Origin: Spirosoma lacussanchae
Lineage (GTDB): Bacteria > Bacteroidota > Bacteroidia > Cytophagales > Spirosomataceae
Direction: 5' to 3'
Assembly (NCBI RefSeq): GCF_005870035.1
Contig: NZ_SWJG01000001.1
Coordinates: 1-64,000, forward strand
Length of the DNA: 64,000 bases
The translations under genes were made by a program, and so were the position numbers. Below the pieces are notes generated by a model. That model ran no database searches. It saw only the letters and a program-made list of their open reading frames with translations, and was not told the DNA's origin. Each line of letters begins with the position of its first letter. Position 1 is the stretch's first letter. Of this stretch, positions 1 to 64,000 are shown piece after piece.

Positions 1-115
1 GGCCCCGAGATGAGTCATCCGGTATAAAGGGGCGTTGGAGACGACGACGTTGATAGGCGGCAGGTGTAGGCACAGAGATGTGTTGAGCTGAGCCGTACTA
101 ATGGCCCCGGACGCG
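1..115 (+). rRNA. 23S ribosomal RNA, 3' end (partial)
   Basis: The window opens inside the 23S gene. The segment with GACGACGACGTTGATAGG, then the GGTGTAGG and GAGCTGAGCCGTACTAATG stretches, matches the conserved 3' terminal domain of bacterial 23S rRNA. The exact 3' end is uncertain by about 10 nt because the matching 5' end lies outside the window. Confidence 0.93.
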
Positions 116-238
116 TGTGCTTCGCTTCGTCTGAAAAGTAGTGCGCTAGTGTTTTCTGGTTTTCCTGTGGGGAAAAAGACATTGGATATTAGATCGAGCT
201 GATCTTGTAAAGAGTTCAGGATCGATCGATGAGCAACA

Positions 239-357
239 AGCAGGTTGGTGCTGGTAAGGCGGGTGAACACCTCTTCCATTCCGAACAGAGCCGTTAAGCC
301 CCGTACTGCCGATGGTACTGCTGTCACAAGTGGGAGAGTAGGAAGGTGCCACCTGCT
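239..357 (+). rRNA. rrf: 5S ribosomal RNA
   Basis: A segment of about 119 nt contains the universal 5S core (CCATTCCGAACAGAG, then GTTAAGCCCC and GATGGTACTG, then GTGGGAGAGTAGG). Its ends, AGCAGGT and ACCTGCT, pair to form helix I. It follows the 23S end after a spacer of about 125 nt with no tRNA, the usual Bacteroidota arrangement. Confidence 0.95.
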
Positions 358-372
358 GTTATTGACTGCGAG

Positions 373-403
373 AGCCGTTATCCGATCCGGGTAACGGCTT
401 TTT
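373..403 (+). terminator. Intrinsic terminator of the rRNA operon
   Basis: The arms AGCCGTTA (373-380) and TAACGGCT (392-399) form a stem extended by imperfect GC pairs, followed by a T run. It lies 15 nt beyond the 5S gene on the same strand. Confidence 0.9.
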
Positions 404-457
404 GCTTATAGAACCAATCATTCTAGTAGGATTGCAGAGACAGACTATTGACTATAA

Positions 458-508
458 ATAAGGGCGGCTACGGAGACCCCAGAAGGGATTAACCATAGCC
501 GCCCTTAT
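458..508 (-). terminator. Hairpin terminator downstream of the 522-983 gene
   Basis: A perfect 13-bp inverted repeat (ATAAGGGCGGCTA at 458-470, TAGCCGCCCTTAT at 496-508) encloses a 25-nt loop. On the minus strand it follows the stop codon of the gene at 522-983 and ends in a T/A-rich tract. It could also stop plus-strand transcription leaking from the rRNA operon. Confidence 0.65.
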
Positions 509-521
509 GCTTTAAATGGTA

Positions 522-983
522 TTAAGCGAGTTCGAGTTCGCTAAACGTGGGGAGGGTGATTTTAGCAAGCAGCTGTTCTTCGAGCAGATCGGCCCAGGCG
601 TTCATATAAGCTACTACATCGTCCCGAACATTATGTTTGAGGTATCGTTTTTCGAGCGGAAAACGGGCCAATACAGCCCGATCATCCAACCGTTCGAGGT
701 GCTTTAGATCTTCCAGCATCAAACCAGCGTTCAGCATTTCATTGATCACAATATCCAGCGGCATCTGACTGGTGGGGCAATAATCATCGACCTGTTCATT
801 CCAGTCACCGTAACGTTGCATAGCGTACCGGTGAATTTGATCTTTGTTTAGCTTGGTTAAAACCTGCGCCAGATTGCCACAGTTGCAGCCACCCATATGA
901 CCCCACTGGTAAGGAGATCCATTAGCCAGATTACGAGCCGTACGGCGCAACGCATCAATAAGTTCGGGGGTTGGTCGTGCCAT
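522..983 (-). CDS. Conserved hypothetical protein with a CxCG motif
   Basis: This 153-residue soluble protein belongs to no family I can name. It is mostly helical by composition. A GHMGGCNCG segment at about residues 28-36 could bind a metal or form a disulfide, but that is only suggested by the paired cysteines. It starts with ATG at 983, lies downstream of leuA on the same strand after an 80-bp gap, and ends just before a strong hairpin, so it may be the last gene of the leuA transcript. No signal peptide or membrane segment is visible. Confidence 0.7.
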   Translation of the reverse strand: MARPTPELIDALRRTARNLANGSPYQWGHMGGCNCGNLAQVLTKLNKDQIHRYAMQRYGDWNEQVDDYCPTSQMPLDIVINEMLNAGLMLEDLKHLERLDDRAVLARFPLEKRYLKHNVRDDVVAYMNAWADLLEEQLLAKITLPTFSELELA

Positions 984-1063
984 GATAAAACAAGGTTTAT
1001 TGATTGACTGGCTAACAGCCTGTTAATCCGTTTTGTTCGCCGTTGGCGCTGGCTGCTGAGAGA

Positions 1064-2203
1064 TTATCGTACCAGCTCCATCAGGTCTTTATCATTCACT
1101 TCTTTACGTATATCAGCCATGTCCAGGAAGCGCGTGTAAATGCCATCCAGGGTTGGTTTATCATAGCGGAAGCCCAGCAGTTCGAGCCGATGTTTAAGGG
1201 CGTGGCGGCCGCTGCGAGCCGTTAAAACGATAGATGACTCCGGTACACCTACATCATGCGGATTCATGATCTCGTAGTTCTCCGAATGTTTCAGAAAGCC
1301 GTCCTGGTGGATACCCGACGAATGAGCAAAAGCGTTACGACCAACAATGGCTTTGTTGGCCTGCACCGGCATCCGCATCATCTGCGAGACAAGGTTGCTG
1401 ACGGGGAAAAGACGGGTTGAGTCAACATTAGTGTAGTAGCCCAGTTCTTTATGTACTTTGAGCGCCATCACCACCTCTTCGAGGGACGTATTACCCGCCC
1501 GTTCGCCAATGCCATTCATTGTAACCTCAACCTGACGCGCACCGTTCATCACACCCGCCAGCGTATTGGCGGTGGCCAGGCCCAGATCATTGTGGCAGTG
1601 GATTGAAATAGTAGCCTGATGGACGTTGGATACGTTTTCGTAGATGTAAGCGATTTTACGCCCGTACTCATCGGGCAGGCAATAGCCAGTCGTATCCGGG
1701 ATATTCACTACCGTCGCCCCGGCCCGGATCACAGCTTCGGTCAGCTGCGCCAGAAAAACCAGGTCAGCCCGTCCGGCATCTTCGGCGTAAAACTCGACAT
1801 CTTCAACGTAGGTTTTGGCATGTTTGACGGCCGCTACAGCCTGTTCCAGGATCTTCTCCCGAGTACTGCCAAACTTGTTCCGGATGTGAATATCTGAAGA
1901 GCCTATACCGGTATGGATACGGCCCCGTTTAGCCAGTTTCAGCGCTTCGCCAGCCGCGTCGATATCACCCTTGACTGCCCGGCTTAACGCACAGACGGTT
2001 GGCTCTGTGACGGCTTTAGCAATTTCAACCACTGAACGGAAATCGCCGGGGCTGGAAACCGGGAAGCCAGCTTCGATGATGTCAACGCCTAGTCGCTCCA
2101 GTTCTCTGGCGACAATGATTTTTTCTTCAGTGGTTAACTGACAGCCGGGGACTTGCTCTCCATCGCGCAGGGTGGTATCGAAAATATAAACTCGCTGGCT
2201 CAT
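1064..2203 (-). CDS. leuA: 2-isopropylmalate synthase, short form without regulatory domain
   Basis: This enzyme condenses acetyl-CoA with 2-oxoisovalerate in the first committed step of leucine synthesis. The HMGL-like TIM barrel is complete: the DTTLRDGEQ signature is at residues 9-17, the metal-binding HCHND motif at 202-206, and the NGIGERAGN loop near residue 230. The protein is 379 residues, about 120-140 shorter than enzymes with the C-terminal LeuA dimerisation/allosteric domain, so feedback control by leucine through that domain is not expected. This short form is common in Bacteroidota. It has its own promoter and a leader with a terminator, so control appears to be exerted at transcription. 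The paralogue at 3599-5122 has the full-length architecture. Confidence 0.92.
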
Positions 2204-2244
2204 ACTTATTAGTAATGACTGATTGGCAATTTATCTGATTATAC

Positions 2245-2279
2245 AAAAAATGCTCTTTCTGTTGCGAGAAAGAGCATTT
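2245..2279 (-). terminator. Attenuator terminator in the leuA leader
   Basis: A perfect 13-bp stem (arms at 2267-2279 and 2248-2260) with a 6-nt loop is followed on the minus strand by six or more T residues. It lies inside the untranslated leader, 42 nt before the leuA start codon, so it must be bypassed for leuA to be expressed. The upstream sequence GAGAAAGA (complement of 2293-2300) can pair perfectly over 8 bp with TCTTTCTC (complement of 2266-2273) in the terminator's first arm, giving a competing antiterminator. Confidence 0.8.
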
Positions 2280-2302
2280 ATAGAAAAGCCTATCTTTCTC
2301 CG

Positions 2303-2353
2303 TCAACAAACGTAAGGTTTCTGCAGTCGGTTAAGTGAAGGCGTCAGGATCAT
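2303..2353 (-). CDS. Putative leuA leader peptide
   Basis: A 16-codon frame, MILTPSLNRLQKPYVC, starts with ATG at 2353 and ends with TGA at 2303-2305. It lies between the leuA promoter and the attenuator terminator. It has three leucine codons (positions 3, 7, 10) plus one Ile and one Val. The antiterminator arm begins 2 nt after its stop codon, so a ribosome at the stop would cover it while one stalled at a Leu codon would not. Leucine enrichment is modest and no Shine-Dalgarno site is visible, so translation is inferred. Confidence 0.5.
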   Translation of the reverse strand: MILTPSLNRLQKPYVC

Positions 2354-2355
2354 CG

Positions 2356-2378
2356 GCGAAATTTCGCTGGTTGCGTAA
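2356..2378 (-). promoter_or_regulatory. Palindrome-containing element shared with ilvD
   Basis: On the plus strand this block reads GCGAAATTTCGC (a perfect 12-nt palindrome), then TGG and TTGCGTAA. The same 23 nt recur with one mismatch at 19431-19453, upstream of ilvD. In both places the block begins 6-8 nt after the predicted -7 box, so it covers about the first 25 transcribed bases. It may be an operator for a dimeric regulator or an RNA element. Confidence 0.6.
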
Positions 2379-2386
2379 ACACGCTA

Positions 2387-2417
2387 CAAAAATAGAATTT
2401 TAAAAAAGATCTGCAAA
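2387..2417 (-). promoter_or_regulatory. leuA promoter, Bacteroidota type
   Basis: On the minus strand a TTTG -33 element (2414-2417) is separated by exactly 19 nt from a TATTTTTG -7 element (2387-2394), matching the Bacteroidota sigma-A consensus TTTG/N19-21/TAnnTTTG. Transcription should start near 2380, giving a leader of about 175 nt before leuA. Confidence 0.75.
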
Positions 2418-2452
2418 TGAAATTTTATTTTTAGTACAAGCCTATTCGACGG

Positions 2453-3529
2453 CTATGCCTGAAGGAGTTGCAGAATTTGTTGCCCCATGGCATCAGTCCC
2501 CAATACGTACTCGGGCTGAGTGGTTGGACTGGCAATGTCGCGGGTGCGGTAGCCAGCTTTCAGCACAGCGTCTACGGCGCTAACAACGGCTTCGGCTTCG
2601 GCTTTCAGGCCAAACGATATGTCGAGCATCAGCGCTACCGATAATACTGAAGCCAACGGGTTAGCCACTCCTTTGCCGGTAATATCATGCGCAGAGCCGT
2701 GGATGGGCTCATATACGCCGGTATTGTCGCCAACAGAAGCCGAGGCCAGCATACCCATTGATCCGGCAATCTGGCTGGCTTCGTCGGTCAGGATATCGCC
2801 GAAGAGGTTGCCCGTAACGACAACATCAAACCGTTTTGGATCTTTGATAAGCAGCATGGCGGCAGCATCGATGAACTGGTGTTCGACCTGTACGTCGGCG
2901 TACTCGGGGGCAATGGCCTGCACTACCTCCCGCCACAGCCGGCTGCTTTCCAGCACATTTGCTTTATCGACCGAACAGAGCCGCTTGTTACGGGTGCGGG
3001 CGGCTTCGAACGCTTTCCGAACAATACGTTCTACTTCATATTTGCTGTAGATCATTGTATCGTAGGCGGTATTGCCTTCGTCGAGTCGTTCGCGTTTGCC
3101 GAAATAAACATCGCCGGTCAGTTCACGGAAGAACAGGATGTCGGCACCCCGCAAAATTTCGGGCTTGATACTCGATGCGTCGAGCAGTTCGTCGAAGAGT
3201 TTGATGGGCCGCAGGTTGGCGTAAAGTCCCAGCTCTTTGCGCATCTGCAGCAAACCCTGCTCGGGACGAACTTTGGCGGTAGGGTCGTTATCGTACTTGG
3301 GATGGCCAACGGCTCCGAACAGGATTGCATCGGCCGCCCGCATTTTGGTCAGGGTTTCGTCGGGTAGGGGCGAGCCGGTTGCTTCGATTGCCACGTGACC
3401 AATGAGAGCCTCGTCATAAGTGAATTCGTGACCAAACTTTTGGGCAATGGCTTCAAGAACCTGCTTGCCAATGGTTGTTACTTCGGCACCAATGCCGTCG
3501 CCGGGAACTACAAGGATGTGTTTTTTCAT
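2453..3529 (-). CDS. leuB: 3-isopropylmalate dehydrogenase
   Basis: This enzyme oxidises and decarboxylates 3-isopropylmalate to 2-oxoisocaproate with NAD. The 358-residue length is normal. The N-terminal LVVPGDGIGAEV segment and the GSAHDITGKGVANP segment near residue 280 are typical of the isocitrate/isopropylmalate dehydrogenase family. It lies 69 bp downstream of cimA and ends 36 bp before the leuA promoter, so it closes the leuC-leuD-cimA-leuB transcript. It could also act on 3-methylmalate from the citramalate route, as LeuB does in other organisms. Confidence 0.95.
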   Translation of the reverse strand: MKKHILVVPGDGIGAEVTTIGKQVLEAIAQKFGHEFTYDEALIGHVAIEATGSPLPDETLTKMRAADAILFGAVGHPKYDNDPTAKVRPEQGLLQMRKELGLYANLRPIKLFDELLDASSIKPEILRGADILFFRELTGDVYFGKRERLDEGNTAYDTMIYSKYEVERIVRKAFEAARTRNKRLCSVDKANVLESSRLWREVVQAIAPEYADVQVEHQFIDAAAMLLIKDPKRFDVVVTGNLFGDILTDEASQIAGSMGMLASASVGDNTGVYEPIHGSAHDITGKGVANPLASVLSVALMLDISFGLKAEAEAVVSAVDAVLKAGYRTRDIASPTTQPEYVLGTDAMGQQILQLLQA

Positions 3530-3598
3530 GAAAAAGAGAATGGAGAAACGCGGAGTAAAAGAGGCAGCTCTACGAGAGGCTTTCTTTAGGCGTTTCCT

Positions 3599-5122
3599 TT
3601 AGTCTAAAGTATTCAACATTTTTTGGGTAGCCTTGATCGCCGATACGGTCTGATCAGAGTCGAGGCCCCGGGTTTTGAATTCGTGGTTTTTGACTTTCCA
3701 GGTGATGATGGTCTCGCAGAGCGCATCTGTACGACCACCGGTCGGAATCCGTACGGCATAGTCGGTCAGTTCGGGCAGAACGAGCTTTTTGCGGCTGTAA
3801 ATTTTCTTCAGCGCATTCATAAAGGCATCGTACTGCCCGTCGCCCTGGGCATTTTCTTCAAACTGTTCGCTATCGATGCGGACGCGTAACGTAGCTGACG
3901 GCTTCAGGTCTTTAGAATGAGTCAGCACGTAATTGAGCACTTCTACCCGCGATGCTACCGCGTTGGTGTTGAGCACGTCGGCAATAACATAGGGTAGGTC
4001 CTCGCGGGTGACAACCTCTTTTTGATCGCCCAGTTCGATAACGCGCTGGGTCACTTTCCGAAGGTCATCGTCCGATAGCTGAATACCCAGCTCGCGTAGG
4101 TTGTTCTCGATATTGGCTTTGCCGGAAGTTTTACCGAGGGCGTAGCTACGTTTGCGACCGAAGCGTTCGGGCAGCAGCGCGTTGAAGTAGAGATTGTTTT
4201 TCTTGTCGCCATCGGCATGGATGCCGGCCGTCTGGGTGAACACGTTGTCACCCACTACGGGTTTATTATCCGGAATCCGAAGGCCGGAAAACGTTTCGAC
4301 AATTTTGCTGACCTGATACAGCGATTTTTCGACCACACCCAGCTTTACCTCCGGCATGAAGTCGTGCAATACGGCCAGGGTGCTGGCCAGTGGTGCATTG
4401 CCAGCCCGCTCACCCAGCCCGTTTACGGTCAGGTGAATGCCGTGGGCACCAGCGCGTATGGCTTCCATCACGTTGGCCACCCCGAGATCGTAGTCGTTAT
4501 GGGCGTGAAAATCGAAGTGGAGGGCGGGATAGCGATTTACCAGCTGATGAACGAACTGATACGATTCGGCTGGGGTCAGCACCCCCAGTGTATCGGGCAA
4601 AAGAACCCGACGGATGGGTTGGGTTTGCAGAAAATCCAGGAACTGAAATACGTACCCGGGTGAGTTACGCATGCCATTACTCCAGTCTTCCAGGTACACA
4701 TTAATCTGAAACCCGGCCAGCTGGGCCTGACTAACCATCTGTTGAATATCGCCGAAATGCTGGTCGGGCGTTTTCTTGAGCTGATGAGTCAGGTGGTTCA
4801 TGGACCCTTTCGTCAGCAGGTTCATGACTTTAGCGCCCGATTCCCGCATCCAGTCGAGGGAGGCTTGTCCATCGACAAAGGTAAGCACTTCGACCCGGTC
4901 GAGTAAACCCATACCGGCTGCCCAGCGTGTAATCTGCCGAACGGCCTCCAGCTCGCCCGCCGACACCCGTGCCGACGCCACTTCTACCCGATCAACCTTT
5001 ACTTCGGTAAGCAGTACCTGGGCTAACGCTAACTTCTCGGACGCCGAAAACGACACCCCGCTGGTCTGTTCACCATCGCGGAGGGTCGTATCCATAATTT
5101 CAATATAACGGCGGGTTTTCAT
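3599..5122 (-). CDS. cimA: (R)-citramalate synthase-like enzyme with LeuA regulatory domain
   Basis: This enzyme probably condenses pyruvate with acetyl-CoA to citramalate, opening a threonine-independent route to 2-oxobutyrate and isoleucine. The 507-residue protein has DTTLRDGEQ at residues 11-19, NVYLEDWSNG at 141-150, HAHND at 206-210, and a complete C-terminal LeuA-type allosteric domain over about the last 130 residues. Segments such as VEVASARVS, FTQTAGIHADGDKK and GGRTDAL resemble, from memory, the characterised Leptospira citramalate synthase more than isopropylmalate synthases. An upstream ATG at 5146 exists, but the ATG at 5122 puts the catalytic signature at the usual place. A second LeuA-type enzyme is the alternative. 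Confidence 0.8.
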   Translation of the reverse strand: MKTRRYIEIMDTTLRDGEQTSGVSFSASEKLALAQVLLTEVKVDRVEVASARVSAGELEAVRQITRWAAGMGLLDRVEVLTFVDGQASLDWMRESGAKVMNLLTKGSMNHLTHQLKKTPDQHFGDIQQMVSQAQLAGFQINVYLEDWSNGMRNSPGYVFQFLDFLQTQPIRRVLLPDTLGVLTPAESYQFVHQLVNRYPALHFDFHAHNDYDLGVANVMEAIRAGAHGIHLTVNGLGERAGNAPLASTLAVLHDFMPEVKLGVVEKSLYQVSKIVETFSGLRIPDNKPVVGDNVFTQTAGIHADGDKKNNLYFNALLPERFGRKRSYALGKTSGKANIENNLRELGIQLSDDDLRKVTQRVIELGDQKEVVTREDLPYVIADVLNTNAVASRVEVLNYVLTHSKDLKPSATLRVRIDSEQFEENAQGDGQYDAFMNALKKIYSRKKLVLPELTDYAVRIPTGGRTDALCETIITWKVKNHEFKTRGLDSDQTVSAIKATQKMLNTLD

Positions 5123-5150
5123 GAAGTAAAATGAGTGGTTGGGCAAACGA

Positions 5151-5200
5151 GTGATGGAGTGGCCAATGCGCCTGATGACGCGCTCAATTCACTCCATCAC
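5151..5200. repeat. Inverted repeat between leuD and cimA
   Basis: GTGATGGAGTG (5151-5161) is matched by CACTCCATCAC (5190-5200), an 11-bp perfect inverted repeat in the 102-bp gap between leuD and cimA. More CACTCA/TCACTC units follow it up to about 5216. It belongs with the similar repeat cluster between leuC and leuD and may form a hairpin within the operon mRNA. Confidence 0.5.
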
Positions 5201-5224
5201 CATTCACTCAATCACTCAGTGAGG

Positions 5225-5836
5225 TTAGAACGGTCTGGTATCGGCAAAGGCTTCGATTTCGGACTTCATCGACAGGAGGTAGTCAATGTCGTCGTAGCCG
5301 TTGAGCAGGTTGTGCTTCTTGTATTCGTTAATGGCGAAGCGCTCGCTGTCGCCCGTGGCCAGGAGGGTGATGGTCTGCTCGGGCAGGTTCACTTCCAGCT
5401 CGGTGCTGGGGTCAGCTTCAATGGCTGCGAAGATTCTATCCGCAAACTCGTGGCTAACCGTAACGGGCAGTATGCCGACGTTGAGGCAGTTATTCTTAAA
5501 AATATCGGCGAAGAAGCTCGATACGACGCAGCGAAATCCATAGTCATAAATAGCCCAGGCTGCATGTTCGCGGCTCGATCCGCTGCCGAAATTTTTACCA
5601 CCCACCAGAATTTTACGGGCTGGGCCGTTGGCCGAGTAGGTTGGGTTGTTGAGTACGAAATCGGCCTTGGGGGTGTTGTCGGGGTTATAGCGCCAGTCGC
5701 GGAACAGGTTGTCGCCAAAGCCCTTGCGCTCCGTCGCTTTCAGGAAGCGGGCAGGAATAATCTGATCCGTATCGACGTTCTCGATGGGCATCGGAACGGC
5801 CGCACTGCGAAGAATGGTGAAATTATCGTAAGCCAT
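5225..5836 (-). CDS. leuD: 3-isopropylmalate dehydratase, small subunit
   Basis: With LeuC this subunit isomerises 2-isopropylmalate to 3-isopropylmalate. At 203 residues it is of normal length. It shows the swivelling-domain signature of the family: [13 protein letters not shown] at residues 22-34 and [17 protein letters not shown] in the middle. It follows leuC after 100 bp of repeat-rich spacer. In a genome with CimA, LeuCD is also expected to isomerise citramalate. Confidence 0.95.
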
Positions 5837-5848
5837 GTTAACCGTAAT

Positions 5849-5936
5849 AAGTGATGAGTGATGAACGATGAGTGATAAGTGTTAAGGTCGGTCGGTTCAT
5901 ATCGGCCGCTCATAACTCAGCACTCATAGCTCATCG
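5849..5936. repeat. GAGTGATGA-type short repeats between leuC and leuD
   Basis: Near-tandem units of about 7-9 nt (GTGATGAGTG, ATGAACGATG, AGTGATAAGT) at 5851-5880 are partly complementary to the ACTCAGCACTC and ATAGCTCATCGC units at about 5912-5938. The spacer could fold into an imperfect cruciform. Similar units occur between leuD and cimA. Confidence 0.5.
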
Positions 5937-7337
5937 CTATATGAATTCTCTGGGATCTGTGACTTTGCCTGTTACGGCGGCTGCAGCGGCAACGAGCGGG
6001 CTCGCCAGCAGGGTGCGGGCGCCTGGCCCCTGACGACCTTCGAAGTTGCGGTTCGAGGTAGATACGGCGTACTTGCCGGCCGGAATCTTGTCTTCGTTCA
6101 TGGCCAGGCAGGCTGAGCAACCCGGCTGACGGAGTTCAAAACCGGCTTCGGTCAGGATGTCCAGAATACCTTCTTCTTTGATCTGCCGCTCCACCACATG
6201 CGAGCCCGGTACGAGCCAGGCCGTAACGTTATCGGCTTTCCGGTGGCCTTTTACGATCGACGCAAAGGCGCGGAAATCCTCAATCCGACCGTTGGTGCAG
6301 CTGCCCAGAAAAACGAAGTCAATGGGTTTGCCGACCATCGATTCGTTCTCAGCGAAGCCCATGTACTGCAACGATTTTTTGTAACTGGCCGCGCCATCTT
6401 TCACCGCTTCGGCTACTGGAATCTGCCGCGATATGCCCGTTCCTAAACCGGGGTTGGTACCGTACGTAATCTGCGGTTCGATGTTGGCGGCATCGAAGGT
6501 CAGGTCTACGTCAAACTCGGCCCCCTCGTCGGTGCTGAGCGACTCCCAGTACGGAACCAGCCTATCCCAGGCTTCGCCTTTGGGGGTCATTTCGCGGCCG
6601 TTGAGGTAGTTGAGGGTGGTCTGGTCGGGTGCAATGATACCACCGCGCGCGCCCATCTCGATGCTCATGTTACAGACCGTCATACGGCCTTCCATGCTCA
6701 TGTTGCGGAACACCTCGCCGGCGTATTCGACAAAATAGCCCGTTGCGCCACTGGCCGAAATCTGCGCAATGATGTAAAGGATTACGTCTTTGGGCATGAC
6801 CGCCTTACTAAGCGTACCGTTTACGGTTATCCGCATTTTCTTCGGCTTCGGCTGCATAATACACTGCGAAGCCAGCACCATTTCTACTTCCGAGGTGCCG
6901 ATCCCGAATGCAATAGCCCCGAACGCACCGTGGGTCGACGTATGCGAGTCGCCACAGACGATGGTCATGCCGGGTAGGGTAATGCCGTTTTCGGGACCGA
7001 TTACGTGCACGATGCCGTTTTTCTGGTGGCCCAAACCCCAGTGAGAAATGCCGTACTTAGCCGTGTTGACTTCCAGCGCCCTGAGCTGATTGGCCGATAG
7101 TGGATCGGCAACGGGCAGATGCTGGTTAAGGGTTGGGGTGTTGTGATCGGCGGTAGCGAAGGTACGTCCGGGAAACAATACCGGCGCGCCCCGGCCCTCG
7201 AGACCCAGAAACGCTACGGGGCTGGTTACTTCGTGGATGAAATGACGATCGATGAACAACACATCGGGGCCATCTTCGACATGCCGGATGACGTGCGCAT
7301 CCCAGACTTTATCAAATAAGGTTTTTGGGGTACTCAT
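5937..7337 (-). CDS. leuC: 3-isopropylmalate dehydratase, large subunit
   Basis: This is the [4Fe-4S] aconitase-type subunit of isopropylmalate isomerase. The 466-residue length is normal. The cluster-binding cysteines are recognisable in [14 protein letters not shown] and in [11 protein letters not shown], and the substrate-binding [26 protein letters not shown] block is complete. It is the first gene of a leuC-leuD-cimA-leuB block. The 157-bp upstream region contains a possible promoter and a CTTTGT/ACAAAG inverted repeat (7352-7371) but not the leuA/ilvD palindrome. Confidence 0.96.
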
Positions 7338-7494
7338 GGTTGTAGCGGAAACTTTGTTCGTAGCTACAAAGGTGATGAGTTGTTACCGGGCCGACATCTC
7401 GTTAGGCGTCCAATAAATAGTGTTTTTAGCTCACGACTATCAAATGGACGGAAAACTATATTGACTGGTAATGACGGTCACGAAGAAAGTATCT

Positions 7495-8076
7495 TTATGA
7501 ACGGCTTGCCGCTCTTTGCCGCATTCGCCTGGGGCCGTACCAAAGCCAGAATCCGGTTACCGTGAACAGCAGCAGGGCCAGGCCGGTAATGGTCGTGTAA
7601 ACGAGTTTGATCTGGCCGTCGCTGGTTCCGGCGTAGAAGTCGAGGAGGGAGCCGTCGTGAATTTTTTCGATGAAGTCAGACCGTCGTTGTTCGATGTGGA
7701 GCAGTTTACCGGTGGCGCCATCCAGCTGTACACCCCAGAAATGATCGGCAAACACGAATTTAACCATGCCTTTATCTTTCCGAACGTCGATCCGCTCCAG
7801 CTCCAGCGATAATTCGGGCGATATCGAGTCCCGTACTATCCGACAGGCGTTTTTATGCAGGCTATCGAGCGGCAGCCAGTCGGCCAGGTTGGTCGATGTG
7901 CCTTTGTAAGATTTGGGAAGCAGGAGCCCACCGCTATTTTTCTTCCAGCCCAGCAGCAAACCGGTCACGGAGATAAACAAAAAGAACACAAATAACAGCG
8001 CCCCCGTTGTCCGATGTAGTTTTCTGGAAATTCGCAATACTTTGGCTTGCTGTTGTCTCTTCTGGCTCTCCGTCAT
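7495..8076 (-). CDS. PepSY-associated membrane protein
   Basis: This 193-residue protein has a membrane helix near residues 24-44, a predicted periplasmic region of about 110 residues, and a second helix near 158-180 ending in GFWLWYGPRRM. The layout and the HRTTGALL and TGFWLWYGP motifs match the PepSY-associated TM family, often found beside iron-uptake genes. No TonB-dependent receptor is adjacent here. The closest gene upstream is an AraC regulator on the same strand. The role is unknown; a part in iron reduction or uptake is only suggested by relatives. Confidence 0.75.
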   Translation of the reverse strand: MTESQKRQQQAKVLRISRKLHRTTGALLFVFFLFISVTGLLLGWKKNSGGLLLPKSYKGTSTNLADWLPLDSLHKNACRIVRDSISPELSLELERIDVRKDKGMVKFVFADHFWGVQLDGATGKLLHIEQRRSDFIEKIHDGSLLDFYAGTSDGQIKLVYTTITGLALLLFTVTGFWLWYGPRRMRQRAASRS

Positions 8077-8296
8077 GGTGGATTATAGAGGATATTGCAG
8101 GGGGGGCAGCGCTGCATAAACTAAGCCGCAAACTACAGCGATTTCTGGTAAGAAGTAAGCACCACCCAGGTAGAATGCGCCCATAGCGTTGCGCGTGGCA
8201 GGCTATAAATCACTGAGCTATCTGTTGATAAAAGACGGTAAGCAAGGCCGCAGTCCGTCAACCAGAAACGTGGTCTCCGGCCAAAGCTGAGTCGAC

Positions 8297-8335
8297 GAAA
8301 CCAGCGTCCTCCCGACAAACTAGTTTGTTGGTTTC
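8297..8335. promoter_or_regulatory. Nested palindrome between araC-type gene and PepSY gene
   Basis: GAAACC (8297-8302) and GGTTTC (8330-8335) flank the perfect 14-nt palindrome ACAAACTAGTTTGT (8315-8328). It lies in the 290-bp gap between the AraC regulator and the PepSY gene, both on the minus strand. No gene is visible in this gap. The palindrome could be an operator for the PepSY gene or the end hairpin of the regulator's mRNA, although no T run follows. Confidence 0.35.
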
Positions 8336-8367
8336 GAGCGGATGAATGATATATGATTCGTATAGGA

Positions 8368-9258
8368 TCAGTTGCCCCGCTTGGGCGTAGTGCCGTATTG
8401 CTGTTTGTAAGCCTTGATAAAATGGGAGACGCTCTCATAGCCGATTTCCATGCTGACTTCGGAGACGTTTTTAGTAGTGTTGCGGAGCAGAAAGTGGGCG
8501 TGCTCAAGCCGTCGCTGGCGAATCCAGTGGCCGGGTGAGGTATGAAACTGCGCTTCGAAGTCGCGTTTGAAGGCCGACAGGCTCCGCCCCGATAGCCGCG
8601 CCAGTTCGTTCATAGACAAGGGCTTGAGCAGGTAGGTGTTCATCAGGTAGGTAAGGTCCGTTTTCTGGCCCTGGTAAATGTGGAGCAGAATAGCCCGTAG
8701 CTGACCGCTTGTATCGAGTTCGAGCAGGTGGAGCAGTAACTCCTGGAATTTGAGCCGAAGCAGCTCGTTCAGAAACGGTGTGCCCGACCCGAAATACGGC
8801 AGCAGCGACTGAATGAATGTCGTAAAGGCAGGCGAAGAGGTCAGCGACAGAATAGGCTCGTCGGGCAGCGGACGGTGCCGGTCCTGAAAAAGCGAGAGGT
8901 GCTGGTTAACAAACTCCTTGAGCATCTTCTCATTGACGAAGAAGACCAGACTTTTGTAGTTCGCGTCGATGGACTCGTTCATGGAGTAGCACCCCCGCTG
9001 AAAAAACAGAATCTGCCCTTTCCGGACGTGGAGCTCCTGGGTAGATGAGTTAAATTTTTTCTCCCCTTCCAGCACAACAATTACGGCATGCTCCTCAAAA
9101 AATACCTCGTTCCGCTCGGGATACACATCGCTGCGATACGCCACAAAAGTCATCTCCGACCCGTCGGACCGCGACCCGTCGGCCGGGTCGGTGCCGGGTC
9201 GGCGGATGCTCAGCGACGCAAACTGACTGGGCTGTATGGACGATGGAACGCGGAGCAT
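8368..9258 (-). CDS. AraC-family transcriptional regulator
   Basis: The 296-residue protein has a cupin-like N-terminal sensor half (EEHAVIVVLEGEKKF at about residues 54-68 marks the beta fold) and a C-terminal double helix-turn-helix. The second HTH has the family signature VSEVSMEIGYESVSHFIKAYKQQYGTTP. The ligand is unknown. It lies upstream of the PepSY gene on the same strand, which is its most obvious candidate target. The start at 9258 is ATG and is only 5 bp from the inverted repeat bounding the next unit. Confidence 0.85.
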   Translation of the reverse strand: MLRVPSSIQPSQFASLSIRRPGTDPADGSRSDGSEMTFVAYRSDVYPERNEVFFEEHAVIVVLEGEKKFNSSTQELHVRKGQILFFQRGCYSMNESIDANYKSLVFFVNEKMLKEFVNQHLSLFQDRHRPLPDEPILSLTSSPAFTTFIQSLLPYFGSGTPFLNELLRLKFQELLLHLLELDTSGQLRAILLHIYQGQKTDLTYLMNTYLLKPLSMNELARLSGRSLSAFKRDFEAQFHTSPGHWIRQRRLEHAHFLLRNTTKNVSEVSMEIGYESVSHFIKAYKQQYGTTPKRGN

Positions 9259-9262
9259 TTAT

Positions 9263-9826
9263 TTTCGACAAGATTTACAGGATGAACAGGATTTTTCTTT
9301 TATATATCAATAAATTAGCTTTAAGAGTATAAAATCTCGCTTTATATGCTTCGTGAAGAGCTTACTGAGTTAATCATTGGGGCCGCTTTCACGGTTCACA
9401 ACGCTTTGGGACCGGGATTTTTAGAAAAAGTATATGAAAACGCTTTGGTCGTCGAATTGCAGCACCACGGATTGTTTGTTGAAGCGCAGATACCCATTCC
9501 TGTTTTATACAAAGGCATTACTGTTGGCGATTTTGTGGCTGACTTGTTTATTGAAAATTGCCTTCTGATCGAGCTGAAAGCAGTTAAGCAGGTGCATCCA
9601 AAACATGAAGCTCAGTTGGTCAATTACCTCACGGCAACAGGTATTGACATTGGACTACTGATTAATTTTGGCGCAAGTGTGAGCGTTAAGCGCAAGTATC
9701 GTGTCCGTGCATCCGCTAAGTAAGCCGAAAAGCCATACTTCACTATATTTTTGTCGAGCCCGTCTGCTTTACGCTATACATCCTATGTAAGAGCAAATCC
9801 TGTCCATCCCGTAAATCCTGTCAAAA
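9263..9826. mobile_element. Inverted-repeat-bounded GxxExxY unit (candidate mobile unit)
   Basis: A 33-nt repeat at 9263-9295 (containing GATTTACAGGATGAACAGG) and its inverted counterpart at 9793-9826 (complement containing GATTTACGGGATGGACAGG) differ at only a few positions. Each is built of three AGGAT-type units spaced about 9-10 nt. They enclose a single gene at 9346-9723. The left repeat begins 5 bp from the AraC start codon and the right repeat ends 4 bp from the ilvA stop codon, so the unit fills the intergenic gap exactly. No transposase is present. Mobility is an inference. Confidence 0.55.
9346..9723 (+). CDS. GxxExxY protein, PD-(D/E)XK nuclease-like
   Basis: This 125-residue protein carries the family signature G24-F-L-E27-K-V-Y30. 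D66 followed by E76-L-K78 in ADLFIENCLLIELK fits the PD-(D/E)XK nuclease motif, as does the later YLTATGIDIGLLINFG segment. The catalytic pattern appears intact. The function of the family is unknown. It is the only plus-strand gene between positions 1000 and 19600 and is bordered by inverted repeats rich in AGGAT units. From memory, similar repeats often accompany this family in unrelated bacteria, which suggests a self-contained genetic unit. Confidence 0.85.
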   Translation: MLREELTELIIGAAFTVHNALGPGFLEKVYENALVVELQHHGLFVEAQIPIPVLYKGITVGDFVADLFIENCLLIELKAVKQVHPKHEAQLVNYLTATGIDIGLLINFGASVSVKRKYRVRASAK

Positions 9827-9829
9827 GCT

Positions 9830-11095
9830 TTAGATCAAAAACTGGAACAAATCGGGTTTGTCATTGACGTGCTCGAATACGATGTTCTGGGCCTGCATAC
9901 GCTGGATGAGCGGCTCAAAATCGTCGCGGTTTTTCAGTTCGATGCCGACCAGCGCGGGGCCGGTTTCGCGGTTGGTTTTTTTGGCGTACTCGAAGCGGGT
10001 GATATCGTCGGTGGGGCCGAGCACGTTTAGGAAGTCGCGAAAAGCACCCGAGCGTTGCGGAAACCGGATAATGAAGTAATGCTTGAGCCCTTCGTACAAC
10101 AGCGACCGCTCCTTGATTTCTTCCGTACGGGTAATATCGTTGTTGCCGCCCCCTACCAGACAAACTACGTTTTTGCCTTTGATTTCGTCTTTCAGCAGAT
10201 CGAGCGCGGCAATGCTGAGGGCACCGGCGGGCTCGGCAACGATGGCTTCTTCGTTATAAAGTTGCAGGATGGTCGTACAAACCTTACCCTCGGGTACCAG
10301 CACCACCCGGTCGAGGTTCTGGCGGCAGATGTCGAAGGTGATGTCGCCCACGCGCTTGACAGCCGCTCCATCTACGAACTTGTCGATGTGGTCGAGCGGC
10401 ACAACGTGGCCTTCGTCCATCGATACTTTCATAGAAGGCGACCCGAGTGGTTCCACACCGATCAGTTTGGTTTTGGGGCTAAGCTGCTTAAAAACCGTCG
10501 ATACCCCCGAAGCTAGTCCGCCCCCGCCAATAGCCATCAGCACGTAATCGATCTTGAAACTGGCGTCTTTGAAAATTTCCAGCCCAACGGTTCCCTGGCC
10601 TTCCATCACCAGTATGTCGTCGAAGGGGTGAACAAAAGTGCTATCATGAGTCTGTACGTATTCGTTGGCAGCCACGTAGGCATCGTCGTATGTATCGCCG
10701 ATCAGAACCACGTCAACGAACTCCTTGCCGAACAGCTTTACCTGCTTCACTTTCTGGTTCGGGGTGGTAGTAGGCATAAAAATGGTGCCTTTAACGCCCA
10801 TTTTACGGCAGGCATAGGCCAGGCCCTGCGCGTGATTACCAGCACTGGCGCAAACAACGCCTTTGGCGAGTGCTTCCTGGGGCAGCGACGCCATTTTGTT
10901 ATAGGCACCCCGAATCTTGTACGACCGGACCACCTGTAGGTCTTCGCGCTTCAGAAAGATGTTGGCTTCGTAGCGATCCGACAGGTTCAGATTTTCCTGT
11001 AGGGGCGTATGGGTCGCAATGCCGCGGAGCCGGTCGGCCGCGAGGTATATATTATCGAGATCGGGAGCGAGGGTATGCTGATCGGTGTCTACCAC
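9830..11095 (-). CDS. ilvA: Threonine ammonia-lyase (threonine deaminase)
   Basis: This PLP enzyme converts threonine to 2-oxobutyrate for isoleucine synthesis. The PLP lysine lies in SYKIRGAYNKM (K60 from the start used here), and the phosphate-binding loop is GGGGLASG. The C-terminal 80 residues form an ACT-like regulatory domain (HYFIIRFPQRSGAFRDFL). A TTG at 11122 would give a longer frame, but a TATTTTTG promoter-like box overlaps it at 11121-11128, so the GTG at 11095 is preferred. ilvA is separated from the other ilv genes by the DUF4256/DUF3667 insertion. Confidence 0.9.
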   Translation of the reverse strand: MVDTDQHTLAPDLDNIYLAADRLRGIATHTPLQENLNLSDRYEANIFLKREDLQVVRSYKIRGAYNKMASLPQEALAKGVVCASAGNHAQGLAYACRKMGVKGTIFMPTTTPNQKVKQVKLFGKEFVDVVLIGDTYDDAYVAANEYVQTHDSTFVHPFDDILVMEGQGTVGLEIFKDASFKIDYVLMAIGGGGLASGVSTVFKQLSPKTKLIGVEPLGSPSMKVSMDEGHVVPLDHIDKFVDGAAVKRVGDITFDICRQNLDRVVLVPEGKVCTTILQLYNEEAIVAEPAGALSIAALDLLKDEIKGKNVVCLVGGGNNDITRTEEIKERSLLYEGLKHYFIIRFPQRSGAFRDFLNVLGPTDDITRFEYAKKTNRETGPALVGIELKNRDDFEPLIQRMQAQNIVFEHVNDKPDLFQFLI

Positions 11096-11243
11096 GGCTG
11101 TTGATGAGTGCTTTTTGTACAAAAATACAAAATCTCTATCGGGGATAGGTAACGAACCAACTACCCGTTAACAAACAAAGTGAGGGTAACGGGCCCGGCG
11201 CTGAAGCCGCCGATTCGTCAGCGGGTTGCTAGCTGAACAAGGT

Positions 11244-11813
11244 TTAAACCCGTAGCGAGCCACGAAAGCCACGGGCGGCATAATAGGAGGGGGCGCTGTT
11301 GTGGAAAACAAAGACGTGGCCATAGCGGTACTCGGCAAAGAGCGCACCACCCAGTTTTCGGATGGCGGCCGGTGTCATTATCCAGCTCGACGTTTTGGTA
11401 TCGAAGGGGCCGAGTTGCTGTAGCGCCCGATATTGCTCTTCGGTCAGTAGGTCAATACCCAGTTCGGCCGCCAGATCGACTGCGTTGTTTTCTGGTTTGT
11501 ACTCTTTCCTCGAATCCTGACCCTCGCGGTCGTAACAAACGCTCCGGCGGCCTTTGGGACTTTCGACCGAACAGTCGTAAAAAACGTACTCGTCCGTCGC
11601 GCTGTCATACTCGACCACATCAGGTTCGCCACCGGTCAGTTCCATTTCGTTGAGCGACCATACTTTGGCCGGGTTCGCGTCCAGCTTTGCCGCCACATCG
11701 GCCCAGGCAATGTTCTGATGTCGGTTCTTGTGCTTCTCAAACCGCGCTTTCAACACGTTGATCAACTCGTCGCGTTGGTTTGAAGTCAAAGCCAATTGGT
11801 TTGTTAGAGCCAT
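11244..11813 (-). CDS. DUF4256 family protein
   Basis: The 189-residue soluble protein matches DUF4256: LNEMELTGGEPDVVE, a mid-region rich in acidic and aromatic residues, and the C-terminal AEYRYGHVFVFHNSAPSYYAARGFRGSLRV. The function is unknown. It starts with ATG at 11813 and lies upstream of ilvA on the same strand with a 148-bp gap holding a short CCGTTA/TAACGG hairpin. Composition matches the GC-rich genome, unlike the genes just upstream. Confidence 0.85.
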   Translation of the reverse strand: MALTNQLALTSNQRDELINVLKARFEKHKNRHQNIAWADVAAKLDANPAKVWSLNEMELTGGEPDVVEYDSATDEYVFYDCSVESPKGRRSVCYDREGQDSRKEYKPENNAVDLAAELGIDLLTEEQYRALQQLGPFDTKTSSWIMTPAAIRKLGGALFAEYRYGHVFVFHNSAPSYYAARGFRGSLRV

Positions 11814-11888
11814 GCAGTTGAATTGTGTAGACGTGGTTTAGGGAATATATTGGTCGCTAGACCACCAAATCGATAGTGGTGGCTATTT

Positions 11889-12080
11889 TTATTCTTTTGT
11901 TGTCTTTCTGTAATCTTTTATGATCAAATAAATGGTCACGATGAATGCAATCAGGAAAAGTATATCTAGCGCAGGCATTTTGAAGCTAAGGGTTTTGACG
12001 TCAAAATGCCTCAAAACCGTTGTTCCTAACATAAATGCAACAATAATGAAGATAAAATTTACTCTTTTCTTACTTTCCAT
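11889..12080 (-). CDS. Small two-helix membrane protein
   Basis: A 63-residue protein from ATG 12080 (an in-frame ATG at 12107 overlaps the upstream gene). Two hydrophobic helices, about residues 9-25 and 38-56, are joined by a short polar loop, and the tail is KDYRKTTKE. No family is recognised. It starts 4 bp after the DUF3667 stop codon, so the two are almost certainly cotranscribed. It is AT-rich like its neighbour. Confidence 0.6.
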   Translation of the reverse strand: MESKKRVNFIFIIVAFMLGTTVLRHFDVKTLSFKMPALDILFLIAFIVTIYLIIKDYRKTTKE

Positions 12081-12084
12081 ATAT

Positions 12085-12801
12085 TTATAAATTTTTGATG
12101 AAATCAATCGAAACGCCCAGGAGAATAGCTGCAGTCGTAAACGTTATTATACCAAGCATATACGCAAAAAATGCTTTTACATAATTCAGAATTTTATCTC
12201 TTCCGAAAAAACTGCCTATCGCCCAGGAACAATAGCAAATGCCCACCAGACCACCGATAGCCATTAAATCAGTATTTGTTAATCCCTGTACCAAAGCAAA
12301 CAGGGCAAAAATCAACATGCCTATTCCCATGACAAAGCAGAGTAGGATTAATAGTTCAAATATATTATAGTTAGATTTTCTGAAGAATAGTTTGATCCAC
12401 AAGGTAATGAATAGACCCATTATGATGTTCGCGTACCCATAGTGCCCTTGTATCCAAGAGAAAATTTTTATTGTTGTTGTTAATTCAGCGCCTTCAAATT
12501 TTACATAATCGTCTTCTATGTGGAAAAAGCTGATCGCGATTGAATAGACCAATGACGTGATAATGATGAAGATTATTGGCTTAACGAGTCGGTTTCTGTT
12601 CTCAGACAGATAATTTCTGACATTTTGCCCCGGGTTTGTTATGAGTTCTCTGATTGTATACAAGATGCCACGCTCAAAATGCAGCACGTGTTCGATTTCG
12701 TGAACAATGTAATGGCCATCAATCCGTTTCAGGTTTGTTGGATGTCCACAATCTGGACAATAGTTTGAATGTACTTCGGCACTACAGTTTCTACAGTTCA
12801 T
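12085..12801 (-). CDS. DUF3667 family zinc-ribbon membrane protein
   Basis: The 238-residue protein starts at ATG 12801 with a zinc ribbon (CRNC near residue 3, CPDC near residue 15), then the HYIVHEIEHVLHFERGILYTIRELITNPG segment typical of DUF3667, then about five membrane helices. The function is unknown. An upstream in-frame start would add 24 residues before the ribbon and is less likely. The gene and its surroundings are clearly more AT-rich than the flanking ilv genes, suggesting acquisition. Confidence 0.8.
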   Translation of the reverse strand: MNCRNCSAEVHSNYCPDCGHPTNLKRIDGHYIVHEIEHVLHFERGILYTIRELITNPGQNVRNYLSENRNRLVKPIIFIIITSLVYSIAISFFHIEDDYVKFEGAELTTTIKIFSWIQGHYGYANIIMGLFITLWIKLFFRKSNYNIFELLILLCFVMGIGMLIFALFALVQGLTNTDLMAIGGLVGICYCSWAIGSFFGRDKILNYVKAFFAYMLGIITFTTAAILLGVSIDFIKNL

Positions 12802-13438
12802 TTTAGTGGTCAAGTCATTATTTGCAATCAGTTCGGTAAAAGTTATATTTTGATATGTATAATCGATAAGCAATCAATTATGTATTGTTGTTCGTTAAAT
12901 TACTTTCAATATTCGCTGTCTTATTCATGGCGCTTTGAGTTGTAGGTTTTCTAATTCTGTTAGTTGTTTATAATTATTGCTAATAAAATAAAAGTATCAA
13001 AACTGTTTTTTGTAAGCAACTTACTAAGTTTTTCTGTTTTCATGAGATTCGAAGCAATAAAAACGTACTGGAAAATTTTATTTGGTCTGATGAAGCCTAC
13101 TCGATTGAATCATTCGATGGCGTCTCTAGAATGAGGATCAATCAAAGAATCTACTGTTTTGGTAAGCAGTAGATTTAGCTAATCAAGCTTATCGTCAGAC
13201 TATGCAACTGTAAATCGCTTATGATCAAAGCCAAAAATCCCCAACACTCTATTAAAAAAAGGAGTCACCTTATTATAAATATAGTTGTTGCCTCTAAAAT
13301 TCGATAAAGTGCAGTTTTCAAGCAGGTGGGTGGCCCATCAGTAGCACAAACTGTGTATAGAAGGTTTTACAAAACCTTTCGTCTTCTACAACACAGCTCC
13401 GTCCTTCGTGATGCCTGATCATGAATTGCTTTAAAAGC
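12802..13438. other. AT-rich non-coding stretch, about 640 bp
   Basis: No convincing gene is visible. It contains a 9-bp perfect hairpin AATCTACTG/CAGTAGATT (13148-13156, 13167-13175) and the near-palindrome AAGGTTTT-AC-AAAACCTT (13361-13378). A 30-codon frame at 13042-13134 has no recognisable product. Part of the stretch should hold the DUF3667 promoter. Confidence 0.6.
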
Positions 13439-13480
13439 CATCGGGTAGTAGCTGGCCTGATGGCTGCTCTCTACCCGATG
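13439..13480 (-). terminator. Terminator of the ilvD-ilvC operon
   Basis: The perfect 10-bp arms CATCGGGTAG and CTACCCGATG (13439-13448, 13471-13480) enclose a loop with secondary pairing. On the minus strand they follow the ilvC stop by 21 bp and are followed by GGCTTTTAAAG. Confidence 0.75.
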
Positions 13481-13501
13481 ACTCGTCAATAAGTGTTTAG
13501 T

Positions 13502-14545
13502 TTAGTTACGCTCGGGCCGCAGGTTGCGCACGGCGGCACCGGCCTGCCACATTTCGGAGTCGCGGAGTTCGGCCAGCTCGACTTCCAGCTTCTCGCGGTA
13601 GTCGGGCTGCGAGTTGCGGGTGATGCTGATTTCGGCTTGCTCCTGCGATTTTACCGAGTTGTAGAGCTGCTCGAAAACCGGTTTGGTCGCGTCGCGGAAG
13701 GGTTTCCACCAGTCGAGAGCACCGCGCTGGGCCGTGGTCGAGCAGTTGGCGTACATCCAGTCCATGCCGTTCTCGGCTACCAGTGGCATCAGCGACTGGG
13801 TTAGCTCTTCGACCGTTTCGTTGAAAGCCTCAGAGGGGCTGTGGCCGTTAGCGCGCAGCACTTCGTACTGGGCGGCAAAAATACCCTGGATAGCGCCCAT
13901 CAGCGTGCCGCGCTCACCCGTCAGGTCGGAGGTTACTTCTTTATAGAAATCGGTTTCGAACAGGTAGCCCGAGCCAACGCCGATTCCCATGGCGATGCAT
14001 TTCTCGCGAGCCTGGCCGCTGGCATCCTGATAGATGGCAAACGACGAGTTCAGGCCTTTTCCTTCTACGAACAACCGGCGCAGCGACGTACCCGAGCCTT
14101 TCGGCGCTACAAGGAATACATCAACGTCGGCCGGGGGAACGATACCGGTTTTCTCTTTGTAGGTTACGCCGAAGCCGTGGGAGAAGTAGAGCGATTTGCC
14201 GGGCTTCAGCGCAGCTTTTACCGTTGGCCACAGTTCGATCTGGGCGGCATCGGACAGCAGGAAGCAGATGATGGTGCCGCGTTCCAGCGCTTCGTCAATA
14301 TCAAACAGCGTTTCGCCCGGTACCCAGCCATCGGCTACCGCCTTGTCGTAGGTTTTTCCTTTGCGCTGGCCCACAATGACGTTGAAGCCGTTATCGCGCA
14401 TGTTGAGCGACTGGCCAGGACCTTGTACACCGTAACCAATAACGGCGATTGTTTCGTTTTTGAGGGTTTCCAGCGCTTTCTCGAGCGGGAATTCTTCGCG
14501 GGTTACGACGTTTTCTACGGTTCCGCCGAAGTTAATTTGTGCCAT
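13502..14545 (-). CDS. ilvC: Ketol-acid reductoisomerase
   Basis: This enzyme isomerises and reduces 2-acetolactate and 2-aceto-2-hydroxybutyrate in valine and isoleucine synthesis, using Mg2+ and NAD(P)H. The 347-residue class I form starts MAQINFGG at ATG 14545. A longer frame reaching 14767 runs back into ilvN and is spurious upstream of this ATG. The nucleotide-binding region is VIGYGVQGPGQSLNMRDNG; the usual glycine-rich loop pattern is present with GPG in place of GSQ. The catalytic FKEVTSDLTGERGTLMG block is intact. Confidence 0.95.
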   Translation of the reverse strand: MAQINFGGTVENVVTREEFPLEKALETLKNETIAVIGYGVQGPGQSLNMRDNGFNVIVGQRKGKTYDKAVADGWVPGETLFDIDEALERGTIICFLLSDAAQIELWPTVKAALKPGKSLYFSHGFGVTYKEKTGIVPPADVDVFLVAPKGSGTSLRRLFVEGKGLNSSFAIYQDASGQAREKCIAMGIGVGSGYLFETDFYKEVTSDLTGERGTLMGAIQGIFAAQYEVLRANGHSPSEAFNETVEELTQSLMPLVAENGMDWMYANCSTTAQRGALDWWKPFRDATKPVFEQLYNSVKSQEQAEISITRNSQPDYREKLEVELAELRDSEMWQAGAAVRNLRPERN

Positions 14546-14642
14546 TTGTGGTACTCTTTTTAGTTGTAAAAAAATAGTGGTTGCAATCGTGTTGCTGCTG
14601 TTCCAGTGCCTTTTCTGGCCAGGACCCGAGCGGGCCAATGGT

Positions 14643-15191
14643 CTAGAGGTAATAGGCCCATTCGGCTTCGGGCAGGTACTCGACCAGGCCCTGCTCCGTT
14701 TTGCCGACGGCGACCCGGCCCGACCGGACGAACTCCAGAATGTCGTGCTGCTGGCGGATGTAGGCAAAAAAATCGAAGATGTCCGTTTCGGTGCCCGTCT
14801 TCTCGACCACTACATAATCCAGCCCCCAGTATACGACCCAGGCTTTGTATTTGCTGTTGATCGTTTCGACGTCGAGGGGTTTGGCGCCCAGCGGAGTCGA
14901 AATCTTGAACATGGCAATTTCGTTGTAGACGATCTCGTCGTTGAGGTAGCCGAAAACAGCCATCACCTCTACGATTTTTCGGATCTGCCGAACCAGCTTT
15001 TCCACTTCTTCGCGCGACTCGTGCTTGATCACGATCGTAAAACGGGATACCCCTTTCCGCTCGGTTTCCGATACAGTCAGGCTTTCAATATTGATGCGCC
15101 GGCGCGTGAAAATGATCGTGATGCGGTTCAACAGCCCGATCGTATTCGACGTAAAAACGCAAATGGTGTAAGTTGTCATGGTATAAGACAT
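14643..15191 (-). CDS. ilvN: Acetolactate synthase, small (regulatory) subunit
   Basis: The 182-residue regulatory subunit begins with an ACT domain (YTICVFTSNTIGLLNRITIIFTRRRINIESLTVSE), the site of valine feedback in homologues. The ALS_SS C-terminal domain follows. The ATG at 15191 is used; one four codons downstream (15179) is equally possible. It follows ilvB after 157 bp and precedes ilvC by 97 bp on the same strand. Confidence 0.92.
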   Translation of the reverse strand: MSYTMTTYTICVFTSNTIGLLNRITIIFTRRRINIESLTVSETERKGVSRFTIVIKHESREEVEKLVRQIRKIVEVMAVFGYLNDEIVYNEIAMFKISTPLGAKPLDVETINSKYKAWVVYWGLDYVVVEKTGTETDIFDFFAYIRQQHDILEFVRSGRVAVGKTEQGLVEYLPEAEWAYYL

Positions 15192-15348
15192 TTATTGTCA
15201 CTGAACCAGTCTGTCAGGAGCGGCCTACCTGCCGGGTACCCGCAGCCATAAATAGCCAATGACGAATGGTCTGCCAACTTGATTTTTATAAACAAGCCCC
15301 GGGCCAGCGTGGCCATCATACCGGTCAGGCAGCATCGCCCGCTGCACA

Positions 15349-17091
15349 CTAGGTCAGTCGAATCTGCGATACGCTGGTGCCGGCGGGTACCATCGGAAAC
15401 ACGTTTTCTTCTTTCTCTACAATGACTTCGAGTAGATACGGACCGTCGTGGGCCAGCATCCGGTCGAGCGATTCGGACAGGGTTTCGCGCTCGGAGCAGG
15501 TGTGCCCGTCCATGCCGAACCCTTTGGCAATAGTGATAAAGTCCGGGTTTTGCAGTTCTACGAACGAGTAGCGCCGTTCATGGAATAGCTGCTGCCACTG
15601 CCGAACCATACCCAGAAAGTTATTATTCAGGATGATGGCCTTAACGGGTTGTTTGTTCTGCACAATGGTGCCCAACTCCTGCAGGGTCATCTGGAAACAG
15701 CCATCTCCGATGATCGCCACCACCGTGCGGTCGGGCGCACCCACTTTGGTGCCGAACGCGGCTGGTAATGCAAACCCCATCGTGCCCATACCGCCCGACG
15801 TAACCAGGCTGTTGGGTCGGCGGAACTGGTAATAGCGGGAAGCCATCATCTGATGCTGCCCTACGTCGGTAACCAGTACGGCCTCGCCGTTGGTTTTCTT
15901 CGACAGCAGGTCAATGACCTCACCCATCTGGATTTTCTCGCTCTCGCCGGAGAGGCTTGGTACGGTGATGGTCTCGTTTTCGATGGCATCATATTTCCGG
16001 AACTCATTTCGCCAGACAGTATGGTCGTTGGGGTGAACGAGTTTCAGCAGCGCTTTGAGGGCTTCTTTGGCGTCGCCCACCACGGGCGCGTCGGCTTTGA
16101 TGATCTTATCGATTTCGGAAGGATCGATCTCAATATGAATGACCTTGGCCTGTTTGATGTATTTGCTGGCGTCGCCCGTAACCCGATCATCGAAACGCAT
16201 GCCGATAGCAATGATCACGTCGGCTTCGTCGGTCAGTACGTTGGGGCCGTAGTTGCCGTGCATTCCGAGCCAGCCCACGTATAGCGGGTGGTCGGTCGAA
16301 ATGGTCGACTGGCCCAGCAGGGTGGTAGCTACCGGAATGCCGGTTTTCTCCGCAAACTGTCGTAGCTCGTCTTCGGCTTTTGCGAGCTGTACCCCGTGTC
16401 CGGCCAGGATGTAAGGCCGTTTGGCTCCGTTGATCAGTTTGGCAGCTGCCTCAACCTGTTCAGGTTTGGGAACGATACGGGGCCGATAGCTGATAATGGT
16501 CCTGCACCGCTCGTACGAGTAGGGTTGCGTCATCAGCTCCAACTGGGCACTTTTGGTGATATCGATCAATACCGGTCCGGGACGACCCGACTGGGCAATG
16601 TAGAAGGCCCGGGCTATGATTTCGGGAACTTCGTCGGCGGTTGTGATCTGATAGTTCCATTTCGTAATCGGCATGGTAACGCCCATTACATCGGCCTCCT
16701 GAAAGGCGTCGGTACCGAGCAGCTTTTTACCGACCTGACCCACGATGCAAACCAGGGGTGTTGAGTCGATCAGGGCATCGGCAATGGGCGTAACGAGGTT
16801 GGTGGCACCCGGTCCGGAGGTGACCAGACACACGCCTGCCCGACCCTGCATCCGGGCATAGCCCTGGGCTGCGTGGCCTGCCCCCTGTTCATGCCGCACA
16901 AGAATGTGGTTGATGCGGTCCTGAAAGTCGTACAGGGCGTCATAAACAGGCATGATGGCTCCGCCGGGGTAGCCGAAAATGGTATCGACCTGCTCGGCAA
17001 CGAGGGAGTGCATCAGGGCCTGAGCGCCAGAGAGGAGCTGAACCGTCTCGGGCGTAGTATCTATATCGGGTGTCACGCTGGCCGTTTCCAT
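15349..17091 (-). CDS. ilvB: Acetolactate synthase, large (catalytic) subunit
   Basis: This 580-residue ThDP- and FAD-dependent enzyme makes 2-acetolactate from two pyruvates, or 2-aceto-2-hydroxybutyrate from pyruvate and 2-oxobutyrate. The ThDP activation region DTIFGYPGGAIMPVYDAL with the RHEQGAGHAAQGYAR segment and the C-terminal GDGCFQMTLQELGT...NNNFLGMVRQWQ cofactor-binding block are complete. It follows the methyltransferase gene by 45 bp. Confidence 0.96.
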   Translation of the reverse strand: METASVTPDIDTTPETVQLLSGAQALMHSLVAEQVDTIFGYPGGAIMPVYDALYDFQDRINHILVRHEQGAGHAAQGYARMQGRAGVCLVTSGPGATNLVTPIADALIDSTPLVCIVGQVGKKLLGTDAFQEADVMGVTMPITKWNYQITTADEVPEIIARAFYIAQSGRPGPVLIDITKSAQLELMTQPYSYERCRTIISYRPRIVPKPEQVEAAAKLINGAKRPYILAGHGVQLAKAEDELRQFAEKTGIPVATTLLGQSTISTDHPLYVGWLGMHGNYGPNVLTDEADVIIAIGMRFDDRVTGDASKYIKQAKVIHIEIDPSEIDKIIKADAPVVGDAKEALKALLKLVHPNDHTVWRNEFRKYDAIENETITVPSLSGESEKIQMGEVIDLLSKKTNGEAVLVTDVGQHQMMASRYYQFRRPNSLVTSGGMGTMGFALPAAFGTKVGAPDRTVVAIIGDGCFQMTLQELGTIVQNKQPVKAIILNNNFLGMVRQWQQLFHERRYSFVELQNPDFITIAKGFGMDGHTCSERETLSESLDRMLAHDGPYLLEVIVEKEENVFPMVPAGTSVSQIRLT

Positions 17092-17136
17092 AAGGGGGTG
17101 CGTTTAATATGTTCCGTCGTTTGTTGTGTGCTGTGG

Positions 17137-17712
17137 TTAGTTACGGCTGGCAATCAGAAGCCCGGTCGACCAGGCCAGTTTGACCAGGTGCAGGTCGTGG
17201 CGGCCTTCGAGTTCGCGGACGAGTTTATCGACATTGTCGCCATGACCGTCGGGCCAGTTGGGTTGGGGCAGCATGTCGTCAAGGACGTACAGGCCACCCG
17301 GCGCCAGGGCGTTCAGGGTAGCGTCGAGGTTGGCGTATTTACCCGGCCAGGCGTCTGCAAAAATCAGGTCGAATGTCTGATCGGTTGTTTCCAGCCAGTT
17401 TCCGGCGTCGGCGCACACCAGCTGAAGGCGGGCGTCGGCACCCAGGACCTGGCGGGCTATGGCCTGATAGGCCGGTTCGTTATCGATCGATGTCAGCGTT
17501 GAGTCGGCGTCCATACCGGCCAGGAGCCAGGCGGTAGCCAGTCCGGTACCCGTTCCAATTTCCAGCAGCTTCGATTTGGGTTTCGAAGCCGCCAGCAGTT
17601 TCAGTATAGCCCCCGTTTGCCGGTCCGATGGCATCGAAAAGCGAATGGTCTGACTGGCCGCTTCAATGTCGGCATAGGCAGGGGGCAGTGTATGAACGTC
17701 GTCACTGAACAT
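17137..17712 (-). CDS. Class I SAM-dependent methyltransferase in the ilv operon
   Basis: The 191-residue protein has a Rossmann methyltransferase fold: motif I is LLEIGTGTGLATAWLL at about residues 54-69, an acidic residue ends the second strand (LTSIDNEPAY), and the FDLIFADAWPGKY motif resembles O-methyltransferases. The substrate is unknown. It sits between ilvD (17 bp upstream) and ilvB (45 bp downstream), so it is cotranscribed with valine/isoleucine synthesis, yet no methylation step is known in that pathway. Confidence 0.85.
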   Translation of the reverse strand: MFSDDVHTLPPAYADIEAASQTIRFSMPSDRQTGAILKLLAASKPKSKLLEIGTGTGLATAWLLAGMDADSTLTSIDNEPAYQAIARQVLGADARLQLVCADAGNWLETTDQTFDLIFADAWPGKYANLDATLNALAPGGLYVLDDMLPQPNWPDGHGDNVDKLVRELEGRHDLHLVKLAWSTGLLIASRN

Positions 17713-17728
17713 GCTGTAAGTCGTTTTC

Positions 17729-19423
17729 TCAGAATTCGTCGGTTACGCAGCCTTCGCTGGCCGACTTTACGTTCCGGATGTATTTGCCCAGCACGCCCTT
17801 GCTGAACCGCGGCTGGGGCTGTACCCAGTGGCTTCGGCGCTCGGCCAGCTCGTCGTCCGATACGTGCAGGGTAAGCTCACGACCAACGGCATCGAGCGTG
17901 ATCAGGTCGCCATCTTTTACCAGCGCGATCGGTCCGCCTTCGAAGGCCTCGGGGGTAACGTGACCTACCACAAACCCGTGGGTGCCGCCCGAAAAACGCC
18001 CGTCAGTGATCAGCGCTACTTTGTCGCCCAGGCCCGCGCCCATGATGGCCGAGGTGGGCTTCAGCATTTCGCTCATACCCGGACCGCCTTTGGGGCCGCT
18101 GTTCCGGATTACGATGACCTGACCCGGTAGAATCTCGCCTTTCGACAGCGCTTCTATGACTTCACCCTCGTGTTCGCATACTTTGGCGACTCCTTCGAAG
18201 CGTTCGCCTTCCTTACCCGTAATTTTAGCTACGGAGCCGGTGGGAGCGAGGTTGCCGCGCAGGATCTGGATATGGCCGGTTTTTTTGATCGGCTGCGTCA
18301 GCGGAAATACGATTTTCTGCGTGTCGAAATTCAGGTCAGGTGCGTCGGCGAGGTTTTCGGCAACCGTTTTGCCCGTTACGGTCATGCAGTCGCCGTGGAT
18401 CATACCCTGCTGATAGAGGTATTTCATCACCGCTGGTACACCACCGATCGCCAGCATGTCTTCCATATAATACTTGCCGCTGGGCTTCAGGTCGGCCAGC
18501 AAAGGGGTACGGTCGCTGATGGCCTGGATATCGTCGAGGGATAATGACAGATTGGCGGCCCGGGCAATGGCGAGGTAGTGCAACACCGCGTTGGTAGAGC
18601 CGCCGAGCGCCATAACGATGGTCAGCGCGTTCTCGATGGATTTGGTCGTAATGATGTCGGCCGGGGTGATATTCTGTTCGAGCAGCACACGCATGGCAGC
18701 TCCAATCTTCTTACACTCTTCCTGTTTGCCTTCGTGCGTTGCGGGGTAGCTGCTGCTAAAGGGCAGGCTGAGGCCCATTGCTTCGATGCTGCTGGCCATG
18801 GTATTGGCCGTATACATACCTCCGCAGGCACCCGCCCCGGGAATGGCATTGCGAATAACGCCTTCGTAATCTTCGTCGGAGATGTTGTTGGCGTATTTTT
18901 TGCCCAGGGCCTCGAACGCCGATACGATGTCAAGTTTCTGACCTTTATAATGGCCCGAACGGATCGTGCCGCCGTACACCATAATGCCGGGCCGGTCGAG
19001 ACGAGCCATTGCCATAACAGCGCCCGGCATGTTCTTATCGCAGCCGACCACCGTGACGACACCGTCGTACCACTGAGCCGCCACGACCGATTCGATGCTG
19101 TCGGCGATCAGATCGCGGCTGGGCAGCGAATACTGCATGCCAGCATTTCCGTTGGTCATGCCGTCCGACACACCGATGGTATTAAAAATAAGCCCAACTA
19201 ACCCATTAGCCTGAATGCCCTGTTTCACGTAAACGGATAATCCGTTCAGATGCATGTTGCAGGTATTGCCCTCGTAACCAGTACTGGCGATACCGATCTG
19301 AGGCTTTTGCATATCATCTTCCGTGAGTCCTACCCCATAAAGCATGGCTTTGGCAGCAGGATTGCTTACTTCCTGAGTGAGGGTGCGGCTAAAGGCGTTT
19401 AGTTCGGTGTTTTTAGTAATCAT
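17729..19423 (-). CDS. ilvD: Dihydroxy-acid dehydratase
   Basis: This Fe-S enzyme dehydrates 2,3-dihydroxy-3-methyl acids to the 2-keto acids of valine and isoleucine. The 564-residue protein from ATG 19423 ([11 protein letters not shown]) has the family blocks [20 protein letters not shown] and the [20 protein letters not shown]-like segment with the cluster cysteines. A longer frame to 19516 is not needed and would cover the promoter. It leads the ilvD-methyltransferase-ilvB-ilvN-ilvC operon. The palindromic element shared with leuA ends 7 bp before its start. Confidence 0.95.
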
Positions 19424-19430
19424 GCTTATA

Positions 19431-19453
19431 GCGAAATTTCGCTGATTGCGTAA
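19431..19453 (-). promoter_or_regulatory. Palindrome-containing element shared with leuA
   Basis: This 23-nt block (GCGAAATTTCGC, TGA, TTGCGTAA on the plus strand) matches 2356-2378 in 22 of 23 positions. The palindrome extends to 14 nt here (AGCGAAATTTCGCT). It lies between the predicted transcription start and the ilvD ATG. Confidence 0.6.
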
Positions 19454-19459
19454 TGTTGC

Positions 19460-19492
19460 CGTAAATAAACAGTCTCCGTCTAACTTATCAAA
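19460..19492 (-). promoter_or_regulatory. Probable ilvD promoter
   Basis: On the minus strand TTTG (19489-19492) is followed after 21 nt by TATTTACG (19460-19467), a partial match to TAnnTTTG. Placement relative to the shared palindromic block parallels the leuA promoter. Confidence 0.5.
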
Positions 19493-19660
19493 ATTTTTTG
19501 GGCAAATCCTGACCAAAGAAACTCATAGGCTCGCCGTAGTCTCTGACTCCTGTTTTTGCACCGGCGAGAAGGATCGGAGTCATCTGTTGCGGATCTATGA
19601 TATTACTTTTACTTTGTACTTAATTTGATGAATGGTATCCCTTTGAAAATCCACGTTTAT

Positions 19661-20665
19661 ATGAAACAAGCATATACGCTGCTGCTGACGGCCGGTTTTT
19701 GTGCTACCCTTACCATGACCCATGCACAAAGTCAGATCGTAACTCCTGATAATCAGGTGGTCAGTATTCAATCTGTAAACGGTACAAACAACCTGTTCAT
19801 TGGGCAGAGTACTACGGCTACGATTGGCGGAACCGGAACCTTCAATACGTTTATGGGGAGCCAGTCGGGACAGAGCAACACCTCGGGTTCCTACAATACG
19901 TACTACGGCTACAAAGCGGGTTTTCCGAACACCACCGGCAGCAACAACACCCTGGTTGGTTACGAAGCTGGCAAACTGAACATATCGGGTAGCGACAACG
20001 TATTTATCGGTTATAACGCTGGCCAGCGTAATCAGGGCGGTCACCGGAACGTGATCATGGGTACGGGCGCTGGCTTTAATGATCTGGACGGTAACGACAA
20101 TACCCTGCTGGGCGCTAACGCTATGGCCATCGGGGTCGGCCTGTCGAATGCTACGGCGATCGGAGCCAATGCCCGCGTACTGAGCAGCAATGCCCTCGTG
20201 CTGGGTAATGGCGCAAACGTCGGCATCGGCACCTCGTCGCCCGTGGCCAAACTCGACGTGGTGGCTGACCAGCCTGACCAGAGCGGCCTGCGCTTTGGCC
20301 AGCTGAACGACCGAAGCCCTGTTTCGGCTCGTACCGATCGATTCCTGAGCGTCAACGAGCGGGGCGAGGTGGTGATGGCTACCTACCGGCTGCGCGTCAA
20401 TGAACCTACCGACTGGGCGGATCGGGTTTTTGCGCCGACCTACCGGCTCCGGCCCTTGAGTGAAGTAGCCCAGTTCATCAGAGCCAACCAGCATTTGCCA
20501 GGCATTCCATCGGCCGAAGAGGTCACCCGTGAGGGGGTCGATCTGGTGCAGATGAACGCCAAACTGCTGGAAAAAGTAGAAGAGCTGACCCTGTACGTAA
20601 TTGAACTGCAACGGCAGGTGAACGAGCTGAAGTCGGCCGGTGCCGTTCAAAAGCCGGTTAAGTAA
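19661..20665 (+). CDS. Secreted beta-helix (trimeric-fibre-like) repeat protein
   Basis: The 334-residue protein from ATG 19661 has a signal peptide (hydrophobic to about residue 20, THAQSQ cleavage region). About five imperfect repeats of 20-24 residues follow (NTFMGSQSG, NTYYGYKAG, NTLVGYEAG, NVFIGYNAG, NVIMGTGAG, NTLLGANA), a pattern typical of trimeric beta-helix fibres. After a GIGTSSPVAKLDV linker, the C-terminal part has FIRANQHLPGIPSAEEV and a terminal heptad coiled coil (MNAKLLEKVEELTLYVIELQ), common in Bacteroidota extracellular proteins. The function is unknown; surface adhesion is a guess. It is divergent from ilvD. Confidence 0.8.
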   Translation: MKQAYTLLLTAGFCATLTMTHAQSQIVTPDNQVVSIQSVNGTNNLFIGQSTTATIGGTGTFNTFMGSQSGQSNTSGSYNTYYGYKAGFPNTTGSNNTLVGYEAGKLNISGSDNVFIGYNAGQRNQGGHRNVIMGTGAGFNDLDGNDNTLLGANAMAIGVGLSNATAIGANARVLSSNALVLGNGANVGIGTSSPVAKLDVVADQPDQSGLRFGQLNDRSPVSARTDRFLSVNERGEVVMATYRLRVNEPTDWADRVFAPTYRLRPLSEVAQFIRANQHLPGIPSAEEVTREGVDLVQMNAKLLEKVEELTLYVIELQRQVNELKSAGAVQKPVK

Positions 20666-20688
20666 ACGGGAGTCAGACCGCTTTCCCT

Positions 20689-20696
20689 TATTTTTG
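20689..20696 (+). promoter_or_regulatory. TATTTTTG -7 box 4 bp before murQ
   Basis: A perfect TAnnTTTG box ends only 4 nt before the murQ ATG, so transcription would start at or within a few nt of the start codon. This suggests a leaderless or nearly leaderless mRNA. No clear -33 TTTG is seen at the usual spacing. Confidence 0.5.
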
Positions 20697-20700
20697 CGGC

Positions 20701-21504
20701 ATGACAACCGAAACCGCTTCTCACTACGATCATCTTGAGCAGATGTCGGTCCACGACCTGCTTACCAATATTAACCGCGAAGACAAAACAGTACCGCTGG
20801 CGGTTGAAAAAGCCATTCCTCAAATCGAGGCTCTGGTCACCGAGATCGTCAAACGCATGAAAGAAGGCGGACGGCTGATCTACATCGGCGCAGGTACCAG
20901 CGGTCGGCTGGGGGTTGTGGATGCGTCAGAGTGTCCGCCCACCTACGGTGTATCGCCCGACCTGGTCATTGGCCTGATCGCCGGTGGTGATAAAGCCATT
21001 CGGCGGGCCGTTGAATATGCCGAAGATGATCCGGACCAGGCCTGGCTGGATATAGCACCTTACCATCCTGAACCGCTCGATACGGTCATTGGTATTGCCG
21101 CTTCGGGGCGTACACCCTACGTGATTGGTGGCTTGGAGAAAGCCCGGGCGGCCGGATTGCTGACCGGTTGTGTGGTTTGTAACGAAGGTTCGGCGGTGGC
21201 GGCAGCGGCCGAATTCCCGGTAGAGGTTGTGGTAGGGCCCGAGTTTGTTACGGGCAGCACCCGCATGAAGTCCGGTACGGCCCAGAAGCTGGTGCTCAAC
21301 ATGATCTCGACATCGGCGATGATTCAGCTGGGCCGGGTAAAAGGAAATAAGATGGTCGATATGCAGTTATCGAACCTGAAACTACGCGACCGGGCAGCCA
21401 AGATGGTCATCAGCGAAACCGGGGTCGACTACGAGACCGCCGAGCAGCTGCTGGCCCAGTACGGCAGCGTCCGCAACGCCGTCGATCACTATCTGAACCC
21501 CTAA
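20701..21504 (+). CDS. murQ: N-acetylmuramic acid 6-phosphate etherase
   Basis: This enzyme cleaves the lactyl ether of MurNAc-6-phosphate to give GlcNAc-6-phosphate, a step in cell-wall sugar recycling. The 267-residue SIS-domain protein has the conserved YIGAGTSGRLGVVDASECPPTYG block at residues 61-83, with E77 the likely catalytic acid. The GPEFVTGSTRMKSGTAQKLVLNM block of the family is also present. It converges with the AGE-family gene 30 bp downstream, consistent with amino-sugar metabolism, though no MurNAc transporter or kinase is adjacent. Confidence 0.94.
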   Translation: MTTETASHYDHLEQMSVHDLLTNINREDKTVPLAVEKAIPQIEALVTEIVKRMKEGGRLIYIGAGTSGRLGVVDASECPPTYGVSPDLVIGLIAGGDKAIRRAVEYAEDDPDQAWLDIAPYHPEPLDTVIGIAASGRTPYVIGGLEKARAAGLLTGCVVCNEGSAVAAAAEFPVEVVVGPEFVTGSTRMKSGTAQKLVLNMISTSAMIQLGRVKGNKMVDMQLSNLKLRDRAAKMVISETGVDYETAEQLLAQYGSVRNAVDHYLNP

Positions 21505-21534
21505 CGGCTTTTCCCGCCGGTGCCTGGCGATGGG

Positions 21535-22791
21535 CTAGGCCGGCCGTTTACGCTGCCCCTTCTGGGGTAGTTTAGCACACTGCGATAAGGTCTGCGCTGT
21601 TTCGGCCAGACTATGAATAAGAATACCATGCTCAGCCGCTGGGGTCGCTTTCGCCGATGCCAGCGGCTGATTGGTTTGGTCGAGGAGCATATGCCAGCCG
21701 GGCTGGGCTGGGTCCGGAAAATAGCGGAACATGTATTCCTGAATACGCCTGAACCATTTCAGGCAGTCGGGCTGTCGGGTGTGGTAATAGCTTTTGATCA
21801 GGGCCGCGAGGGCTGCGGTATGAACCCAGGCCCATTTGTGTCGCGAATCAGGAAAAATGGTCGGCTGGCTTTTCAAATCGGTGAAGGCCACCAGGCCACC
21901 CGCGGTTTCGTCCCAGGCTTGTTCGCAGACGCGCAGCCCCCAGCTCACGACCTGACTCGCCAGCTTACGGGCCCCATTCCGATCCTGGATGGCCGCCATC
22001 AGATCCGGCTCGGCGCATAAACTCAGCTGGGCACTAACCACCCGGAAGGTGAGCCCAACGTGTTGCCGACGGCCTTCGGGCGTGTTCAGAAAAGCACCTT
22101 CGGGCAGGATAAACTCGCGCAGACTGTCAGAACGCCGGTCGAGGAATTCGGTCATCAGGTCGGCCTGTACCGTTTCTACTGCGTCTTTAACCCCTTCTTC
22201 GTCCAGCAATGGCCAGATGGCCAGCACCGCTTCCAGCAAGGCTGCCGGCTCGCTCAGATGACGTACCGACCGAAAGCCGCCAACGGTGCCGGCCTGCTCG
22301 GTACGGACGGAGATTCGCCGGGCCATCAGGTTGGCAAAGGTTTGTTTTGCCAGCATAGCCCATTCATCGCTGCCGGTGGCCCGGTATAGCTGAACGTAGG
22401 CCAGTATCACTGAGCAGTCCGGCACCAAATCGACCGCGGGGGCAATCGGTCGCCCCAGCCGATCCAGGATGCTGTAACAGTTGAGCGTCGGATCGTGGGC
22501 AAACTGACTCAAAAAATCGCCACCCCGCTGCGCATGCTGAAGATAAGCGGGCTGGGCGTCGAGCTGGTTATACAGCCAGGCGAAAACCCAGGCTTGCCGG
22601 GCCTGCGCCGTAACAAACTTATCGCCTTCAATGACCTCGCCCGTTGTCGATAGCAGGTCGAAGTAACCTCCGTACTGGGGGTCGGGGGCGTTTTTAAGGT
22701 AGAAAGGAAGGATCTGCCGGGTCAGGGCCTGTACATAATCGGCAGCGGATTTCTGGAAGTCAAGCACAAGGGTAAAGATAAGCGCCCGCAC
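21535..22791 (-). CDS. AGE-family epimerase/isomerase
   Basis: The 418-residue protein fits the N-acylglucosamine 2-epimerase / cellobiose 2-epimerase (alpha/alpha)6 barrel family: YGGYFDLLSTTGE near residue 40, KFVTAQARQAWVFAWLY, and C-terminal KWAWVHTAALAAL and AAEHGILIHSLAE. Substrate cannot be told from sequence. The start is a GTG at 22791, and a second GTG eight codons in is possible. It converges on murQ, which points loosely to amino-sugar turnover. Confidence 0.8.
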   Translation of the reverse strand: MRALIFTLVLDFQKSAADYVQALTRQILPFYLKNAPDPQYGGYFDLLSTTGEVIEGDKFVTAQARQAWVFAWLYNQLDAQPAYLQHAQRGGDFLSQFAHDPTLNCYSILDRLGRPIAPAVDLVPDCSVILAYVQLYRATGSDEWAMLAKQTFANLMARRISVRTEQAGTVGGFRSVRHLSEPAALLEAVLAIWPLLDEEGVKDAVETVQADLMTEFLDRRSDSLREFILPEGAFLNTPEGRRQHVGLTFRVVSAQLSLCAEPDLMAAIQDRNGARKLASQVVSWGLRVCEQAWDETAGGLVAFTDLKSQPTIFPDSRHKWAWVHTAALAALIKSYYHTRQPDCLKWFRRIQEYMFRYFPDPAQPGWHMLLDQTNQPLASAKATPAAEHGILIHSLAETAQTLSQCAKLPQKGQRKRPA

Positions 22792-22799
22792 AAACGAAG

Positions 22800-22840
22800 C
22801 AGGCGGGCTGAAACAGAATTTATCCGCTCCAGCCCGCCTG
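22800..22840 (-). terminator. Hairpin downstream of lon
   Basis: The arms CAGGCGGGCTG and CAGCCCGCCTG (22800-22810, 22830-22840) form an 11-bp GC-rich stem 17 bp after the lon stop. Only a weak T tract follows, so termination may be partial and read through to the AGE-family gene. Confidence 0.6.
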
Positions 22841-22857
22841 TTGTGTCTATGTTGCTG

Positions 22858-25347
22858 TTAGTAAGACCGCTCCAGCTCGCGCTGTTCTTTGTCTTCGGGC
22901 AGAATAAACTTCATGGGTTTACCAACCTGACCGGGCAGCAGCGCAATGTCGAGCACCTGATCGACGGTGTCGGCATAATGGAATGTCAGGTCTTTGATAT
23001 AGGCCAGGTTAATCTCGTCGATATCTTTCCGGTTTTTCGAGCACAGGATGATCTCTTTGATACCCGCCCGGTTGGCTGCCAGGATTTTCTCTTTGATACC
23101 ACCAACGGGCAGCACTTTGCCGCGCAGGGTTACCTCGCCGGTCATAGCCAGGTACGGCCGAACCTTACGCTGGGTATAGATCGACGCCATCGATGTTAGC
23201 ATGGTGATACCCGCCGACGGGCCATCTTTAGGAACGGCACCCGCTGGTATGTGAACGTGCAGATCATAATGGTTGAACGTCCGGTAGTCGATGCCCAGAT
23301 CGTCGGCGTGGGCCTTCAGGTACGACAGCGCCGTTATCGCCGACTCTTTCATCACATCGCCCAGCTGACCCGATAGCGTCAGGGTTCCTTTGCCGCGGCT
23401 CAGGCTGCTTTCGATCAGCAGAATTTCGCCACCTACCTGGGTCCAGGCCAGGCCGGTAACGATGCCCGCAATGTCGTCGTCGGCGTAGAGTTCCTTGTCG
23501 AAAATCTCGGCTCCGATCATTTTTGGGATGTCCGCTGCTTTCACGACATGGTTGTATTCTTCTTCCATCGCGATCGACTTGGCCACTTTCCGAACCAGGG
23601 CGCCGATTTTCTGCTCCAGATTCCGGACGCCCGATTCGCGGGTGTAGCCTTCAATGATGCGCAGAATGGCTTTATCTTCAATGACCAGATCTTTGGGCTT
23701 CAGCCCGTGATCTTTGCGTTGTTTCGGAATCAGGTACTTCTTGGCGATCTGTACTTTTTCTTCGACCGTATAGCCCGCAATATCGATGATCTCCATCCGG
23801 TCGCGAAGAGCGGGGTGGATCGTATCGAGCGAATTGGCCGTGGCAATGAACAGTACCCGCGACAGATCAAACTCCGTTTCGAGGTAGTTGTCCATAAACG
23901 TACTGTTCTGCTCCGGGTCAAGCACTTCGAGCAGGGCCGACGATGGATCACCGCGGAAGTCGCTACTGACCTTGTCGATCTCATCCAGGATGAAAACCGG
24001 GTTGGCGGTGGCGCACTTGCGGATGTTCTGGATAATCTTGCCTGGCATGGCACCGATGTATGTTTTGCGGTGGCCGCGAATTTCGGCTTCGTCGTGTACG
24101 CCACCGAGCGCCATGCGGCTGTACTTACGCCCAAGGGCTTTGGCTACCGATTTGCCCAGCGAGGTTTTGCCGACACCCGGCGGGCCATACAGACACAGAA
24201 TGGGCGCCTTCATGTCGTTCTTCAGCTTCAGAACGGCCAGGTATTCGATAATCCGTTCCTTTACCTTTTCGAGCCCGAAATGGTCGGTATCCAGGATTTT
24301 CTGCGCCCGCTTCAGGTCAAAATTGTCTTTCGTATACTCATTCCAGGGCAGGTCGACCATCAGCTCCACGTAATTCATCGTGACCGGATATTCCGGAGCC
24401 ATGGGGTTGATGCGCTGTAGTTTATTGAGTTCCTTATCGAAATGAGCCCGGACTTCGGTCGACCATTTTTTTCGATCGGCCCGCATCCGTAGTTCGTCGA
24501 TTTCCCGGTCGGGGTTGTCCATGCCCAGCTCGTCCTGCAGCACTTTCATCTGCTGCCTCAGGTAATAATCGCGCTGTTGCTGATCGAGGTCCGACGACGC
24601 TTTGGACTGGATTTCGCGCTTGAGTTCGAGCAGTTGCACCTCGCGCAGCATGTACTCAAGCAGCAGATTGGCCTGCTGACCACCGTCCAGCGTTTCGAGC
24701 AGCCGCTGTTTGTCGGCTACCTCGGTATTGAGGTTCGATGACAGGAAGTGAACCAGAAAGGTGGGGCTTTCGATGTTGTCGAGGGCAATTCGGGCTTCCT
24801 GCGGAATTTCGGGGTTGAGCCGAAGCATCTTATAAGCCGCATCCTTCAGCGACTGCAGCAGTGCCTTGCCTTCTTTGCGGTGTACATTCGGGAAGTTATC
24901 ATCAACCTGACGAACCTGAGCCGTCATGTACGGATCTTCCTGGGTGAATTGCTGAATCTCGAACCGCTTCTTGCCTTGAATGATAATCGTGATGTTGCCG
25001 TCGGGCAGCGTAATCATCTTAATAATGTACGCCACCGTACCGAGCCGGTAGAGGTCATCGGCAGTCGGTTCATCTTTCTGCTGGTTAAGCTGAGCCGTTA
25101 CGCCAATGATGCGATTACCCTTGTAGGCTTTCTTGACAAGACGAATTGACTTAGAGCGCCCAACCGTTACGGGAATAACCATGCCGGGAAACAGCACGGT
25201 ATTACGTACGGGCAGAATGGGCAGATTATCGGGTATATCATACTCTTCATCCAGGCCTTCTGGGGGTCCGAACGGCACAATCTCCAAATTGTCCGAATCG
25301 AAATCGGCCAGCAACAAACGAGTAGCTAATTCTTTTTCTGAAATCAT
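22858..25347 (-). CDS. lon: ATP-dependent Lon protease (LonA)
   Basis: This cytoplasmic AAA+ protease degrades damaged and regulatory proteins. The 829-residue protein from ATG 25347 (a GTG lies two codons upstream) has the N-terminal substrate domain ([19 protein letters not shown]), the AAA+ module with Walker [10 protein letters not shown] and the sensor region, and the Ser-Lys protease domain with [11 protein letters not shown] carrying the catalytic serine. An inverted repeat CTGCCA-GTT-TGGCAG (25355-25369) lies 8 bp before the start. It is not a CIRCE or other heat-shock element that I recognise. Confidence 0.96.
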
Positions 25348-25525
25348 ACGCACACTGCCAGTTTGGCAGCATTCAAACTAGTATTGGGTGTCTGTATCAA
25401 TAAAAGGTAAGGAAACCTAATTGGGGCAAGAGGTGTGCCAATAATGACACTAAGACGAATCGGCACGTGGGTTGTTACAGCCGCAAAATAAGTATCCAAT
25501 CCCCGGCTTAGCTAACGGGATTAAG

Positions 25526-26020
25526 CTATTGGATAGAAATCTCCTGAACGGACTGATTTTTACGAAAAACGAAGGTCTTTTTCTGTCCCTGGTACTGAAC
25601 GTTGACCATATTGACCTGATCATCAAATAATTCCATAAAGACATTTTGCCTTAACAGCCCTCCTCTGAATGGTTCTGCATAAGGCATTTCCAGATACAGC
25701 CAGTGGGCGTCGGCTTCCGTTTCGTAACCGATGTATTGAAATGGCTTCGGTTGCTTCTGAGGATTTACGTAGGCAAAATGGGTACGGATGTATTTTTCGA
25801 TCAGCGGATCGGTCTTGGCTTTTGAGTCCAGGTTGATTTTCTCGCTCGTCAGCGTACCCAGCGCCTTTTCCAGGTCGTCGGTGAAAACCCGGATGCTGAT
25901 CTCAAAAACGCGGTCTTTCGGGTTGTACTGCATTTGCGTCACACTGGCATGGAAGTCGTGCGCCGGTCGGCCAGCCGACAGTCCAATGATAAGAAAGCAG
26001 AAACACGCCAATCTGAACAC
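25526..26020 (-). CDS. DUF6702 family protein
   Basis: The 164-residue protein begins with a short hydrophobic signal segment (ACFCFLIIGLSAG), then HDFHASVTQMQYNPKDRVFEISIRVFTDDLEKAL and a C-terminal QNVFMELFDDQVNMVNVQYQGQKKTFVF. This matches the Bacteroidota DUF6702 family of unknown role, probably periplasmic. The start is GTG at 26020. It lies between rseP (70 bp upstream) and lon on the same strand. Confidence 0.8.
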   Translation of the reverse strand: MFRLACFCFLIIGLSAGRPAHDFHASVTQMQYNPKDRVFEISIRVFTDDLEKALGTLTSEKINLDSKAKTDPLIEKYIRTHFAYVNPQKQPKPFQYIGYETEADAHWLYLEMPYAEPFRGGLLRQNVFMELFDDQVNMVNVQYQGQKKTFVFRKNQSVQEISIQ

Positions 26021-26090
26021 AGGAAACGGGTGATTGTACCAGCGCGACCTGACTTCGGTGAAGACTAATGGTCAGGTCGCGCCGATGGGC

Positions 26091-27410
26091 TTAGAAAACA
26101 GCTTTGAATACGTCGTTGAAGATAGCAAAAGCCATCAGACCGAGGAGAATGACCATGCCTACGCGCTGGGCTCCTTCCAGGAAACGGTCGGATGGCTTGC
26201 GGCCCGAGATGATTTCGTACCCCAGAATGGTAGCGTGGCCACCGTCAAGGGCCGGAATTGGCAGGGCATTCATGAACGCCAGCGCCATAGAAAGCAGACC
26301 CGTTACGGTCCAGAACCGATCCCATACCCAGATGCCGCCAAACAGATTCTGCGCAATACCGATCGGACCGCTCAGCGCTTTCGACGCCGACACCTCACCC
26401 CGGAAGATCTTGCCGAAGCCTTTGATGTTGTCATAAACCACGCCAAACGCTTTTTCGGTACCAACCCCCAGCGCCTGCCCGAACGTATATTCCTGGGTGG
26501 TCAGCTTAAGCAGCGACTTTTTGTAAAAACCGATAGTACCGTCTGGATTGGTGGTCATCCTGATGGTCAGGGGCTGGCCGTTCCGGCTGATGCCAAGAGC
26601 GAGCGCTTTGCCTTTGAGGGGCTTAACCTGATCGATAAATTCGTGATAGAACTGAATAGGTTTGCCGTTGATGCTGGTGATGAGGTCTCCTTCGCGCAGG
26701 CCGGCTTTCTGGGCGGGCTGCCCCGGTACCACTTCGCCTACTTTAAACGGCTCGCGGGCTTCGAGAAACTGCCCCGATGCGTTTTTCTTGTCGGCCAGTT
26801 TGTCGATGAAGTTATTCGGAATATCGATGTCGATCAGCTGACCGTTGCGGTCAACCGTGTAGGAGCTGTTGTTGCCCAGCAGCACTTCGGAGCTGCGCAC
26901 GTCGCTGAAGTCGGTAATGGGTTTGCCGTTGACCTTTACGATCTTATCGCCGGTGCGAAGGCCGATCTGCTGAGCCAGGTCATAGGCTACAATGCCATAT
27001 TTCGCATCCTGCACCGCCAGGTACGTATTTCCGTTTTTATAGGCCAGTACGACGAAAATCAGAATACCGACAATGACGTTGACGATAATGCCGCCGAGCA
27101 TAACGATCAGGCGCTGCCAGGCTGGTTTGGCGCGAAACTCGTACGGCTGCGGTTCGGTATCGGTATGCTTGGTATCGAGCGACTCGTCAATCATTCCCGA
27201 AATTTTGACGAATCCGCCGAGCGGAATAGCGCCGACCCCATATTCGGTCTCGCCCCGCTTGATACTCCAGATTTTAGGCGGAAAACCAATGAAATACTGT
27301 TCTACCCGCATGCCAAATGCTTTGGCCGCAACCAAATGCCCTAATTCATGAAGGCCCACTAAGATGGACAAGCCCAGAATGAGCTGTCCGGCCATGATTA
27401 AAACTTCCAT
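26091..27410 (-). CDS. rseP: RIP metalloprotease RseP (site-2 protease)
   Basis: This inner-membrane zinc protease cleaves transmembrane segments of anti-sigma factors. The 439-residue protein has HELGH at residues 21-25 in the first helix, two PDZ domains in the middle (PGQPAQKAGLREGDLITSINGKPI marks the second), and the LDG metal ligand motif in ALPIPALDGGH near the C-terminus. It follows dxr by 198 bp, a conserved adjacency in many bacteria. An ATG five codons downstream is an alternative start. Confidence 0.94.
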   Translation of the reverse strand: MEVLIMAGQLILGLSILVGLHELGHLVAAKAFGMRVEQYFIGFPPKIWSIKRGETEYGVGAIPLGGFVKISGMIDESLDTKHTDTEPQPYEFRAKPAWQRLIVMLGGIIVNVIVGILIFVVLAYKNGNTYLAVQDAKYGIVAYDLAQQIGLRTGDKIVKVNGKPITDFSDVRSSEVLLGNNSSYTVDRNGQLIDIDIPNNFIDKLADKKNASGQFLEAREPFKVGEVVPGQPAQKAGLREGDLITSINGKPIQFYHEFIDQVKPLKGKALALGISRNGQPLTIRMTTNPDGTIGFYKKSLLKLTTQEYTFGQALGVGTEKAFGVVYDNIKGFGKIFRGEVSASKALSGPIGIAQNLFGGIWVWDRFWTVTGLLSMALAFMNALPIPALDGGHATILGYEIISGRKPSDRFLEGAQRVGMVILLGLMAFAIFNDVFKAVF

Positions 27411-27608
27411 TCGTTACAAATTATGCTTTTTATACTACCGGCTGGCTGGTAAACGCTGTACGGAAAATGCTACAGTGAGTGGGAGTTGTACCGGAATAGT
27501 CCCGTTTTTATACCTAATTACCCGAGTTGTTATATCTGACCCGATTATCTGGCGAATATACCAACATAAAACGCTGCAATCCCGATATGAAGTACAGCAT
27601 AGTAACGC

Positions 27609-28781
27609 TTAAACCAGGGTTTTGATTCGCTCGTCGGCAATCCGGCGTGTTTCTTTGTCTGTCGTTACGTAATCGTCGTAGGTTGGGTTCTGCACAAACG
27701 GTACCGTAACCAGACAGGACTCGATAACGTCCGATATGTCGAGGAATCCAAGGCGGTCGTGCAGGAACGCATCGACGGCTACTTCGTTGGCCGCGTTGAT
27801 GATGCAGGGGGCGTTGCCGGCCCGGTCCAGCGCATCGAAAGCGAGCTGAAGGTTGCGGAACGTTTTCAGGTCGGGCTGCTCGAACGTCAGCGCCGGGTAG
27901 TCCAGGAAGTTGAACCGTGGAAAGTCGGATCTGAGCCGATTCGGATACCCCAGCGCAAACTGAATAGGCAGGCGCATATCGGGCAGGCCCATCTGCGCTT
28001 TCAGGCTCCCGTCTTCAAACTGTACCAGCGAGTGAATGATACTTTGCGGATGGACGATCACCTCTACCTGATCGGGCGAGAGGCCGAACAGCCATTTTGC
28101 TTCGATGACTTCCAGGCCTTTGTTCATCAGTGTGGCCGAGTCGATGGTGATTTTAGCGCCCATTGTCCAGTTCGGATGCTTCAGCGCCTGCGCTTTGGTA
28201 ACCCCTGCCAGAAAAGCCCGGTCTTTACCCCGGAATGGCCCACCCGACGCGGTCAGGATAATTTTTTCGATGGGGTTGTGAAACTCGCCCACCAGGCACT
28301 GAAAAATAGCCGAATGTTCAGAATCGACGGGGTAGATATTGACGCCTTTGCTGGCGGCCAGCTGGGTAATCAGCTCGCCCGCCACAACGAGCGTTTCCTT
28401 ATTGGCCAGCGCGATGGATTTGCCGGCTTCGATGGCTTTGATGGTAGGCAGCAGACCCGCGTAGCCAACCATAGCCGTCAGGACCATGTCGATGCTATCC
28501 ATCTGCACTACCGACGCAATGGCGCTGGCACCGGCGTATACCTTGATCCCGAGCGGATCGAGGGCCGAAAAAACCTGGTTGTACCGGTCTTCGTTGCAGA
28601 TAACGACTACGTTTGGCTGCAGGTCGATAGCCTGTTGAATCAGTAGTTCAGCGTTGTTATTGGTCGTCAGCACTTCGACCTGAAACTGGTCGGCATGCGC
28701 TTTAACGACGTCTACGGCCTGCGTACCGATCGAACCCGTTGAGCCAAGGATGGCAATATGCCGTTTGGGAGATTTAGTCAT
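27609..28781 (-). CDS. dxr: 1-deoxy-D-xylulose 5-phosphate reductoisomerase
   Basis: This enzyme makes 2-C-methyl-D-erythritol 4-phosphate in the MEP isoprenoid pathway, normally essential. The 390-residue protein has the NADPH-binding ILGSTGSIGTQAVDVV at residues 11-26, VDSEHSAIFQCL with the metal ligand, and LTASGGPFR in the flexible loop. Its ATG overlaps the stop codon of the upstream HNH nuclease gene by 4 bp (ATGA), so its expression is likely coupled to the AT-rich defence pair. No separate promoter is evident. Confidence 0.95.
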   Translation of the reverse strand: MTKSPKRHIAILGSTGSIGTQAVDVVKAHADQFQVEVLTTNNNAELLIQQAIDLQPNVVVICNEDRYNQVFSALDPLGIKVYAGASAIASVVQMDSIDMVLTAMVGYAGLLPTIKAIEAGKSIALANKETLVVAGELITQLAASKGVNIYPVDSEHSAIFQCLVGEFHNPIEKIILTASGGPFRGKDRAFLAGVTKAQALKHPNWTMGAKITIDSATLMNKGLEVIEAKWLFGLSPDQVEVIVHPQSIIHSLVQFEDGSLKAQMGLPDMRLPIQFALGYPNRLRSDFPRFNFLDYPALTFEQPDLKTFRNLQLAFDALDRAGNAPCIINAANEVAVDAFLHDRLGFLDISDVIESCLVTVPFVQNPTYDDYVTTDKETRRIADERIKTLV

Positions 28782-29377
28782 GTATGCTCTAATAAGTCAA
28801 AGTTAACTTTGACGTTCAGTTCTTCTTCGACGGCGCGGATGTAGTATATAGTGCTTTTATAGACAGGCGAAGCTAGCCGCCAGTCAATGAACTCTTGGCC
28901 GGTCAACCCAGACAAGGCAAGGTCATCTTTAAGCCGTTGAATGTAATAAATACGGGCTTTGTCTAGCTGTTCATCGTCCAGCTTCAAATAGCTTCTCAAA
29001 TTTTTAGCTTCAATATCGTCCTCATTGCTTAAAATATACTGCCCGTTACTGTATACAATACGCTCCTGAAGATCCTCAGAGGTTGGATGTAAGATTGGCT
29101 GATGTTTGAGCCAACGTGCTGTATGGCCTTTCTCTGTATTCCATTGTGCTTTCACAAGGAACCAGTTTTGGTAGCCATCCTGATCAGTATTTTTGAGTGT
29201 TGGATTAAAATGCTCAACATCAGCTTTGTCAGCCCTCCCCAAATATTCTTCAGTATAAGCACAAATAGAATTTTGTTCAGCTCGTAATAAATTCGCTATT
29301 TGTTTTCCGTTTCCTTCCCGGTAAGACAAACTTTCCTGAACAATAAGCGAATCAGATTTTTTTTCAATTCTTCTCAT
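28778..29377 (-). CDS. ptuB: HNH nuclease, PtuB-like (Septu-type defence)
   Basis: The 199-residue protein has a divergent HNH pattern: CAYTEEYLG at 39-47, VEHFNP at 54-59 (H56), YQNW at 69-72 (N71), and WNTEKG at 79-84 (N80, K83). This resembles PtuB and retron-associated HNH proteins, but the zinc cysteines are largely missing. It overlaps the ATPase gene upstream by 14 bp and dxr downstream by 4 bp. It is AT-rich against a GC-rich background, a sign of transfer. The Septu assignment rests on gene pair and motifs. Confidence 0.75.
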   Translation of the reverse strand: MRRIEKKSDSLIVQESLSYREGNGKQIANLLRAEQNSICAYTEEYLGRADKADVEHFNPTLKNTDQDGYQNWFLVKAQWNTEKGHTARWLKHQPILHPTSEDLQERIVYSNGQYILSNEDDIEAKNLRSYLKLDDEQLDKARIYYIQRLKDDLALSGLTGQEFIDWRLASPVYKSTIYYIRAVEEELNVKVNFDLLEHT

Positions 29378-30749
29378 CGAGAGTAGCTACAGGGAAATTG
29401 TAATCGTTTCCAAGTTTTGCTCGTTCAGCAATCAACTCCATTTTGCGTTGAGTGTCTGACTCATTCTTTATTCGAGAAGCCAGATCCAGATACTTTCGAT
29501 AGGCCTTTACACCTTCGTCTGGTACTAGGGGACTCATACCAAAATCCTTTCTTAAAATATCGTTTGGGTCGTCACCAATTGGAGCCACGCCGTTGCGACA
29601 TTTCACCTCACCGTTCTCATCAAAATGTAAAATAAATCGTTCACATGGCTCAAACGCTGATGCGATAATAGGCGAATGAGTAGCAAAAAAGAACTGAGCT
29701 TCGGGAGCAAGAGAGGTATAATAATCGATTAAACCTCGTTGAATATCAGGAAATAACGAGCGTTCGGGTTCGTCAAATAATATAACTCCGTCATTGATTT
29801 GGCTTTTGTATATAGGAATGGCGGTTACCATTAATTGCTTGGTACCAGTGCTAATACCATTGAAAGATAGCTGTTTCCCTCTTTTTGTCTTTATTACAAT
29901 TAAGGCTTCAGTTCCTTCTGTATCAACTTCAAGAAAAAAGTCTTTTAAAATTGGATTTAAACAATTTGAAGCTATGTCAAGCTTAGGATTAGGATTTTCT
30001 GTTTGCCATTTGCTTAAGTTTTCAGATAAGCGATTTGGAGAAAAGCTATTGTTTTTTTGAATAAGATCGATAGCTACTTTCTTTAAACTTTCGTCATATC
30101 TTTCAATGTCATTAAGTAAATAAGACCATAAATAACGACCATCCCAAGAATGAAAAGCCATTATTTTTGACGCTGTTAGTCTTTCAATTACTTCTTGTTT
30201 TTTCTCATTACTAAGATAAATTTCATCAGTACTAGCGATATATGATCTATTGTCATCGTTTCTATTTGCGGTGAGATTATGTGCGTTGCTAAGAGCAGAA
30301 TCGTTAATATACAAACATAGCTTGTTGTAAGATTTGATAGCGTTACGAACATTGGTAGGTTGAGATGTAATCCAATCTAAACTACTACCTGCAATATCTT
30401 TATCGTTATTTACCTGCCAATCTGAAATATTACGAAGATACTTGGAGCTGAAGCTAACTTCTTGGTTAGAAATTTTTGCATGTACAGATATGCTGGCTTT
30501 AAATGTTTCGTAATGGCTTACTGAAGAAATTGAAAATCTATTCGTTGAAAATTGATATCCATCATTTACAACTTGGAAAAAATCCCAAATAATGTTAAGT
30601 AACGTTGTCTTACCCGTCCCACTTTGCCCAATGAAGCACACTTTCTCTAAGGGCTGCCCTTCTTTCGGGTGGCCTTCGGGATATGTAAAATCAAACTTTA
30701 TATTTTTAAATTGGCGGTAGTCACCAATTTCGATGCCGGTTATCTTCAT
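29364..30749 (-). CDS. ptuA: AAA ATPase, PtuA-like (Septu-type defence)
   Basis: The 461-residue SMC/ABC-type ATPase has Walker A GQSGTGKT at 41-48, an ABC-signature-like FNGISTGTKQ at 296-305, Walker B GVILFDEP at 321-328 and the ATHSP switch at 356-360. Together with the overlapping HNH gene it forms a two-gene unit of the Septu kind, in which the ATPase senses phage and the nuclease acts. A stand-alone OLD-type helper is unlikely because no TOPRIM domain is visible. The gene is strongly AT-rich. Confidence 0.78.
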   Translation of the reverse strand: MKITGIEIGDYRQFKNIKFDFTYPEGHPKEGQPLEKVCFIGQSGTGKTTLLNIIWDFFQVVNDGYQFSTNRFSISSVSHYETFKASISVHAKISNQEVSFSSKYLRNISDWQVNNDKDIAGSSLDWITSQPTNVRNAIKSYNKLCLYINDSALSNAHNLTANRNDDNRSYIASTDEIYLSNEKKQEVIERLTASKIMAFHSWDGRYLWSYLLNDIERYDESLKKVAIDLIQKNNSFSPNRLSENLSKWQTENPNPKLDIASNCLNPILKDFFLEVDTEGTEALIVIKTKRGKQLSFNGISTGTKQLMVTAIPIYKSQINDGVILFDEPERSLFPDIQRGLIDYYTSLAPEAQFFFATHSPIIASAFEPCERFILHFDENGEVKCRNGVAPIGDDPNDILRKDFGMSPLVPDEGVKAYRKYLDLASRIKNESDTQRKMELIAERAKLGNDYNFPVATLDEKN

Positions 30750-30798
30750 TTTTCCTCTTTTCTAACTGAGAATAAAACTATTATTCGAGAAATAGCTA

Positions 30799-31110
30799 TT
30801 AAATATAAAGTACATCTTTAAGCATGGTATGCCGCGTAAAAGGATTCATAAACCGTTGATTAATCAAATCGGGTTTCCGGTATATTTTTTTCTGCAGAAC
30901 GCGTTGCAGACGATCCCGGTCGACCAACGATAAACGATGCCCTTCCGCCAAATCATAAACCAAATCGACATCGCTTTTTTCTGTCTGCTCATTTCGGGCA
31001 AAACTACCATATAGCCCAATACGCTCAATACCAAACTCGACCCGCAGGTGGTCACGATTGGCTTTCAGGGTCTCCAGAATGAATTCGCGATTAATGCCGA
31101 TTATGTTCAT
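30799..31110 (-). CDS. MntA-like minimal nucleotidyltransferase, without HepT
   Basis: The 103-residue protein has the polymerase-beta-type motif GS (35-36) with D47-V-D49 in GSFARNEQTEKSDVDLVYD. This is the fold of MntA antitoxins that modify HepT toxins with AMP. No HepT-like gene is next to it: the ptuA gene starts 49 bp downstream and a GH3-family gene ends 13 bp upstream. It may be an orphan antitoxin, a remnant, or a third component of the defence locus. Confidence 0.8.
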   Translation of the reverse strand: MNIIGINREFILETLKANRDHLRVEFGIERIGLYGSFARNEQTEKSDVDLVYDLAEGHRLSLVDRDRLQRVLQKKIYRKPDLINQRFMNPFTRHTMLKDVLYI

Positions 31111-31123
31111 TGTACATTAGCCA

Positions 31124-32626
31124 TTATACAGTACTCATTGTTCTCAGTAACCCGTCGGCAATGGTGCGGTCGTTGCTCAAACGGGGCACTTTGTTCTGCC
31201 CGCCGAGTTTGCCCTGACTCTTCATGTACCGTTGAAACGCCCCGCGCGGCAGGCTCGTTAGCCGGAGTGGCTGCAGAATGGCGCCGGTGATCAGGTCATC
31301 GTAATACACATTAAGCTCGGTCAGACGCGTATCGACATCGTGGGCAAATGCGGCCGGGTCGTGAGGGGGCGTGGAAAACTCGACCAGCCATTCGTGGTAC
31401 GGCAGGCCTTCTTTGGGGCTGACCATCGGCGCCACAGTAAACTCCACCACTTCGGTTTCGGGATGTTTGCTCATGACATCTTTCAGCGCCCGTTCCACCT
31501 CCTCGCCGATGACGTGCTCGCCAAACGCCGATATAAAATGCTTGATCCGCCCCGTCACCAGCAACCGATACGGGTCGCGGCTAACGAATTTGACCGTGTC
31601 GCCGATGGAGTAGCCCCACAAACCTGCGTTGTTGTTGATCACGACGGCGTAGTTTTTACCCAGTTCTACTTCATCCAGCGTGAGTCGGCGTGGGTTTTCG
31701 CTGAAATAGTCGTCGGCGGCAATGAATTCGAAAAAGATACCGCTGTCGGCCAGCAGCAGCAGACCTTCTTCAGTTTGCGTATCCTGAAAGGCGATGAAGC
31801 CTTCCGACGCGGGGTAGGTTTCAATGCTGTCGACGCGTTTGCCGATGCTGTCGAACAGTTTGGCGCGGTACGGCTCGAAGTTGACCCCTCCATAAACAAA
31901 TACCGAAAAATCGGGAAAAACGTCTTTTATGGGTTTGCCGGTGCGCTCCTGAATCCGGTCGAAATACATCTGCACCCAGGGCGGAATGCCCGAAATCAGC
32001 GACATTGGCTGGCTGATTGTCTCGTCGATAATGCGTTCGAGCTTGGTTTCCCAATCGTCGATAATGTTGGTTTCGTAGCTGGGCAGCTGGTTGGTGCGCA
32101 GGTAGGCCGGCACGTGGTGATTGGCAATACCCGACAGTCGACCAATGTTGATGCCGGCTTTCTGATCCAGCTCCGGACTGCCCGAGAGGAAAATCAGTTT
32201 CTTGTCCAGAAAGGCGCTGTTGCCCGTTTCGTTGACGTAGTTGAGCAGCGCGTCGCGGGCCGAGTTGATGTGGTTGGGAATCGACTCGCGGGTGATCGGA
32301 ATGTATTTCGTGCCTGAGGTCGTACCCGATGTTTTGGCGAAGTAGAGCGGTTTTCCGGGCCAGAGAACATCGCTGCCGCCGTTCAGAATCTGCTCAACGT
32401 AGGGTTTCAGGTCTTCGTAATCGCGTACAGGTACCGCCTGTCTGAATTCGGCCACGGTCTGCACCTCGGCCAGTCGGTGGTCCCGTCCGAAGGCGGTAGA
32501 GCGCCCCCCTGTCAGGAGCCGCTGGAGCCAGCGTTGCTGCGCTTCGGCCGGCCGATACATCCAGTCGCGCTGCCGTTCTACAACCCACTTTGCCAAAGGC
32601 TTACTTAAAACCGAACGTATTCCCAT
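31124..32626 (-). CDS. GH3 auxin-responsive promoter family protein
   Basis: The 500-residue protein belongs to the GH3 acyl-adenylate-forming family. The nucleotide-binding P-loop-like FAKTSGTTSGTKYIP lies near residues 96-110, and YPASEGFIAFQ and VTGRIKHFISAFGEHV are family motifs. Plant GH3 enzymes join amino acids to jasmonate or auxin. In Bacteroidota the substrate is unknown. It is divergent from mreB, with a 188-bp shared upstream region. Confidence 0.85.
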   Translation of the reverse strand: MGIRSVLSKPLAKWVVERQRDWMYRPAEAQQRWLQRLLTGGRSTAFGRDHRLAEVQTVAEFRQAVPVRDYEDLKPYVEQILNGGSDVLWPGKPLYFAKTSGTTSGTKYIPITRESIPNHINSARDALLNYVNETGNSAFLDKKLIFLSGSPELDQKAGINIGRLSGIANHHVPAYLRTNQLPSYETNIIDDWETKLERIIDETISQPMSLISGIPPWVQMYFDRIQERTGKPIKDVFPDFSVFVYGGVNFEPYRAKLFDSIGKRVDSIETYPASEGFIAFQDTQTEEGLLLLADSGIFFEFIAADDYFSENPRRLTLDEVELGKNYAVVINNNAGLWGYSIGDTVKFVSRDPYRLLVTGRIKHFISAFGEHVIGEEVERALKDVMSKHPETEVVEFTVAPMVSPKEGLPYHEWLVEFSTPPHDPAAFAHDVDTRLTELNVYYDDLITGAILQPLRLTSLPRGAFQRYMKSQGKLGGQNKVPRLSNDRTIADGLLRTMSTV

Positions 32627-32754
32627 AATAGCGCAAAAGTAAGGCGAAATTTAATGACCCCTGTCGGCAGCCGCCCGATATCAGGGAGAGGGGGTCGCAG
32701 GGTCAACATCTATTATTCAGGATTTATATGTAATCAATCTCGAAAAATATCCAT

Positions 32755-32762
32755 TAATTTTG
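32755..32762 (+). promoter_or_regulatory. TAATTTTG -7 box upstream of mreB
   Basis: A TAnnTTTG match 52 bp before the mreB start. No good -33 element is seen at the standard spacing, so this is a tentative call. Confidence 0.4.
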
Positions 32763-32814
32763 CTCACCTTTCAAAAAACTGCATTCGTAACACGGCGCAC
32801 GGCGCCAACCTGAA

Positions 32815-33840
32815 ATGGGACTTTTCAACTTTTTAACCAGCGACATTGCAATCGACCTGGGCACGGCGAATACCTTGATTATTCACAAGGATAGGATTGT
32901 GGTGGATGAGCCTTCGATTATTGCAATGGACAAAGCCAGCGGCAAAGTGCTGGCTATCGGCCATAAGGCCATGCAGATGCATGAAAAGACCAACGAGAAT
33001 ATCAAGACGATTCGGCCGCTTAAAGATGGTGTTATTGCCGACTTTACAGCCGCCGAACTCATGATTCGGGGCATGATCAAGATGATCGACACGGGAAGCA
33101 AGCTGTTTTCGCCTTCGCACCGGATGGTCATCTGTATCCCCTCGGGCATTACAGAAGTAGAAAAACGAGCGGTCAAAGACTCCGCCGAACACGCGGGTGC
33201 CAAAGAGGTATACATGGTCCACGAGCCGATTGCCGCTGCGATTGGTATCGGCATCGACATTACCCAGCCTAACGGCACCATGATTGTCGACATCGGTGGT
33301 GGCACTACCGAGATTGCGGTTATCGCGCTGTCGGGCATCGTTTGCGAACAGTCGATCCGTATTGCCGGCGACGTGTTTACCCGCGATATTGTTGACTATA
33401 TGCGCCGGGAACACAACCTGCTGATCGGTGAGCGTTCGGCTGAGCAGATCAAAATGGAAGTCGGATCGGCCCTGCCCGAACTCGACAACCCACCGGCCGA
33501 TTACGAAATCCGGGGGCGTGACCTGATGACGGGTATCCCGAAAGAAATCAAGGTGACCTACAGCGAAATTGCCTACGCCCTCGATAAGTCGATCTCGAAA
33601 ATTGAAGAGGCTACCATGAAAGCCCTTGAAATTTCGCCCCCGGAGCTGTCTGCGGATATTTACACAAACGGTATTCACCTGACGGGGGGCGGAGCGCTGC
33701 TGCACGGCCTCGACAAACGCCTGGGTGCAAAAACCAAACTTCCGATTCACGTAGCCGACGATCCGCTCAAAGCGGTTGTGAAAGGTACGGGCGAGGTCAT
33801 CAAGAATCTGGACATGTACAGATCCGTATTGATCAGTTAA
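32815..33840 (+). CDS. mreB: Rod shape-determining protein MreB
   Basis: This actin-like ATPase forms membrane-associated filaments that direct lateral wall synthesis. The 341-residue protein starts MGLFNFLTSDIAIDLGTANTLI, with an N-terminal amphipathic segment and phosphate-1 motif. It also shows DIGGGTTEIAVIALSG (phosphate 2) and GIHLTGGGALLHGL (adenosine motif). It leads an mreB-mreC-mreD cluster on the plus strand. Confidence 0.97.
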   Translation: MGLFNFLTSDIAIDLGTANTLIIHKDRIVVDEPSIIAMDKASGKVLAIGHKAMQMHEKTNENIKTIRPLKDGVIADFTAAELMIRGMIKMIDTGSKLFSPSHRMVICIPSGITEVEKRAVKDSAEHAGAKEVYMVHEPIAAAIGIGIDITQPNGTMIVDIGGGTTEIAVIALSGIVCEQSIRIAGDVFTRDIVDYMRREHNLLIGERSAEQIKMEVGSALPELDNPPADYEIRGRDLMTGIPKEIKVTYSEIAYALDKSISKIEEATMKALEISPPELSADIYTNGIHLTGGGALLHGLDKRLGAKTKLPIHVADDPLKAVVKGTGEVIKNLDMYRSVLIS

Positions 33841-33894
33841 CACAAGGCCGGGCCGCACGGTGATCACCGGTCTGGCTATGGAACATTAATTACA

Positions 33895-33932
33895 CAGCCG
33901 GATCGGAGCGGGGTTCCCGTGCGATCCGGCTG
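33895..33932 (+). terminator. Hairpin between mreB and mreC
   Basis: A perfect 11-bp stem CAGCCGGATCG/CGATCCGGCTG (33895-33905, 33922-33932) ends 7 bp before the mreC ATG. There is no T run, so it may be a partial terminator, an mRNA-stabilising end for mreB, or a structure limiting mreC translation. Confidence 0.5.
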
Positions 33933-33939
33933 TTCAGGT

Positions 33940-34776
33940 ATGGGAGAGTTAGTCGATTTTTTCGTTCGGAGCCGAAACTTCATCCTGTTCGTGTTGCTCG
34001 AGGTGTTGTGTTTCTACTTCATCATCAACACGAGCAACTACTGGAGTGTAACCTATTTCAACACCTCGAACCGGTACGCGGCCGAGGTGCTGGCGTGGAC
34101 AAATGCGGCTAACGAATACGCCAGCCTCCGCCAGGTCAATGCCGATCTGGCCCTGGAAAACCAGCGGCTGAATACCCAGCTGACCAAACTGCTTCAGAGC
34201 AAACCCCTGGCCCCGGCCGAATACCGGGCCGATTCGGCTTTTGCTGACCGGTTTAACTTCACCGTGGCCAAGGTGGTGAATAATACGACTCAGTTTGCCA
34301 ACAACTACATCACGATCGACAAAGGGACCGAAGACGGTGTTATGCCGGGTATGGGCGTTATATCGCCGACGGGCGTAGTGGGTACGGTAAAGACCTGCAA
34401 TCGCCATTTCTCGGTCATTACGTCGATTCTCCATTCAGAATTCATGGTGTCGTCGGAACTGACCAAAGCCCAGGAGATTGGCTCTGCCAAGTGGGACGGC
34501 GTAGACCCGCACCTGATGAAGCTGGACGCCATCTCGCGCTACAAGCCCGTTGCCAAAGGCGATTCGGTGGTTACGTCGGAGTTCAACAAGAAGTTTCCGC
34601 CGGGTATTCTGGTGGGGCGGGTCAGAACGGTGGGGGTTCAGCCCAATATGACGTTCCACGATATTACGCTTGAACTGGCCACTAACTTCAGCAACCTGTC
34701 TTTCGTCTACGTAGTCAGAAACCGGCTGGAGAGCGAGCAGGAGCAGCTGGAAAAACAGATCGAGACAGAAAAATAA
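33940..34776 (+). CDS. mreC: Rod shape-determining protein MreC
   Basis: The 278-residue bitopic protein from ATG 33940 (MGELVDFFVRSRNFILFVLLEVLCFYFI) has one N-terminal membrane helix, a coiled coil near residues 55-85 (ANADLALENQRLNTQL), and the beta-rich periplasmic MreC domain with NNYITIDKGTEDGVMPGMGVIS. It links MreB/MreD to penicillin-binding proteins. A GTG at 33919 would extend it through the hairpin and is less likely. Confidence 0.93.
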   Translation: MGELVDFFVRSRNFILFVLLEVLCFYFIINTSNYWSVTYFNTSNRYAAEVLAWTNAANEYASLRQVNADLALENQRLNTQLTKLLQSKPLAPAEYRADSAFADRFNFTVAKVVNNTTQFANNYITIDKGTEDGVMPGMGVISPTGVVGTVKTCNRHFSVITSILHSEFMVSSELTKAQEIGSAKWDGVDPHLMKLDAISRYKPVAKGDSVVTSEFNKKFPPGILVGRVRTVGVQPNMTFHDITLELATNFSNLSFVYVVRNRLESEQEQLEKQIETEK

Positions 34777-34857
34777 CCCTGTAGTACGCCGTTGTTGACG
34801 CTGGCCAGCGTAGCCTGAGCCGACCCCGGTATACTGCAACCAGAAAACCATCCTACT

Positions 34858-35364
34858 GTGACTTTTCGCGAAATCGTATCGGCCTCACTGCTGTTTTTGC
34901 TTTATCTGACGCTGCAAATCCTGCTGGTGCGGAATCTGGTGCTGTTCGATTATGCGTTCTGTTTCATTTACATTGCCTGCGTACTGCTGCTGCCCAACGA
35001 AACCAGCCTGACCTGGCTGCTGCTGATCGCCTTTGCGACGGGAATTATCGTCGATACGTTTTACAACACGCTCGGCATGCATGCCGCGGCTACGGTGCTG
35101 ATGGCCTACTGTCGGCCGCTGGTCGTGCGGTCGCAGATCGATGTGCCGGGGCTGGAATCGCGTATCGAGTTTTCCCTAAAGGAGCTGGGTACGGGTGCTT
35201 TTTTTCGGTATGTGTTTCTGCTGGCCCTGATTCATCATGCCGCGTTGTTTTTCATCGAAGCCAACAGCCTGGCCCTGCTGATCCCAACGCTGATCCGGGT
35301 AGGCGCCAGCACCCTGTTTACAACCGTCAGCATTGTGCTGATCCAATTCTTTACGCGAAACTAA
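34858..35364 (+). CDS. mreD: Rod shape-determining protein MreD
   Basis: The 168-residue protein has five to six membrane helices and little else, as expected for MreD. The GTG at 34858 is used because no suitable ATG precedes the first helix. It follows mreC by 81 bp and ends one base before the next gene. The identification leans on position and hydrophobic profile. Confidence 0.85.
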   Translation: MTFREIVSASLLFLLYLTLQILLVRNLVLFDYAFCFIYIACVLLLPNETSLTWLLLIAFATGIIVDTFYNTLGMHAAATVLMAYCRPLVVRSQIDVPGLESRIEFSLKELGTGAFFRYVFLLALIHHAALFFIEANSLALLIPTLIRVGASTLFTTVSIVLIQFFTRN

Positions 35365-35365
35365 T

Positions 35366-35842
35366 ATGGCTGAGACACTCATACTGCCGTCGACAACAGA
35401 CCGGCGGGCGCTCTACGAAAGCCTGCTGCCGCAGGTAGAAGCCCTGCTGGTCGGCGAGTCGGACCAGATTGCGAACCTGGCCAATATGGCGGCTGCCCTT
35501 AAAGAAGCGTTTGATTTCTTCTGGGTAGGCTTTTACCTCGTTAAAGACGGGCAATTGGTGCTGGGCCCGTTTCAGGGGCCGATTGCCTGCACCCGGATTG
35601 CGTTCAGCAAGGGCGTTTGCGGAGCGGCTTACTCACGCCGTGAAACGATTGTGGTGCCGGATGTGGAGCAGTTTCCGGGGCATATTGCCTGTAGCTCGGC
35701 CTCTCGTTCCGAGATCGTTGTGCCCGTATTCGATTCGCAGGGTAACGTAATCATGGTCCTCGACGTAGACAGTGATCAGCTCAACGACTTTAGCGACATA
35801 GACGCCGAATGGCTCGAACGGTTGGTAACGCTCATTCACTAA
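35366..35842 (+). CDS. Free methionine-(R)-sulfoxide reductase (GAF domain)
   Basis: The 158-residue GAF protein has the three conserved cysteines C75, C85 and C109 (ACTRIAFSKGVCGAA and HIACSS) that define fRMsr. These enzymes reduce free Met-R-SO using a cysteine relay. It begins one base after the mreD stop codon, so it is probably cotranscribed with the mre genes, although no functional link is known. Confidence 0.88.
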   Translation: MAETLILPSTTDRRALYESLLPQVEALLVGESDQIANLANMAAALKEAFDFFWVGFYLVKDGQLVLGPFQGPIACTRIAFSKGVCGAAYSRRETIVVPDVEQFPGHIACSSASRSEIVVPVFDSQGNVIMVLDVDSDQLNDFSDIDAEWLERLVTLIH

Positions 35843-35909
35843 CCAAAAGGTTATCTGATTGCAGTAAAGTTTACGGACAACGCTCTTTTTTCGTAAACAC
35901 AGCAATCTT

Positions 35910-36971
35910 ATGGCGTACTCATTGTCGCGCCGGTCGTTTGTTCGGCAGGCTTCGCTGGCCACGGCGGCTGGTATGACAACCCCATCCTTTTTGTCAGCAA
36001 TGCCGCAGCCGGGCGACGCGGCTGTTCTCGGGCACAATGGGTTCCGGTACCGGGTAGTGCCGGGCTGGGGTATGCTCGATGCCGGCCGGAACCCCGTCAA
36101 CGACTGCCACGAACTGGTGCAGGATGCGAAAGGCCGGATCATCCTGCTCACCAACGAGACTAAAAACAACATTCTCATTTACGACAAATCGGGTAGGCTG
36201 CTTGAGACCTGGGGACACGAATTTCCGGGTGGACACGGTCTGACGATTGGGGGCGAGGGCGCTGATCAATACCTGCTCATCTGCGATACCGATCGGCATC
36301 AGGTTATAAAAACCGACCTGAAAGGCCGCGAGCTGATGAAACTGGACTACCCCCGCGAGACGGGCAAATACGCCTATCCATCGCAGTTCAAACCGACCGA
36401 AACGGCCGTTAACCCCGCCAACGGCGATATTTACGTAGCCGATGGTTACGGGCTGAACTACATTACGCAGTACGACAAATCGGGTAAGATTATTCGCTCG
36501 TTCGGCGGCCGGGGCGAAGGCGACGCTACCTTCGATTGCTGCCATGGTATCGTAGTCGACCGGCGCAATGCCCAGAGCCCTACGCTGCTGATCACCGACC
36601 GTCGGCGAAACGCGCTGAAGCGTTTCTCGCTGGATGGTACCTACCTTTCTACTATTGCCCTGCCGGGATCGTACATCTGCCGCCCCGTTATCCACGGCGA
36701 TTATCTATACGGTGCTGTATTCCGAAGTACGTCCGATGCGTACCCCAATTCGGGCTATGTGCAGATTCTTGACCGGAACGACAACGTGGTGTCTACGCCC
36801 GGTGGTTCGGAACCCGTCTATCAGAACGGTAAACTGACCGAGCAGCGCAAAGACCGCAGCCTGACCGTGTTCATGCATCCGCACGACGTGCTGGTCGACG
36901 AAGACGAGAGCCTGTACGTGGCGCAATGGAGTTCCCAAAAAACATATCCCGTCAAGCTGGAGCGGATCTAA
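35910..36971 (+). CDS. Tat-exported NHL-repeat beta-propeller protein
   Basis: The 353-residue protein starts with a twin-arginine signal (SRRSFVRQASLATAAG) and continues with about six NHL-like blades (GRIILLTNETKNNILIYDKSGRLLETWG, NGDIYVADGYG...QYDKSGKIIRSFGGRG). It is probably periplasmic. The fold resembles peptidyl-glycine alpha-amidating lyase and 6-bladed propellers, but no enzymatic residues can be assigned. It heads the plus-strand cluster of DUF2231/PSD1/DUF1501 genes. Confidence 0.75.
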   Translation: MAYSLSRRSFVRQASLATAAGMTTPSFLSAMPQPGDAAVLGHNGFRYRVVPGWGMLDAGRNPVNDCHELVQDAKGRIILLTNETKNNILIYDKSGRLLETWGHEFPGGHGLTIGGEGADQYLLICDTDRHQVIKTDLKGRELMKLDYPRETGKYAYPSQFKPTETAVNPANGDIYVADGYGLNYITQYDKSGKIIRSFGGRGEGDATFDCCHGIVVDRRNAQSPTLLITDRRRNALKRFSLDGTYLSTIALPGSYICRPVIHGDYLYGAVFRSTSDAYPNSGYVQILDRNDNVVSTPGGSEPVYQNGKLTEQRKDRSLTVFMHPHDVLVDEDESLYVAQWSSQKTYPVKLERI

Positions 36972-37010
36972 TTACTCTACACGTTATTTTTTGCCGGTTT
37001 TCAGGCCGGA

Positions 37011-38555
37011 ATGTCGTTTATGAACGCATTGATTTTAGTACAAGCCGTTGCGGCACAGCCTTCTGACTGGGCCTTGTTTTTTGGCCGGTTCCATCCGCTT
37101 ATTGTTCATCTGCCCATCGGGTTTCTGGTAGTAGCCGGTATTCTGGAAGCAGGTCGGCGCCTGGGTAAGATTGGCGTCGACGATTCAACGATTACGGCCG
37201 TACTGTTTTGGTCGGCGGTGAGCGCTACGATGGCCTGTGTGTTCGGCTATCTGTTATCGCTGGGCGGAGGCTATGACGAAGAAATTCTGGATGAGCACAT
37301 GTGGCAGGGCATCGGCGTAGCTGGCTTCGCCTGGGTAGCCTGGGCCGTAAAATCTGACTGGCTGGGCGATCGGATTCCGCTGGGATCGGTATTGTACGTG
37401 CCAGCGCTGGTTGTTTCGCTGGTGCTGCTGGCCGTAGCCGGTCACCATGGTGGCTCACTGACACACGGGTCCGACTACCTGACGCAGTATACGCCCGAGC
37501 CGTTTCGGACCCTGGCCGGCCTGCCGCCCCGGGCTGAAGCCGTCGCCGTGAAACCGATTACGGATGTGAACCAGGCGCTGGTGTACGAACAGATTGTGAA
37601 CCCCATCCTGCAGAGCCGCTGCGTTCAGTGCCATAACGCCGAAAAGTCGAAAGGTGATCTGCGCTACGATAGCCCCGACATGATCCGGAAAGGGGGCGAA
37701 AACGGGCCGGTATTCGTGGCGGGCAAGGGCACCGACAGCGAGATGATCAAGCGGTGTTTACTGCCCGAAGACGATGATCACCACATGCCCCCCAAAGGCA
37801 AAACCCAGCTAACCGAAGGACAGGTGGCGCTGCTGACGTGGTGGATCGACCAGGGCGCGCCGTTCGACAAGAAAGTATCAGACCTGAAAGTCAACGATGC
37901 CATCCGGCCCGTGCTGGCTGCGCTGGGCGGTGGCGCTCCGGCGGGCGGTGGTACGGCGGTCGCAGCAAGCAGCGGTCCGGCTCCCGAATCGCCGGTGCTG
38001 ACCATGAAGGTGCCCGCTGCGCAGCCCAGCGTGATCGATGAACTGAAAAAAGCCGGTCTGCTGGTGCTGCCGCTCTCGAAAGAGCAGAATCAGTTAGAGG
38101 TTAGCGCCGTCAACGCCCGGTCGTTCAATGACACCCAGGCTGCGTTACTGCCAAAAATCAGCGATCAGCTGGTCTGGCTTAAGCTGAGCGATACCGGTAT
38201 CACCGATGCCGCGCTGGTACAGGTGGCTAAACTGAAGAATCTGCAGAAACTACATCTGGCGCAGACGAAGGTGACCGATGCCGGACTGAAACACCTCAAA
38301 GGGCTGGCCAATCTGGAGTACCTAAATCTCTACGGAACAGGGATCACAGATATGGGACTGGCCGAACTGGCTACCCTGAGCAAACTACGAACGGTCTATA
38401 TCTGGCAGACCAAAGTGACTGAAACCGGCCTGGCAACTCTCAAAAAAGCCCGCCCCGGGCTGGAAATTATTGGCGGTATCAACGAACAGGCCGTTGCCGA
38501 GTTTGCCAAAGCGGGTCAGGCCGATGATAAATCCAGCGAACCGGCAAAGAACTAA
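37011..38555 (+). CDS. DUF2231 membrane - cytochrome c - leucine-rich repeat fusion
   Basis: The 514-residue protein combines an N-terminal DUF2231 module (HPLIVHLPIGFLVVAGILEAG and four membrane helices to about residue 145), a planctomycete-type cytochrome c domain with the haem motif CVQCH near residue 204 and a distal HHMPP methionine region, an Ala/Gly/Pro linker, and a C-terminal set of about four leucine-rich repeats (LQKLHLAQTKVTDAGLKHLKGL). It may be a membrane-anchored electron-transfer or sensor protein. It precedes the PSD1-type gene with its own haem motif. Confidence 0.8.
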   Translation: MSFMNALILVQAVAAQPSDWALFFGRFHPLIVHLPIGFLVVAGILEAGRRLGKIGVDDSTITAVLFWSAVSATMACVFGYLLSLGGGYDEEILDEHMWQGIGVAGFAWVAWAVKSDWLGDRIPLGSVLYVPALVVSLVLLAVAGHHGGSLTHGSDYLTQYTPEPFRTLAGLPPRAEAVAVKPITDVNQALVYEQIVNPILQSRCVQCHNAEKSKGDLRYDSPDMIRKGGENGPVFVAGKGTDSEMIKRCLLPEDDDHHMPPKGKTQLTEGQVALLTWWIDQGAPFDKKVSDLKVNDAIRPVLAALGGGAPAGGGTAVAASSGPAPESPVLTMKVPAAQPSVIDELKKAGLLVLPLSKEQNQLEVSAVNARSFNDTQAALLPKISDQLVWLKLSDTGITDAALVQVAKLKNLQKLHLAQTKVTDAGLKHLKGLANLEYLNLYGTGITDMGLAELATLSKLRTVYIWQTKVTETGLATLKKARPGLEIIGGINEQAVAEFAKAGQADDKSSEPAKN

Positions 38556-38918
38556 ACGACCGGACGGCAACCTGAAAATGACTTACCGCAACAGTCCAAT
38601 ACGGAGCGGTCACGCGGCTTCATGCACTTTTCCTGGCTGAAAAAAGTTATATTGCAACAAACTTAAGTCCTTTAGGATTGAAGGTCGCCGACCGCTGATC
38701 CTGTTTGGTAGTTGTAAGCCTGACTGCGTAAAGATGTAGTGGCCAGCTGGTTGTGGAGTGGTATACGCGGTCGAACCGCATTGGCCGCTGCAAGTTGGGA
38801 AAAGGCAAAGATTGATCAAATAAGGGGCAAAATAGTGTCGTGGTTAGCCGCTGCTCCGTCGTTCTTTTGTGTGACCAACTATACCTAACCTGTTTGTATA
38901 ATGATTGCCTGGTCTGAC
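38556..38918. other. Intergenic stretch of about 360 bp
   Basis: No gene, tRNA or strong hairpin is visible between the cytochrome-LRR gene and the PSD1-type gene. It is AT-richer than the flanks and presumably holds the promoter of the downstream two-gene unit, but I cannot point to a clean consensus. Confidence 0.5.
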
Positions 38919-41900
38919 ATGCGATTGCGCTATACACTTCTTACGGCCACCGTTGGTTTGTTTGGCGCTTCGGTCTGGCTCACCGCCTGTAACTCATCGG
39001 TCGACAAACCGGCTGAGCTGGTAGCCGCCGAAGCCAACCTGCCCGAAAAGGTAGATTATAACCTGCACGTTAAACCGATTCTCTCAGACCGGTGCTTTGC
39101 CTGTCACGGGCCGGATAAAGCCAAGCAGCAGGCCGGGCTTCGGCTCGATACGCCCGAAGGCGCCTACGAGGCCCTGGCCGAAAGTGGTAAGAAAGCCATT
39201 GTGCCGGGTAGCCTGGGTAGTAGCGAACTGTTCCACCGAATCATAAGTACCGATCCCGATTACGTGATGCCCACGCCCGAGTCGAACCTGACGCTCAGTG
39301 TGGAAGAGAAAGCCCTGCTGGCCCGGTGGATCGAGCAGGGCGCCGAATACAAAGAACACTGGTCGTTGATTCCCCCGGCTCAGGTAGCGGTACCTAAACT
39401 GGAGAACGACAGCTGGAGCCGCAATGAGATTGACCGGTTCGTGCTGGCCAAACAACGCGACAGGAAGCTAAGTCCGGCGCCCGAAGCCGACAAAACCACG
39501 CTCATTCGGCGGGTAACGCTGGACCTGACCGGCCTGCCGCCCACACCGGCGGAGGTCGATGCGTTTCTGGCCGACAGAAGCCCCAATGCCTACGAAAAAG
39601 TGGTGAACCGGCTGCTTAAAAGCCCTCACTACGGCGAACGGCAGGCCGTTGAATGGCTCGATGTGGCTCGATATGCCGACACTCATGGCTACCAGGACGA
39701 CGGGCTACGTACCATGTGGCCGTATCGCGACTGGGTTATCCGGGCCTATAACCGAAATCTGAGTTTCGACCGATTTATTACCTGGCAGCTGGCCGGCGAC
39801 CTGTTGCCCGCGCCGAAAAGCGAGGCCGAACGGCGCGAACGGCTTATTGCTACGGCTTTCAACCGAAATCACCAGCAGAGCCAGGAAGGGGGTATCGTAG
39901 ACGAAGAGTACCGGGTCGAGTATGTCGCCGACCGGACCAATACCTTCGGCAAAGCCATGCTGGGGCTAACCGTCGAGTGCGCCCGTTGCCATGATCACAA
40001 GTATGACCCTATCAGTCAGAAGGACTATTATTCGCTGTTTGCGTTCTTTAACAGCAACAATGACCGGGGGCAGATTCCGTACAATGGCGAAGCCGCGCCG
40101 ACCATTACCCTAACCAAACCCGAAACGGAAGCCAAACTGAAATTCATCCGCGAAAAGCTAACGCCGATCCGGCAAAAAATTAACCCCAACCGCTCCGATT
40201 ATCAGCAGCGTTTTGGGCAATGGCTCAGCAAAGCCCGGCAGCAACCGCTGTCGTCGGCCGATTCGGGCCTGATTGCGCATTATACCTTCGATGAAGCGGA
40301 CCGGACCGATATCAGCGCGTTTGTAAAAGCCCAGGCCGAAAAGAAAAAGCTGGAGGAAGCGAAACGGAAAGCCGACGAGGCCCGGGGTAAACCGAAAAAG
40401 GCGGAAGCAAAACCGGTAGCCAAACGAAAAACAAAAGAAGAACTCTGGAAAGACCCCAGAAACGCATTTGCCAACACGGTCAATGATACTTTGCCAGCCC
40501 GGCTCGGGGGCGACCCCGACAAAGTGCCCTATGCGGTGGCGGGGCGCTTCGGTAAGGCCCGCTTTCTGCCAGGCGACAGTTTCATTGAATTACCGTGGGA
40601 TTTCGGTGCTTTTGAACAGAATCAGCCGTTTACGGTGAGCAGCTGGTTCAACCTGGCCAAGCCCAATATGGCGCTCACCCTTCTGGGGCGCACGACCGGT
40701 CCGATGGATGGCCAGCGTGGCTACCAACTCGACCTGCTCGCCGACGGACGGCTCAAGCTGACCTTCAGCCACGTATGGCCCGCTAATGCTATCGATCTGG
40801 AGTCGGTCGACAAGGTGCCGGTTCGTCAGTGGTTTCAGGTCGCCTTCGCCTACAATGGCCTGGGCCGCGCTGATGGAATTACGGTGTACCTGAACGGCCA
40901 ACCGATGCGCACCCGGGTCATCGCCGATAACCTGATCCACAGTATGGTATACGGGAAAGACCGTACCCACTGGGCTCAGCATGCGTTCTATGTGGGGCGG
41001 ATGCACGACTATTTCTATAAGGATTTTGCGGTCGACGAACTGCGGATTTACGACCGCTGTCTCACGCCGATCGAAATGCCCAAACTGGCAGGTCAGCCCG
41101 ACGCGTTGGCGGCTGCGCTCCGTACGCCCGACTCGCAACGGACAGCCGCTCAGCGGGCGGGGCTGTATACGTATTACGTAACGGCGCAGGACCCGGTGTA
41201 CCGGTCCGAATATGCCAAAGCCATGCAGCTACGGGGCGAAGAACTGATGCTGTATACCAATCAGGATCAGGTTATGATTATGCAGGAGCGGTCGGTACCG
41301 CGGGTAACTCACCTGCTGAAGCGGGGTGCCTACGACGCTCCTGGCGAGGTAGTAACGCCCAACGTGCTGCACAGTCTGGAGCCGATGCCGAACGATATGC
41401 CCAAAAACCGGCTGGGTCTGGCTCAGTGGCTGTTGATGCCCGAGAATCCGCTCTTTAGCCGCGTTGTGGTGAACCGGGTCTGGCAGCAGTATTTCGGGCA
41501 GGGGCTGGCCAGAAACAGCGATGACTTTGGCAACCAGGGCGCCCTCCCAAGCCATCCGGAATTACTCGACTGGCTGGCCATACGATTCCGCGAAGGAAGC
41601 GGGCCTGCGTCAGACCGCTGGAACATGAAAGCCCTGCACAAGCTGATCGTTATGTCGGCTACGTACCGGCAGTCGTCGGTAACGTCGGAGAAGGTGCGCG
41701 AGATTGATCAGGACAACACCTTTCTGACGCGCGGCCCGAGCTACCGGATGAGCGCCGAGCAGGTGCGCGATAATGCCCTGGCTGCGAGTGGTCTGCTAAA
41801 CTGTCGGGTTGGCGGACCGAGCGTCCGGCCCTACCAGCCGTCGGGCATTTGGGAGGCTCTGGCCACCCGAAATACGGTTAGCTACGTGCAAAACCACGGC

Positions 41901-42365
41901 GACAGTCTGTATCGTCGCTCGATGTATACGATCTGGAAACGAAGTTCGCCCCCGCCTATGATGCTCAACTTCGATGCGGCTGAACGACATACCTGCATCG
42001 TAAAACGGCAAAAGACCAGCACGCCCCTGCAGGCGTTGGTCACCCTGAACGATCCGCAGTTTGTGGAAGCGGCCCGGGTGCTGGCGCAGAAGAAGGCAGC
42101 GAACGGACAAACAACCGGACAGGCCATCAGCGAGTGCTTCAAAGCTGTAGTCAGCCGGCAGCCCCGACCCGGAGAGCTTACGCTGATGCAACAGCTGTAC
42201 GACGAAGAACTGACTGATTTTCGGAAGAACCCCGGCCGCGCCAGGGAGCTGCTGTCGGTTGGCGAATACCCGCTCAACAAAGCGCAGAACCCGGCCGAAC
42301 TGGCCGCTCTGACGATGGTAGCCAGTACGATCATGAATTTCGACGAAGCGATTATAAAACGGTAA
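38919..42365 (+). CDS. PSD1-type DUF1549/DUF1553 lipoprotein with cytochrome c and LamG domains
   Basis: The 1148-residue protein from ATG 38919 (an ATG at 38901 is also in frame) has a lipobox LTAC and then a planctomycete cytochrome c domain (CFACHGPDKAKQQAGLRLDT). A DUF1549 region (LTGLPPTPAEVDAFLAD, CARCHDHKYDPI), a charged coiled-coil linker rich in Lys/Glu/Ala, a LamG/concanavalin-like domain (FTVSSWFNL...VDELRIYDR) and a C-terminal DUF1553 (NRVWQQYFGQGL...QTSTPLQALVTLND-like) follow. The function of PSD1 proteins is unknown; a role in outer-surface polymer breakdown has been proposed for planctomycetes. It is paired with the DUF1501 gene. Confidence 0.85.
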   Translation: MRLRYTLLTATVGLFGASVWLTACNSSVDKPAELVAAEANLPEKVDYNLHVKPILSDRCFACHGPDKAKQQAGLRLDTPEGAYEALAESGKKAIVPGSLGSSELFHRIISTDPDYVMPTPESNLTLSVEEKALLARWIEQGAEYKEHWSLIPPAQVAVPKLENDSWSRNEIDRFVLAKQRDRKLSPAPEADKTTLIRRVTLDLTGLPPTPAEVDAFLADRSPNAYEKVVNRLLKSPHYGERQAVEWLDVARYADTHGYQDDGLRTMWPYRDWVIRAYNRNLSFDRFITWQLAGDLLPAPKSEAERRERLIATAFNRNHQQSQEGGIVDEEYRVEYVADRTNTFGKAMLGLTVECARCHDHKYDPISQKDYYSLFAFFNSNNDRGQIPYNGEAAPTITLTKPETEAKLKFIREKLTPIRQKINPNRSDYQQRFGQWLSKARQQPLSSADSGLIAHYTFDEADRTDISAFVKAQAEKKKLEEAKRKADEARGKPKKAEAKPVAKRKTKEELWKDPRNAFANTVNDTLPARLGGDPDKVPYAVAGRFGKARFLPGDSFIELPWDFGAFEQNQPFTVSSWFNLAKPNMALTLLGRTTGPMDGQRGYQLDLLADGRLKLTFSHVWPANAIDLESVDKVPVRQWFQVAFAYNGLGRADGITVYLNGQPMRTRVIADNLIHSMVYGKDRTHWAQHAFYVGRMHDYFYKDFAVDELRIYDRCLTPIEMPKLAGQPDALAAALRTPDSQRTAAQRAGLYTYYVTAQDPVYRSEYAKAMQLRGEELMLYTNQDQVMIMQERSVPRVTHLLKRGAYDAPGEVVTPNVLHSLEPMPNDMPKNRLGLAQWLLMPENPLFSRVVVNRVWQQYFGQGLARNSDDFGNQGALPSHPELLDWLAIRFREGSGPASDRWNMKALHKLIVMSATYRQSSVTSEKVREIDQDNTFLTRGPSYRMSAEQVRDNALAASGLLNCRVGGPSVRPYQPSGIWEALATRNTVSYVQNHGDSLYRRSMYTIWKRSSPPPMMLNFDAAERHTCIVKRQKTSTPLQALVTLNDPQFVEAARVLAQKKAANGQTTGQAISECFKAVVSRQPRPGELTLMQQLYDEELTDFRKNPGRARELLSVGEYPLNKAQNPAELAALTMVASTIMNFDEAIIKR

Positions 42366-42417
42366 AAGCCAGTGGCCCGGGGGCACGAAACAGGCTGATC
42401 CGGCGCCATCTCATACT

Positions 42418-43869
42418 ATGGATATTCAGGACCAATTGCATGATCAGCTGAGCCGCCGAAACTTTCTGGGGCAGAGCAGCGCGGGGTTAGGAACCATTGC
42501 GCTGGCGTCGTTGCTGAACCCGGCCAATCTGTTTGGGGGTACGTCGATGGGTGACAATCCGGCCGTGGGTAAGCCGCATTTCGCGCCCAAAGTGAAGCGG
42601 GTGATCTACCTGTTTCAGAGTGGGGCGCCGTCGCAGCTCGAACTGTTCGATTACAAGCCGCGGCTCGAAACCATGTGGGGGCAGGACCTGCCCGAGTCGG
42701 TTCGGAAAGGACAGCGCCTGACGGGGATGACGGCTGGCCAGAGCCGGTTTCCGCTGGCGGCCTCGAAATACAAATTTGCGCAGTATGGTCCCGGTCAGAT
42801 GACCATCAGCGAACTCCTGCCCCATACGGCCCGTATCGCGTCAGACCTGACGTTTATCAAGTCGATGCATACCGAGGCCATCAACCACGACCCGGCCGTT
42901 ACGTTTTTTCAGACCGGGAGTCAGCAGGCCGGCCGACCCAGCTTTGGGTCCTGGATCAGTTACGGGCTGGGGTCCGACAACCAGAACCTGCCAGCGTTTG
43001 TGGTACTGCTCAGCAAGGGTCGTGACGGTGATCAGCCGCTCTATGCTAAACTCTGGAGCAACGGCTTCTTGCCCTCCGTACATCAGGGGGTTGTGTTTCG
43101 GTCGGGTCCCGATCCGGTCTATTACCTCAACAACCCGCCCGGCATTGATAAAACCAGTCGGCGCCGTATGCTCGATTACCTCGGTAAGATGCATCAGGAG
43201 CAGTTCAAACACGTACTCGATCCTGAAATCAACAACCGGATGGCTCAGTACGAGATGGCTTACCGGATGCAAACCTCCGTGCCCGAAACGCTCGACATCT
43301 CGAAAGAACCCGACTATATCTTCGACATGTACGGGCCCGACAGCCGGAAGCCGGGTACGTTTGCTGCCAACTGCCTGCTGGCCCGCAAGCTAGTCGAGAA
43401 AGACGTTAAGTTCGTTCAGCTGTATCACCAGGGCTGGGATCAGCACGGTAACCTGCCCAACGATATCAAGATCCAGACGAAAAGCGTTGATCAGCCATCG
43501 GCCGCGCTCATTATGGACCTCAAACAACGCGGCCTGCTCGACGATACGCTGGTTATCTGGGGTGGTGAGTTCGGACGGGGTGCCTACTCGCAAGGTAAAC
43601 TCACCCGCGACAACTACGGCCGCGACCACCACCCGCGCGCTTTCTCGATCTGGATGGCCGGGGCCGGTGTGAAAAAAGGAATGGTCTACGGCCAGACCGA
43701 CGATTTCGGCTATAACGTGGTTAACCAGCCCGTTCATGTGCACGATTTTCAGGCCACCGTATTGCACCTGCTGGGTGTCGATCATGAAAAACTGACGTTC
43801 AAGAGCCAGGGACGCCGGTATCGCCTGACCGATGTGCACGGCAAGGTAGTGAAACCTATACTTGCTTGA
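42418..43869 (+). CDS. DUF1501 family protein
   Basis: The 483-residue protein begins with a Tat-like signal (SRRNFLGQSSAGLGTIALASLL) and has the alkaline-phosphatase-superfamily-like features of DUF1501: FQSGAPSQLELFDYKP near residue 63, HQGWDQHGN, and GGEFGRGAYSQG with histidine-rich GRDHHPRAFSIW. It lies 52 bp after the DUF1553 gene, the standard partner. The pair is typical of Planctomycetes and some Bacteroidota. Its enzymatic activity is not established. Confidence 0.88.
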   Translation: MDIQDQLHDQLSRRNFLGQSSAGLGTIALASLLNPANLFGGTSMGDNPAVGKPHFAPKVKRVIYLFQSGAPSQLELFDYKPRLETMWGQDLPESVRKGQRLTGMTAGQSRFPLAASKYKFAQYGPGQMTISELLPHTARIASDLTFIKSMHTEAINHDPAVTFFQTGSQQAGRPSFGSWISYGLGSDNQNLPAFVVLLSKGRDGDQPLYAKLWSNGFLPSVHQGVVFRSGPDPVYYLNNPPGIDKTSRRRMLDYLGKMHQEQFKHVLDPEINNRMAQYEMAYRMQTSVPETLDISKEPDYIFDMYGPDSRKPGTFAANCLLARKLVEKDVKFVQLYHQGWDQHGNLPNDIKIQTKSVDQPSAALIMDLKQRGLLDDTLVIWGGEFGRGAYSQGKLTRDNYGRDHHPRAFSIWMAGAGVKKGMVYGQTDDFGYNVVNQPVHVHDFQATVLHLLGVDHEKLTFKSQGRRYRLTDVHGKVVKPILA

Positions 43870-43937
43870 CCGACAGGTGATAATGTTCAGTTTTTGGTGC
43901 TTTTAAACGCGGGCAGAAATCCGTAAACCGAGCCAAT

Positions 43938-43971
43938 AGACCTAAAAGGTTCTGAGAAACCTTTTAGGTCT
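43938..43971 (+). terminator. Terminator hairpin of the PSD1/DUF1501 unit
   Basis: A perfect 14-bp stem AGACCTAAAAGGTT/AACCTTTTAGGTCT (43938-43951, 43958-43971) with a 6-nt loop. It lies 69 bp after the DUF1501 stop and is followed by TGCTATTTTT, which doubles as the next promoter box. It may be a member of a dispersed repeat; a related AAGGTTTT palindrome lies at 13361-13378. Confidence 0.65.
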
Positions 43972-43974
43972 TGC

Positions 43975-43982
43975 TATTTTTG
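43975..43982 (+). promoter_or_regulatory. TATTTTTG -7 box 4 bp before the MscS-family gene
   Basis: A perfect TAnnTTTG box ends 4 nt before the ATG, the same geometry as at murQ, implying a nearly leaderless mRNA. Confidence 0.5.
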
Positions 43983-43986
43983 CGCC

Positions 43987-45093
43987 ATGCTACAACAACT
44001 TGAAACGTGGATACGCGCCCTGATTCGGTGGGCAGGTTACCAGCCCAATCGTGATTTGTCGGGATGGGTGCTGCTAGTTTCAGCTGTGCTGCTGGGGCTG
44101 GCCGTAGATCTGGTTGTGACGCAGGTTATTCGGTTCGTGAACCGGCGCCGATCGTTCAAGACGCTGCTTCTGCTGCGTACGCACGTGCGCTGGGCGTTCT
44201 GGGTATTTGTGCCTTCTTTGTTTTTCTTACTGGCCACCAACATTCAGTCGGCGCGTTTTCTGCGTCGGCATCCCGTTGCCGATAAGTCGGCCGAAGTGCT
44301 GTTTCTGGTGGCGAGTACGTGGCTGGCGGTGCAGTTGCTCAAGTTTGGGGAGTTGTTCCTGATTCGGCAGTATGATACCACCCAGGATGTGAACCTGTCG
44401 CAGCGCAAGTTTGTGACGCAGGTTCGCTTTGCCCGCCGAATACTGGCCATTGGGGTTGTGATCATTGGTACCTCGCTGCTGCTGATCTCCTTCCAGGGCA
44501 GCCGGAAAGTGGGCCTGAGCGTACTGACGTCGGCCGGGGTGGTGTCGGTACTGATTGGTTTTGCGGCCCAGAAAACGCTGGCCAATCTGCTGGCCGGGGT
44601 TCAGATCGCTTTCAACCAGCAAATCCGGCTCGACGATGCCGTGGTGGTCGAGAAGGAGTGGGGGCGCATTGAAGAGATTAACCTGACCAGCGTTATTGTG
44701 CGGCTCTGGGACCGTCGTCGGCTTATTCTGCCCATCACCTATTTCGTTGAAACACCGTTCGAGAACTGGACCCGCTCCGATGCCTCCATTACCGGGGCCG
44801 TATTTCTCTACCTGGATTATAACGTACCGGTCGACAAGATCCGGGAGAAAGCCCGCGAGCTGACCGAGGCTAATCCGCTCTGGAGTGGCGATTCGTTTGC
44901 CGTTCAGGTGACGGATACCCAGCCAACCTGCATCGTGGTACGGGTGCTCGTATCGGCCCGCGATGCGCCATCGGCTTTCGACCTGCGTTGCTACCTGCGC
45001 GAGCAGCTCATTGCGTTTGTCCGGGATGAATACCCGCAGAGTTTGCCCCAGACCCGCCTGATGCTCAGCGAAGAGCTGAAGCCCAAAGCGTAG
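43987..45093 (+). CDS. MscS-family mechanosensitive channel
   Basis: The 368-residue protein has four or so N-terminal membrane helices. The pore helix and MscS core follow: VLTSAGVVSVLIGFAAQKTLANLLAGVQIAFNQ near residues 175-210, then DDAVVVEKEWGRIEEINLTSVIVRLWDRRRLILPI, the beta domain signature. A C-terminal alpha/beta vestibule domain ends the protein. It should gate on membrane tension and protect against osmotic downshock. The IS110 element is inserted 24 bp or so after its stop. Confidence 0.9.
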   Translation: MLQQLETWIRALIRWAGYQPNRDLSGWVLLVSAVLLGLAVDLVVTQVIRFVNRRRSFKTLLLLRTHVRWAFWVFVPSLFFLLATNIQSARFLRRHPVADKSAEVLFLVASTWLAVQLLKFGELFLIRQYDTTQDVNLSQRKFVTQVRFARRILAIGVVIIGTSLLLISFQGSRKVGLSVLTSAGVVSVLIGFAAQKTLANLLAGVQIAFNQQIRLDDAVVVEKEWGRIEEINLTSVIVRLWDRRRLILPITYFVETPFENWTRSDASITGAVFLYLDYNVPVDKIREKARELTEANPLWSGDSFAVQVTDTQPTCIVVRVLVSARDAPSAFDLRCYLREQLIAFVRDEYPQSLPQTRLMLSEELKPKA

Positions 45094-45102
45094 CGCTGCC
45101 AT

Positions 45103-45127
45103 GTAGAGACGCAACCGCCCGGCCTTT
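45103..45127 (+). repeat. Left half of the GAGACGC intergenic repeat, with 11-bp direct repeat
   Basis: GTAGAGACGCAA (45103-45114) is the left arm of an intergenic palindromic repeat whose right arm, TTTGCGTCTC, is now at 46378-46387 beyond the IS. The 11-bp GCCCGGCCTTT at 45117-45127 is repeated exactly at 46370-46380 and marks the two borders of the insertion. Confidence 0.65.
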
Positions 45128-45134
45128 AGGTTTG

Positions 45135-45325
45135 TCAGACGATACTATTCCAAGAATGGAGTAGCTTGCTGGCAAGTAAAACGGACTGGCACGTCCTACC
45201 GCCCGGCTGGGAGTTAGACCCATGGGCCGATTCAGAGGCCAGTCCGGATTGCTTGCTTAGACTCGAATAGAAATGCGGGTTGGCAGACCCATTAGAAAGG
45301 TATCGAGAAAACAGCAAGCTCATTG
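45135..45325 (+). ncRNA. Predicted IS110 bridge RNA (left-end guide RNA)
   Basis: The left end can fold into two large stem-loops after small 5' hairpins (for example CTTGC-TG-GCAAG at about 45165-45176). Loop 1 is closed by CGGACTGGC/GCCAGTCCG (45182-45190, 45238-45246). Loop 2 is closed by GCTTGCT/AGCAAGC (45251-45257, 45313-45319) and CTCGA/TCGAG (45262-45266, 45303-45307). Loop 1 carries ACCGCCCGGC (45198-45207), identical to the left flank 45114-45123. Its right side, GGGCCGA (45224-45230), is antisense to 46367-46373. Loop 2 carries ATAGAAAT (45267-45274), identical to the right end 46360-46367, and AAAGG (45296-45300) is antisense to 45123-45127. This matches the target/donor guide logic of bridge RNAs. 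Confidence 0.6.
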
Positions 45326-45349
45326 TTCAACCCAAAAATAAGCTATTTC

Positions 45350-46356
45350 ATGGACGTACAGTATTACATTGGCATCGATGTATCGAAGGCTACGCTTGAT
45401 TGGGCAGTTTTCAATGGTAAAACAATTGTCTTACAGACTCAGTCCCTGAACTCGGTTGCTGCTATCAAGGCTACCATCAAAGCACTTAAAGCCTTGCCTG
45501 GCTTTATCACTATCCAATCGGTATTTTGCCTCGAACATACAGGCGTGTACAATGCCCATATTCTTGATCAGTTGGTGGCTCATCAATTACCGACTTGGTT
45601 AGAAAGCAGTCTACACATCAAGCAGGCCGGTGGCTTACAACGGGGCAAGAGTGATAGTCTCGACGCCCAACGGATTGCCGAGTATGCCTATCGTTTCCGG
45701 GATCGTATGCGGTTGTGGCAACCACCCCGCCAATTACTCCAGGAACTAGTCATACTCAGCGCTTTACGACAGCGACTCTTGTTGGTTCGGCAACAGTTAC
45801 AAGTGCCTGTTAATGAGCAAGCCGCCTTTGCATCAGCCAAACTTCAGAAGCAGCTGACTCGCCATTGCCAAGCATCTTTGAAGTCAATCAATGCAGATTT
45901 AGAGCAGGTCAATCGGCAGATGGATGAACTGATCCACCAAGACCAACAGCTTCATGAGCTCTTCAAGTTGATGACGTCTATCCTGGAGTTGGCCCAGCTG
46001 TTGCAACCGAAGTCATTCTGGCTACCGACGAATTTAAGAACTTCGCGGAGCCTAAAAAGCTGGCTTGTCATGCCGGTGTGGCTCCCTTTGAGCACAGCTC
46101 GGGTAGTAGCATTCGCGGGCGCAGTCGAGTCAATCAACATGCTCGTAAACGCCTGAAGTTTTTGTTTCATTTAGCAGCTATGTCTGCTATACGGGTCAAG
46201 GGGGAGTTACAAACTTACTATCAACGGAAAGTGGCCGAAGGCAAGAACAAGATGTCAATACTAAACGCGGTTCGTAATAAGCTTATCCACCGCATCTGTG
46301 CCGTCGTAAAGCGAAAGCAGAAATATGACATTTTTTATCCCCTATCATTTGTTTAA
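45350..46356 (+). pseudogene. IS110-family transposase, frameshifted
   Basis: The first frame (from ATG 45350, MDVQYYIGIDVSKATLDWAV) gives the DEDD RuvC-like domain, with GIDVSK, CLEHTGVYN and the KSDSLDAQRIAEYA motif. Near 45980 a single base appears lost (TATCCTGG where ATC CCT GGA is expected). The remaining frame then continues PGVGPAVATEVI, LACHAGVAPFEHSSGSS and NQHARKRLKFLFHLAAMSA, the C-terminal Transposase_20 domain with its catalytic serine region, to a stop at 46356. The product would be truncated, so the copy is probably inactive unless the shift is a sequencing error. Confidence 0.88.
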
Positions 46357-46377
46357 ACCATAGAAATCGGCCCGGCC

Positions 46378-46443
46378 TTTGCGTCTCCTGTCCGGATGGT
46401 TTTGTTGCTGTCGCGTATGAGACGCGAAGGGCCGCGTCTCTAC
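46378..46443. repeat. GAGACGC palindromic repeats right of the IS
   Basis: TTTGCGTCTCC (46378-46388) is the right arm of the repeat interrupted by the IS. A second unit, GAGACGCG/CGCGTCTC (46419-46426, 46433-46440), forms an 8-bp hairpin and ends in GCGTCTCTACAT, the complement of the ATGTAGAGACGC at 45101-45112. These look like dispersed REP-like elements. Confidence 0.55.
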
Positions 46444-46482
46444 ATCCGACGACCTGTTCCTTATGGTTTAGCCTAAACGCAG

Positions 46483-46521
46483 TTGGGCGGACAGGCTGTG
46501 TTCTACAGCCTGTCCGCCCAA
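46483..46521 (-). terminator. Strong hairpin downstream of the 46540-46830 gene
   Basis: A perfect 16-bp stem TTGGGCGGACAGGCTG/CAGCCTGTCCGCCCAA (46483-46498, 46506-46521) with a 7-nt loop lies 18 bp beyond the stop codon of the minus-strand gene. No T run follows on either strand, yet the stability suggests a transcript end or barrier for both directions. Confidence 0.6.
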
Positions 46522-46539
46522 CACCCGTCAGAACGGTTA

Positions 46540-46830
46540 TTAAACGTTCACGTCTTCGAGCTCTTCCTGCCGTACGGGCTGGCCAAGCAGCGTAGCGAAA
46601 CGGTTGATGTTGAAGGTCGGCTCGAACCAGACCTCACCCATAACGGGATGTTTCACCGGTACATCGGGGTTCTGAATCTCGTTCAGCAGGACGCCCGTGT
46701 CGCCGGTTGTGTGACGCTTCACCTGCCGGATCGTGTAGAGTTGATCCTGCTTGGGGGTCTGTATGCCAAACTCGGCATAAAAGGCCAGCACCGGTGCCGG
46801 AAACTTATCGTTCGTGCAAATGACTTCCAT
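46540..46830 (-). CDS. Conserved hypothetical protein, 96 residues
   Basis: A small soluble protein with no recognised domain. It has no signal peptide or membrane helix and is rich in polar and aromatic residues (DKFPAPVLAFYAEFG, GEVWFEPTFNINRF). The strand-rich profile and RQVKRHTTGDTGVLLNEI segment suggest a small beta-barrel fold, but I cannot name it. It starts at ATG 46830, downstream of the AIM24-like gene and separated from it by a 13-bp inverted repeat. Confidence 0.65.
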   Translation of the reverse strand: MEVICTNDKFPAPVLAFYAEFGIQTPKQDQLYTIRQVKRHTTGDTGVLLNEIQNPDVPVKHPVMGEVWFEPTFNINRFATLLGQPVRQEELEDVNV

Positions 46831-46842
46831 AGCTTTATTGAG

Positions 46843-46889
46843 GTATACTGATCAAGTGACAATGACTCATCGTCTGTTGATCAGTATAC
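46843..46889. repeat. 13-bp perfect inverted repeat, 21-nt loop
   Basis: GTATACTGATCAA (46843-46855) and TTGATCAGTATAC (46877-46889) flank an AT-balanced loop between two minus-strand genes. It lies 12 bp upstream of the 46830 start and has no T run. It could be an operator pair, an mRNA structure, or the remains of a small palindromic element. Confidence 0.6.
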
Positions 46890-46909
46890 ATTATCTGCGT
46901 AAAGTTTGT

Positions 46910-47686
46910 TCAATCCAGCAGTCCGCCCAGCTGACCCAGCACCGAGCCGCTTTCCTTATTGGCCTGCCCACCGCCCGGCGATAAACGCTGAACCAGTTTC
47001 GAGATCGGCATGCTCTGAATCCAGACCTTGCCTGAGCCGCGCAGGGTAGCCAAAAATAAGCCCTCCCCGCCAAAGATCATACTCTTAAGCCCGCCCGACC
47101 GCTGAATGTCGAAGCTCACGCTTGGCTCGAAACCCACTACGCAGCCCGTATCGACGCGGAGCTGCTCGTTATTCAGCGTCCGCTCAATAACGACGCCACC
47201 GGCGTGGATGAACGCCATTCCGTCGCCCTGTACTTTCTGAAGAATGAACCCCTCACCACCGAAGAAGCCTGCGCCCAGTTTCTGGTTGAGGTGAATACTG
47301 AGCCGGGTGCCGAGGGCCGCACATAAAAACGCGTCTTTCTGTACGATAACGGTATTGCCAAAGACGTTGGCCAGGTTCAGCGGCATAACCGTGCCGGGAT
47401 AGGGAGCCGCGAAGGTAACCTTCCGCTTGCCGCTGCCCCGGTTTGTAAAGTGTGTCATGAACAGCGACTCCCCCGTAATTAGCCGCGAGCCGGCCTGAAA
47501 GAGCTTACCCATAAACCCCTGGTCGGGCTGCGAGCCGTCGCCCATTTTGGTTTCGAACTGGATGCCGTCTTCCATGTATAGCATGGAGCCTGCTTCGGCA
47601 ATGACGGTTTCGTTCGGGTCAAGTTCGATTTCGACGATCTGGATGTCTTCGCCGATGATTTTGTAGTCAATTTCGTGAGAGTACAT
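46910..47686 (-). CDS. AIM24 / TIGR00266 family protein
   Basis: The 258-residue protein matches the AIM24-like beta-barrel family: [41 protein letters not shown] and [24 protein letters not shown]. The C-terminal 30 residues are Gly-rich ([20 protein letters not shown]). The bacterial function is unknown; the mitochondrial relative AIM24 affects inner-membrane organisation. It starts at ATG 47686. Confidence 0.88.
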
Positions 47687-47776
47687 ACTGCGTTGATAGT
47701 TTCAGGTCTCGGTGATCTATGGACGAAAACTACAGAAAGCTGCGCATTTGGCCGGTGATATTTCTGACTAACGGCC

Positions 47777-47820
47777 AAAAAAAAGTCCGACCGGGCATTT
47801 TTGCCAGTCGGACTTTTTTG
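47777..47820. terminator. Bidirectional intrinsic terminator
   Basis: The stem AAGTCCGAC/GTCGGACTT has an A8 tract before it and a T6 tract after it (47777-47820), so it can act on both strands. It lies 35 bp beyond the stop of the 47855-48148 gene and insulates it from the AIM24-like gene. Confidence 0.88.
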
Positions 47821-47854
47821 AGTGAGCGTCTATACGACCACCTGGTCAGGTAGC

Positions 47855-48148
47855 CTAGCGGGTATTGATGTCGTCGGGCAGGTCGTTATCCGACTCGTCG
47901 AAGAGAGTATCGTCGTCTTTGGCTTTCTCATCGGCATCGTCGGCCTGCGGATCGCCCTTCAGGTTGAGGTCGGTGCGGTGCCGCAGCTTCTTATCATCCA
48001 CGGTCCGGTTCAGAAACTGGTTGATACGATCAATATCGAAACTCGTCGTGATCTCACCGAACGAGTTGATCTGAATGTCGAACCCTTCCAGTTCTTTATG
48101 AACGCGGGGTTTTTCGTTTTCGTCGGGGTTGGGTTTTTTCTTAGCCAT
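47855..48148 (-). CDS. Small acidic hypothetical protein
   Basis: A 97-residue protein from ATG 48148 (an ATG nine codons upstream is possible). The N-terminus is Lys-rich (AKKKPNPDENEKPRVHKELEGFDIQINSFGEI) and the C-terminus strongly acidic (DADEKAKDDDTLFDESDNDLPDD). It looks partly disordered. I do not recognise the family; the FDIQINSFGEI core recalls short conserved Cytophagales proteins. It lies 81 bp downstream of gltX on the same strand. Confidence 0.65.
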   Translation of the reverse strand: MAKKKPNPDENEKPRVHKELEGFDIQINSFGEITTSFDIDRINQFLNRTVDDKKLRHRTDLNLKGDPQADDADEKAKDDDTLFDESDNDLPDDINTR

Positions 48149-48229
48149 AGCCGGGTGATGCGTTGCCAATTTGTATACAACTGAAAAAAGGGGGGGAGGG
48201 TTAGGTTACCTTCGCCCCCGTGAGGCAAT

Positions 48230-49762
48230 CTACCGCGCAAGCGTTTGCAAGGCCTGCTTCAGCCGACTAACGGTTTCGTCTTTTCCGATGATTTCCATCG
48301 TCAGCATCAGGTCTGGTCCGGCGCCTGAACCGGTCAGGGCTACGCGCATGGCCTGCATGATTTTCCCCTGCTTGATACCCGCCTGAGTCATGGTGTCGGC
48401 TAGCAGATGTTTGATGTCATCGGCCACAAACGGACCTTCATACGCCAGCAGCGCGTCGTAAAAGGCCGTTGCGGCCCGGATGGCATCGTCGTTCCATTTG
48501 GCGGCCACGATGGCTTCGTCGTAGGTAGCAGGCGCGTTGAAGATCGTGGCGGCTTCACCGTAGATTTCGTGGGCAAAGTTGACACGGCCTTTCAGCAGGG
48601 CCACAATCTTTTCGGCTTTTTCGGGCGGACAGTCGTAGCCGGCGGCTTCGGCCTGTTGCTGAACGGCGGGGGCCAGCTCAGCGTCGGGCCGGAGCCGGAT
48701 ATACTGGTGGTTGAACCATTGCGCTTTCTGGATATCGAAGCGCGCACCGGCTTTGTGGACCTGGGCCAGATCGAAGCTGGCAATCAGCTCATCCATCGTG
48801 AACAGCTCCTGCTCGGTACCGGGGTTCCAGCCCAGCAGGGCCAGAAAGTTGATAGTCGCTTCGGGCAGGTAGCCATCTTCCCGGAACCCCCGCGCCACCT
48901 GTCCCGTAGCGGGGTCGGTCCACTGTAGCGGGAAAATCGGGAAGCCACCCAGGTCAGCGTCGCGCTTGCTGAGTTTTCCGTTGCCTTCGGGCTTGAGCAG
49001 CAGCGGCAGGTGAGCAAACTGCGGCATGGTATCCTCCCAGCCCAGGTACCGATACAGCAGCACGTGCAGCGGGGCCGACGGCAGCCACTCTTCGCCCCGG
49101 ATCACGTGGGTGATGCCCATCAGGTGATCGTCGACGATGTTGGCCAGGTGGTAGGTAGGCAGGCCATCTGACTTCAGCAGCACTTTGTCATCGATAGCCG
49201 ACGAGTGAACATTGACCCAGCCCCGGATCAGGTCGTTGAGCCGCACTTCTTCTTTGCGGGGGGTCTTGAGCCGGATTACGTACGGCTCACCAGCATCAAT
49301 GCGGGCGCGAACCTCGTCGGCCTTCAGCGTAAGCGAGTTGCGCATCTGCATCCGCGTAATGGCGTTGTACTGGGCCGCGGGTGCATTGGCCGCTTCGAGC
49401 CGCTGGCGCATGGCATCCAGCTCGTCGGCCGTGTCGAAGGCGTAGTAGGCTTTGCCTTCGTCGACCAGCCGTTGGGCTTCCTGCTGGTATATGTCGCGCC
49501 GTTCTGACTGGCGGTAAGGCGCGTGTGGACCACCAACGCCCTGGCCTTCGTCGATCTGGATACCTGCCCAGGCCAGGGCATCGAGAATGTATTGTTCCGC
49601 TCCCGGCACGAACCGGTTCTGATCGGTATCTTCAATGCGGAGCAGCATCTGGCCCCCCATTTTGCGGGCAAATAAATAATTATAGAGTGCGGTACGCACC
49701 CCACCAATGTGCAGCGGGCCAGTAGGGCTGGGTGCAAACCGTACGCGAACAGATTTTGACAT
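48230..49762 (-). CDS. gltX: Glutamyl-tRNA synthetase
   Basis: This class I enzyme charges tRNA-Glu. The 510-residue protein has the HIGH region as PTGPLHIGGVRTALYNYLFA at residues 12-31, the KMSKS region as KLSKRDADLGGFP, and the anticodon-binding helical C-terminal domain. Discriminating or non-discriminating specificity cannot be decided by eye; presence of a separate glutaminyl-tRNA synthetase elsewhere is not known. It starts with ATG at 49762. Confidence 0.96.
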   Translation of the reverse strand: MSKSVRVRFAPSPTGPLHIGGVRTALYNYLFARKMGGQMLLRIEDTDQNRFVPGAEQYILDALAWAGIQIDEGQGVGGPHAPYRQSERRDIYQQEAQRLVDEGKAYYAFDTADELDAMRQRLEAANAPAAQYNAITRMQMRNSLTLKADEVRARIDAGEPYVIRLKTPRKEEVRLNDLIRGWVNVHSSAIDDKVLLKSDGLPTYHLANIVDDHLMGITHVIRGEEWLPSAPLHVLLYRYLGWEDTMPQFAHLPLLLKPEGNGKLSKRDADLGGFPIFPLQWTDPATGQVARGFREDGYLPEATINFLALLGWNPGTEQELFTMDELIASFDLAQVHKAGARFDIQKAQWFNHQYIRLRPDAELAPAVQQQAEAAGYDCPPEKAEKIVALLKGRVNFAHEIYGEAATIFNAPATYDEAIVAAKWNDDAIRAATAFYDALLAYEGPFVADDIKHLLADTMTQAGIKQGKIMQAMRVALTGSGAGPDLMLTMEIIGKDETVSRLKQALQTLAR

Positions 49763-49851
49763 GATATATTGGGGGAGGAAGACATAACAGCCAGAAAACC
49801 GGAATCAGCCGCAAGGCCAGCCCGATTCGGCTCGTTGAATATATCCTCTAG

Positions 49852-50250
49852 TTAGTCAACAGCAATGACAGAGATTTCGACGTTTACATCTTTAGGCAGG
49901 CGGGCTACTTCAACGGTTTCGCGGGCGGGGTGGTAGGGCGAATCGGTATCACCGGCAAAAAACTCGCCGTATACCTCGTTGATCGCTGCGAAGTTATTCA
50001 TGTCTTTGACGAAGATGCTCGTTTTGACGATGTTACCGTACGAGAGCCCGGCCGCCTGCAGAATAGCCCCGATGTTCTCCATTACCTGCCGGGTTTCGGC
50101 CCGGATGTCGCCCAGCGGAGCCAGCTCAATGGCTACCTGGCCTGATACGTACAGGGTTCCGCCCCCGGCTGCCGGCTTCACGAGAATCGCCTGGCTATAC
50201 GGCCCGATGGGTGCAGGGGCCTTATCGGTATAAACAATTTGCTTGGTCAT
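49852..50250 (-). CDS. RidA-family enamine/imine deaminase
   Basis: The 132-residue protein from ATG 50250 has the RidA signature: APAPIGPYSQAI near residues 9-20, YVSGQVA, GLSYGNIVKTSIFVKDMNNFAAINEVYGEFF and PARETVEVARLPKDVNVEIS with the catalytic arginine. RidA hydrolyses the 2-aminoacrylate made by threonine/serine dehydratases such as IlvA, which is also encoded in this window. A longer frame to 50388 has no family similarity. Confidence 0.93.
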   Translation of the reverse strand: MTKQIVYTDKAPAPIGPYSQAILVKPAAGGGTLYVSGQVAIELAPLGDIRAETRQVMENIGAILQAAGLSYGNIVKTSIFVKDMNNFAAINEVYGEFFAGDTDSPYHPARETVEVARLPKDVNVEISVIAVD

Positions 50251-50349
50251 ACTTGTTAGTAGATGGTTAACAGTCGATTGTGGCTCGTCAGGTAGGGCGG
50301 TACTGTCAGTACAGGCTACCGACGATCGTGCGGGCGCGCCAGCATCGAC

Positions 50350-50357
50350 TATTTTTG
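50350..50357 (+). promoter_or_regulatory. TATTTTTG -7 box upstream of the DUF2064 gene
   Basis: A perfect TAnnTTTG box 39 bp before the ATG at 50397, in the divergent gap with the RidA-family gene. Confidence 0.45.
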
Positions 50358-50396
50358 CAAAGTTACGACCGCTTGGGCGGTCCGACAAACCACCGT

Positions 50397-50984
50397 ATGG
50401 CTGACCGACATCTTATCATCTTCGTAAAAAACCCGGTTCCGGGTACGGTTAAAACGCGAATTGCCCGCACCGTTGGCAACGAACGGGCGGTGCAGGTATA
50501 CCGGCATCTACTACAGCATACTCAGCAGATTACACGGCTGCTCCCCTGGCAGCGGGTGGTATACTACGGCGATTTTATCAACAGCAACGACGGCTGGAAC
50601 GGCTATCAGAAACGACTACAGCATGGCCGCGACCTTGGCGAACGCATGCTGGCCGCTTTTCGGGAGCAGTTTGCCGAAGGCGCCAGGCAGGTAGTCATCA
50701 TCGGCAGCGACTGCCTGGCCATCACCACCGATCACCTGCGGCAGGCTTTCTCGGTTCTCGACGAGGCCGATGTGGTGATCGGTCCCGCTACCGACGGGGG
50801 GTATTATCTGCTGGGTATGAATACATTGCATCCGTTTCTGTTCGAGGATATGCCCTGGAGCCAGCCTGAACTTCGGCAGCGCACCGAACTGACCCTGCAG
50901 CAAAACAACCTGACGTTCGAGCGGTTAGAAGAACTAACCGACATTGATGAGTGGTCGGATTATGAACGGGTATCCAGTACATAG
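50397..50984 (+). CDS. DUF2064 / TIGR04282 glycosyltransferase-like protein
   Basis: The 195-residue protein from ATG 50397 starts HLIIFVKNPVPGTVKTRIARTVG, the family hallmark, and has the nucleotide-sugar-type IIGSDCLAITTDHLRQAF and VVIGPATDGGYYLLGM motifs. Relatives are annotated as arsenosugar-biosynthesis-like glycosyltransferases. Specific substrate unknown. The stop codon is one base from the start of the App1-like gene, so the two are cotranscribed. Confidence 0.85.
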   Translation: MADRHLIIFVKNPVPGTVKTRIARTVGNERAVQVYRHLLQHTQQITRLLPWQRVVYYGDFINSNDGWNGYQKRLQHGRDLGERMLAAFREQFAEGARQVVIIGSDCLAITTDHLRQAFSVLDEADVVIGPATDGGYYLLGMNTLHPFLFEDMPWSQPELRQRTELTLQQNNLTFERLEELTDIDEWSDYERVSST

Positions 50985-50985
50985 C

Positions 50986-52128
50986 ATGACAACGTGGAAA
51001 GACTTTTTAGTGAATGCATCCGCCGATGCCGAGCTGCATTTTGATCGGTTGAAGAACCGCCTGTTCGGACGGCTCGATGCCAAAAAACCCTACAAAATCG
51101 TGTATTACCGGGGCTTCGGAAGCCCGTCGGCCGTGTACCTGAAAGGCCGTGTGCTGCGCGAACGCGACCTGTCTACCCCGTCGGATAATGACACGTTCTG
51201 GCAGAATCTGGTCGCTACCTATCAGCGGTTCGAGAGCGACGAGGTGCCGGGCGTAACCGTCCGCGTAGAAGCATTCGGGCAGGCCTACACCACCCAGACT
51301 GACGAAGAAGGTTATTTTGAGGTGACGGTCAACCCGCCCAACGATCTGCTGATGGCCTACCCCGGCCGGGTCTGGTTTCCGGTGCGGTACGCACTCGATG
51401 ACATTGTGCAGCCCGACACCCGGGAGCCGGTCGTGAAAGAGGGGCATTTGATGGTGTCGCCCCCGTTCAGTCAGTTTGGGGTCATCTCCGACATTGACGA
51501 TACGGTGCTGGTTACGGGCGCCACGAGCATTCTGCAAACGGCCCGGCTTACGTTTCTGGGTAATGCCTATACCCGGCTTCCGTTTGCGGGGGTAGCCGCA
51601 TTTTACCGGGCTCTGCAGAGCGGCCCTGTCACGACCCTCTTCAACCCGATCTACTATGTGTCGAGTAGTCCCTGGAACCTGTATGATCTGCTGATCGATT
51701 TTTTTCGGATACAAGGCATTCCGAAAGGGCCGATTCTGCTGCGCGACCTGGGCCTTGATCCTGCGCTGCTGGCCTCGTCGAGTCACCATACCCATAAGCT
51801 GGCCATGATCCGGAAAGTACTGGATGTGAACCCCCAGCTGACATTTGTGCTCATCGGCGACAGTGGACAGCAAGACCCCGAAATTTACACCCAGGTCGTT
51901 CGTGACAATCCGGGCCGCATCCGGGCCATCTACATCCGCGATGTTACGCCCGAAACCCGCGACGCTTCCGTGCGCGAGCTGATCCGCACTGCCGAGTCGC
52001 ATCAGGTGCCGATGCTGCTCGTGTCAGATACCGTGGCGGCTGCCGAACATGCGGCCTCCCTGGGGCTGATCGACCCCGACACCATCCCCGAAATCAGGGC
52101 CGACCGCCGGGCTGATGCGGAGGGATAA
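50986..52128 (+). CDS. App1-like phosphatidate phosphatase domain protein (DUF2183)
   Basis: The 380-residue protein from ATG 50986 has an N-terminal beta domain (VPGVTVRVEAFGQAYTTQTDEEGYFEV) and a HAD-like DUF2183 catalytic domain with the DxDxT motif in VISDIDDTVLVTGA near residues 166-179, followed by YYVSSSPWNLYDLL and VLIGDSGQQDPEIY. The yeast relative App1 dephosphorylates phosphatidate. The bacterial substrate is not known. An upstream in-frame ATG at 50944 would overlap the preceding gene. Confidence 0.88.
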   Translation: MTTWKDFLVNASADAELHFDRLKNRLFGRLDAKKPYKIVYYRGFGSPSAVYLKGRVLRERDLSTPSDNDTFWQNLVATYQRFESDEVPGVTVRVEAFGQAYTTQTDEEGYFEVTVNPPNDLLMAYPGRVWFPVRYALDDIVQPDTREPVVKEGHLMVSPPFSQFGVISDIDDTVLVTGATSILQTARLTFLGNAYTRLPFAGVAAFYRALQSGPVTTLFNPIYYVSSSPWNLYDLLIDFFRIQGIPKGPILLRDLGLDPALLASSSHHTHKLAMIRKVLDVNPQLTFVLIGDSGQQDPEIYTQVVRDNPGRIRAIYIRDVTPETRDASVRELIRTAESHQVPMLLVSDTVAAAEHAASLGLIDPDTIPEIRADRRADAEG

Positions 52129-52212
52129 GAATAGTAAGTTAGTAGCGTTAAGTATAGAAGACGGGTTGATTACCTTTATTGCTTTGTTTACGCTTAACGC
52201 TACTTATTTCTC

Positions 52213-52755
52213 GTGCAAAGACGCGCTGCTCTTCAACAACTGGCCGTAACGGTCGGCGGATTCATCAGCCTGCCAGCCTGGGCAAACGGCTGGAATGCCA
52301 CTACGGTTCGGTCTTCTTCCGGCCTATTATCGGCTCCGCAGGATGAGCTGCTGGCCATCGTTGTGGACACCATCATTCCCGAAACCGATACGCCGGGGGC
52401 CAAAGCTCTGGGCGTTCATTCGTTCCTGCAGAAAGTAGTAGCTGACTGCTACGAGCCCAAAGCCGCCGAGACGCTGAAACAGGGTCTGGCCGCTACGGAG
52501 GCTGTGGCCCGGCAGACCTACAGCCGTTCGTTCGGCGAGTGTGACACGCCCCAGCGGATCGACGTGCTCAAACGCCTGGATCAATCGGCAGAGCAAGCCC
52601 AGAAAGATTTCTACAAACTGGTCAAGGGGCTGACCATCCGGGGCTATACCAGCTCGGAGTACGTCATGACCAACCTGACCAAGTACGAAATGGTACCGGG
52701 CCGTTACCACGGTTGTGTGCCGGTGCCTGCCCAAGCAATTTCCCAAACCAAATAA
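52213..52755 (+). CDS. Gluconate 2-dehydrogenase subunit 3 family protein
   Basis: The 180-residue protein has an N-terminal export signal beginning QRRAALQQLAVTVGGFISLP (twin Arg, Tat-like) and the subunit-3 domain (LLAIVVDTIIPETDTPGAKALGVHSFLQKVV, then YTSSEYVMTNLTKYEMVPGRYHGCVPV). This subunit carries the FAD-containing GMC partner through the Tat pathway. It lies 15 bp before the GMC gene. The start is GTG at 52213. Confidence 0.9.
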   Translation: MQRRAALQQLAVTVGGFISLPAWANGWNATTVRSSSGLLSAPQDELLAIVVDTIIPETDTPGAKALGVHSFLQKVVADCYEPKAAETLKQGLAATEAVARQTYSRSFGECDTPQRIDVLKRLDQSAEQAQKDFYKLVKGLTIRGYTSSEYVMTNLTKYEMVPGRYHGCVPVPAQAISQTK

Positions 52756-52770
52756 AAGTATTGTCGACGT

Positions 52771-54486
52771 ATGTCTTATTTGAATATTGATGCGCAGGCA
52801 GCCAATACCTACGATGCCATTGTGGTTGGTTCGGGAATCAGTGGTGGCTGGGCGGCTAAAGAATTGACGGGTAAAGGACTTCGGACGCTGGTACTGGAGC
52901 GCGGCCGTGATGTGCAGCACGTGACGGATTATCCAACTACGATGATGAACCCCTGGGAGTTTGAGCACCGGGGCCAGCTGCCGCGCGAGATCAAAGAACA
53001 GAACCCGATTATCAGCAAGTGCTACGCCTTTTACGAAGGGTCGACTCACTTCTTCGTTAAAGATGCCGAACACCCGTATGTGCAGGAGAAACCCTTCGAC
53101 TGGATTCGGGGCTATCAGGTGGGTGGCAAGTCGCTGATGTGGGCGCGGCAAACCCAGCGCTGGAGCGATTTCGACTTTCAGGGACCAGTCCGCGACGGGT
53201 TCGCCGTTGACTGGCCGATTCGCTACGCCGATCTGGCCCCGTGGTACACCTACGTAGAAAAGTTTGCCGGCATTACGGGCAACAAAGACGGACTGCCGCA
53301 ACTGCCCGATGGCGAGTTTCTGCCTCCGCATGAGTGGAACTGCGTAGAAAAGCACTTCAGCGAGCAGATGGCGAAGCGCTACCAGAACAGCCGGCCCGTG
53401 ATCATGGGTCGGGCGGCTCATATCACCCAGCCCAAGCCGATTCACCTGCAACAGGGCCGGGCACAGTGTCAGCATCGGACCATCTGCGAGCGGGGCTGTC
53501 CGTTCGGCGGCTACTTCAGCAGCAACTCCAGCACCCTGCCCTGGGCGGCTAAAACCGGCAAAATGACCCTCCGGCCCCACTCGGTCGTTCATTCGATCAT
53601 CTACGACGAGAAAAAAGGCAAGGCAACCGGGGTGCGGGTCATCGACGCCAACACGAAGCAGATGACCGAGTTTTATGCCCGTGTTATCTTCATAAACGCT
53701 GCCGCGCTGAATACCAACCTCATCCTGCTGAACTCGACCTCGGGCCGCTTTCCGAACGGGCTGGGTAACGACAGTGGCGTGCTGGGTAAGTACGTAGCGT
53801 TTCATAACTACCGGGCCGGTGTATCGGGCGAATACGATGGCTTCCTGGATTCGACCACCGATGGACGCCGTCCGAACAGCCCCTACATTCCACGCTTCCG
53901 CAACGTTATGAAGCAGGAAACCGACTTCCTGCGTGGCTACGCGGCTGGCTTCTCGGCTGGTCGAATCTCGCGTACCAATCAGGACGGGTTGGGGGCCGAT
54001 CTGAAAACGGGCCTGCTGAACCCAACGCTGGGCGGCTGGCACGTAGGTTCTCACATGATGGGCGAAACCATTCCGAAAGAAAGCAACTACGTAGCCCTCG
54101 ATTCCGCGCAGAAAGATCCGTTCGGTATTCCGCAACTGAAGATTTCGGTGGCTTACGACGATAACGACGATAAAATGGTGAAGGATTACCTGGAGCAGAT
54201 GACTGAAATGTTCACAGCTGCCGGCTTCACCAACATCCGCACCCGCGACGACAAACGAAACCCCGGCCTCGACATCCACGAGATGGGCGGTGCCCGGATG
54301 GGAAAAGACCCGAAAACATCGATCCTGAACAAGTGGAATCAGATGCACGCGGTCAAAAACGTATTCGTGACCGACGGCGCCAGCATGACCTCTACCTCTA
54401 CGCAAAACCCGTCGTTGACCTACATGGCCATGTCGGCCCGCTCGGTAGACTATGCCGTGAAAGAAATGAAGCGGCAGAGCCTGTGA
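52771..54486 (+). CDS. GMC-family oxidoreductase
   Basis: The 571-residue flavoprotein has the FAD-binding motif DAIVVGSGISGGWAAKELTGKGLRTLVLERG at residues 15-45 and a GMC C-terminal domain with DIHEMGGARMGKDPKTSILN and NVFVTDGASMTSTSTQNPSLTYMA. The substrate is likely a sugar or sugar acid by analogy with gluconate/glucoside 3-dehydrogenases. It lacks its own signal, consistent with piggyback export by the adjoining subunit 3. A small cytochrome c subunit is not adjacent. Confidence 0.92.
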   Translation: MSYLNIDAQAANTYDAIVVGSGISGGWAAKELTGKGLRTLVLERGRDVQHVTDYPTTMMNPWEFEHRGQLPREIKEQNPIISKCYAFYEGSTHFFVKDAEHPYVQEKPFDWIRGYQVGGKSLMWARQTQRWSDFDFQGPVRDGFAVDWPIRYADLAPWYTYVEKFAGITGNKDGLPQLPDGEFLPPHEWNCVEKHFSEQMAKRYQNSRPVIMGRAAHITQPKPIHLQQGRAQCQHRTICERGCPFGGYFSSNSSTLPWAAKTGKMTLRPHSVVHSIIYDEKKGKATGVRVIDANTKQMTEFYARVIFINAAALNTNLILLNSTSGRFPNGLGNDSGVLGKYVAFHNYRAGVSGEYDGFLDSTTDGRRPNSPYIPRFRNVMKQETDFLRGYAAGFSAGRISRTNQDGLGADLKTGLLNPTLGGWHVGSHMMGETIPKESNYVALDSAQKDPFGIPQLKISVAYDDNDDKMVKDYLEQMTEMFTAAGFTNIRTRDDKRNPGLDIHEMGGARMGKDPKTSILNKWNQMHAVKNVFVTDGASMTSTSTQNPSLTYMAMSARSVDYAVKEMKRQSL

Positions 54487-54500
54487 GCACGCTATATACA

Positions 54501-54539
54501 CGAAAGCCCCGACACGATGGTATGGTGTCGGGGCTTTCG
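54501..54539. terminator. Bidirectional terminator between convergent genes
   Basis: CGAAAGCCCCGACAC and GTGTCGGGGCTTTCG (54501-54515, 54525-54539) form a perfect 15-bp stem between the GMC gene and the convergent TIM-barrel gene. Confidence 0.85.
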
Positions 54540-54564
54540 GCATGGTAGGGCTGCTGCGTGCTGG

Positions 54565-55533
54565 TCATACGCCTGCTACCATAGCTTTCATCTTCTGAAA
54601 CGCGGTTTTGGCGACGGTATCGGCGGGCTGGGCGTAGTAGGTTTTGTTGAACACTTCCAGCGACAGCACGATAGGCCGGGTCGGGTCCTTGATCACGCGC
54701 AGGGTGTCGCGAATGGGCGCTACGCCATCGCCGGGAAAAACGCGGTCGGCGTCGGTGATGGCTTCGCGGCTGAGGTTGGCCGGGTAATCGTTAACGTGAA
54801 AGACCTCGATAGCTGGTTTCCCGACGAATGGCAGGCCAGCCGGTGCCGATCCGCCTTTGTAGAGGTGGTAAATGTCGAGCAGCACCCGCGCCGACGGATG
54901 GCCGCTTTCCAGGGCCACGTACATGACTTCGCTGAGTTTATTCAGGTTTCGGGAAAAGCCCCAAAGCTCCAGTTGCGGCACTACGCCGGTCTGGTCGCCC
55001 AGGTCGAGAATGGCCCGGTAGCGTTCGGCAGCCCGGCGCAGATCGACCAGCGGAGCGTCAGGACCCTGTACGCCAATGGAGGGCGCAGCGGTGCGTTTAC
55101 ATCCGATCTGAGCCAGCAGCTCCATTTCGCGTTTCAGCTGGTCGAGGCCTTTGGCGCGGGCGCTGGCGTCGTCAACGAGCCAGGGCGCGAAGCCAATCGT
55201 ATTTTCGACGGTTATGCCGAGGTCGCTCAAGAGCTTCCGGGCGTCGGCGGGGGAGTGGCTTTTGAGGTAGTCCTGGTAGGTGTCCATCCAGATCTCTACC
55301 GATCGGAAACCGGCTTTTGAGGCCGTTTCCAGTTCTTTCACGAACCCCAGCTTATGGCCCCGGATGGTGCTCATGTTCAGACAAAGCGTAAACGGAGCCG
55401 CCGGTGCAGTGTTGGTCGGTGAAGAATCTGCCTTATCTGCCAGTTCAGGTGCCGACCGGACCGGTTTGGGAAGAAGCGAGGCTCCTGCCGAAGCGGCCAG
55501 GGCAGTAATCGTTTGACGACGGGTCAGAGACAT
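54565..55533 (-). CDS. Tat-exported sugar phosphate isomerase/epimerase-like TIM-barrel protein
   Basis: The 322-residue protein has a twin-arginine signal (LTRRQTITALAASAGASLLP) and an AP-endonuclease-2/xylose-isomerase-like barrel: FRSVEIWMDTYQDYL, VVPQLELWGFSRNLNKLSEVMY, VLLDIYHLYKGGS and EVFHVNDYPANL carry likely metal ligands (E, D, H). It may act on sugars in the periplasm. The convergent GMC dehydrogenase makes a periplasmic sugar-oxidation/isomerisation route plausible. Confidence 0.85.
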   Translation of the reverse strand: MSLTRRQTITALAASAGASLLPKPVRSAPELADKADSSPTNTAPAAPFTLCLNMSTIRGHKLGFVKELETASKAGFRSVEIWMDTYQDYLKSHSPADARKLLSDLGITVENTIGFAPWLVDDASARAKGLDQLKREMELLAQIGCKRTAAPSIGVQGPDAPLVDLRRAAERYRAILDLGDQTGVVPQLELWGFSRNLNKLSEVMYVALESGHPSARVLLDIYHLYKGGSAPAGLPFVGKPAIEVFHVNDYPANLSREAITDADRVFPGDGVAPIRDTLRVIKDPTRPIVLSLEVFNKTYYAQPADTVAKTAFQKMKAMVAGV

Positions 55534-55596
55534 GATGAGTGAGTCGGTTGTTTCAGGGGTTGACCGGGAAACCCCGCGCCAACCCCTGAAACAAAG

Positions 55597-57306
55597 CTAC
55601 AGAAGCGGTTCTTTTACTTCTGTGTCGAACACCCCCGTCAGGACCTGCCCGTTGCGTTTGACCTGCACCCAGATGCGGTAATGCCCGGCCCGCGGAAAGG
55701 CGTACGGAAACTCGACCATATTGTTGACGGCCATTTTGTGGTCCATAGCCGGCATACCGGCCATCAGCAGCTTGTTTTTCTCCGCATCGGGAAGTGTATT
55801 GAGCCGGGCTACGTAGCGGTCGATACTGTCGCGGAACTGGTTGGCGTCGGGGTAGCGGAACGTGCGGGCGGTATCGGCCAGGCGACCTACAAACGAGCCT
55901 TCGGCGGCCATCGAGTAGGTGCCGACCGGGTGCAGGTGGATGTATACCGTACCGTCGGAGCGCAGAATGGCTGCGTGCCCACTCATGCCCAGATACGGCT
56001 CCAGCGCCACAGCTTTACCCTGCGCATTGGCTACGGCAAACTTCAGGGTATAGAGCTTACCGGCGTCCAGCACCGACTGCGGCTTATCCATCCAGATCAT
56101 CGACGAACCATCGGTCAGTTTCATACGGGCACCGGGCTTGCCACAAACCACCATAGTGTTGTCGAGGTGCGGCACCCCTTCGGCCCCGGCCTTGATGCCC
56201 ATCGGGTTTGCCACGAGCCAGCTATCGTCTGGATCTGACGGCGCCGTGGCGGCAGCGGTCGGTGCTGATCCGGCAATAGTGATGGTATCGGTCAGGGTTT
56301 CGGTGAAGCCCGACCGGAACACGATGTCGGAGTAGAGCAGATACCGTCCGGCCGGGAGCGCAGGTAAGCTGGCTTCGTAGGTCAGTGAGTCGCGCCGACT
56401 GGGATGGAGGTGGGCAAAGGCCTCGAGCCCCGGCATCCGGACCAGAAAGGTGTGCATCAGCTTGCCATGGTCGGGCAGTACGTAACTCAGCAGCCGTTTT
56501 TTCTGCCAGTTCTGGCCGAAGCCGGTCGTGTCGATCCGGATCGATAGCCGTTGTGTCCCGTTGGCGGGGGTGACGCTGGTCAGAATGGACGTTGGCCGGT
56601 AAAGCTGCTGGTCCTTATAGATCTCGGCTTCGCTGGTCCACCAGCTTCGCCAGCCGGTCAGCAGCAGGGCCAACACCAACGTGCCAGCGCCCATACCTAC
56701 CAGTCTACGGCGGCCCAGCCCGGCCGCGGGTGCCTGATCTGGTTTTGTGATTCCGTCGGCATTGCTGGCGCCAATGATGGTAATCATCATCACGACCAGC
56801 AGCAGCCCCATCAGCGCCAGACCGATGCCGGTGCCTTCGGGCATGTCGCGCACGGCGGTGGCTACCGACATCACGGGTACAACAACGGTTTGTTTGCCGT
56901 CGGGACCGTTCAGTTCCAGTTCAACGCTCGACGAGCCCGAATCCATCAGCCACAGATCCCCTTCATACCGGCCGTTTTCGACCCGGGTCAGGATGTCGTG
57001 CGTGGGTGCGCCTTCATCGCCCGAGCGGAAATAAACGGGTCGGGCGCCGATCTGCGCTACGCGCCCCTGTTCTACATAAACGGTAACCTTAGCCGTTCCG
57101 GGCACGACATCGGGCGGCTGAACGCTGACCAGAAGCCGGTACGCACCGACCTGTTTCTGAACAATAACCCCCGAGCTGCCCACGTGGGCCGATGCCGCCG
57201 GGGCCAGTATAAAGGCGTGCAACAGCACCAGCAATCCGGTTAGCAGGCCCGGCAACGCCCTGTTTTTTAGTTTCTTCATTCCTTGTTTCATCCGTATGGA
57301 ATACAC
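55597..57306 (-). CDS. Membrane-anchored His-rich periplasmic protein
   Basis: The 569-residue protein has a signal segment near residues 18-41, a CopC/YtkA-like beta domain (AHVGSSGVIVQKQVGAYRLLVSVQPPDVVPGTAKVTVYV), two membrane helices near 158-182 and 203-222, then a large periplasmic region. That region has HGKLMHTFLVRMPGLEAFAHLHP, MSGHAAILRSDGTVYIHLHPVGTYSM and MPAMDHKMAVNNMVEFPYAFPRAGHYRIWVQ. The clustered His and Met suggest metal binding, perhaps copper, but this is inference. It follows the multi-pass gene by 10 bp. ATG at 57291 is an alternative start. Confidence 0.65.
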   Translation of the reverse strand: MYSIRMKQGMKKLKNRALPGLLTGLLVLLHAFILAPAASAHVGSSGVIVQKQVGAYRLLVSVQPPDVVPGTAKVTVYVEQGRVAQIGARPVYFRSGDEGAPTHDILTRVENGRYEGDLWLMDSGSSSVELELNGPDGKQTVVVPVMSVATAVRDMPEGTGIGLALMGLLLVVMMITIIGASNADGITKPDQAPAAGLGRRRLVGMGAGTLVLALLLTGWRSWWTSEAEIYKDQQLYRPTSILTSVTPANGTQRLSIRIDTTGFGQNWQKKRLLSYVLPDHGKLMHTFLVRMPGLEAFAHLHPSRRDSLTYEASLPALPAGRYLLYSDIVFRSGFTETLTDTITIAGSAPTAAATAPSDPDDSWLVANPMGIKAGAEGVPHLDNTMVVCGKPGARMKLTDGSSMIWMDKPQSVLDAGKLYTLKFAVANAQGKAVALEPYLGMSGHAAILRSDGTVYIHLHPVGTYSMAAEGSFVGRLADTARTFRYPDANQFRDSIDRYVARLNTLPDAEKNKLLMAGMPAMDHKMAVNNMVEFPYAFPRAGHYRIWVQVKRNGQVLTGVFDTEVKEPLL

Positions 57307-57316
57307 TTTAGCTGGC

Positions 57317-58576
57317 TTACCGAACCACTTTTTTCATCCAATTGCCCCAGAGCAGACCAATCCGGGCCGAGAGAATGGCGTAGAGCAGCGCTTTACCAAA
57401 CCCCAGCGCAAACTCGGCCGCTGACTGCTTATACCAGGGGCCGAACGCAAACCGGTATTGCCAGTCAGCCGGGTTGTCGTACGACCAGGAGTAGGACAGG
57501 AAGAAGCCATTCCGGGCCAGGGGCGATGTCAGCAGGAACTCGCCGAAGGGCCATTGCACGAGCAGGACAACAACCAGCAACGTAACGCCGTAGATGACAG
57601 CTAACAGCCAGTCGTTGGGCTTCCGAACACCGTCGGTCCGCTCAAACCGACGCATGAGCCAGTCGACGGCCAGGGCTGGTATGATCAGTAGCATCGGAAA
57701 ATGAAACGGCTGATAATGGGTAATGGGGTTGAGGACCGGGCCCAGCCGGGGCGTAGCCGGGAAGTTCTGAATCACCCAACTCGGCACCACCAGCGCCAGC
57801 ATATAGATACCAGCAATGGTGGCAAGCGGCCAGCGCAGCATCGACGCCCGCCCCACGGCCAGCAGGTAAAACGGCAGCACAATAGCCGCTGTGGCGTAAT
57901 AAACCGAGTTGTGCGACTCCTGCATGCCCATCGATTCGGACGCCAGCGTGAACAGCATGGCCAGCAACAGCCCGGCACTAATCGCGAACAGCCACTTCAG
58001 CCGCGTAGCCCGGCTGTCGGTCGGTAGACTAGCCGATGGAGCCGAACTGGTTGTCCGATACTGGTTCTGCAAGGTCAGTACCCCAACCATAGCGCCGAAC
58101 TGTACGGTCATGATGCCAATGGCCAGAATCGTATGCGGAGGGGTCAGAATCTGGACGTCGAGGCCGTAGGTATTGTGCCACCAGTCGTCGAAAGGAGCCG
58201 AGGTCAGCATCGCCAGCGCGCCCCATACGCAGAACATAGCTCCGAGTGGCGCGTAGAAAACACCCCAGAACCGCACCGACTTAACCCGATCCGGATGGTT
58301 GCGGGTCAGCGTCAGGTTCAGAATCTGATAGGCCGAAAACAAACCGGACACCACGGCACCGACGTAGATAACTACATGGGGTGGCGCAAACAGTCCGTCG
58401 CGGCCAATGCTGATGTGCCACATGATGTCCCAGAGGAGCCCTACTACAACGCAGAGTGACGAAAAGACAACCGCGTACACATACACCGGAATGGAATTGC
58501 CCGTACGGCTCACGGGCCAGACGGCCGACCGGTTACCCAGCAGCGGTTGATTGGAAGAAGGAATAGCCGATTGCAT
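57317..58576 (-). CDS. Multi-pass membrane protein of unknown function
   Basis: The 419-residue protein from ATG 58576 has about ten membrane helices. Histidines lie at or near helix ends (DIMWHISIGRDGLFAPPHVVIYVG, DDWWHNTYGLDVQILTPPHTILAIG), a pattern seen in haem- or metal-binding membrane proteins. No family is recognised with certainty. It is cotranscribed with the His-rich protein at 55597-57306. A longer frame toward 58795 would run over the divergent promoter and is rejected. Confidence 0.7.
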   Translation of the reverse strand: MQSAIPSSNQPLLGNRSAVWPVSRTGNSIPVYVYAVVFSSLCVVVGLLWDIMWHISIGRDGLFAPPHVVIYVGAVVSGLFSAYQILNLTLTRNHPDRVKSVRFWGVFYAPLGAMFCVWGALAMLTSAPFDDWWHNTYGLDVQILTPPHTILAIGIMTVQFGAMVGVLTLQNQYRTTSSAPSASLPTDSRATRLKWLFAISAGLLLAMLFTLASESMGMQESHNSVYYATAAIVLPFYLLAVGRASMLRWPLATIAGIYMLALVVPSWVIQNFPATPRLGPVLNPITHYQPFHFPMLLIIPALAVDWLMRRFERTDGVRKPNDWLLAVIYGVTLLVVVLLVQWPFGEFLLTSPLARNGFFLSYSWSYDNPADWQYRFAFGPWYKQSAAEFALGFGKALLYAILSARIGLLWGNWMKKVVR

Positions 58577-58776
58577 TAGCTTTCGATGGTTTGACCAGTA
58601 GATGCTGAAAAATACGAAAACGTTGCCTGAAGCAACGCACTTCGCGGATGAAATGACAGGATAAGTAGCTGAACGGTAGACTTGTGCGGGTAAACCGCAG
58701 GCTTTCGAGGGAATGGGACAATAGATGTGCGGATTTACTACGTTATTCGTAGAGAAATCAGTCAATACCCGCCACC

Positions 58777-59385
58777 ATGCGTTTACTGTTAACATCCAGT
58801 CGTTTGTTTATCGCTTTACTGCTGACCAGCGGGCTGCTGAGTGCCTGTGTTCCCGATTTTCTGTCATCGGAGCCGGACTGGGTCACCATTGAGCGGGGTG
58901 ATCATGAACCGATGCCCAAGCGTAAAGTTGGCATCGTTATCGCCCCCGGCGAACTGACGGCTACGGTTACTTTCGATAGCTCCTGCATCTACGACATCGG
59001 CGCGGTCGACGCCCAGGACTGGAACAAGGTCATCGGCATGGGATTCGTTGGCTCCAAAAATCAGGATGTAACGACGGGTGTGCCGCCCCACCAGGTTGAT
59101 GGCATACGGGTTGGCTGGCGCTGGAATCCGCAGCGAGGCCGTATCGACCTGGGTGCCTATGCCTATGTCGACGGGAAGCGCACCGACTTCAAAGTGGCCG
59201 AAACGGGGATCAACGTGCCCACCCGGATGACAATCAAAATCGACTACGACCGGAAGGTGTACCAGGTGCTGGGCGGACAAACCATTCCGTTTACGCACAA
59301 CAAAACCTTCGGCTACAAAACTGGCCTGTATTTCGGCGGCAGTTTCCCCGCGCCCCACAAGATCCGGGTCAAGATCGAAGATTAA
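58777..59385 (+). CDS. Lipoprotein of unknown function
   Basis: The 202-residue protein has a lipoprotein signal with lipobox LSAC near residue 24. A beta-rich domain follows, with DUF2931-like flavour (VGWRWNPQRGRIDLGAYAYVDGKRTDFKVAETGINVPTRM, KIDYDRKVYQVLGGQTIPFTHNK, YKTGLYFGGSFPAPHKIRVKIED). The last part resembles concanavalin-like or cell-surface beta-sandwich proteins. It is divergent from the multi-pass membrane gene. Confidence 0.7.
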   Translation: MRLLLTSSRLFIALLLTSGLLSACVPDFLSSEPDWVTIERGDHEPMPKRKVGIVIAPGELTATVTFDSSCIYDIGAVDAQDWNKVIGMGFVGSKNQDVTTGVPPHQVDGIRVGWRWNPQRGRIDLGAYAYVDGKRTDFKVAETGINVPTRMTIKIDYDRKVYQVLGGQTIPFTHNKTFGYKTGLYFGGSFPAPHKIRVKIED

Positions 59386-59568
59386 CGGGTTTTCGGGCCA
59401 TGGAGCCGTTAGCCGCGCCAATTTTGGCGTCGTGTCTGTCAACCATGGCCTGGTTAGGACTTATGGTTTGCTCTGCCAGCTAAAAAAATCGTTAATTACT
59501 GTTACAGTCTCCCATTCAGAGCTTACAAACATAAGTACACTTATACAGTAACCTTTTTGCGCCTGTAA

Positions 59569-60396
59569 ATGAAATTCTGGTGGATGCTCTTTTTACTTTC
59601 TCAGGCTGCTGGTACCTACGGCCAGAAAGCAGTGAAGAAAAACGTGCTCTTCATTGGCAATAGTTTAACTTACTACGCAGGTATGCCTGATTATCTGAAG
59701 GCAATGTTGGTAGCAAGTAATCAACCAATCGATGTTGTTGTAAGCGCTTACCCGGGTATGGCTTTGGAGGACCATCTTCGACATATAATTGAATCGAGAA
59801 CCCAAGATGGTATCAATACCCGCCCCAAAAGGACCGGTGAACAGACGCTAACCGAAACGTTGCTCCTCAGCAAACAGTGGGATATCGTTATTCTTCAGGA
59901 AGCACCAGTTCGTATTCTTATTCCTGAAGCAAGGAAGTATTCCACCCAAGAGAGTATTCGAAAGATCAAGCAACGCATTGTTAACCCCCGTTGTCAATTC
60001 ATTCTCTTTCAGACTTGGGCTCCATCCGGGACTTTTCCGACCCAATTCTGTTACCCGGCTTTCTTGCTTAATCGAGCGGCTGACAAAGAAAGTTACTGTT
60101 CAGTTCAAATAAATAATCTAGATGAAGAGTATAAGCTGTTGAAAATAAATTATGATTCTGTTCGCATTAATACACAGGTAGGCTTAGTCGATATTGGTCG
60201 TGTCTATTACAAGGCTTCAAAAGAACAGCCTTCTCTCAAGTTAATTGATCAGGACAGTCACCCCACTAAGCTAGGCGCTTATCTGAATGCGTATATGTTC
60301 TACAAATTTCTAGTCAATCAACGTTTATCGTCGTTAGCTTACTACGGCGATTTAGCAAGAGATGAAGCCATACTGTTACAAAGGCTATCCGACTGA
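59569..60396 (+). CDS. Secreted SGNH/GDSL-type hydrolase
   Basis: The 275-residue protein has a short signal peptide (FWWMLFLLSQAAGTYGQ) followed by NVLFIGNSLTYYAGMPDYL, where GNSLT is the block-I serine region. Near the C-terminus DQDSHPTKLGAYLNAYMFY supplies the block-V Asp/His pair. SGNH enzymes are esterases or lipases; substrate unknown. The gene and the 240-bp stretch after it are AT-richer than the surroundings. No family-specific context helps. Confidence 0.78.
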   Translation: MKFWWMLFLLSQAAGTYGQKAVKKNVLFIGNSLTYYAGMPDYLKAMLVASNQPIDVVVSAYPGMALEDHLRHIIESRTQDGINTRPKRTGEQTLTETLLLSKQWDIVILQEAPVRILIPEARKYSTQESIRKIKQRIVNPRCQFILFQTWAPSGTFPTQFCYPAFLLNRAADKESYCSVQINNLDEEYKLLKINYDSVRINTQVGLVDIGRVYYKASKEQPSLKLIDQDSHPTKLGAYLNAYMFYKFLVNQRLSSLAYYGDLARDEAILLQRLSD

Positions 60397-60640
60397 CTTA
60401 TATTAATTGTACTAGTGGGCAATTGACTGTTTTAGAAAAACTTGAAAAATAAATTAATTCCTTTTACATAATCTTAGTTATAGCGCTTGTCTGGACAAAA
60501 GACAAGTTACAAACTGCCTGCTCAGTTAGATGCAGAATAGATTAATCGCGCCCGGCAACAGATCAGGCAGGAGATGGGATAGCGATTGAAAGTCAAGCGG
60601 AGACATTACCTGCCAATTTAATAGTATAGCCGAAGCCCGT

Positions 60641-62017
60641 TTACTGAAGTTGCCAGACGCCGTAAACACTCACCGCTAATATGGTCAGAATGCTAAGCCA
60701 TAGCCACAGATCATAAGCTAATGAAGGTTTCAGTCCGGTGGGTAACTGCCGATACCGGAACTGAAGCGCGGCCCAGACCACTACCAGCAGCAGCACTGAT
60801 GTAGCCGCTCCGCCCAGCAATATCATCAGCACGGGTAGCTTAATGAACAGAAACAGCAGACACCAGATGGCCGGAAACGCCCATGACAACGTCGCCAGTG
60901 CTTTCTGCCGGGCCGTCACATCGTGAAAGTTCACCCAGCCCAACTGCCCGAAGGCGTCCGCAAAAATCCGCGACCAGCTCGCCGTGGCGGTAAACAAGGT
61001 AGAATAGAGCACGAAAAACGCGCCAATCATAAACGCCACCCTGGCCCCCGGCCCCAGCGAAACGGTAAACAGGCGCGAAAGCGTTTCGACCATGGCGTAC
61101 CCCTCCGGTATGGAGCCTCCCTGGTGCAGCAGCGAAGCCCCGAGCAGGTAGAACGCAGCCGTTACGGTGGTGTATACGACCATTGAACAGAGCGCGTCCA
61201 GCGTCATGACCCGAATCCAGCCCCGGGCGCGCTCGGTCCAGGCGGGCGATTCTTCGTACGGACCCACGTAGGCCGCGTAGCCTTTCTCGATACACCAGTA
61301 CGTATAATACATGATCTCGTCGCCACCGACACCGGTAATGCCGAAGGCTGCTATGGCTACCCCCACCGTAGCGGGCGGCAGCGAGAACGTCAGTCCGCCG
61401 GCCAGTTCGGCTCTGCTGATGGCATAATCGGTACGTTGCAGCAACAGCAGCGAGAGCAGAATCAGCGCCGTAAAGAGAATGATCATCAGCAATGAACCGC
61501 GCTCGACCCAGCCGTACCGACCGCCGTAAATCAACAACCCGGCCGATGCCGCCGACAGTACGGCCCATATACTGACCGGAACCGCCGGAAAGGCCATGTT
61601 CAATACCAGTGCCACGCCCCCCACAATACCGCCCACCTGCAGCACCTTCAGCGTTTGTAAACTGAGCCAGAGCCAGATTGTCCAGTGGCCCCGGCCCAGC
61701 CGGAGACCCGGCAGCCGGTTGAGCGATTGCATGCTGGGCAGGCCGCTGTAGATAGCATTTTTGCCAAACTCAAGCTGAAGTGCCACCTTTACAAAACAGC
61801 TCACCAGAATAACCCAGAAGGTGATGAAACCCGCTTTGGCACCCAGCGCCGTGGTCGCGATTAACTCCCCCGACCCCACAATGGCGGCCGACAGAATAAA
61901 GCCGGGACCGAGGTGCCGTAACTGGTCGCGCAGGGCCGTTGGCGCTGGTTTTATACGATCGGCAGTCAGTACGTACAAATCGGCCGGGAGCCGGGTGACT
62001 GGTGGGGCTGGGGGCAT
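60641..62017 (-). CDS. Nramp-related metal transporter lacking the canonical DPGN
   Basis: The 458-residue protein has about eleven membrane helices and starts its first helix with LGPGFILSAAIVGSGELIATTALGAKAG (residues 36-63). The overall Nramp fold pattern is recognisable, but the TM1 metal-binding motif DPGN reads GSGE (48-51), and TM6 carries FGITGVGGDEIMYYTYW in place of the MPH-type motif. Transport of Mn/Fe in the usual manner is therefore doubtful; a different ion or role is possible. It is convergent with nothing and divergent from the AraC-type gene. Confidence 0.8.
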   Translation of the reverse strand: MPPAPPVTRLPADLYVLTADRIKPAPTALRDQLRHLGPGFILSAAIVGSGELIATTALGAKAGFITFWVILVSCFVKVALQLEFGKNAIYSGLPSMQSLNRLPGLRLGRGHWTIWLWLSLQTLKVLQVGGIVGGVALVLNMAFPAVPVSIWAVLSAASAGLLIYGGRYGWVERGSLLMIILFTALILLSLLLLQRTDYAISRAELAGGLTFSLPPATVGVAIAAFGITGVGGDEIMYYTYWCIEKGYAAYVGPYEESPAWTERARGWIRVMTLDALCSMVVYTTVTAAFYLLGASLLHQGGSIPEGYAMVETLSRLFTVSLGPGARVAFMIGAFFVLYSTLFTATASWSRIFADAFGQLGWVNFHDVTARQKALATLSWAFPAIWCLLFLFIKLPVLMILLGGAATSVLLLVVVWAALQFRYRQLPTGLKPSLAYDLWLWLSILTILAVSVYGVWQLQ

Positions 62018-62140
62018 ACAGACAGCGTTTAGCGAACTCTTAGATGCATAAAGACCAGTTCGTAATTTTCATACGCAGCAGGCTTCGTTTCCCGGCTACG
62101 TTTGCGCCGGTATCCCGGCCTGTTTGTTTCGCTTTTTGCC

Positions 62141-63298
62141 ATGACCATCGCCCCGCTTGACCTGATTTTACTGCTCGGCTCCGGACAGGGGTTTATCCTG
62201 TCCATTGTGCTCTGGACAAACCGGAAAGGAAACCGACTGTCGAACCGGTTGCTGGCGGTACTGATCGGTTTGCTGGCGCTGATGAGCCTGGCAGTTGGCA
62301 TACCGGTCGTTAACCGATGGATGAGCCTGGCCCTCGACCTGCTGCCCCTGATTATAGCCATGCCGCTGGGACCGCTCATCTTTTTTTATACCCGCTCCGT
62401 TCTCGACCCGGACTTTCGGCTCGGACCGGCTGAACGACCGCATTTTTATCCGGTTATCATCGATCTGGGCTCTCAGCTCATGGGCTGGACGTTTGTGTTG
62501 GGAGTCGTCGTCGGCTTGATTAGCCCGCAGGATGGCCCGGCCTGGGGCGATGTGATGGATGAGTATGAGGCTTATGCCGACATTCCACGCTGGATGTCGC
62601 TGACGGTTTATCTGGTCCTGACCCGCCGGTTGCTGGCCCGGCAGCCATCGGCCGCTGAGCTGTCAGAAGCCGGCCAGCAACGCCGGCGGTGGCTTCGGCA
62701 GTTTGTCCACGCGTTTCTGATTTTTCAGGCCATCTGGCTCGCGTTCATGGTACCCTATATCGTTCCTGGCTTACGGGCGCCCCTGCTGGACCGCTTTGGG
62801 TGGTACCCGATTTATATTCCTATCGCGGTGCTGATTTACTGGCTCGGGCTGCGGGGTTATCTGCAAAGTCGGGTAGAGGTGGCCGATCCTGTCGGTCGAA
62901 AGATCGTCGGTACAAGCCTGTCCGCCGAAGCGGTGGCGTCGGTGGTGACCGGCCTGACGCGGGCTATGGAGACCGACCGGCTTTTTCTGGACTCGCTGCT
63001 GTCGGTCGACAAGCTGGGTAAGCATCTGCAGCTGTCGCCCAAACTCATCTCTGCCGTGCTGAATCAGCATCTGCTGACTAACTTCAACAGTTATGTGAAC
63101 CGGTATCGGATCGAAGCCGTAAAACAACGATTGAGCGATCCGGGCAATGATTACCTGACCCTGACCGGTATTGCTTTCGAATGTGGCTTCAACTCCCAGG
63201 CCACCTTTCAGCGGACGTTTCGGCAACTGACAGGCCTGTCGCCAAAGGAATACCTCAGCCAGCTGGGCAAAACAGCACTCAAATCCGGATTTGAGTAG
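62141..63298 (+). CDS. AraC-family regulator with N-terminal membrane domain
   Basis: The 385-residue protein from ATG 62141 has six to seven N-terminal membrane helices and a C-terminal AraC double helix-turn-helix (LQLSPKLISAVLNQHLLTNFNSYVNRYRIEAVKQRL and LTGIAFECGFNSQATFQRTFRQLTGLSPKEYL). This layout, a membrane sensor joined to AraC DNA-binding domains, is common in Bacteroidota. It is divergent from the Nramp-like gene and followed by the S41 peptidase gene after 43 bp. A TTG at 62102 could extend it. Confidence 0.88.
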   Translation: MTIAPLDLILLLGSGQGFILSIVLWTNRKGNRLSNRLLAVLIGLLALMSLAVGIPVVNRWMSLALDLLPLIIAMPLGPLIFFYTRSVLDPDFRLGPAERPHFYPVIIDLGSQLMGWTFVLGVVVGLISPQDGPAWGDVMDEYEAYADIPRWMSLTVYLVLTRRLLARQPSAAELSEAGQQRRRWLRQFVHAFLIFQAIWLAFMVPYIVPGLRAPLLDRFGWYPIYIPIAVLIYWLGLRGYLQSRVEVADPVGRKIVGTSLSAEAVASVVTGLTRAMETDRLFLDSLLSVDKLGKHLQLSPKLISAVLNQHLLTNFNSYVNRYRIEAVKQRLSDPGNDYLTLTGIAFECGFNSQATFQRTFRQLTGLSPKEYLSQLGKTALKSGFE

Positions 63299-63341
63299 AC
63301 AGAAATGGCGGCTGTAGCGTGTTTTGGCCTAAAAACAAGCT

Positions 63342-64000
63342 ATGAAAGCCCTCGTCTGTCTGTTATTGCTGCTGCTGTCTGTCGACGGATACACCCAGAC
63401 TGATACGTTACAGAACCGGATGCTGTCGCCTGCGGATATGCAGGCCGATTTTCGGTATTTCCGTCAGCTGCTCGAAGAAACGCACCCCGGCCTGTACCGG
63501 TATACGCCCAAGCCGGTCATGCAGGCCCGACTGGACAGCATAGCCGAGTCGTTGAACCAACCCCTGTCGCTGTTCGGTTTTTACCGGATCATTTCGGGAC
63601 TCATAGCCGACATTCGGTGCGCGCATACCCATGCGCTGCCCACCCAGGAATGGCAAACGCTCTTTGCCCGGCGCTGGAAGACCCTGCCGTTTTTCATGTT
63701 TCCGATCGACGGTAAATCGTATGTTCTGTTCAACGGCACGGCCGATCAGCGCATTCGGCCCGGTTTCGAACTGCTCAGCATCAACGGACAACCCATCCGG
63801 GAGATCCAGCAGATCATGTACCGCTACCACTGGAGTGATGGCTACATCCAGACGTCTAGAGAGGCTTCGTTGCAGGGGCAGCTGTTTGCCTTGTTTTACT
63901 ACTGGTTCATTGGCCAGCCCGACGCGTATGCGCTTACGTTCAGAAGCCTGACCGGCGATACAATACGGGTCGAGGTACCCGCCGAACCATTTGCAACATC
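63342..64000 (+). CDS. S41-family peptidase-like protein, N-terminal part (cut by window end)
   Basis: The frame from ATG 63342 runs off the window. It starts with a signal peptide (KALVCLLLLLLSVDGYTQ) and continues MQADFRYFRQLLEETHPGLYRYTP and IADIRCAHTHALP, the N-terminal tri-helical region of Bacteroidota S41 peptidase-like proteins, then a PDZ-like FELLSINGQPIREI. The catalytic part is not in view. It may be cotranscribed with the AraC-type gene upstream. Confidence 0.8.
   Translation, partial: MKALVCLLLLLLSVDGYTQTDTLQNRMLSPADMQADFRYFRQLLEETHPGLYRYTPKPVMQARLDSIAESLNQPLSLFGFYRIISGLIADIRCAHTHALPTQEWQTLFARRWKTLPFFMFPIDGKSYVLFNGTADQRIRPGFELLSINGQPIREIQQIMYRYHWSDGYIQTSREASLQGQLFALFYYWFIGQPDAYALTFRSLTGDTIRVEVPAEPFAT

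Follow-up and report, generated by a model that had tools for sequence, protein, structure and literature searches.

The leuA locus and its leader

Is leuA of Spirosoma lacussanchae governed by a leader of its own, and does that leader sense leucine through translation of a short frame within it? The question arises in a 64,000-nucleotide (nt) stretch at the start of contig NZ_SWJG01000001.1 (hereafter the window, at its full length), in which a promoter, a mini-ORF, the short strand GAGAAAGA, and an intrinsic terminator all sit between leuB and leuA. In the enterobacterial leuL and trpL attenuators, a mini-ORF bearing codons for the end product is combined with a terminator and a competing antiterminator, and the same three components are present here. 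With the relatives taken into account, a ribosome-mediated, leucine-sensing transcription attenuator very probably controls leuA. The finding is real and such leaders are apparently widespread in Bacteroidota; its more novel part is a box common to leuA and ilvD.

The branched-chain genes of the window, from ilvD to leuB and leuA, lie on the minus strand and run in one direction, with other genes interspersed. Family searches covered leuA, leuB, and a 515-aa relative with a LeuA_dimer domain; ilvB, ilvN, ilvC, ilvA, leuC, and leuD on the minus strand are named on our recognition of their proteins, as is the frame that we take to be ilvD. leuB shares its strand with leuA and stops 249 nt upstream of it. 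By LeuA, the nearest named relatives are Spirosoma arboris, S. endophyticum, and S. oryzae, with identities of 95, 95, and 91%, respectively, and their leuA upstream regions also turn up among genomes of the genus. The features on which the argument turns are as follows.

17729..19423, minus strand: ilvD, presumably dihydroxy-acid dehydratase
19431..19459, minus strand: second box copy, immediately ahead of ilvD
2387..2417, minus strand: Bacteroidota-type promoter TTTG-N19-TATTTTTG (TTTG at 2417-2414, TATTTTTG at 2394-2387)
2356..2384, minus strand: leuA box GCGTGTTTACGC-N5-GCGAAATTTCGC, near the presumed transcript 5′ end; probable operator
2303..2353, minus strand: leader peptide frame MILTPSLNRLQKPYVC plus stop (ATG at 2353, TGA at 2305-2303, 16 codons)
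2293..2300, minus strand: antiterminator 5′ strand, GAGAAAGA
2266..2273, minus strand: antiterminator 3′ strand, TCTTTCTC, common to the terminator 5′ arm and the first loop base
2248..2279, minus strand: intrinsic terminator hairpin of 13 bp, then a T run to about 2245
1064..2203, minus strand: leuA, 379 aa, ATG at 2203, with HMGL-like and HCS_D2 domains; no LeuA_dimer found

The original prediction had read this minus-strand order, from promoter through 16-codon frame, stop, and GAGAAAGA to a 13-bp terminator with its T run, and it is confirmed base for base. The terminator arms (2279-2267 and 2260-2248) pair at 13 of 13 positions around a 6-nt loop, and the perfect complementarity claimed between GAGAAAGA and the first terminator arm likewise holds, at eight of eight positions with 2273-2266. 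Leucine accounts for three of the 16 codons in the window leader (CTG, CTT, and CTG). Two matches to the promoter pattern TTTG-N18-21-TANNTTTG are present in the 64 kb, against 0.38 expected, and 7 of 100 shuffles contain at least two. Among the 33 Spirosoma leaders, TANNTTTG stands ahead of the box in every one, while an exact TTTG at N17-22 is found in only 13.

Predicted mechanism and geometry

Transcript start, translation, ribosome–polymerase coupling, stalling, and leucine response are all read here from sequence. RNA polymerase would initiate immediately past 2387, with a ribosome translating the 16-codon leader. When Leu-tRNA is plentiful, the ribosome would reach the stop at 2305 and hide GAGAAAGA (2300-2293); with this strand hidden, the 2279-2248 hairpin would form and transcription would stop before leuA. 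When Leu-tRNA is scarce, the ribosome would stall at CTG 2326-2324 or at an earlier Leu codon, allowing GAGAAAGA to pair with 2273-2266, so that no terminator forms and leuA is read. The separate box near the transcript start, present at ilvD too, probably brings in a DNA-binding protein as a second means of control. Translation in Bacteroidota mostly starts without Shine–Dalgarno pairing.

The distances are compatible with this scheme. A ribosome covers about 12 nt downstream (PMC4833913). By simple sequence arithmetic, a ribosome with stop 2305 in its A site would reach to about 2292 and cover 2300-2293, whereas one at Leu codon CTG 2326-2324 would reach only to about 2313 and leave that strand free. 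The usual Spirosoma leader has its second Leu codon (CTA) 12 nt ahead of the stop; by the same arithmetic, only a ribosome at the stop would cover the corresponding GGAGAAGG strand. Leader-peptide attenuation requires tight coupling between ribosome and RNA polymerase, and a case in Bacteroidota would make such coupling directly testable.

Conservation of the frame and its leucine codons

A search of 36 Spirosoma genomes yielded 33 full leuA genes. One genome (G023, 99% complete) has no clear leuA match and retains the box at ilvD; the organism is possibly a leucine auxotroph or uses another route. A hairpin precedes leuA in all 33 leaders (28 by scan and five by hand). The prediction that relatives would conserve the short frame with its Leu codons is borne out. 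With a frame defined by a first ATG no more than 30 nt from the box, at least 10 codons, and a stop 18-38 nt before the terminator, 32 of 33 Spirosoma leaders have a mini-ORF (2.3 expected from shuffled segments), as do 26 of the 27 leaders from elsewhere in the family that combine a box with a scanned terminator (1.9 expected). The Spirosoma exception (L097, genome G010), which may be an attenuator in decay, carries ACG at the position of the start ATG in its relatives.

The excess of leucine is specific to the frame. The 32 Spirosoma leaders contain 24.2% Leu, compared to 13.7% in shuffles (sd 1.5; maximum of 500, 20.2%) and to 10.6 and 15.9% in the other two frames. In 30 family leaders the share is 28.6%, against 13.3% in shuffles (maximum of 500, 17.6%) and 10.4 and 6.0% in the other frames. 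The usual Spirosoma peptide ends in RLQKLNVF or a near variant, that of the window in RLQKPYVC: the window and its sister genome G020 have CCT (Pro) at the second conserved Leu position. Elsewhere this Leu is kept, in 29 of 32 rows, and is coded by CTA, TTA, TTG, CTG, or CTT; a residue held constant through five different codons suggests that selection acts on the amino acid. CTA and CTT supply 61 and 65, respectively, of the 251 leader Leu codons in Spirosomataceae, compared to 6 and 8% of the 143 in four structural genes of the window. Identical leaders were merged for the Leu-share and duplex tests and left unmerged in the codon and box counts, and a few family loci represent the same genome twice (e.g., L006 and L221). 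Omitted from the leader counts were nine loci judged to hold chance hairpins (L230, L017, L024, L029, L035, L060, L071, L075, and L078), three ambiguous ones (L203, L216, and L012), and three lacking an ATG frame (L097, L219, and L233). By eye, L216 and L012 (identical in sequence), L219, and L233 look like TTG-started leaders with runs of Leu codons.

Terminator and antiterminator pairing

The original prediction proposed covariation in both helices as a check, and the two differ in how plainly it appears. In an alignment of 32 Spirosoma leaders, the terminator is paired in 90.4% of cells, and 28 cells carry two-sided changes against 7.9 in shuffles, a value that none of 500 shuffles equaled. 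The antiterminator, scored on fixed columns, is paired in 86.3% of cells, which 17 of 500 shuffles reached, and its covariation score was reached by two of 500; a slide of +2 yields more two-sided changes (12 cells vs. 8). Fixed-column support for the antiterminator is thus moderate. Duplex energies give a clearer picture and show co-adaptation of the two strands in relatives: in the 32 Spirosoma leaders, a strand binds its own partner at −13.9 kcal/mol, compared to −9.0 for shuffled (p = 2e-10) and −12.2 for swapped partners (p = 4e-5), and in 30 family leaders own partners also beat shuffled (p = 3e-9) and swapped ones (p = 0.008). Taken singly, 19 of 32 Spirosoma and 21 of 30 family leaders have pairings reached by no more than 10 of 200 shuffles. 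The window falls outside this set: its 8-bp antiterminator alone lies within chance (26 of 200 shuffles pair equally well) and gains weight only because of its relatives.

Folding of the window sequence adds further detail. The 61 nt from antiterminator to terminator fold better than expected (z = −3.3; 2 of 200 shuffles as good), while the 93-nt leader deprived of the terminator 3′ arm is as stable as its shuffles (z = −0.03). In that same 93-nt fold, GAGAAAGA is paired with the terminator 5′ arm. In one fold of the window, GAGAAA forms a local hairpin with bases further downstream, in competition with the antiterminator. A small hairpin near the stop codon appears in 31 of 32 folds, as a raw count, and shows no covariation; a protector hairpin (1:2) at this position is no more than a possible third element.

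A box shared by leuA and ilvD

Between promoter and mini-ORF lies an element that the original prediction had passed over, the box CGC-N5-GCGAAWWTTCGC, which is common to leuA and ilvD. The pattern TTACGCNNNYAGCGAAWTTTCGC, with up to two mismatches, finds matches in all 36 Spirosoma genomes, compared to two matches overall for the reversed control. The box stands just upstream of ilvD in 36 of 36 genomes (the window and 35 loci), and the palindrome GCGANNNNTCGC occurs in 33 of 33 Spirosoma leuA leaders. Elsewhere in Spirosoma there are two weak matches (L193 and L194), the other third matches being the ilvD site on the opposite strand. In genome G011, leuA and ilvD are 1.5 Mb apart and both retain the box. 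Across the family, CRCNNNNNGCGAAWWTTCGC turns up in 84 of 160 genomes, spread over 22 of 36 genera, against nine control hits in eight genomes; of 30 such loci inspected, 25 lie at leuA or ilvD (the latter recognized by eye from its N-terminus) and five elsewhere. Outside the family, the CGC form occurs in 4 of 212 genomes versus 2 for the control, which is near chance.

The palindrome is present in 62 of 88 leuA leaders examined. Its distance from the −7 TTTG is 11 nt in 59 of these sites and 10 in two, with no TTTG found in the remaining one. The four central bases, left open by the search pattern, are only ever AATT, ATTT, or AAAT; the flanking GCGA and TCGC were fixed by the pattern. Such spacing, roughly one turn of the helix, together with the invariant half sites is suggestive of an operator close to where transcription begins, and the box is probably bound by a regulator. 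It bears no apparent resemblance to the CodY motif, and it may serve as a marker for a branched-chain amino acid regulator. At two family loci, L200 (genus g7) and L201 (g8), the box precedes the leuA ATG by 46 and 28 nt, respectively, which leaves scant space for a leader, with no terminator by scan. Box and attenuator are therefore separable.

Alternative readings of the locus

The hairpin could simply end the leuB operon, with promoter and short frame there by chance. The same-strand position of leuB, 249 nt upstream, fits this reading, as does a hairpin of the ordinary intrinsic-terminator type. Against it, the promoter precedes the hairpin, conservation of the frame and its Leu bias is far above chance, and promoter, frame, and hairpin remain with leuA even when its closest upstream neighbor is another gene (L087) or is encoded on the other strand (L007). 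As the leader accompanies leuA without leuB for a neighbor, the leuB terminator was rejected as an explanation and is very improbable. Hardly better placed is a switch consisting of only a protein at the box, or of an RNA that binds a small molecule or tRNA, with a mini-ORF that senses nothing. Conservation of the box at both leuA and ilvD would agree with such a switch, as would L200 and L201, where the box stands at leuA without a scanned terminator. The mini-ORF is, however, strongly conserved at the codon level, the pairing strand falls within the stretch that a ribosome positioned at the stop would hide, and Rfam offers no T-box or riboswitch match in window positions 1-12000 or in 20 leuA loci. 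A ribosome-mediated, leucine-sensing attenuator stays much the preferred reading of the leader.

The nature of the box itself is less sharply decided. Rather than a DNA operator, it could be a pair of RNA hairpins influencing translation initiation on the mini-ORF or on ilvD. Its place is after the −7 element, with an ATG following 1-14 nt later in 58 of 62 leuA sites, and in the window it folds into two 4-bp hairpins (z = −1.7; 10 of 200 shuffles as good). Yet the outer A and T are fixed, as they would be in a 5-bp half site, though they would belong to the hairpin loop in RNA; the 11-nt spacing to the −7 TTTG holds in 59 of 62 sites; and the first palindrome is broken at ilvD. Action through RNA is accordingly a possibility of some substance and an unlikely one, and a DNA operator is preferred.

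Leaders beyond Spirosoma

Of the family genomes, 155 gave a match (Spirosoma among them), and 40 leuA upstream regions were retrieved from those outside Spirosoma. A terminator with an ATG frame was found in 19 of the 40 by script and in four more by eye; 16 of 40, from 15 genera, have no terminator by scan at leuA, one of which (L228) looks scan-missed. The leader is present in the named Dyadobacter (nine of nine), Runella, Arsenicibacter, and Siphonobacter loci; two named Larkinella loci are without terminator and frame. Among 61 further loci, mostly Bacteroidales, 26 have leaders.

These Bacteroidales-type leaders favor isoleucine, at 20.3% in frame compared to 6.3 and 5.0% in the other frames and 8.6% in shuffles (maximum of 500, 11.5%). 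Their Leu content of 15.2% is not frame-specific (16.2% in frame +1). In this group the antiterminator strand, typically GGAAGTGAG, shares bases with the last part of the ORF: the post-stop segment taken by itself gives no pairing (p =.45), whereas a segment shifted to the ORF end, a shift made post hoc, pairs in the 26 leaders with p = 2e-7 against shuffled and 7e-5 against swapped partners. Within L021-L072, loci such as L037 (Parabacteroides distasonis), L050, and L068 contain Ile/Leu mini-ORFs together with GGAAGTG-type strands that pair with the terminator.

Leaders are also encountered at ilvD. Among 10 box-bearing ilvD loci of genus g27 (L244-L253), nine have a leader in which Ile, Val, and Leu codons occur (for example, MKNNTVLVIPIILLLV or MSQNKVIIVPIILLLNK), followed by a terminator-like stretch, judged by appearance; in L244, the first-ATG rule picked another frame. 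ilvD serves all three branched-chain amino acids and leuA leucine only. Codon content matches the gene in each case, with Leu for leuA and Ile/Val/Leu for ilvD in g27. In Rfam release 15, with the gathering score as threshold, window positions 1-12000 match only rRNA and, away from the leader, a sub-threshold mir-306 (E up to 1), and 20 leuA loci from all groups match only rRNA and tRNA, with no Leu leader among them. On balance, the observations lean modestly toward an undescribed codon-matched attenuation in Bacteroidota (Leu for leuA, Ile/Leu for Bacteroidales leuA, and Ile/Val/Leu for ilvD), joined in Spirosomataceae by a separate leuA/ilvD regulon marked by CGC-N5-GCGAAWWTTCGC and a putative regulator.

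Relation to known systems

The Bacteroid-trp RNA (RF01692) is located ahead of trp genes. It too is a candidate cis-regulatory RNA of Bacteroidetes (PMC2864571), and it has no match in the Spirosoma genome. Long 5′ UTRs with short frames resembling leader peptides are described in Bacteroides thetaiotaomicron, the one example given still awaiting validation according to that paper (PMC7366714). The ilv-leu operon of Staphylococcus aureus combines a Leu-rich leader peptide with CodY acting on the same promoter, its leader lying upstream of ilvD (PMC5794164); a Leu-rich leader with separate control, here by a putative DNA-binding regulator, is a shared design, while leuA in the present case has its own leader. 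Similarly, the Corynebacterium glutamicum ilvBNC leader is a 15-residue frame with branched-chain amino acid codons beside the transcript start, for which a three-hairpin model is drawn (PMC11857589); codon type and position near the transcript start are alike, and phylum, gene, and sequences differ.

The original prediction likened the leader to trp/leu attenuation of enterobacteria. The likeness is upheld by the conserved frame, the Leu bias, and the co-adapted pairing, in what is a simpler, two-hairpin form: unlike leuL and trpL, it has no proven first hairpin, and the three Leu codons of the window are scattered rather than in a run (by sequence, the systems were compared via Rfam only). 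The literature searched, of partial coverage, names no leuA attenuator in Bacteroidota; Lopatovskaya 2010, reportedly a comparative study of attenuation, may include such cases.

LeuA domain content

The original prediction remarked that the enzyme lacks its leucine-binding domain, and a domain search indeed finds no LeuA_dimer (PF08502) in the 379-aa LeuA. The proposed attenuator suggests a way in which leuA could respond to leucine nonetheless. The further link implied, between the missing domain and attenuation, did not survive comparison: among detected leaders, to which the comparison is confined because the class without leader is unreliable (it contains L001-L003 and scan-missed leaders), 26, all Bacteroidales-type, precede LeuA frames of more than 420 aa and 12 precede short ones. 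Downstream of leuA on the minus strand, a 153-aa frame (522-983) has no Pfam or NCBIfam match. The 515-aa relative (3599-5146, minus strand) does contain LeuA_dimer, and its best NCBIfam match, under the cut-off, is the Leptospira-type citramalate synthase.
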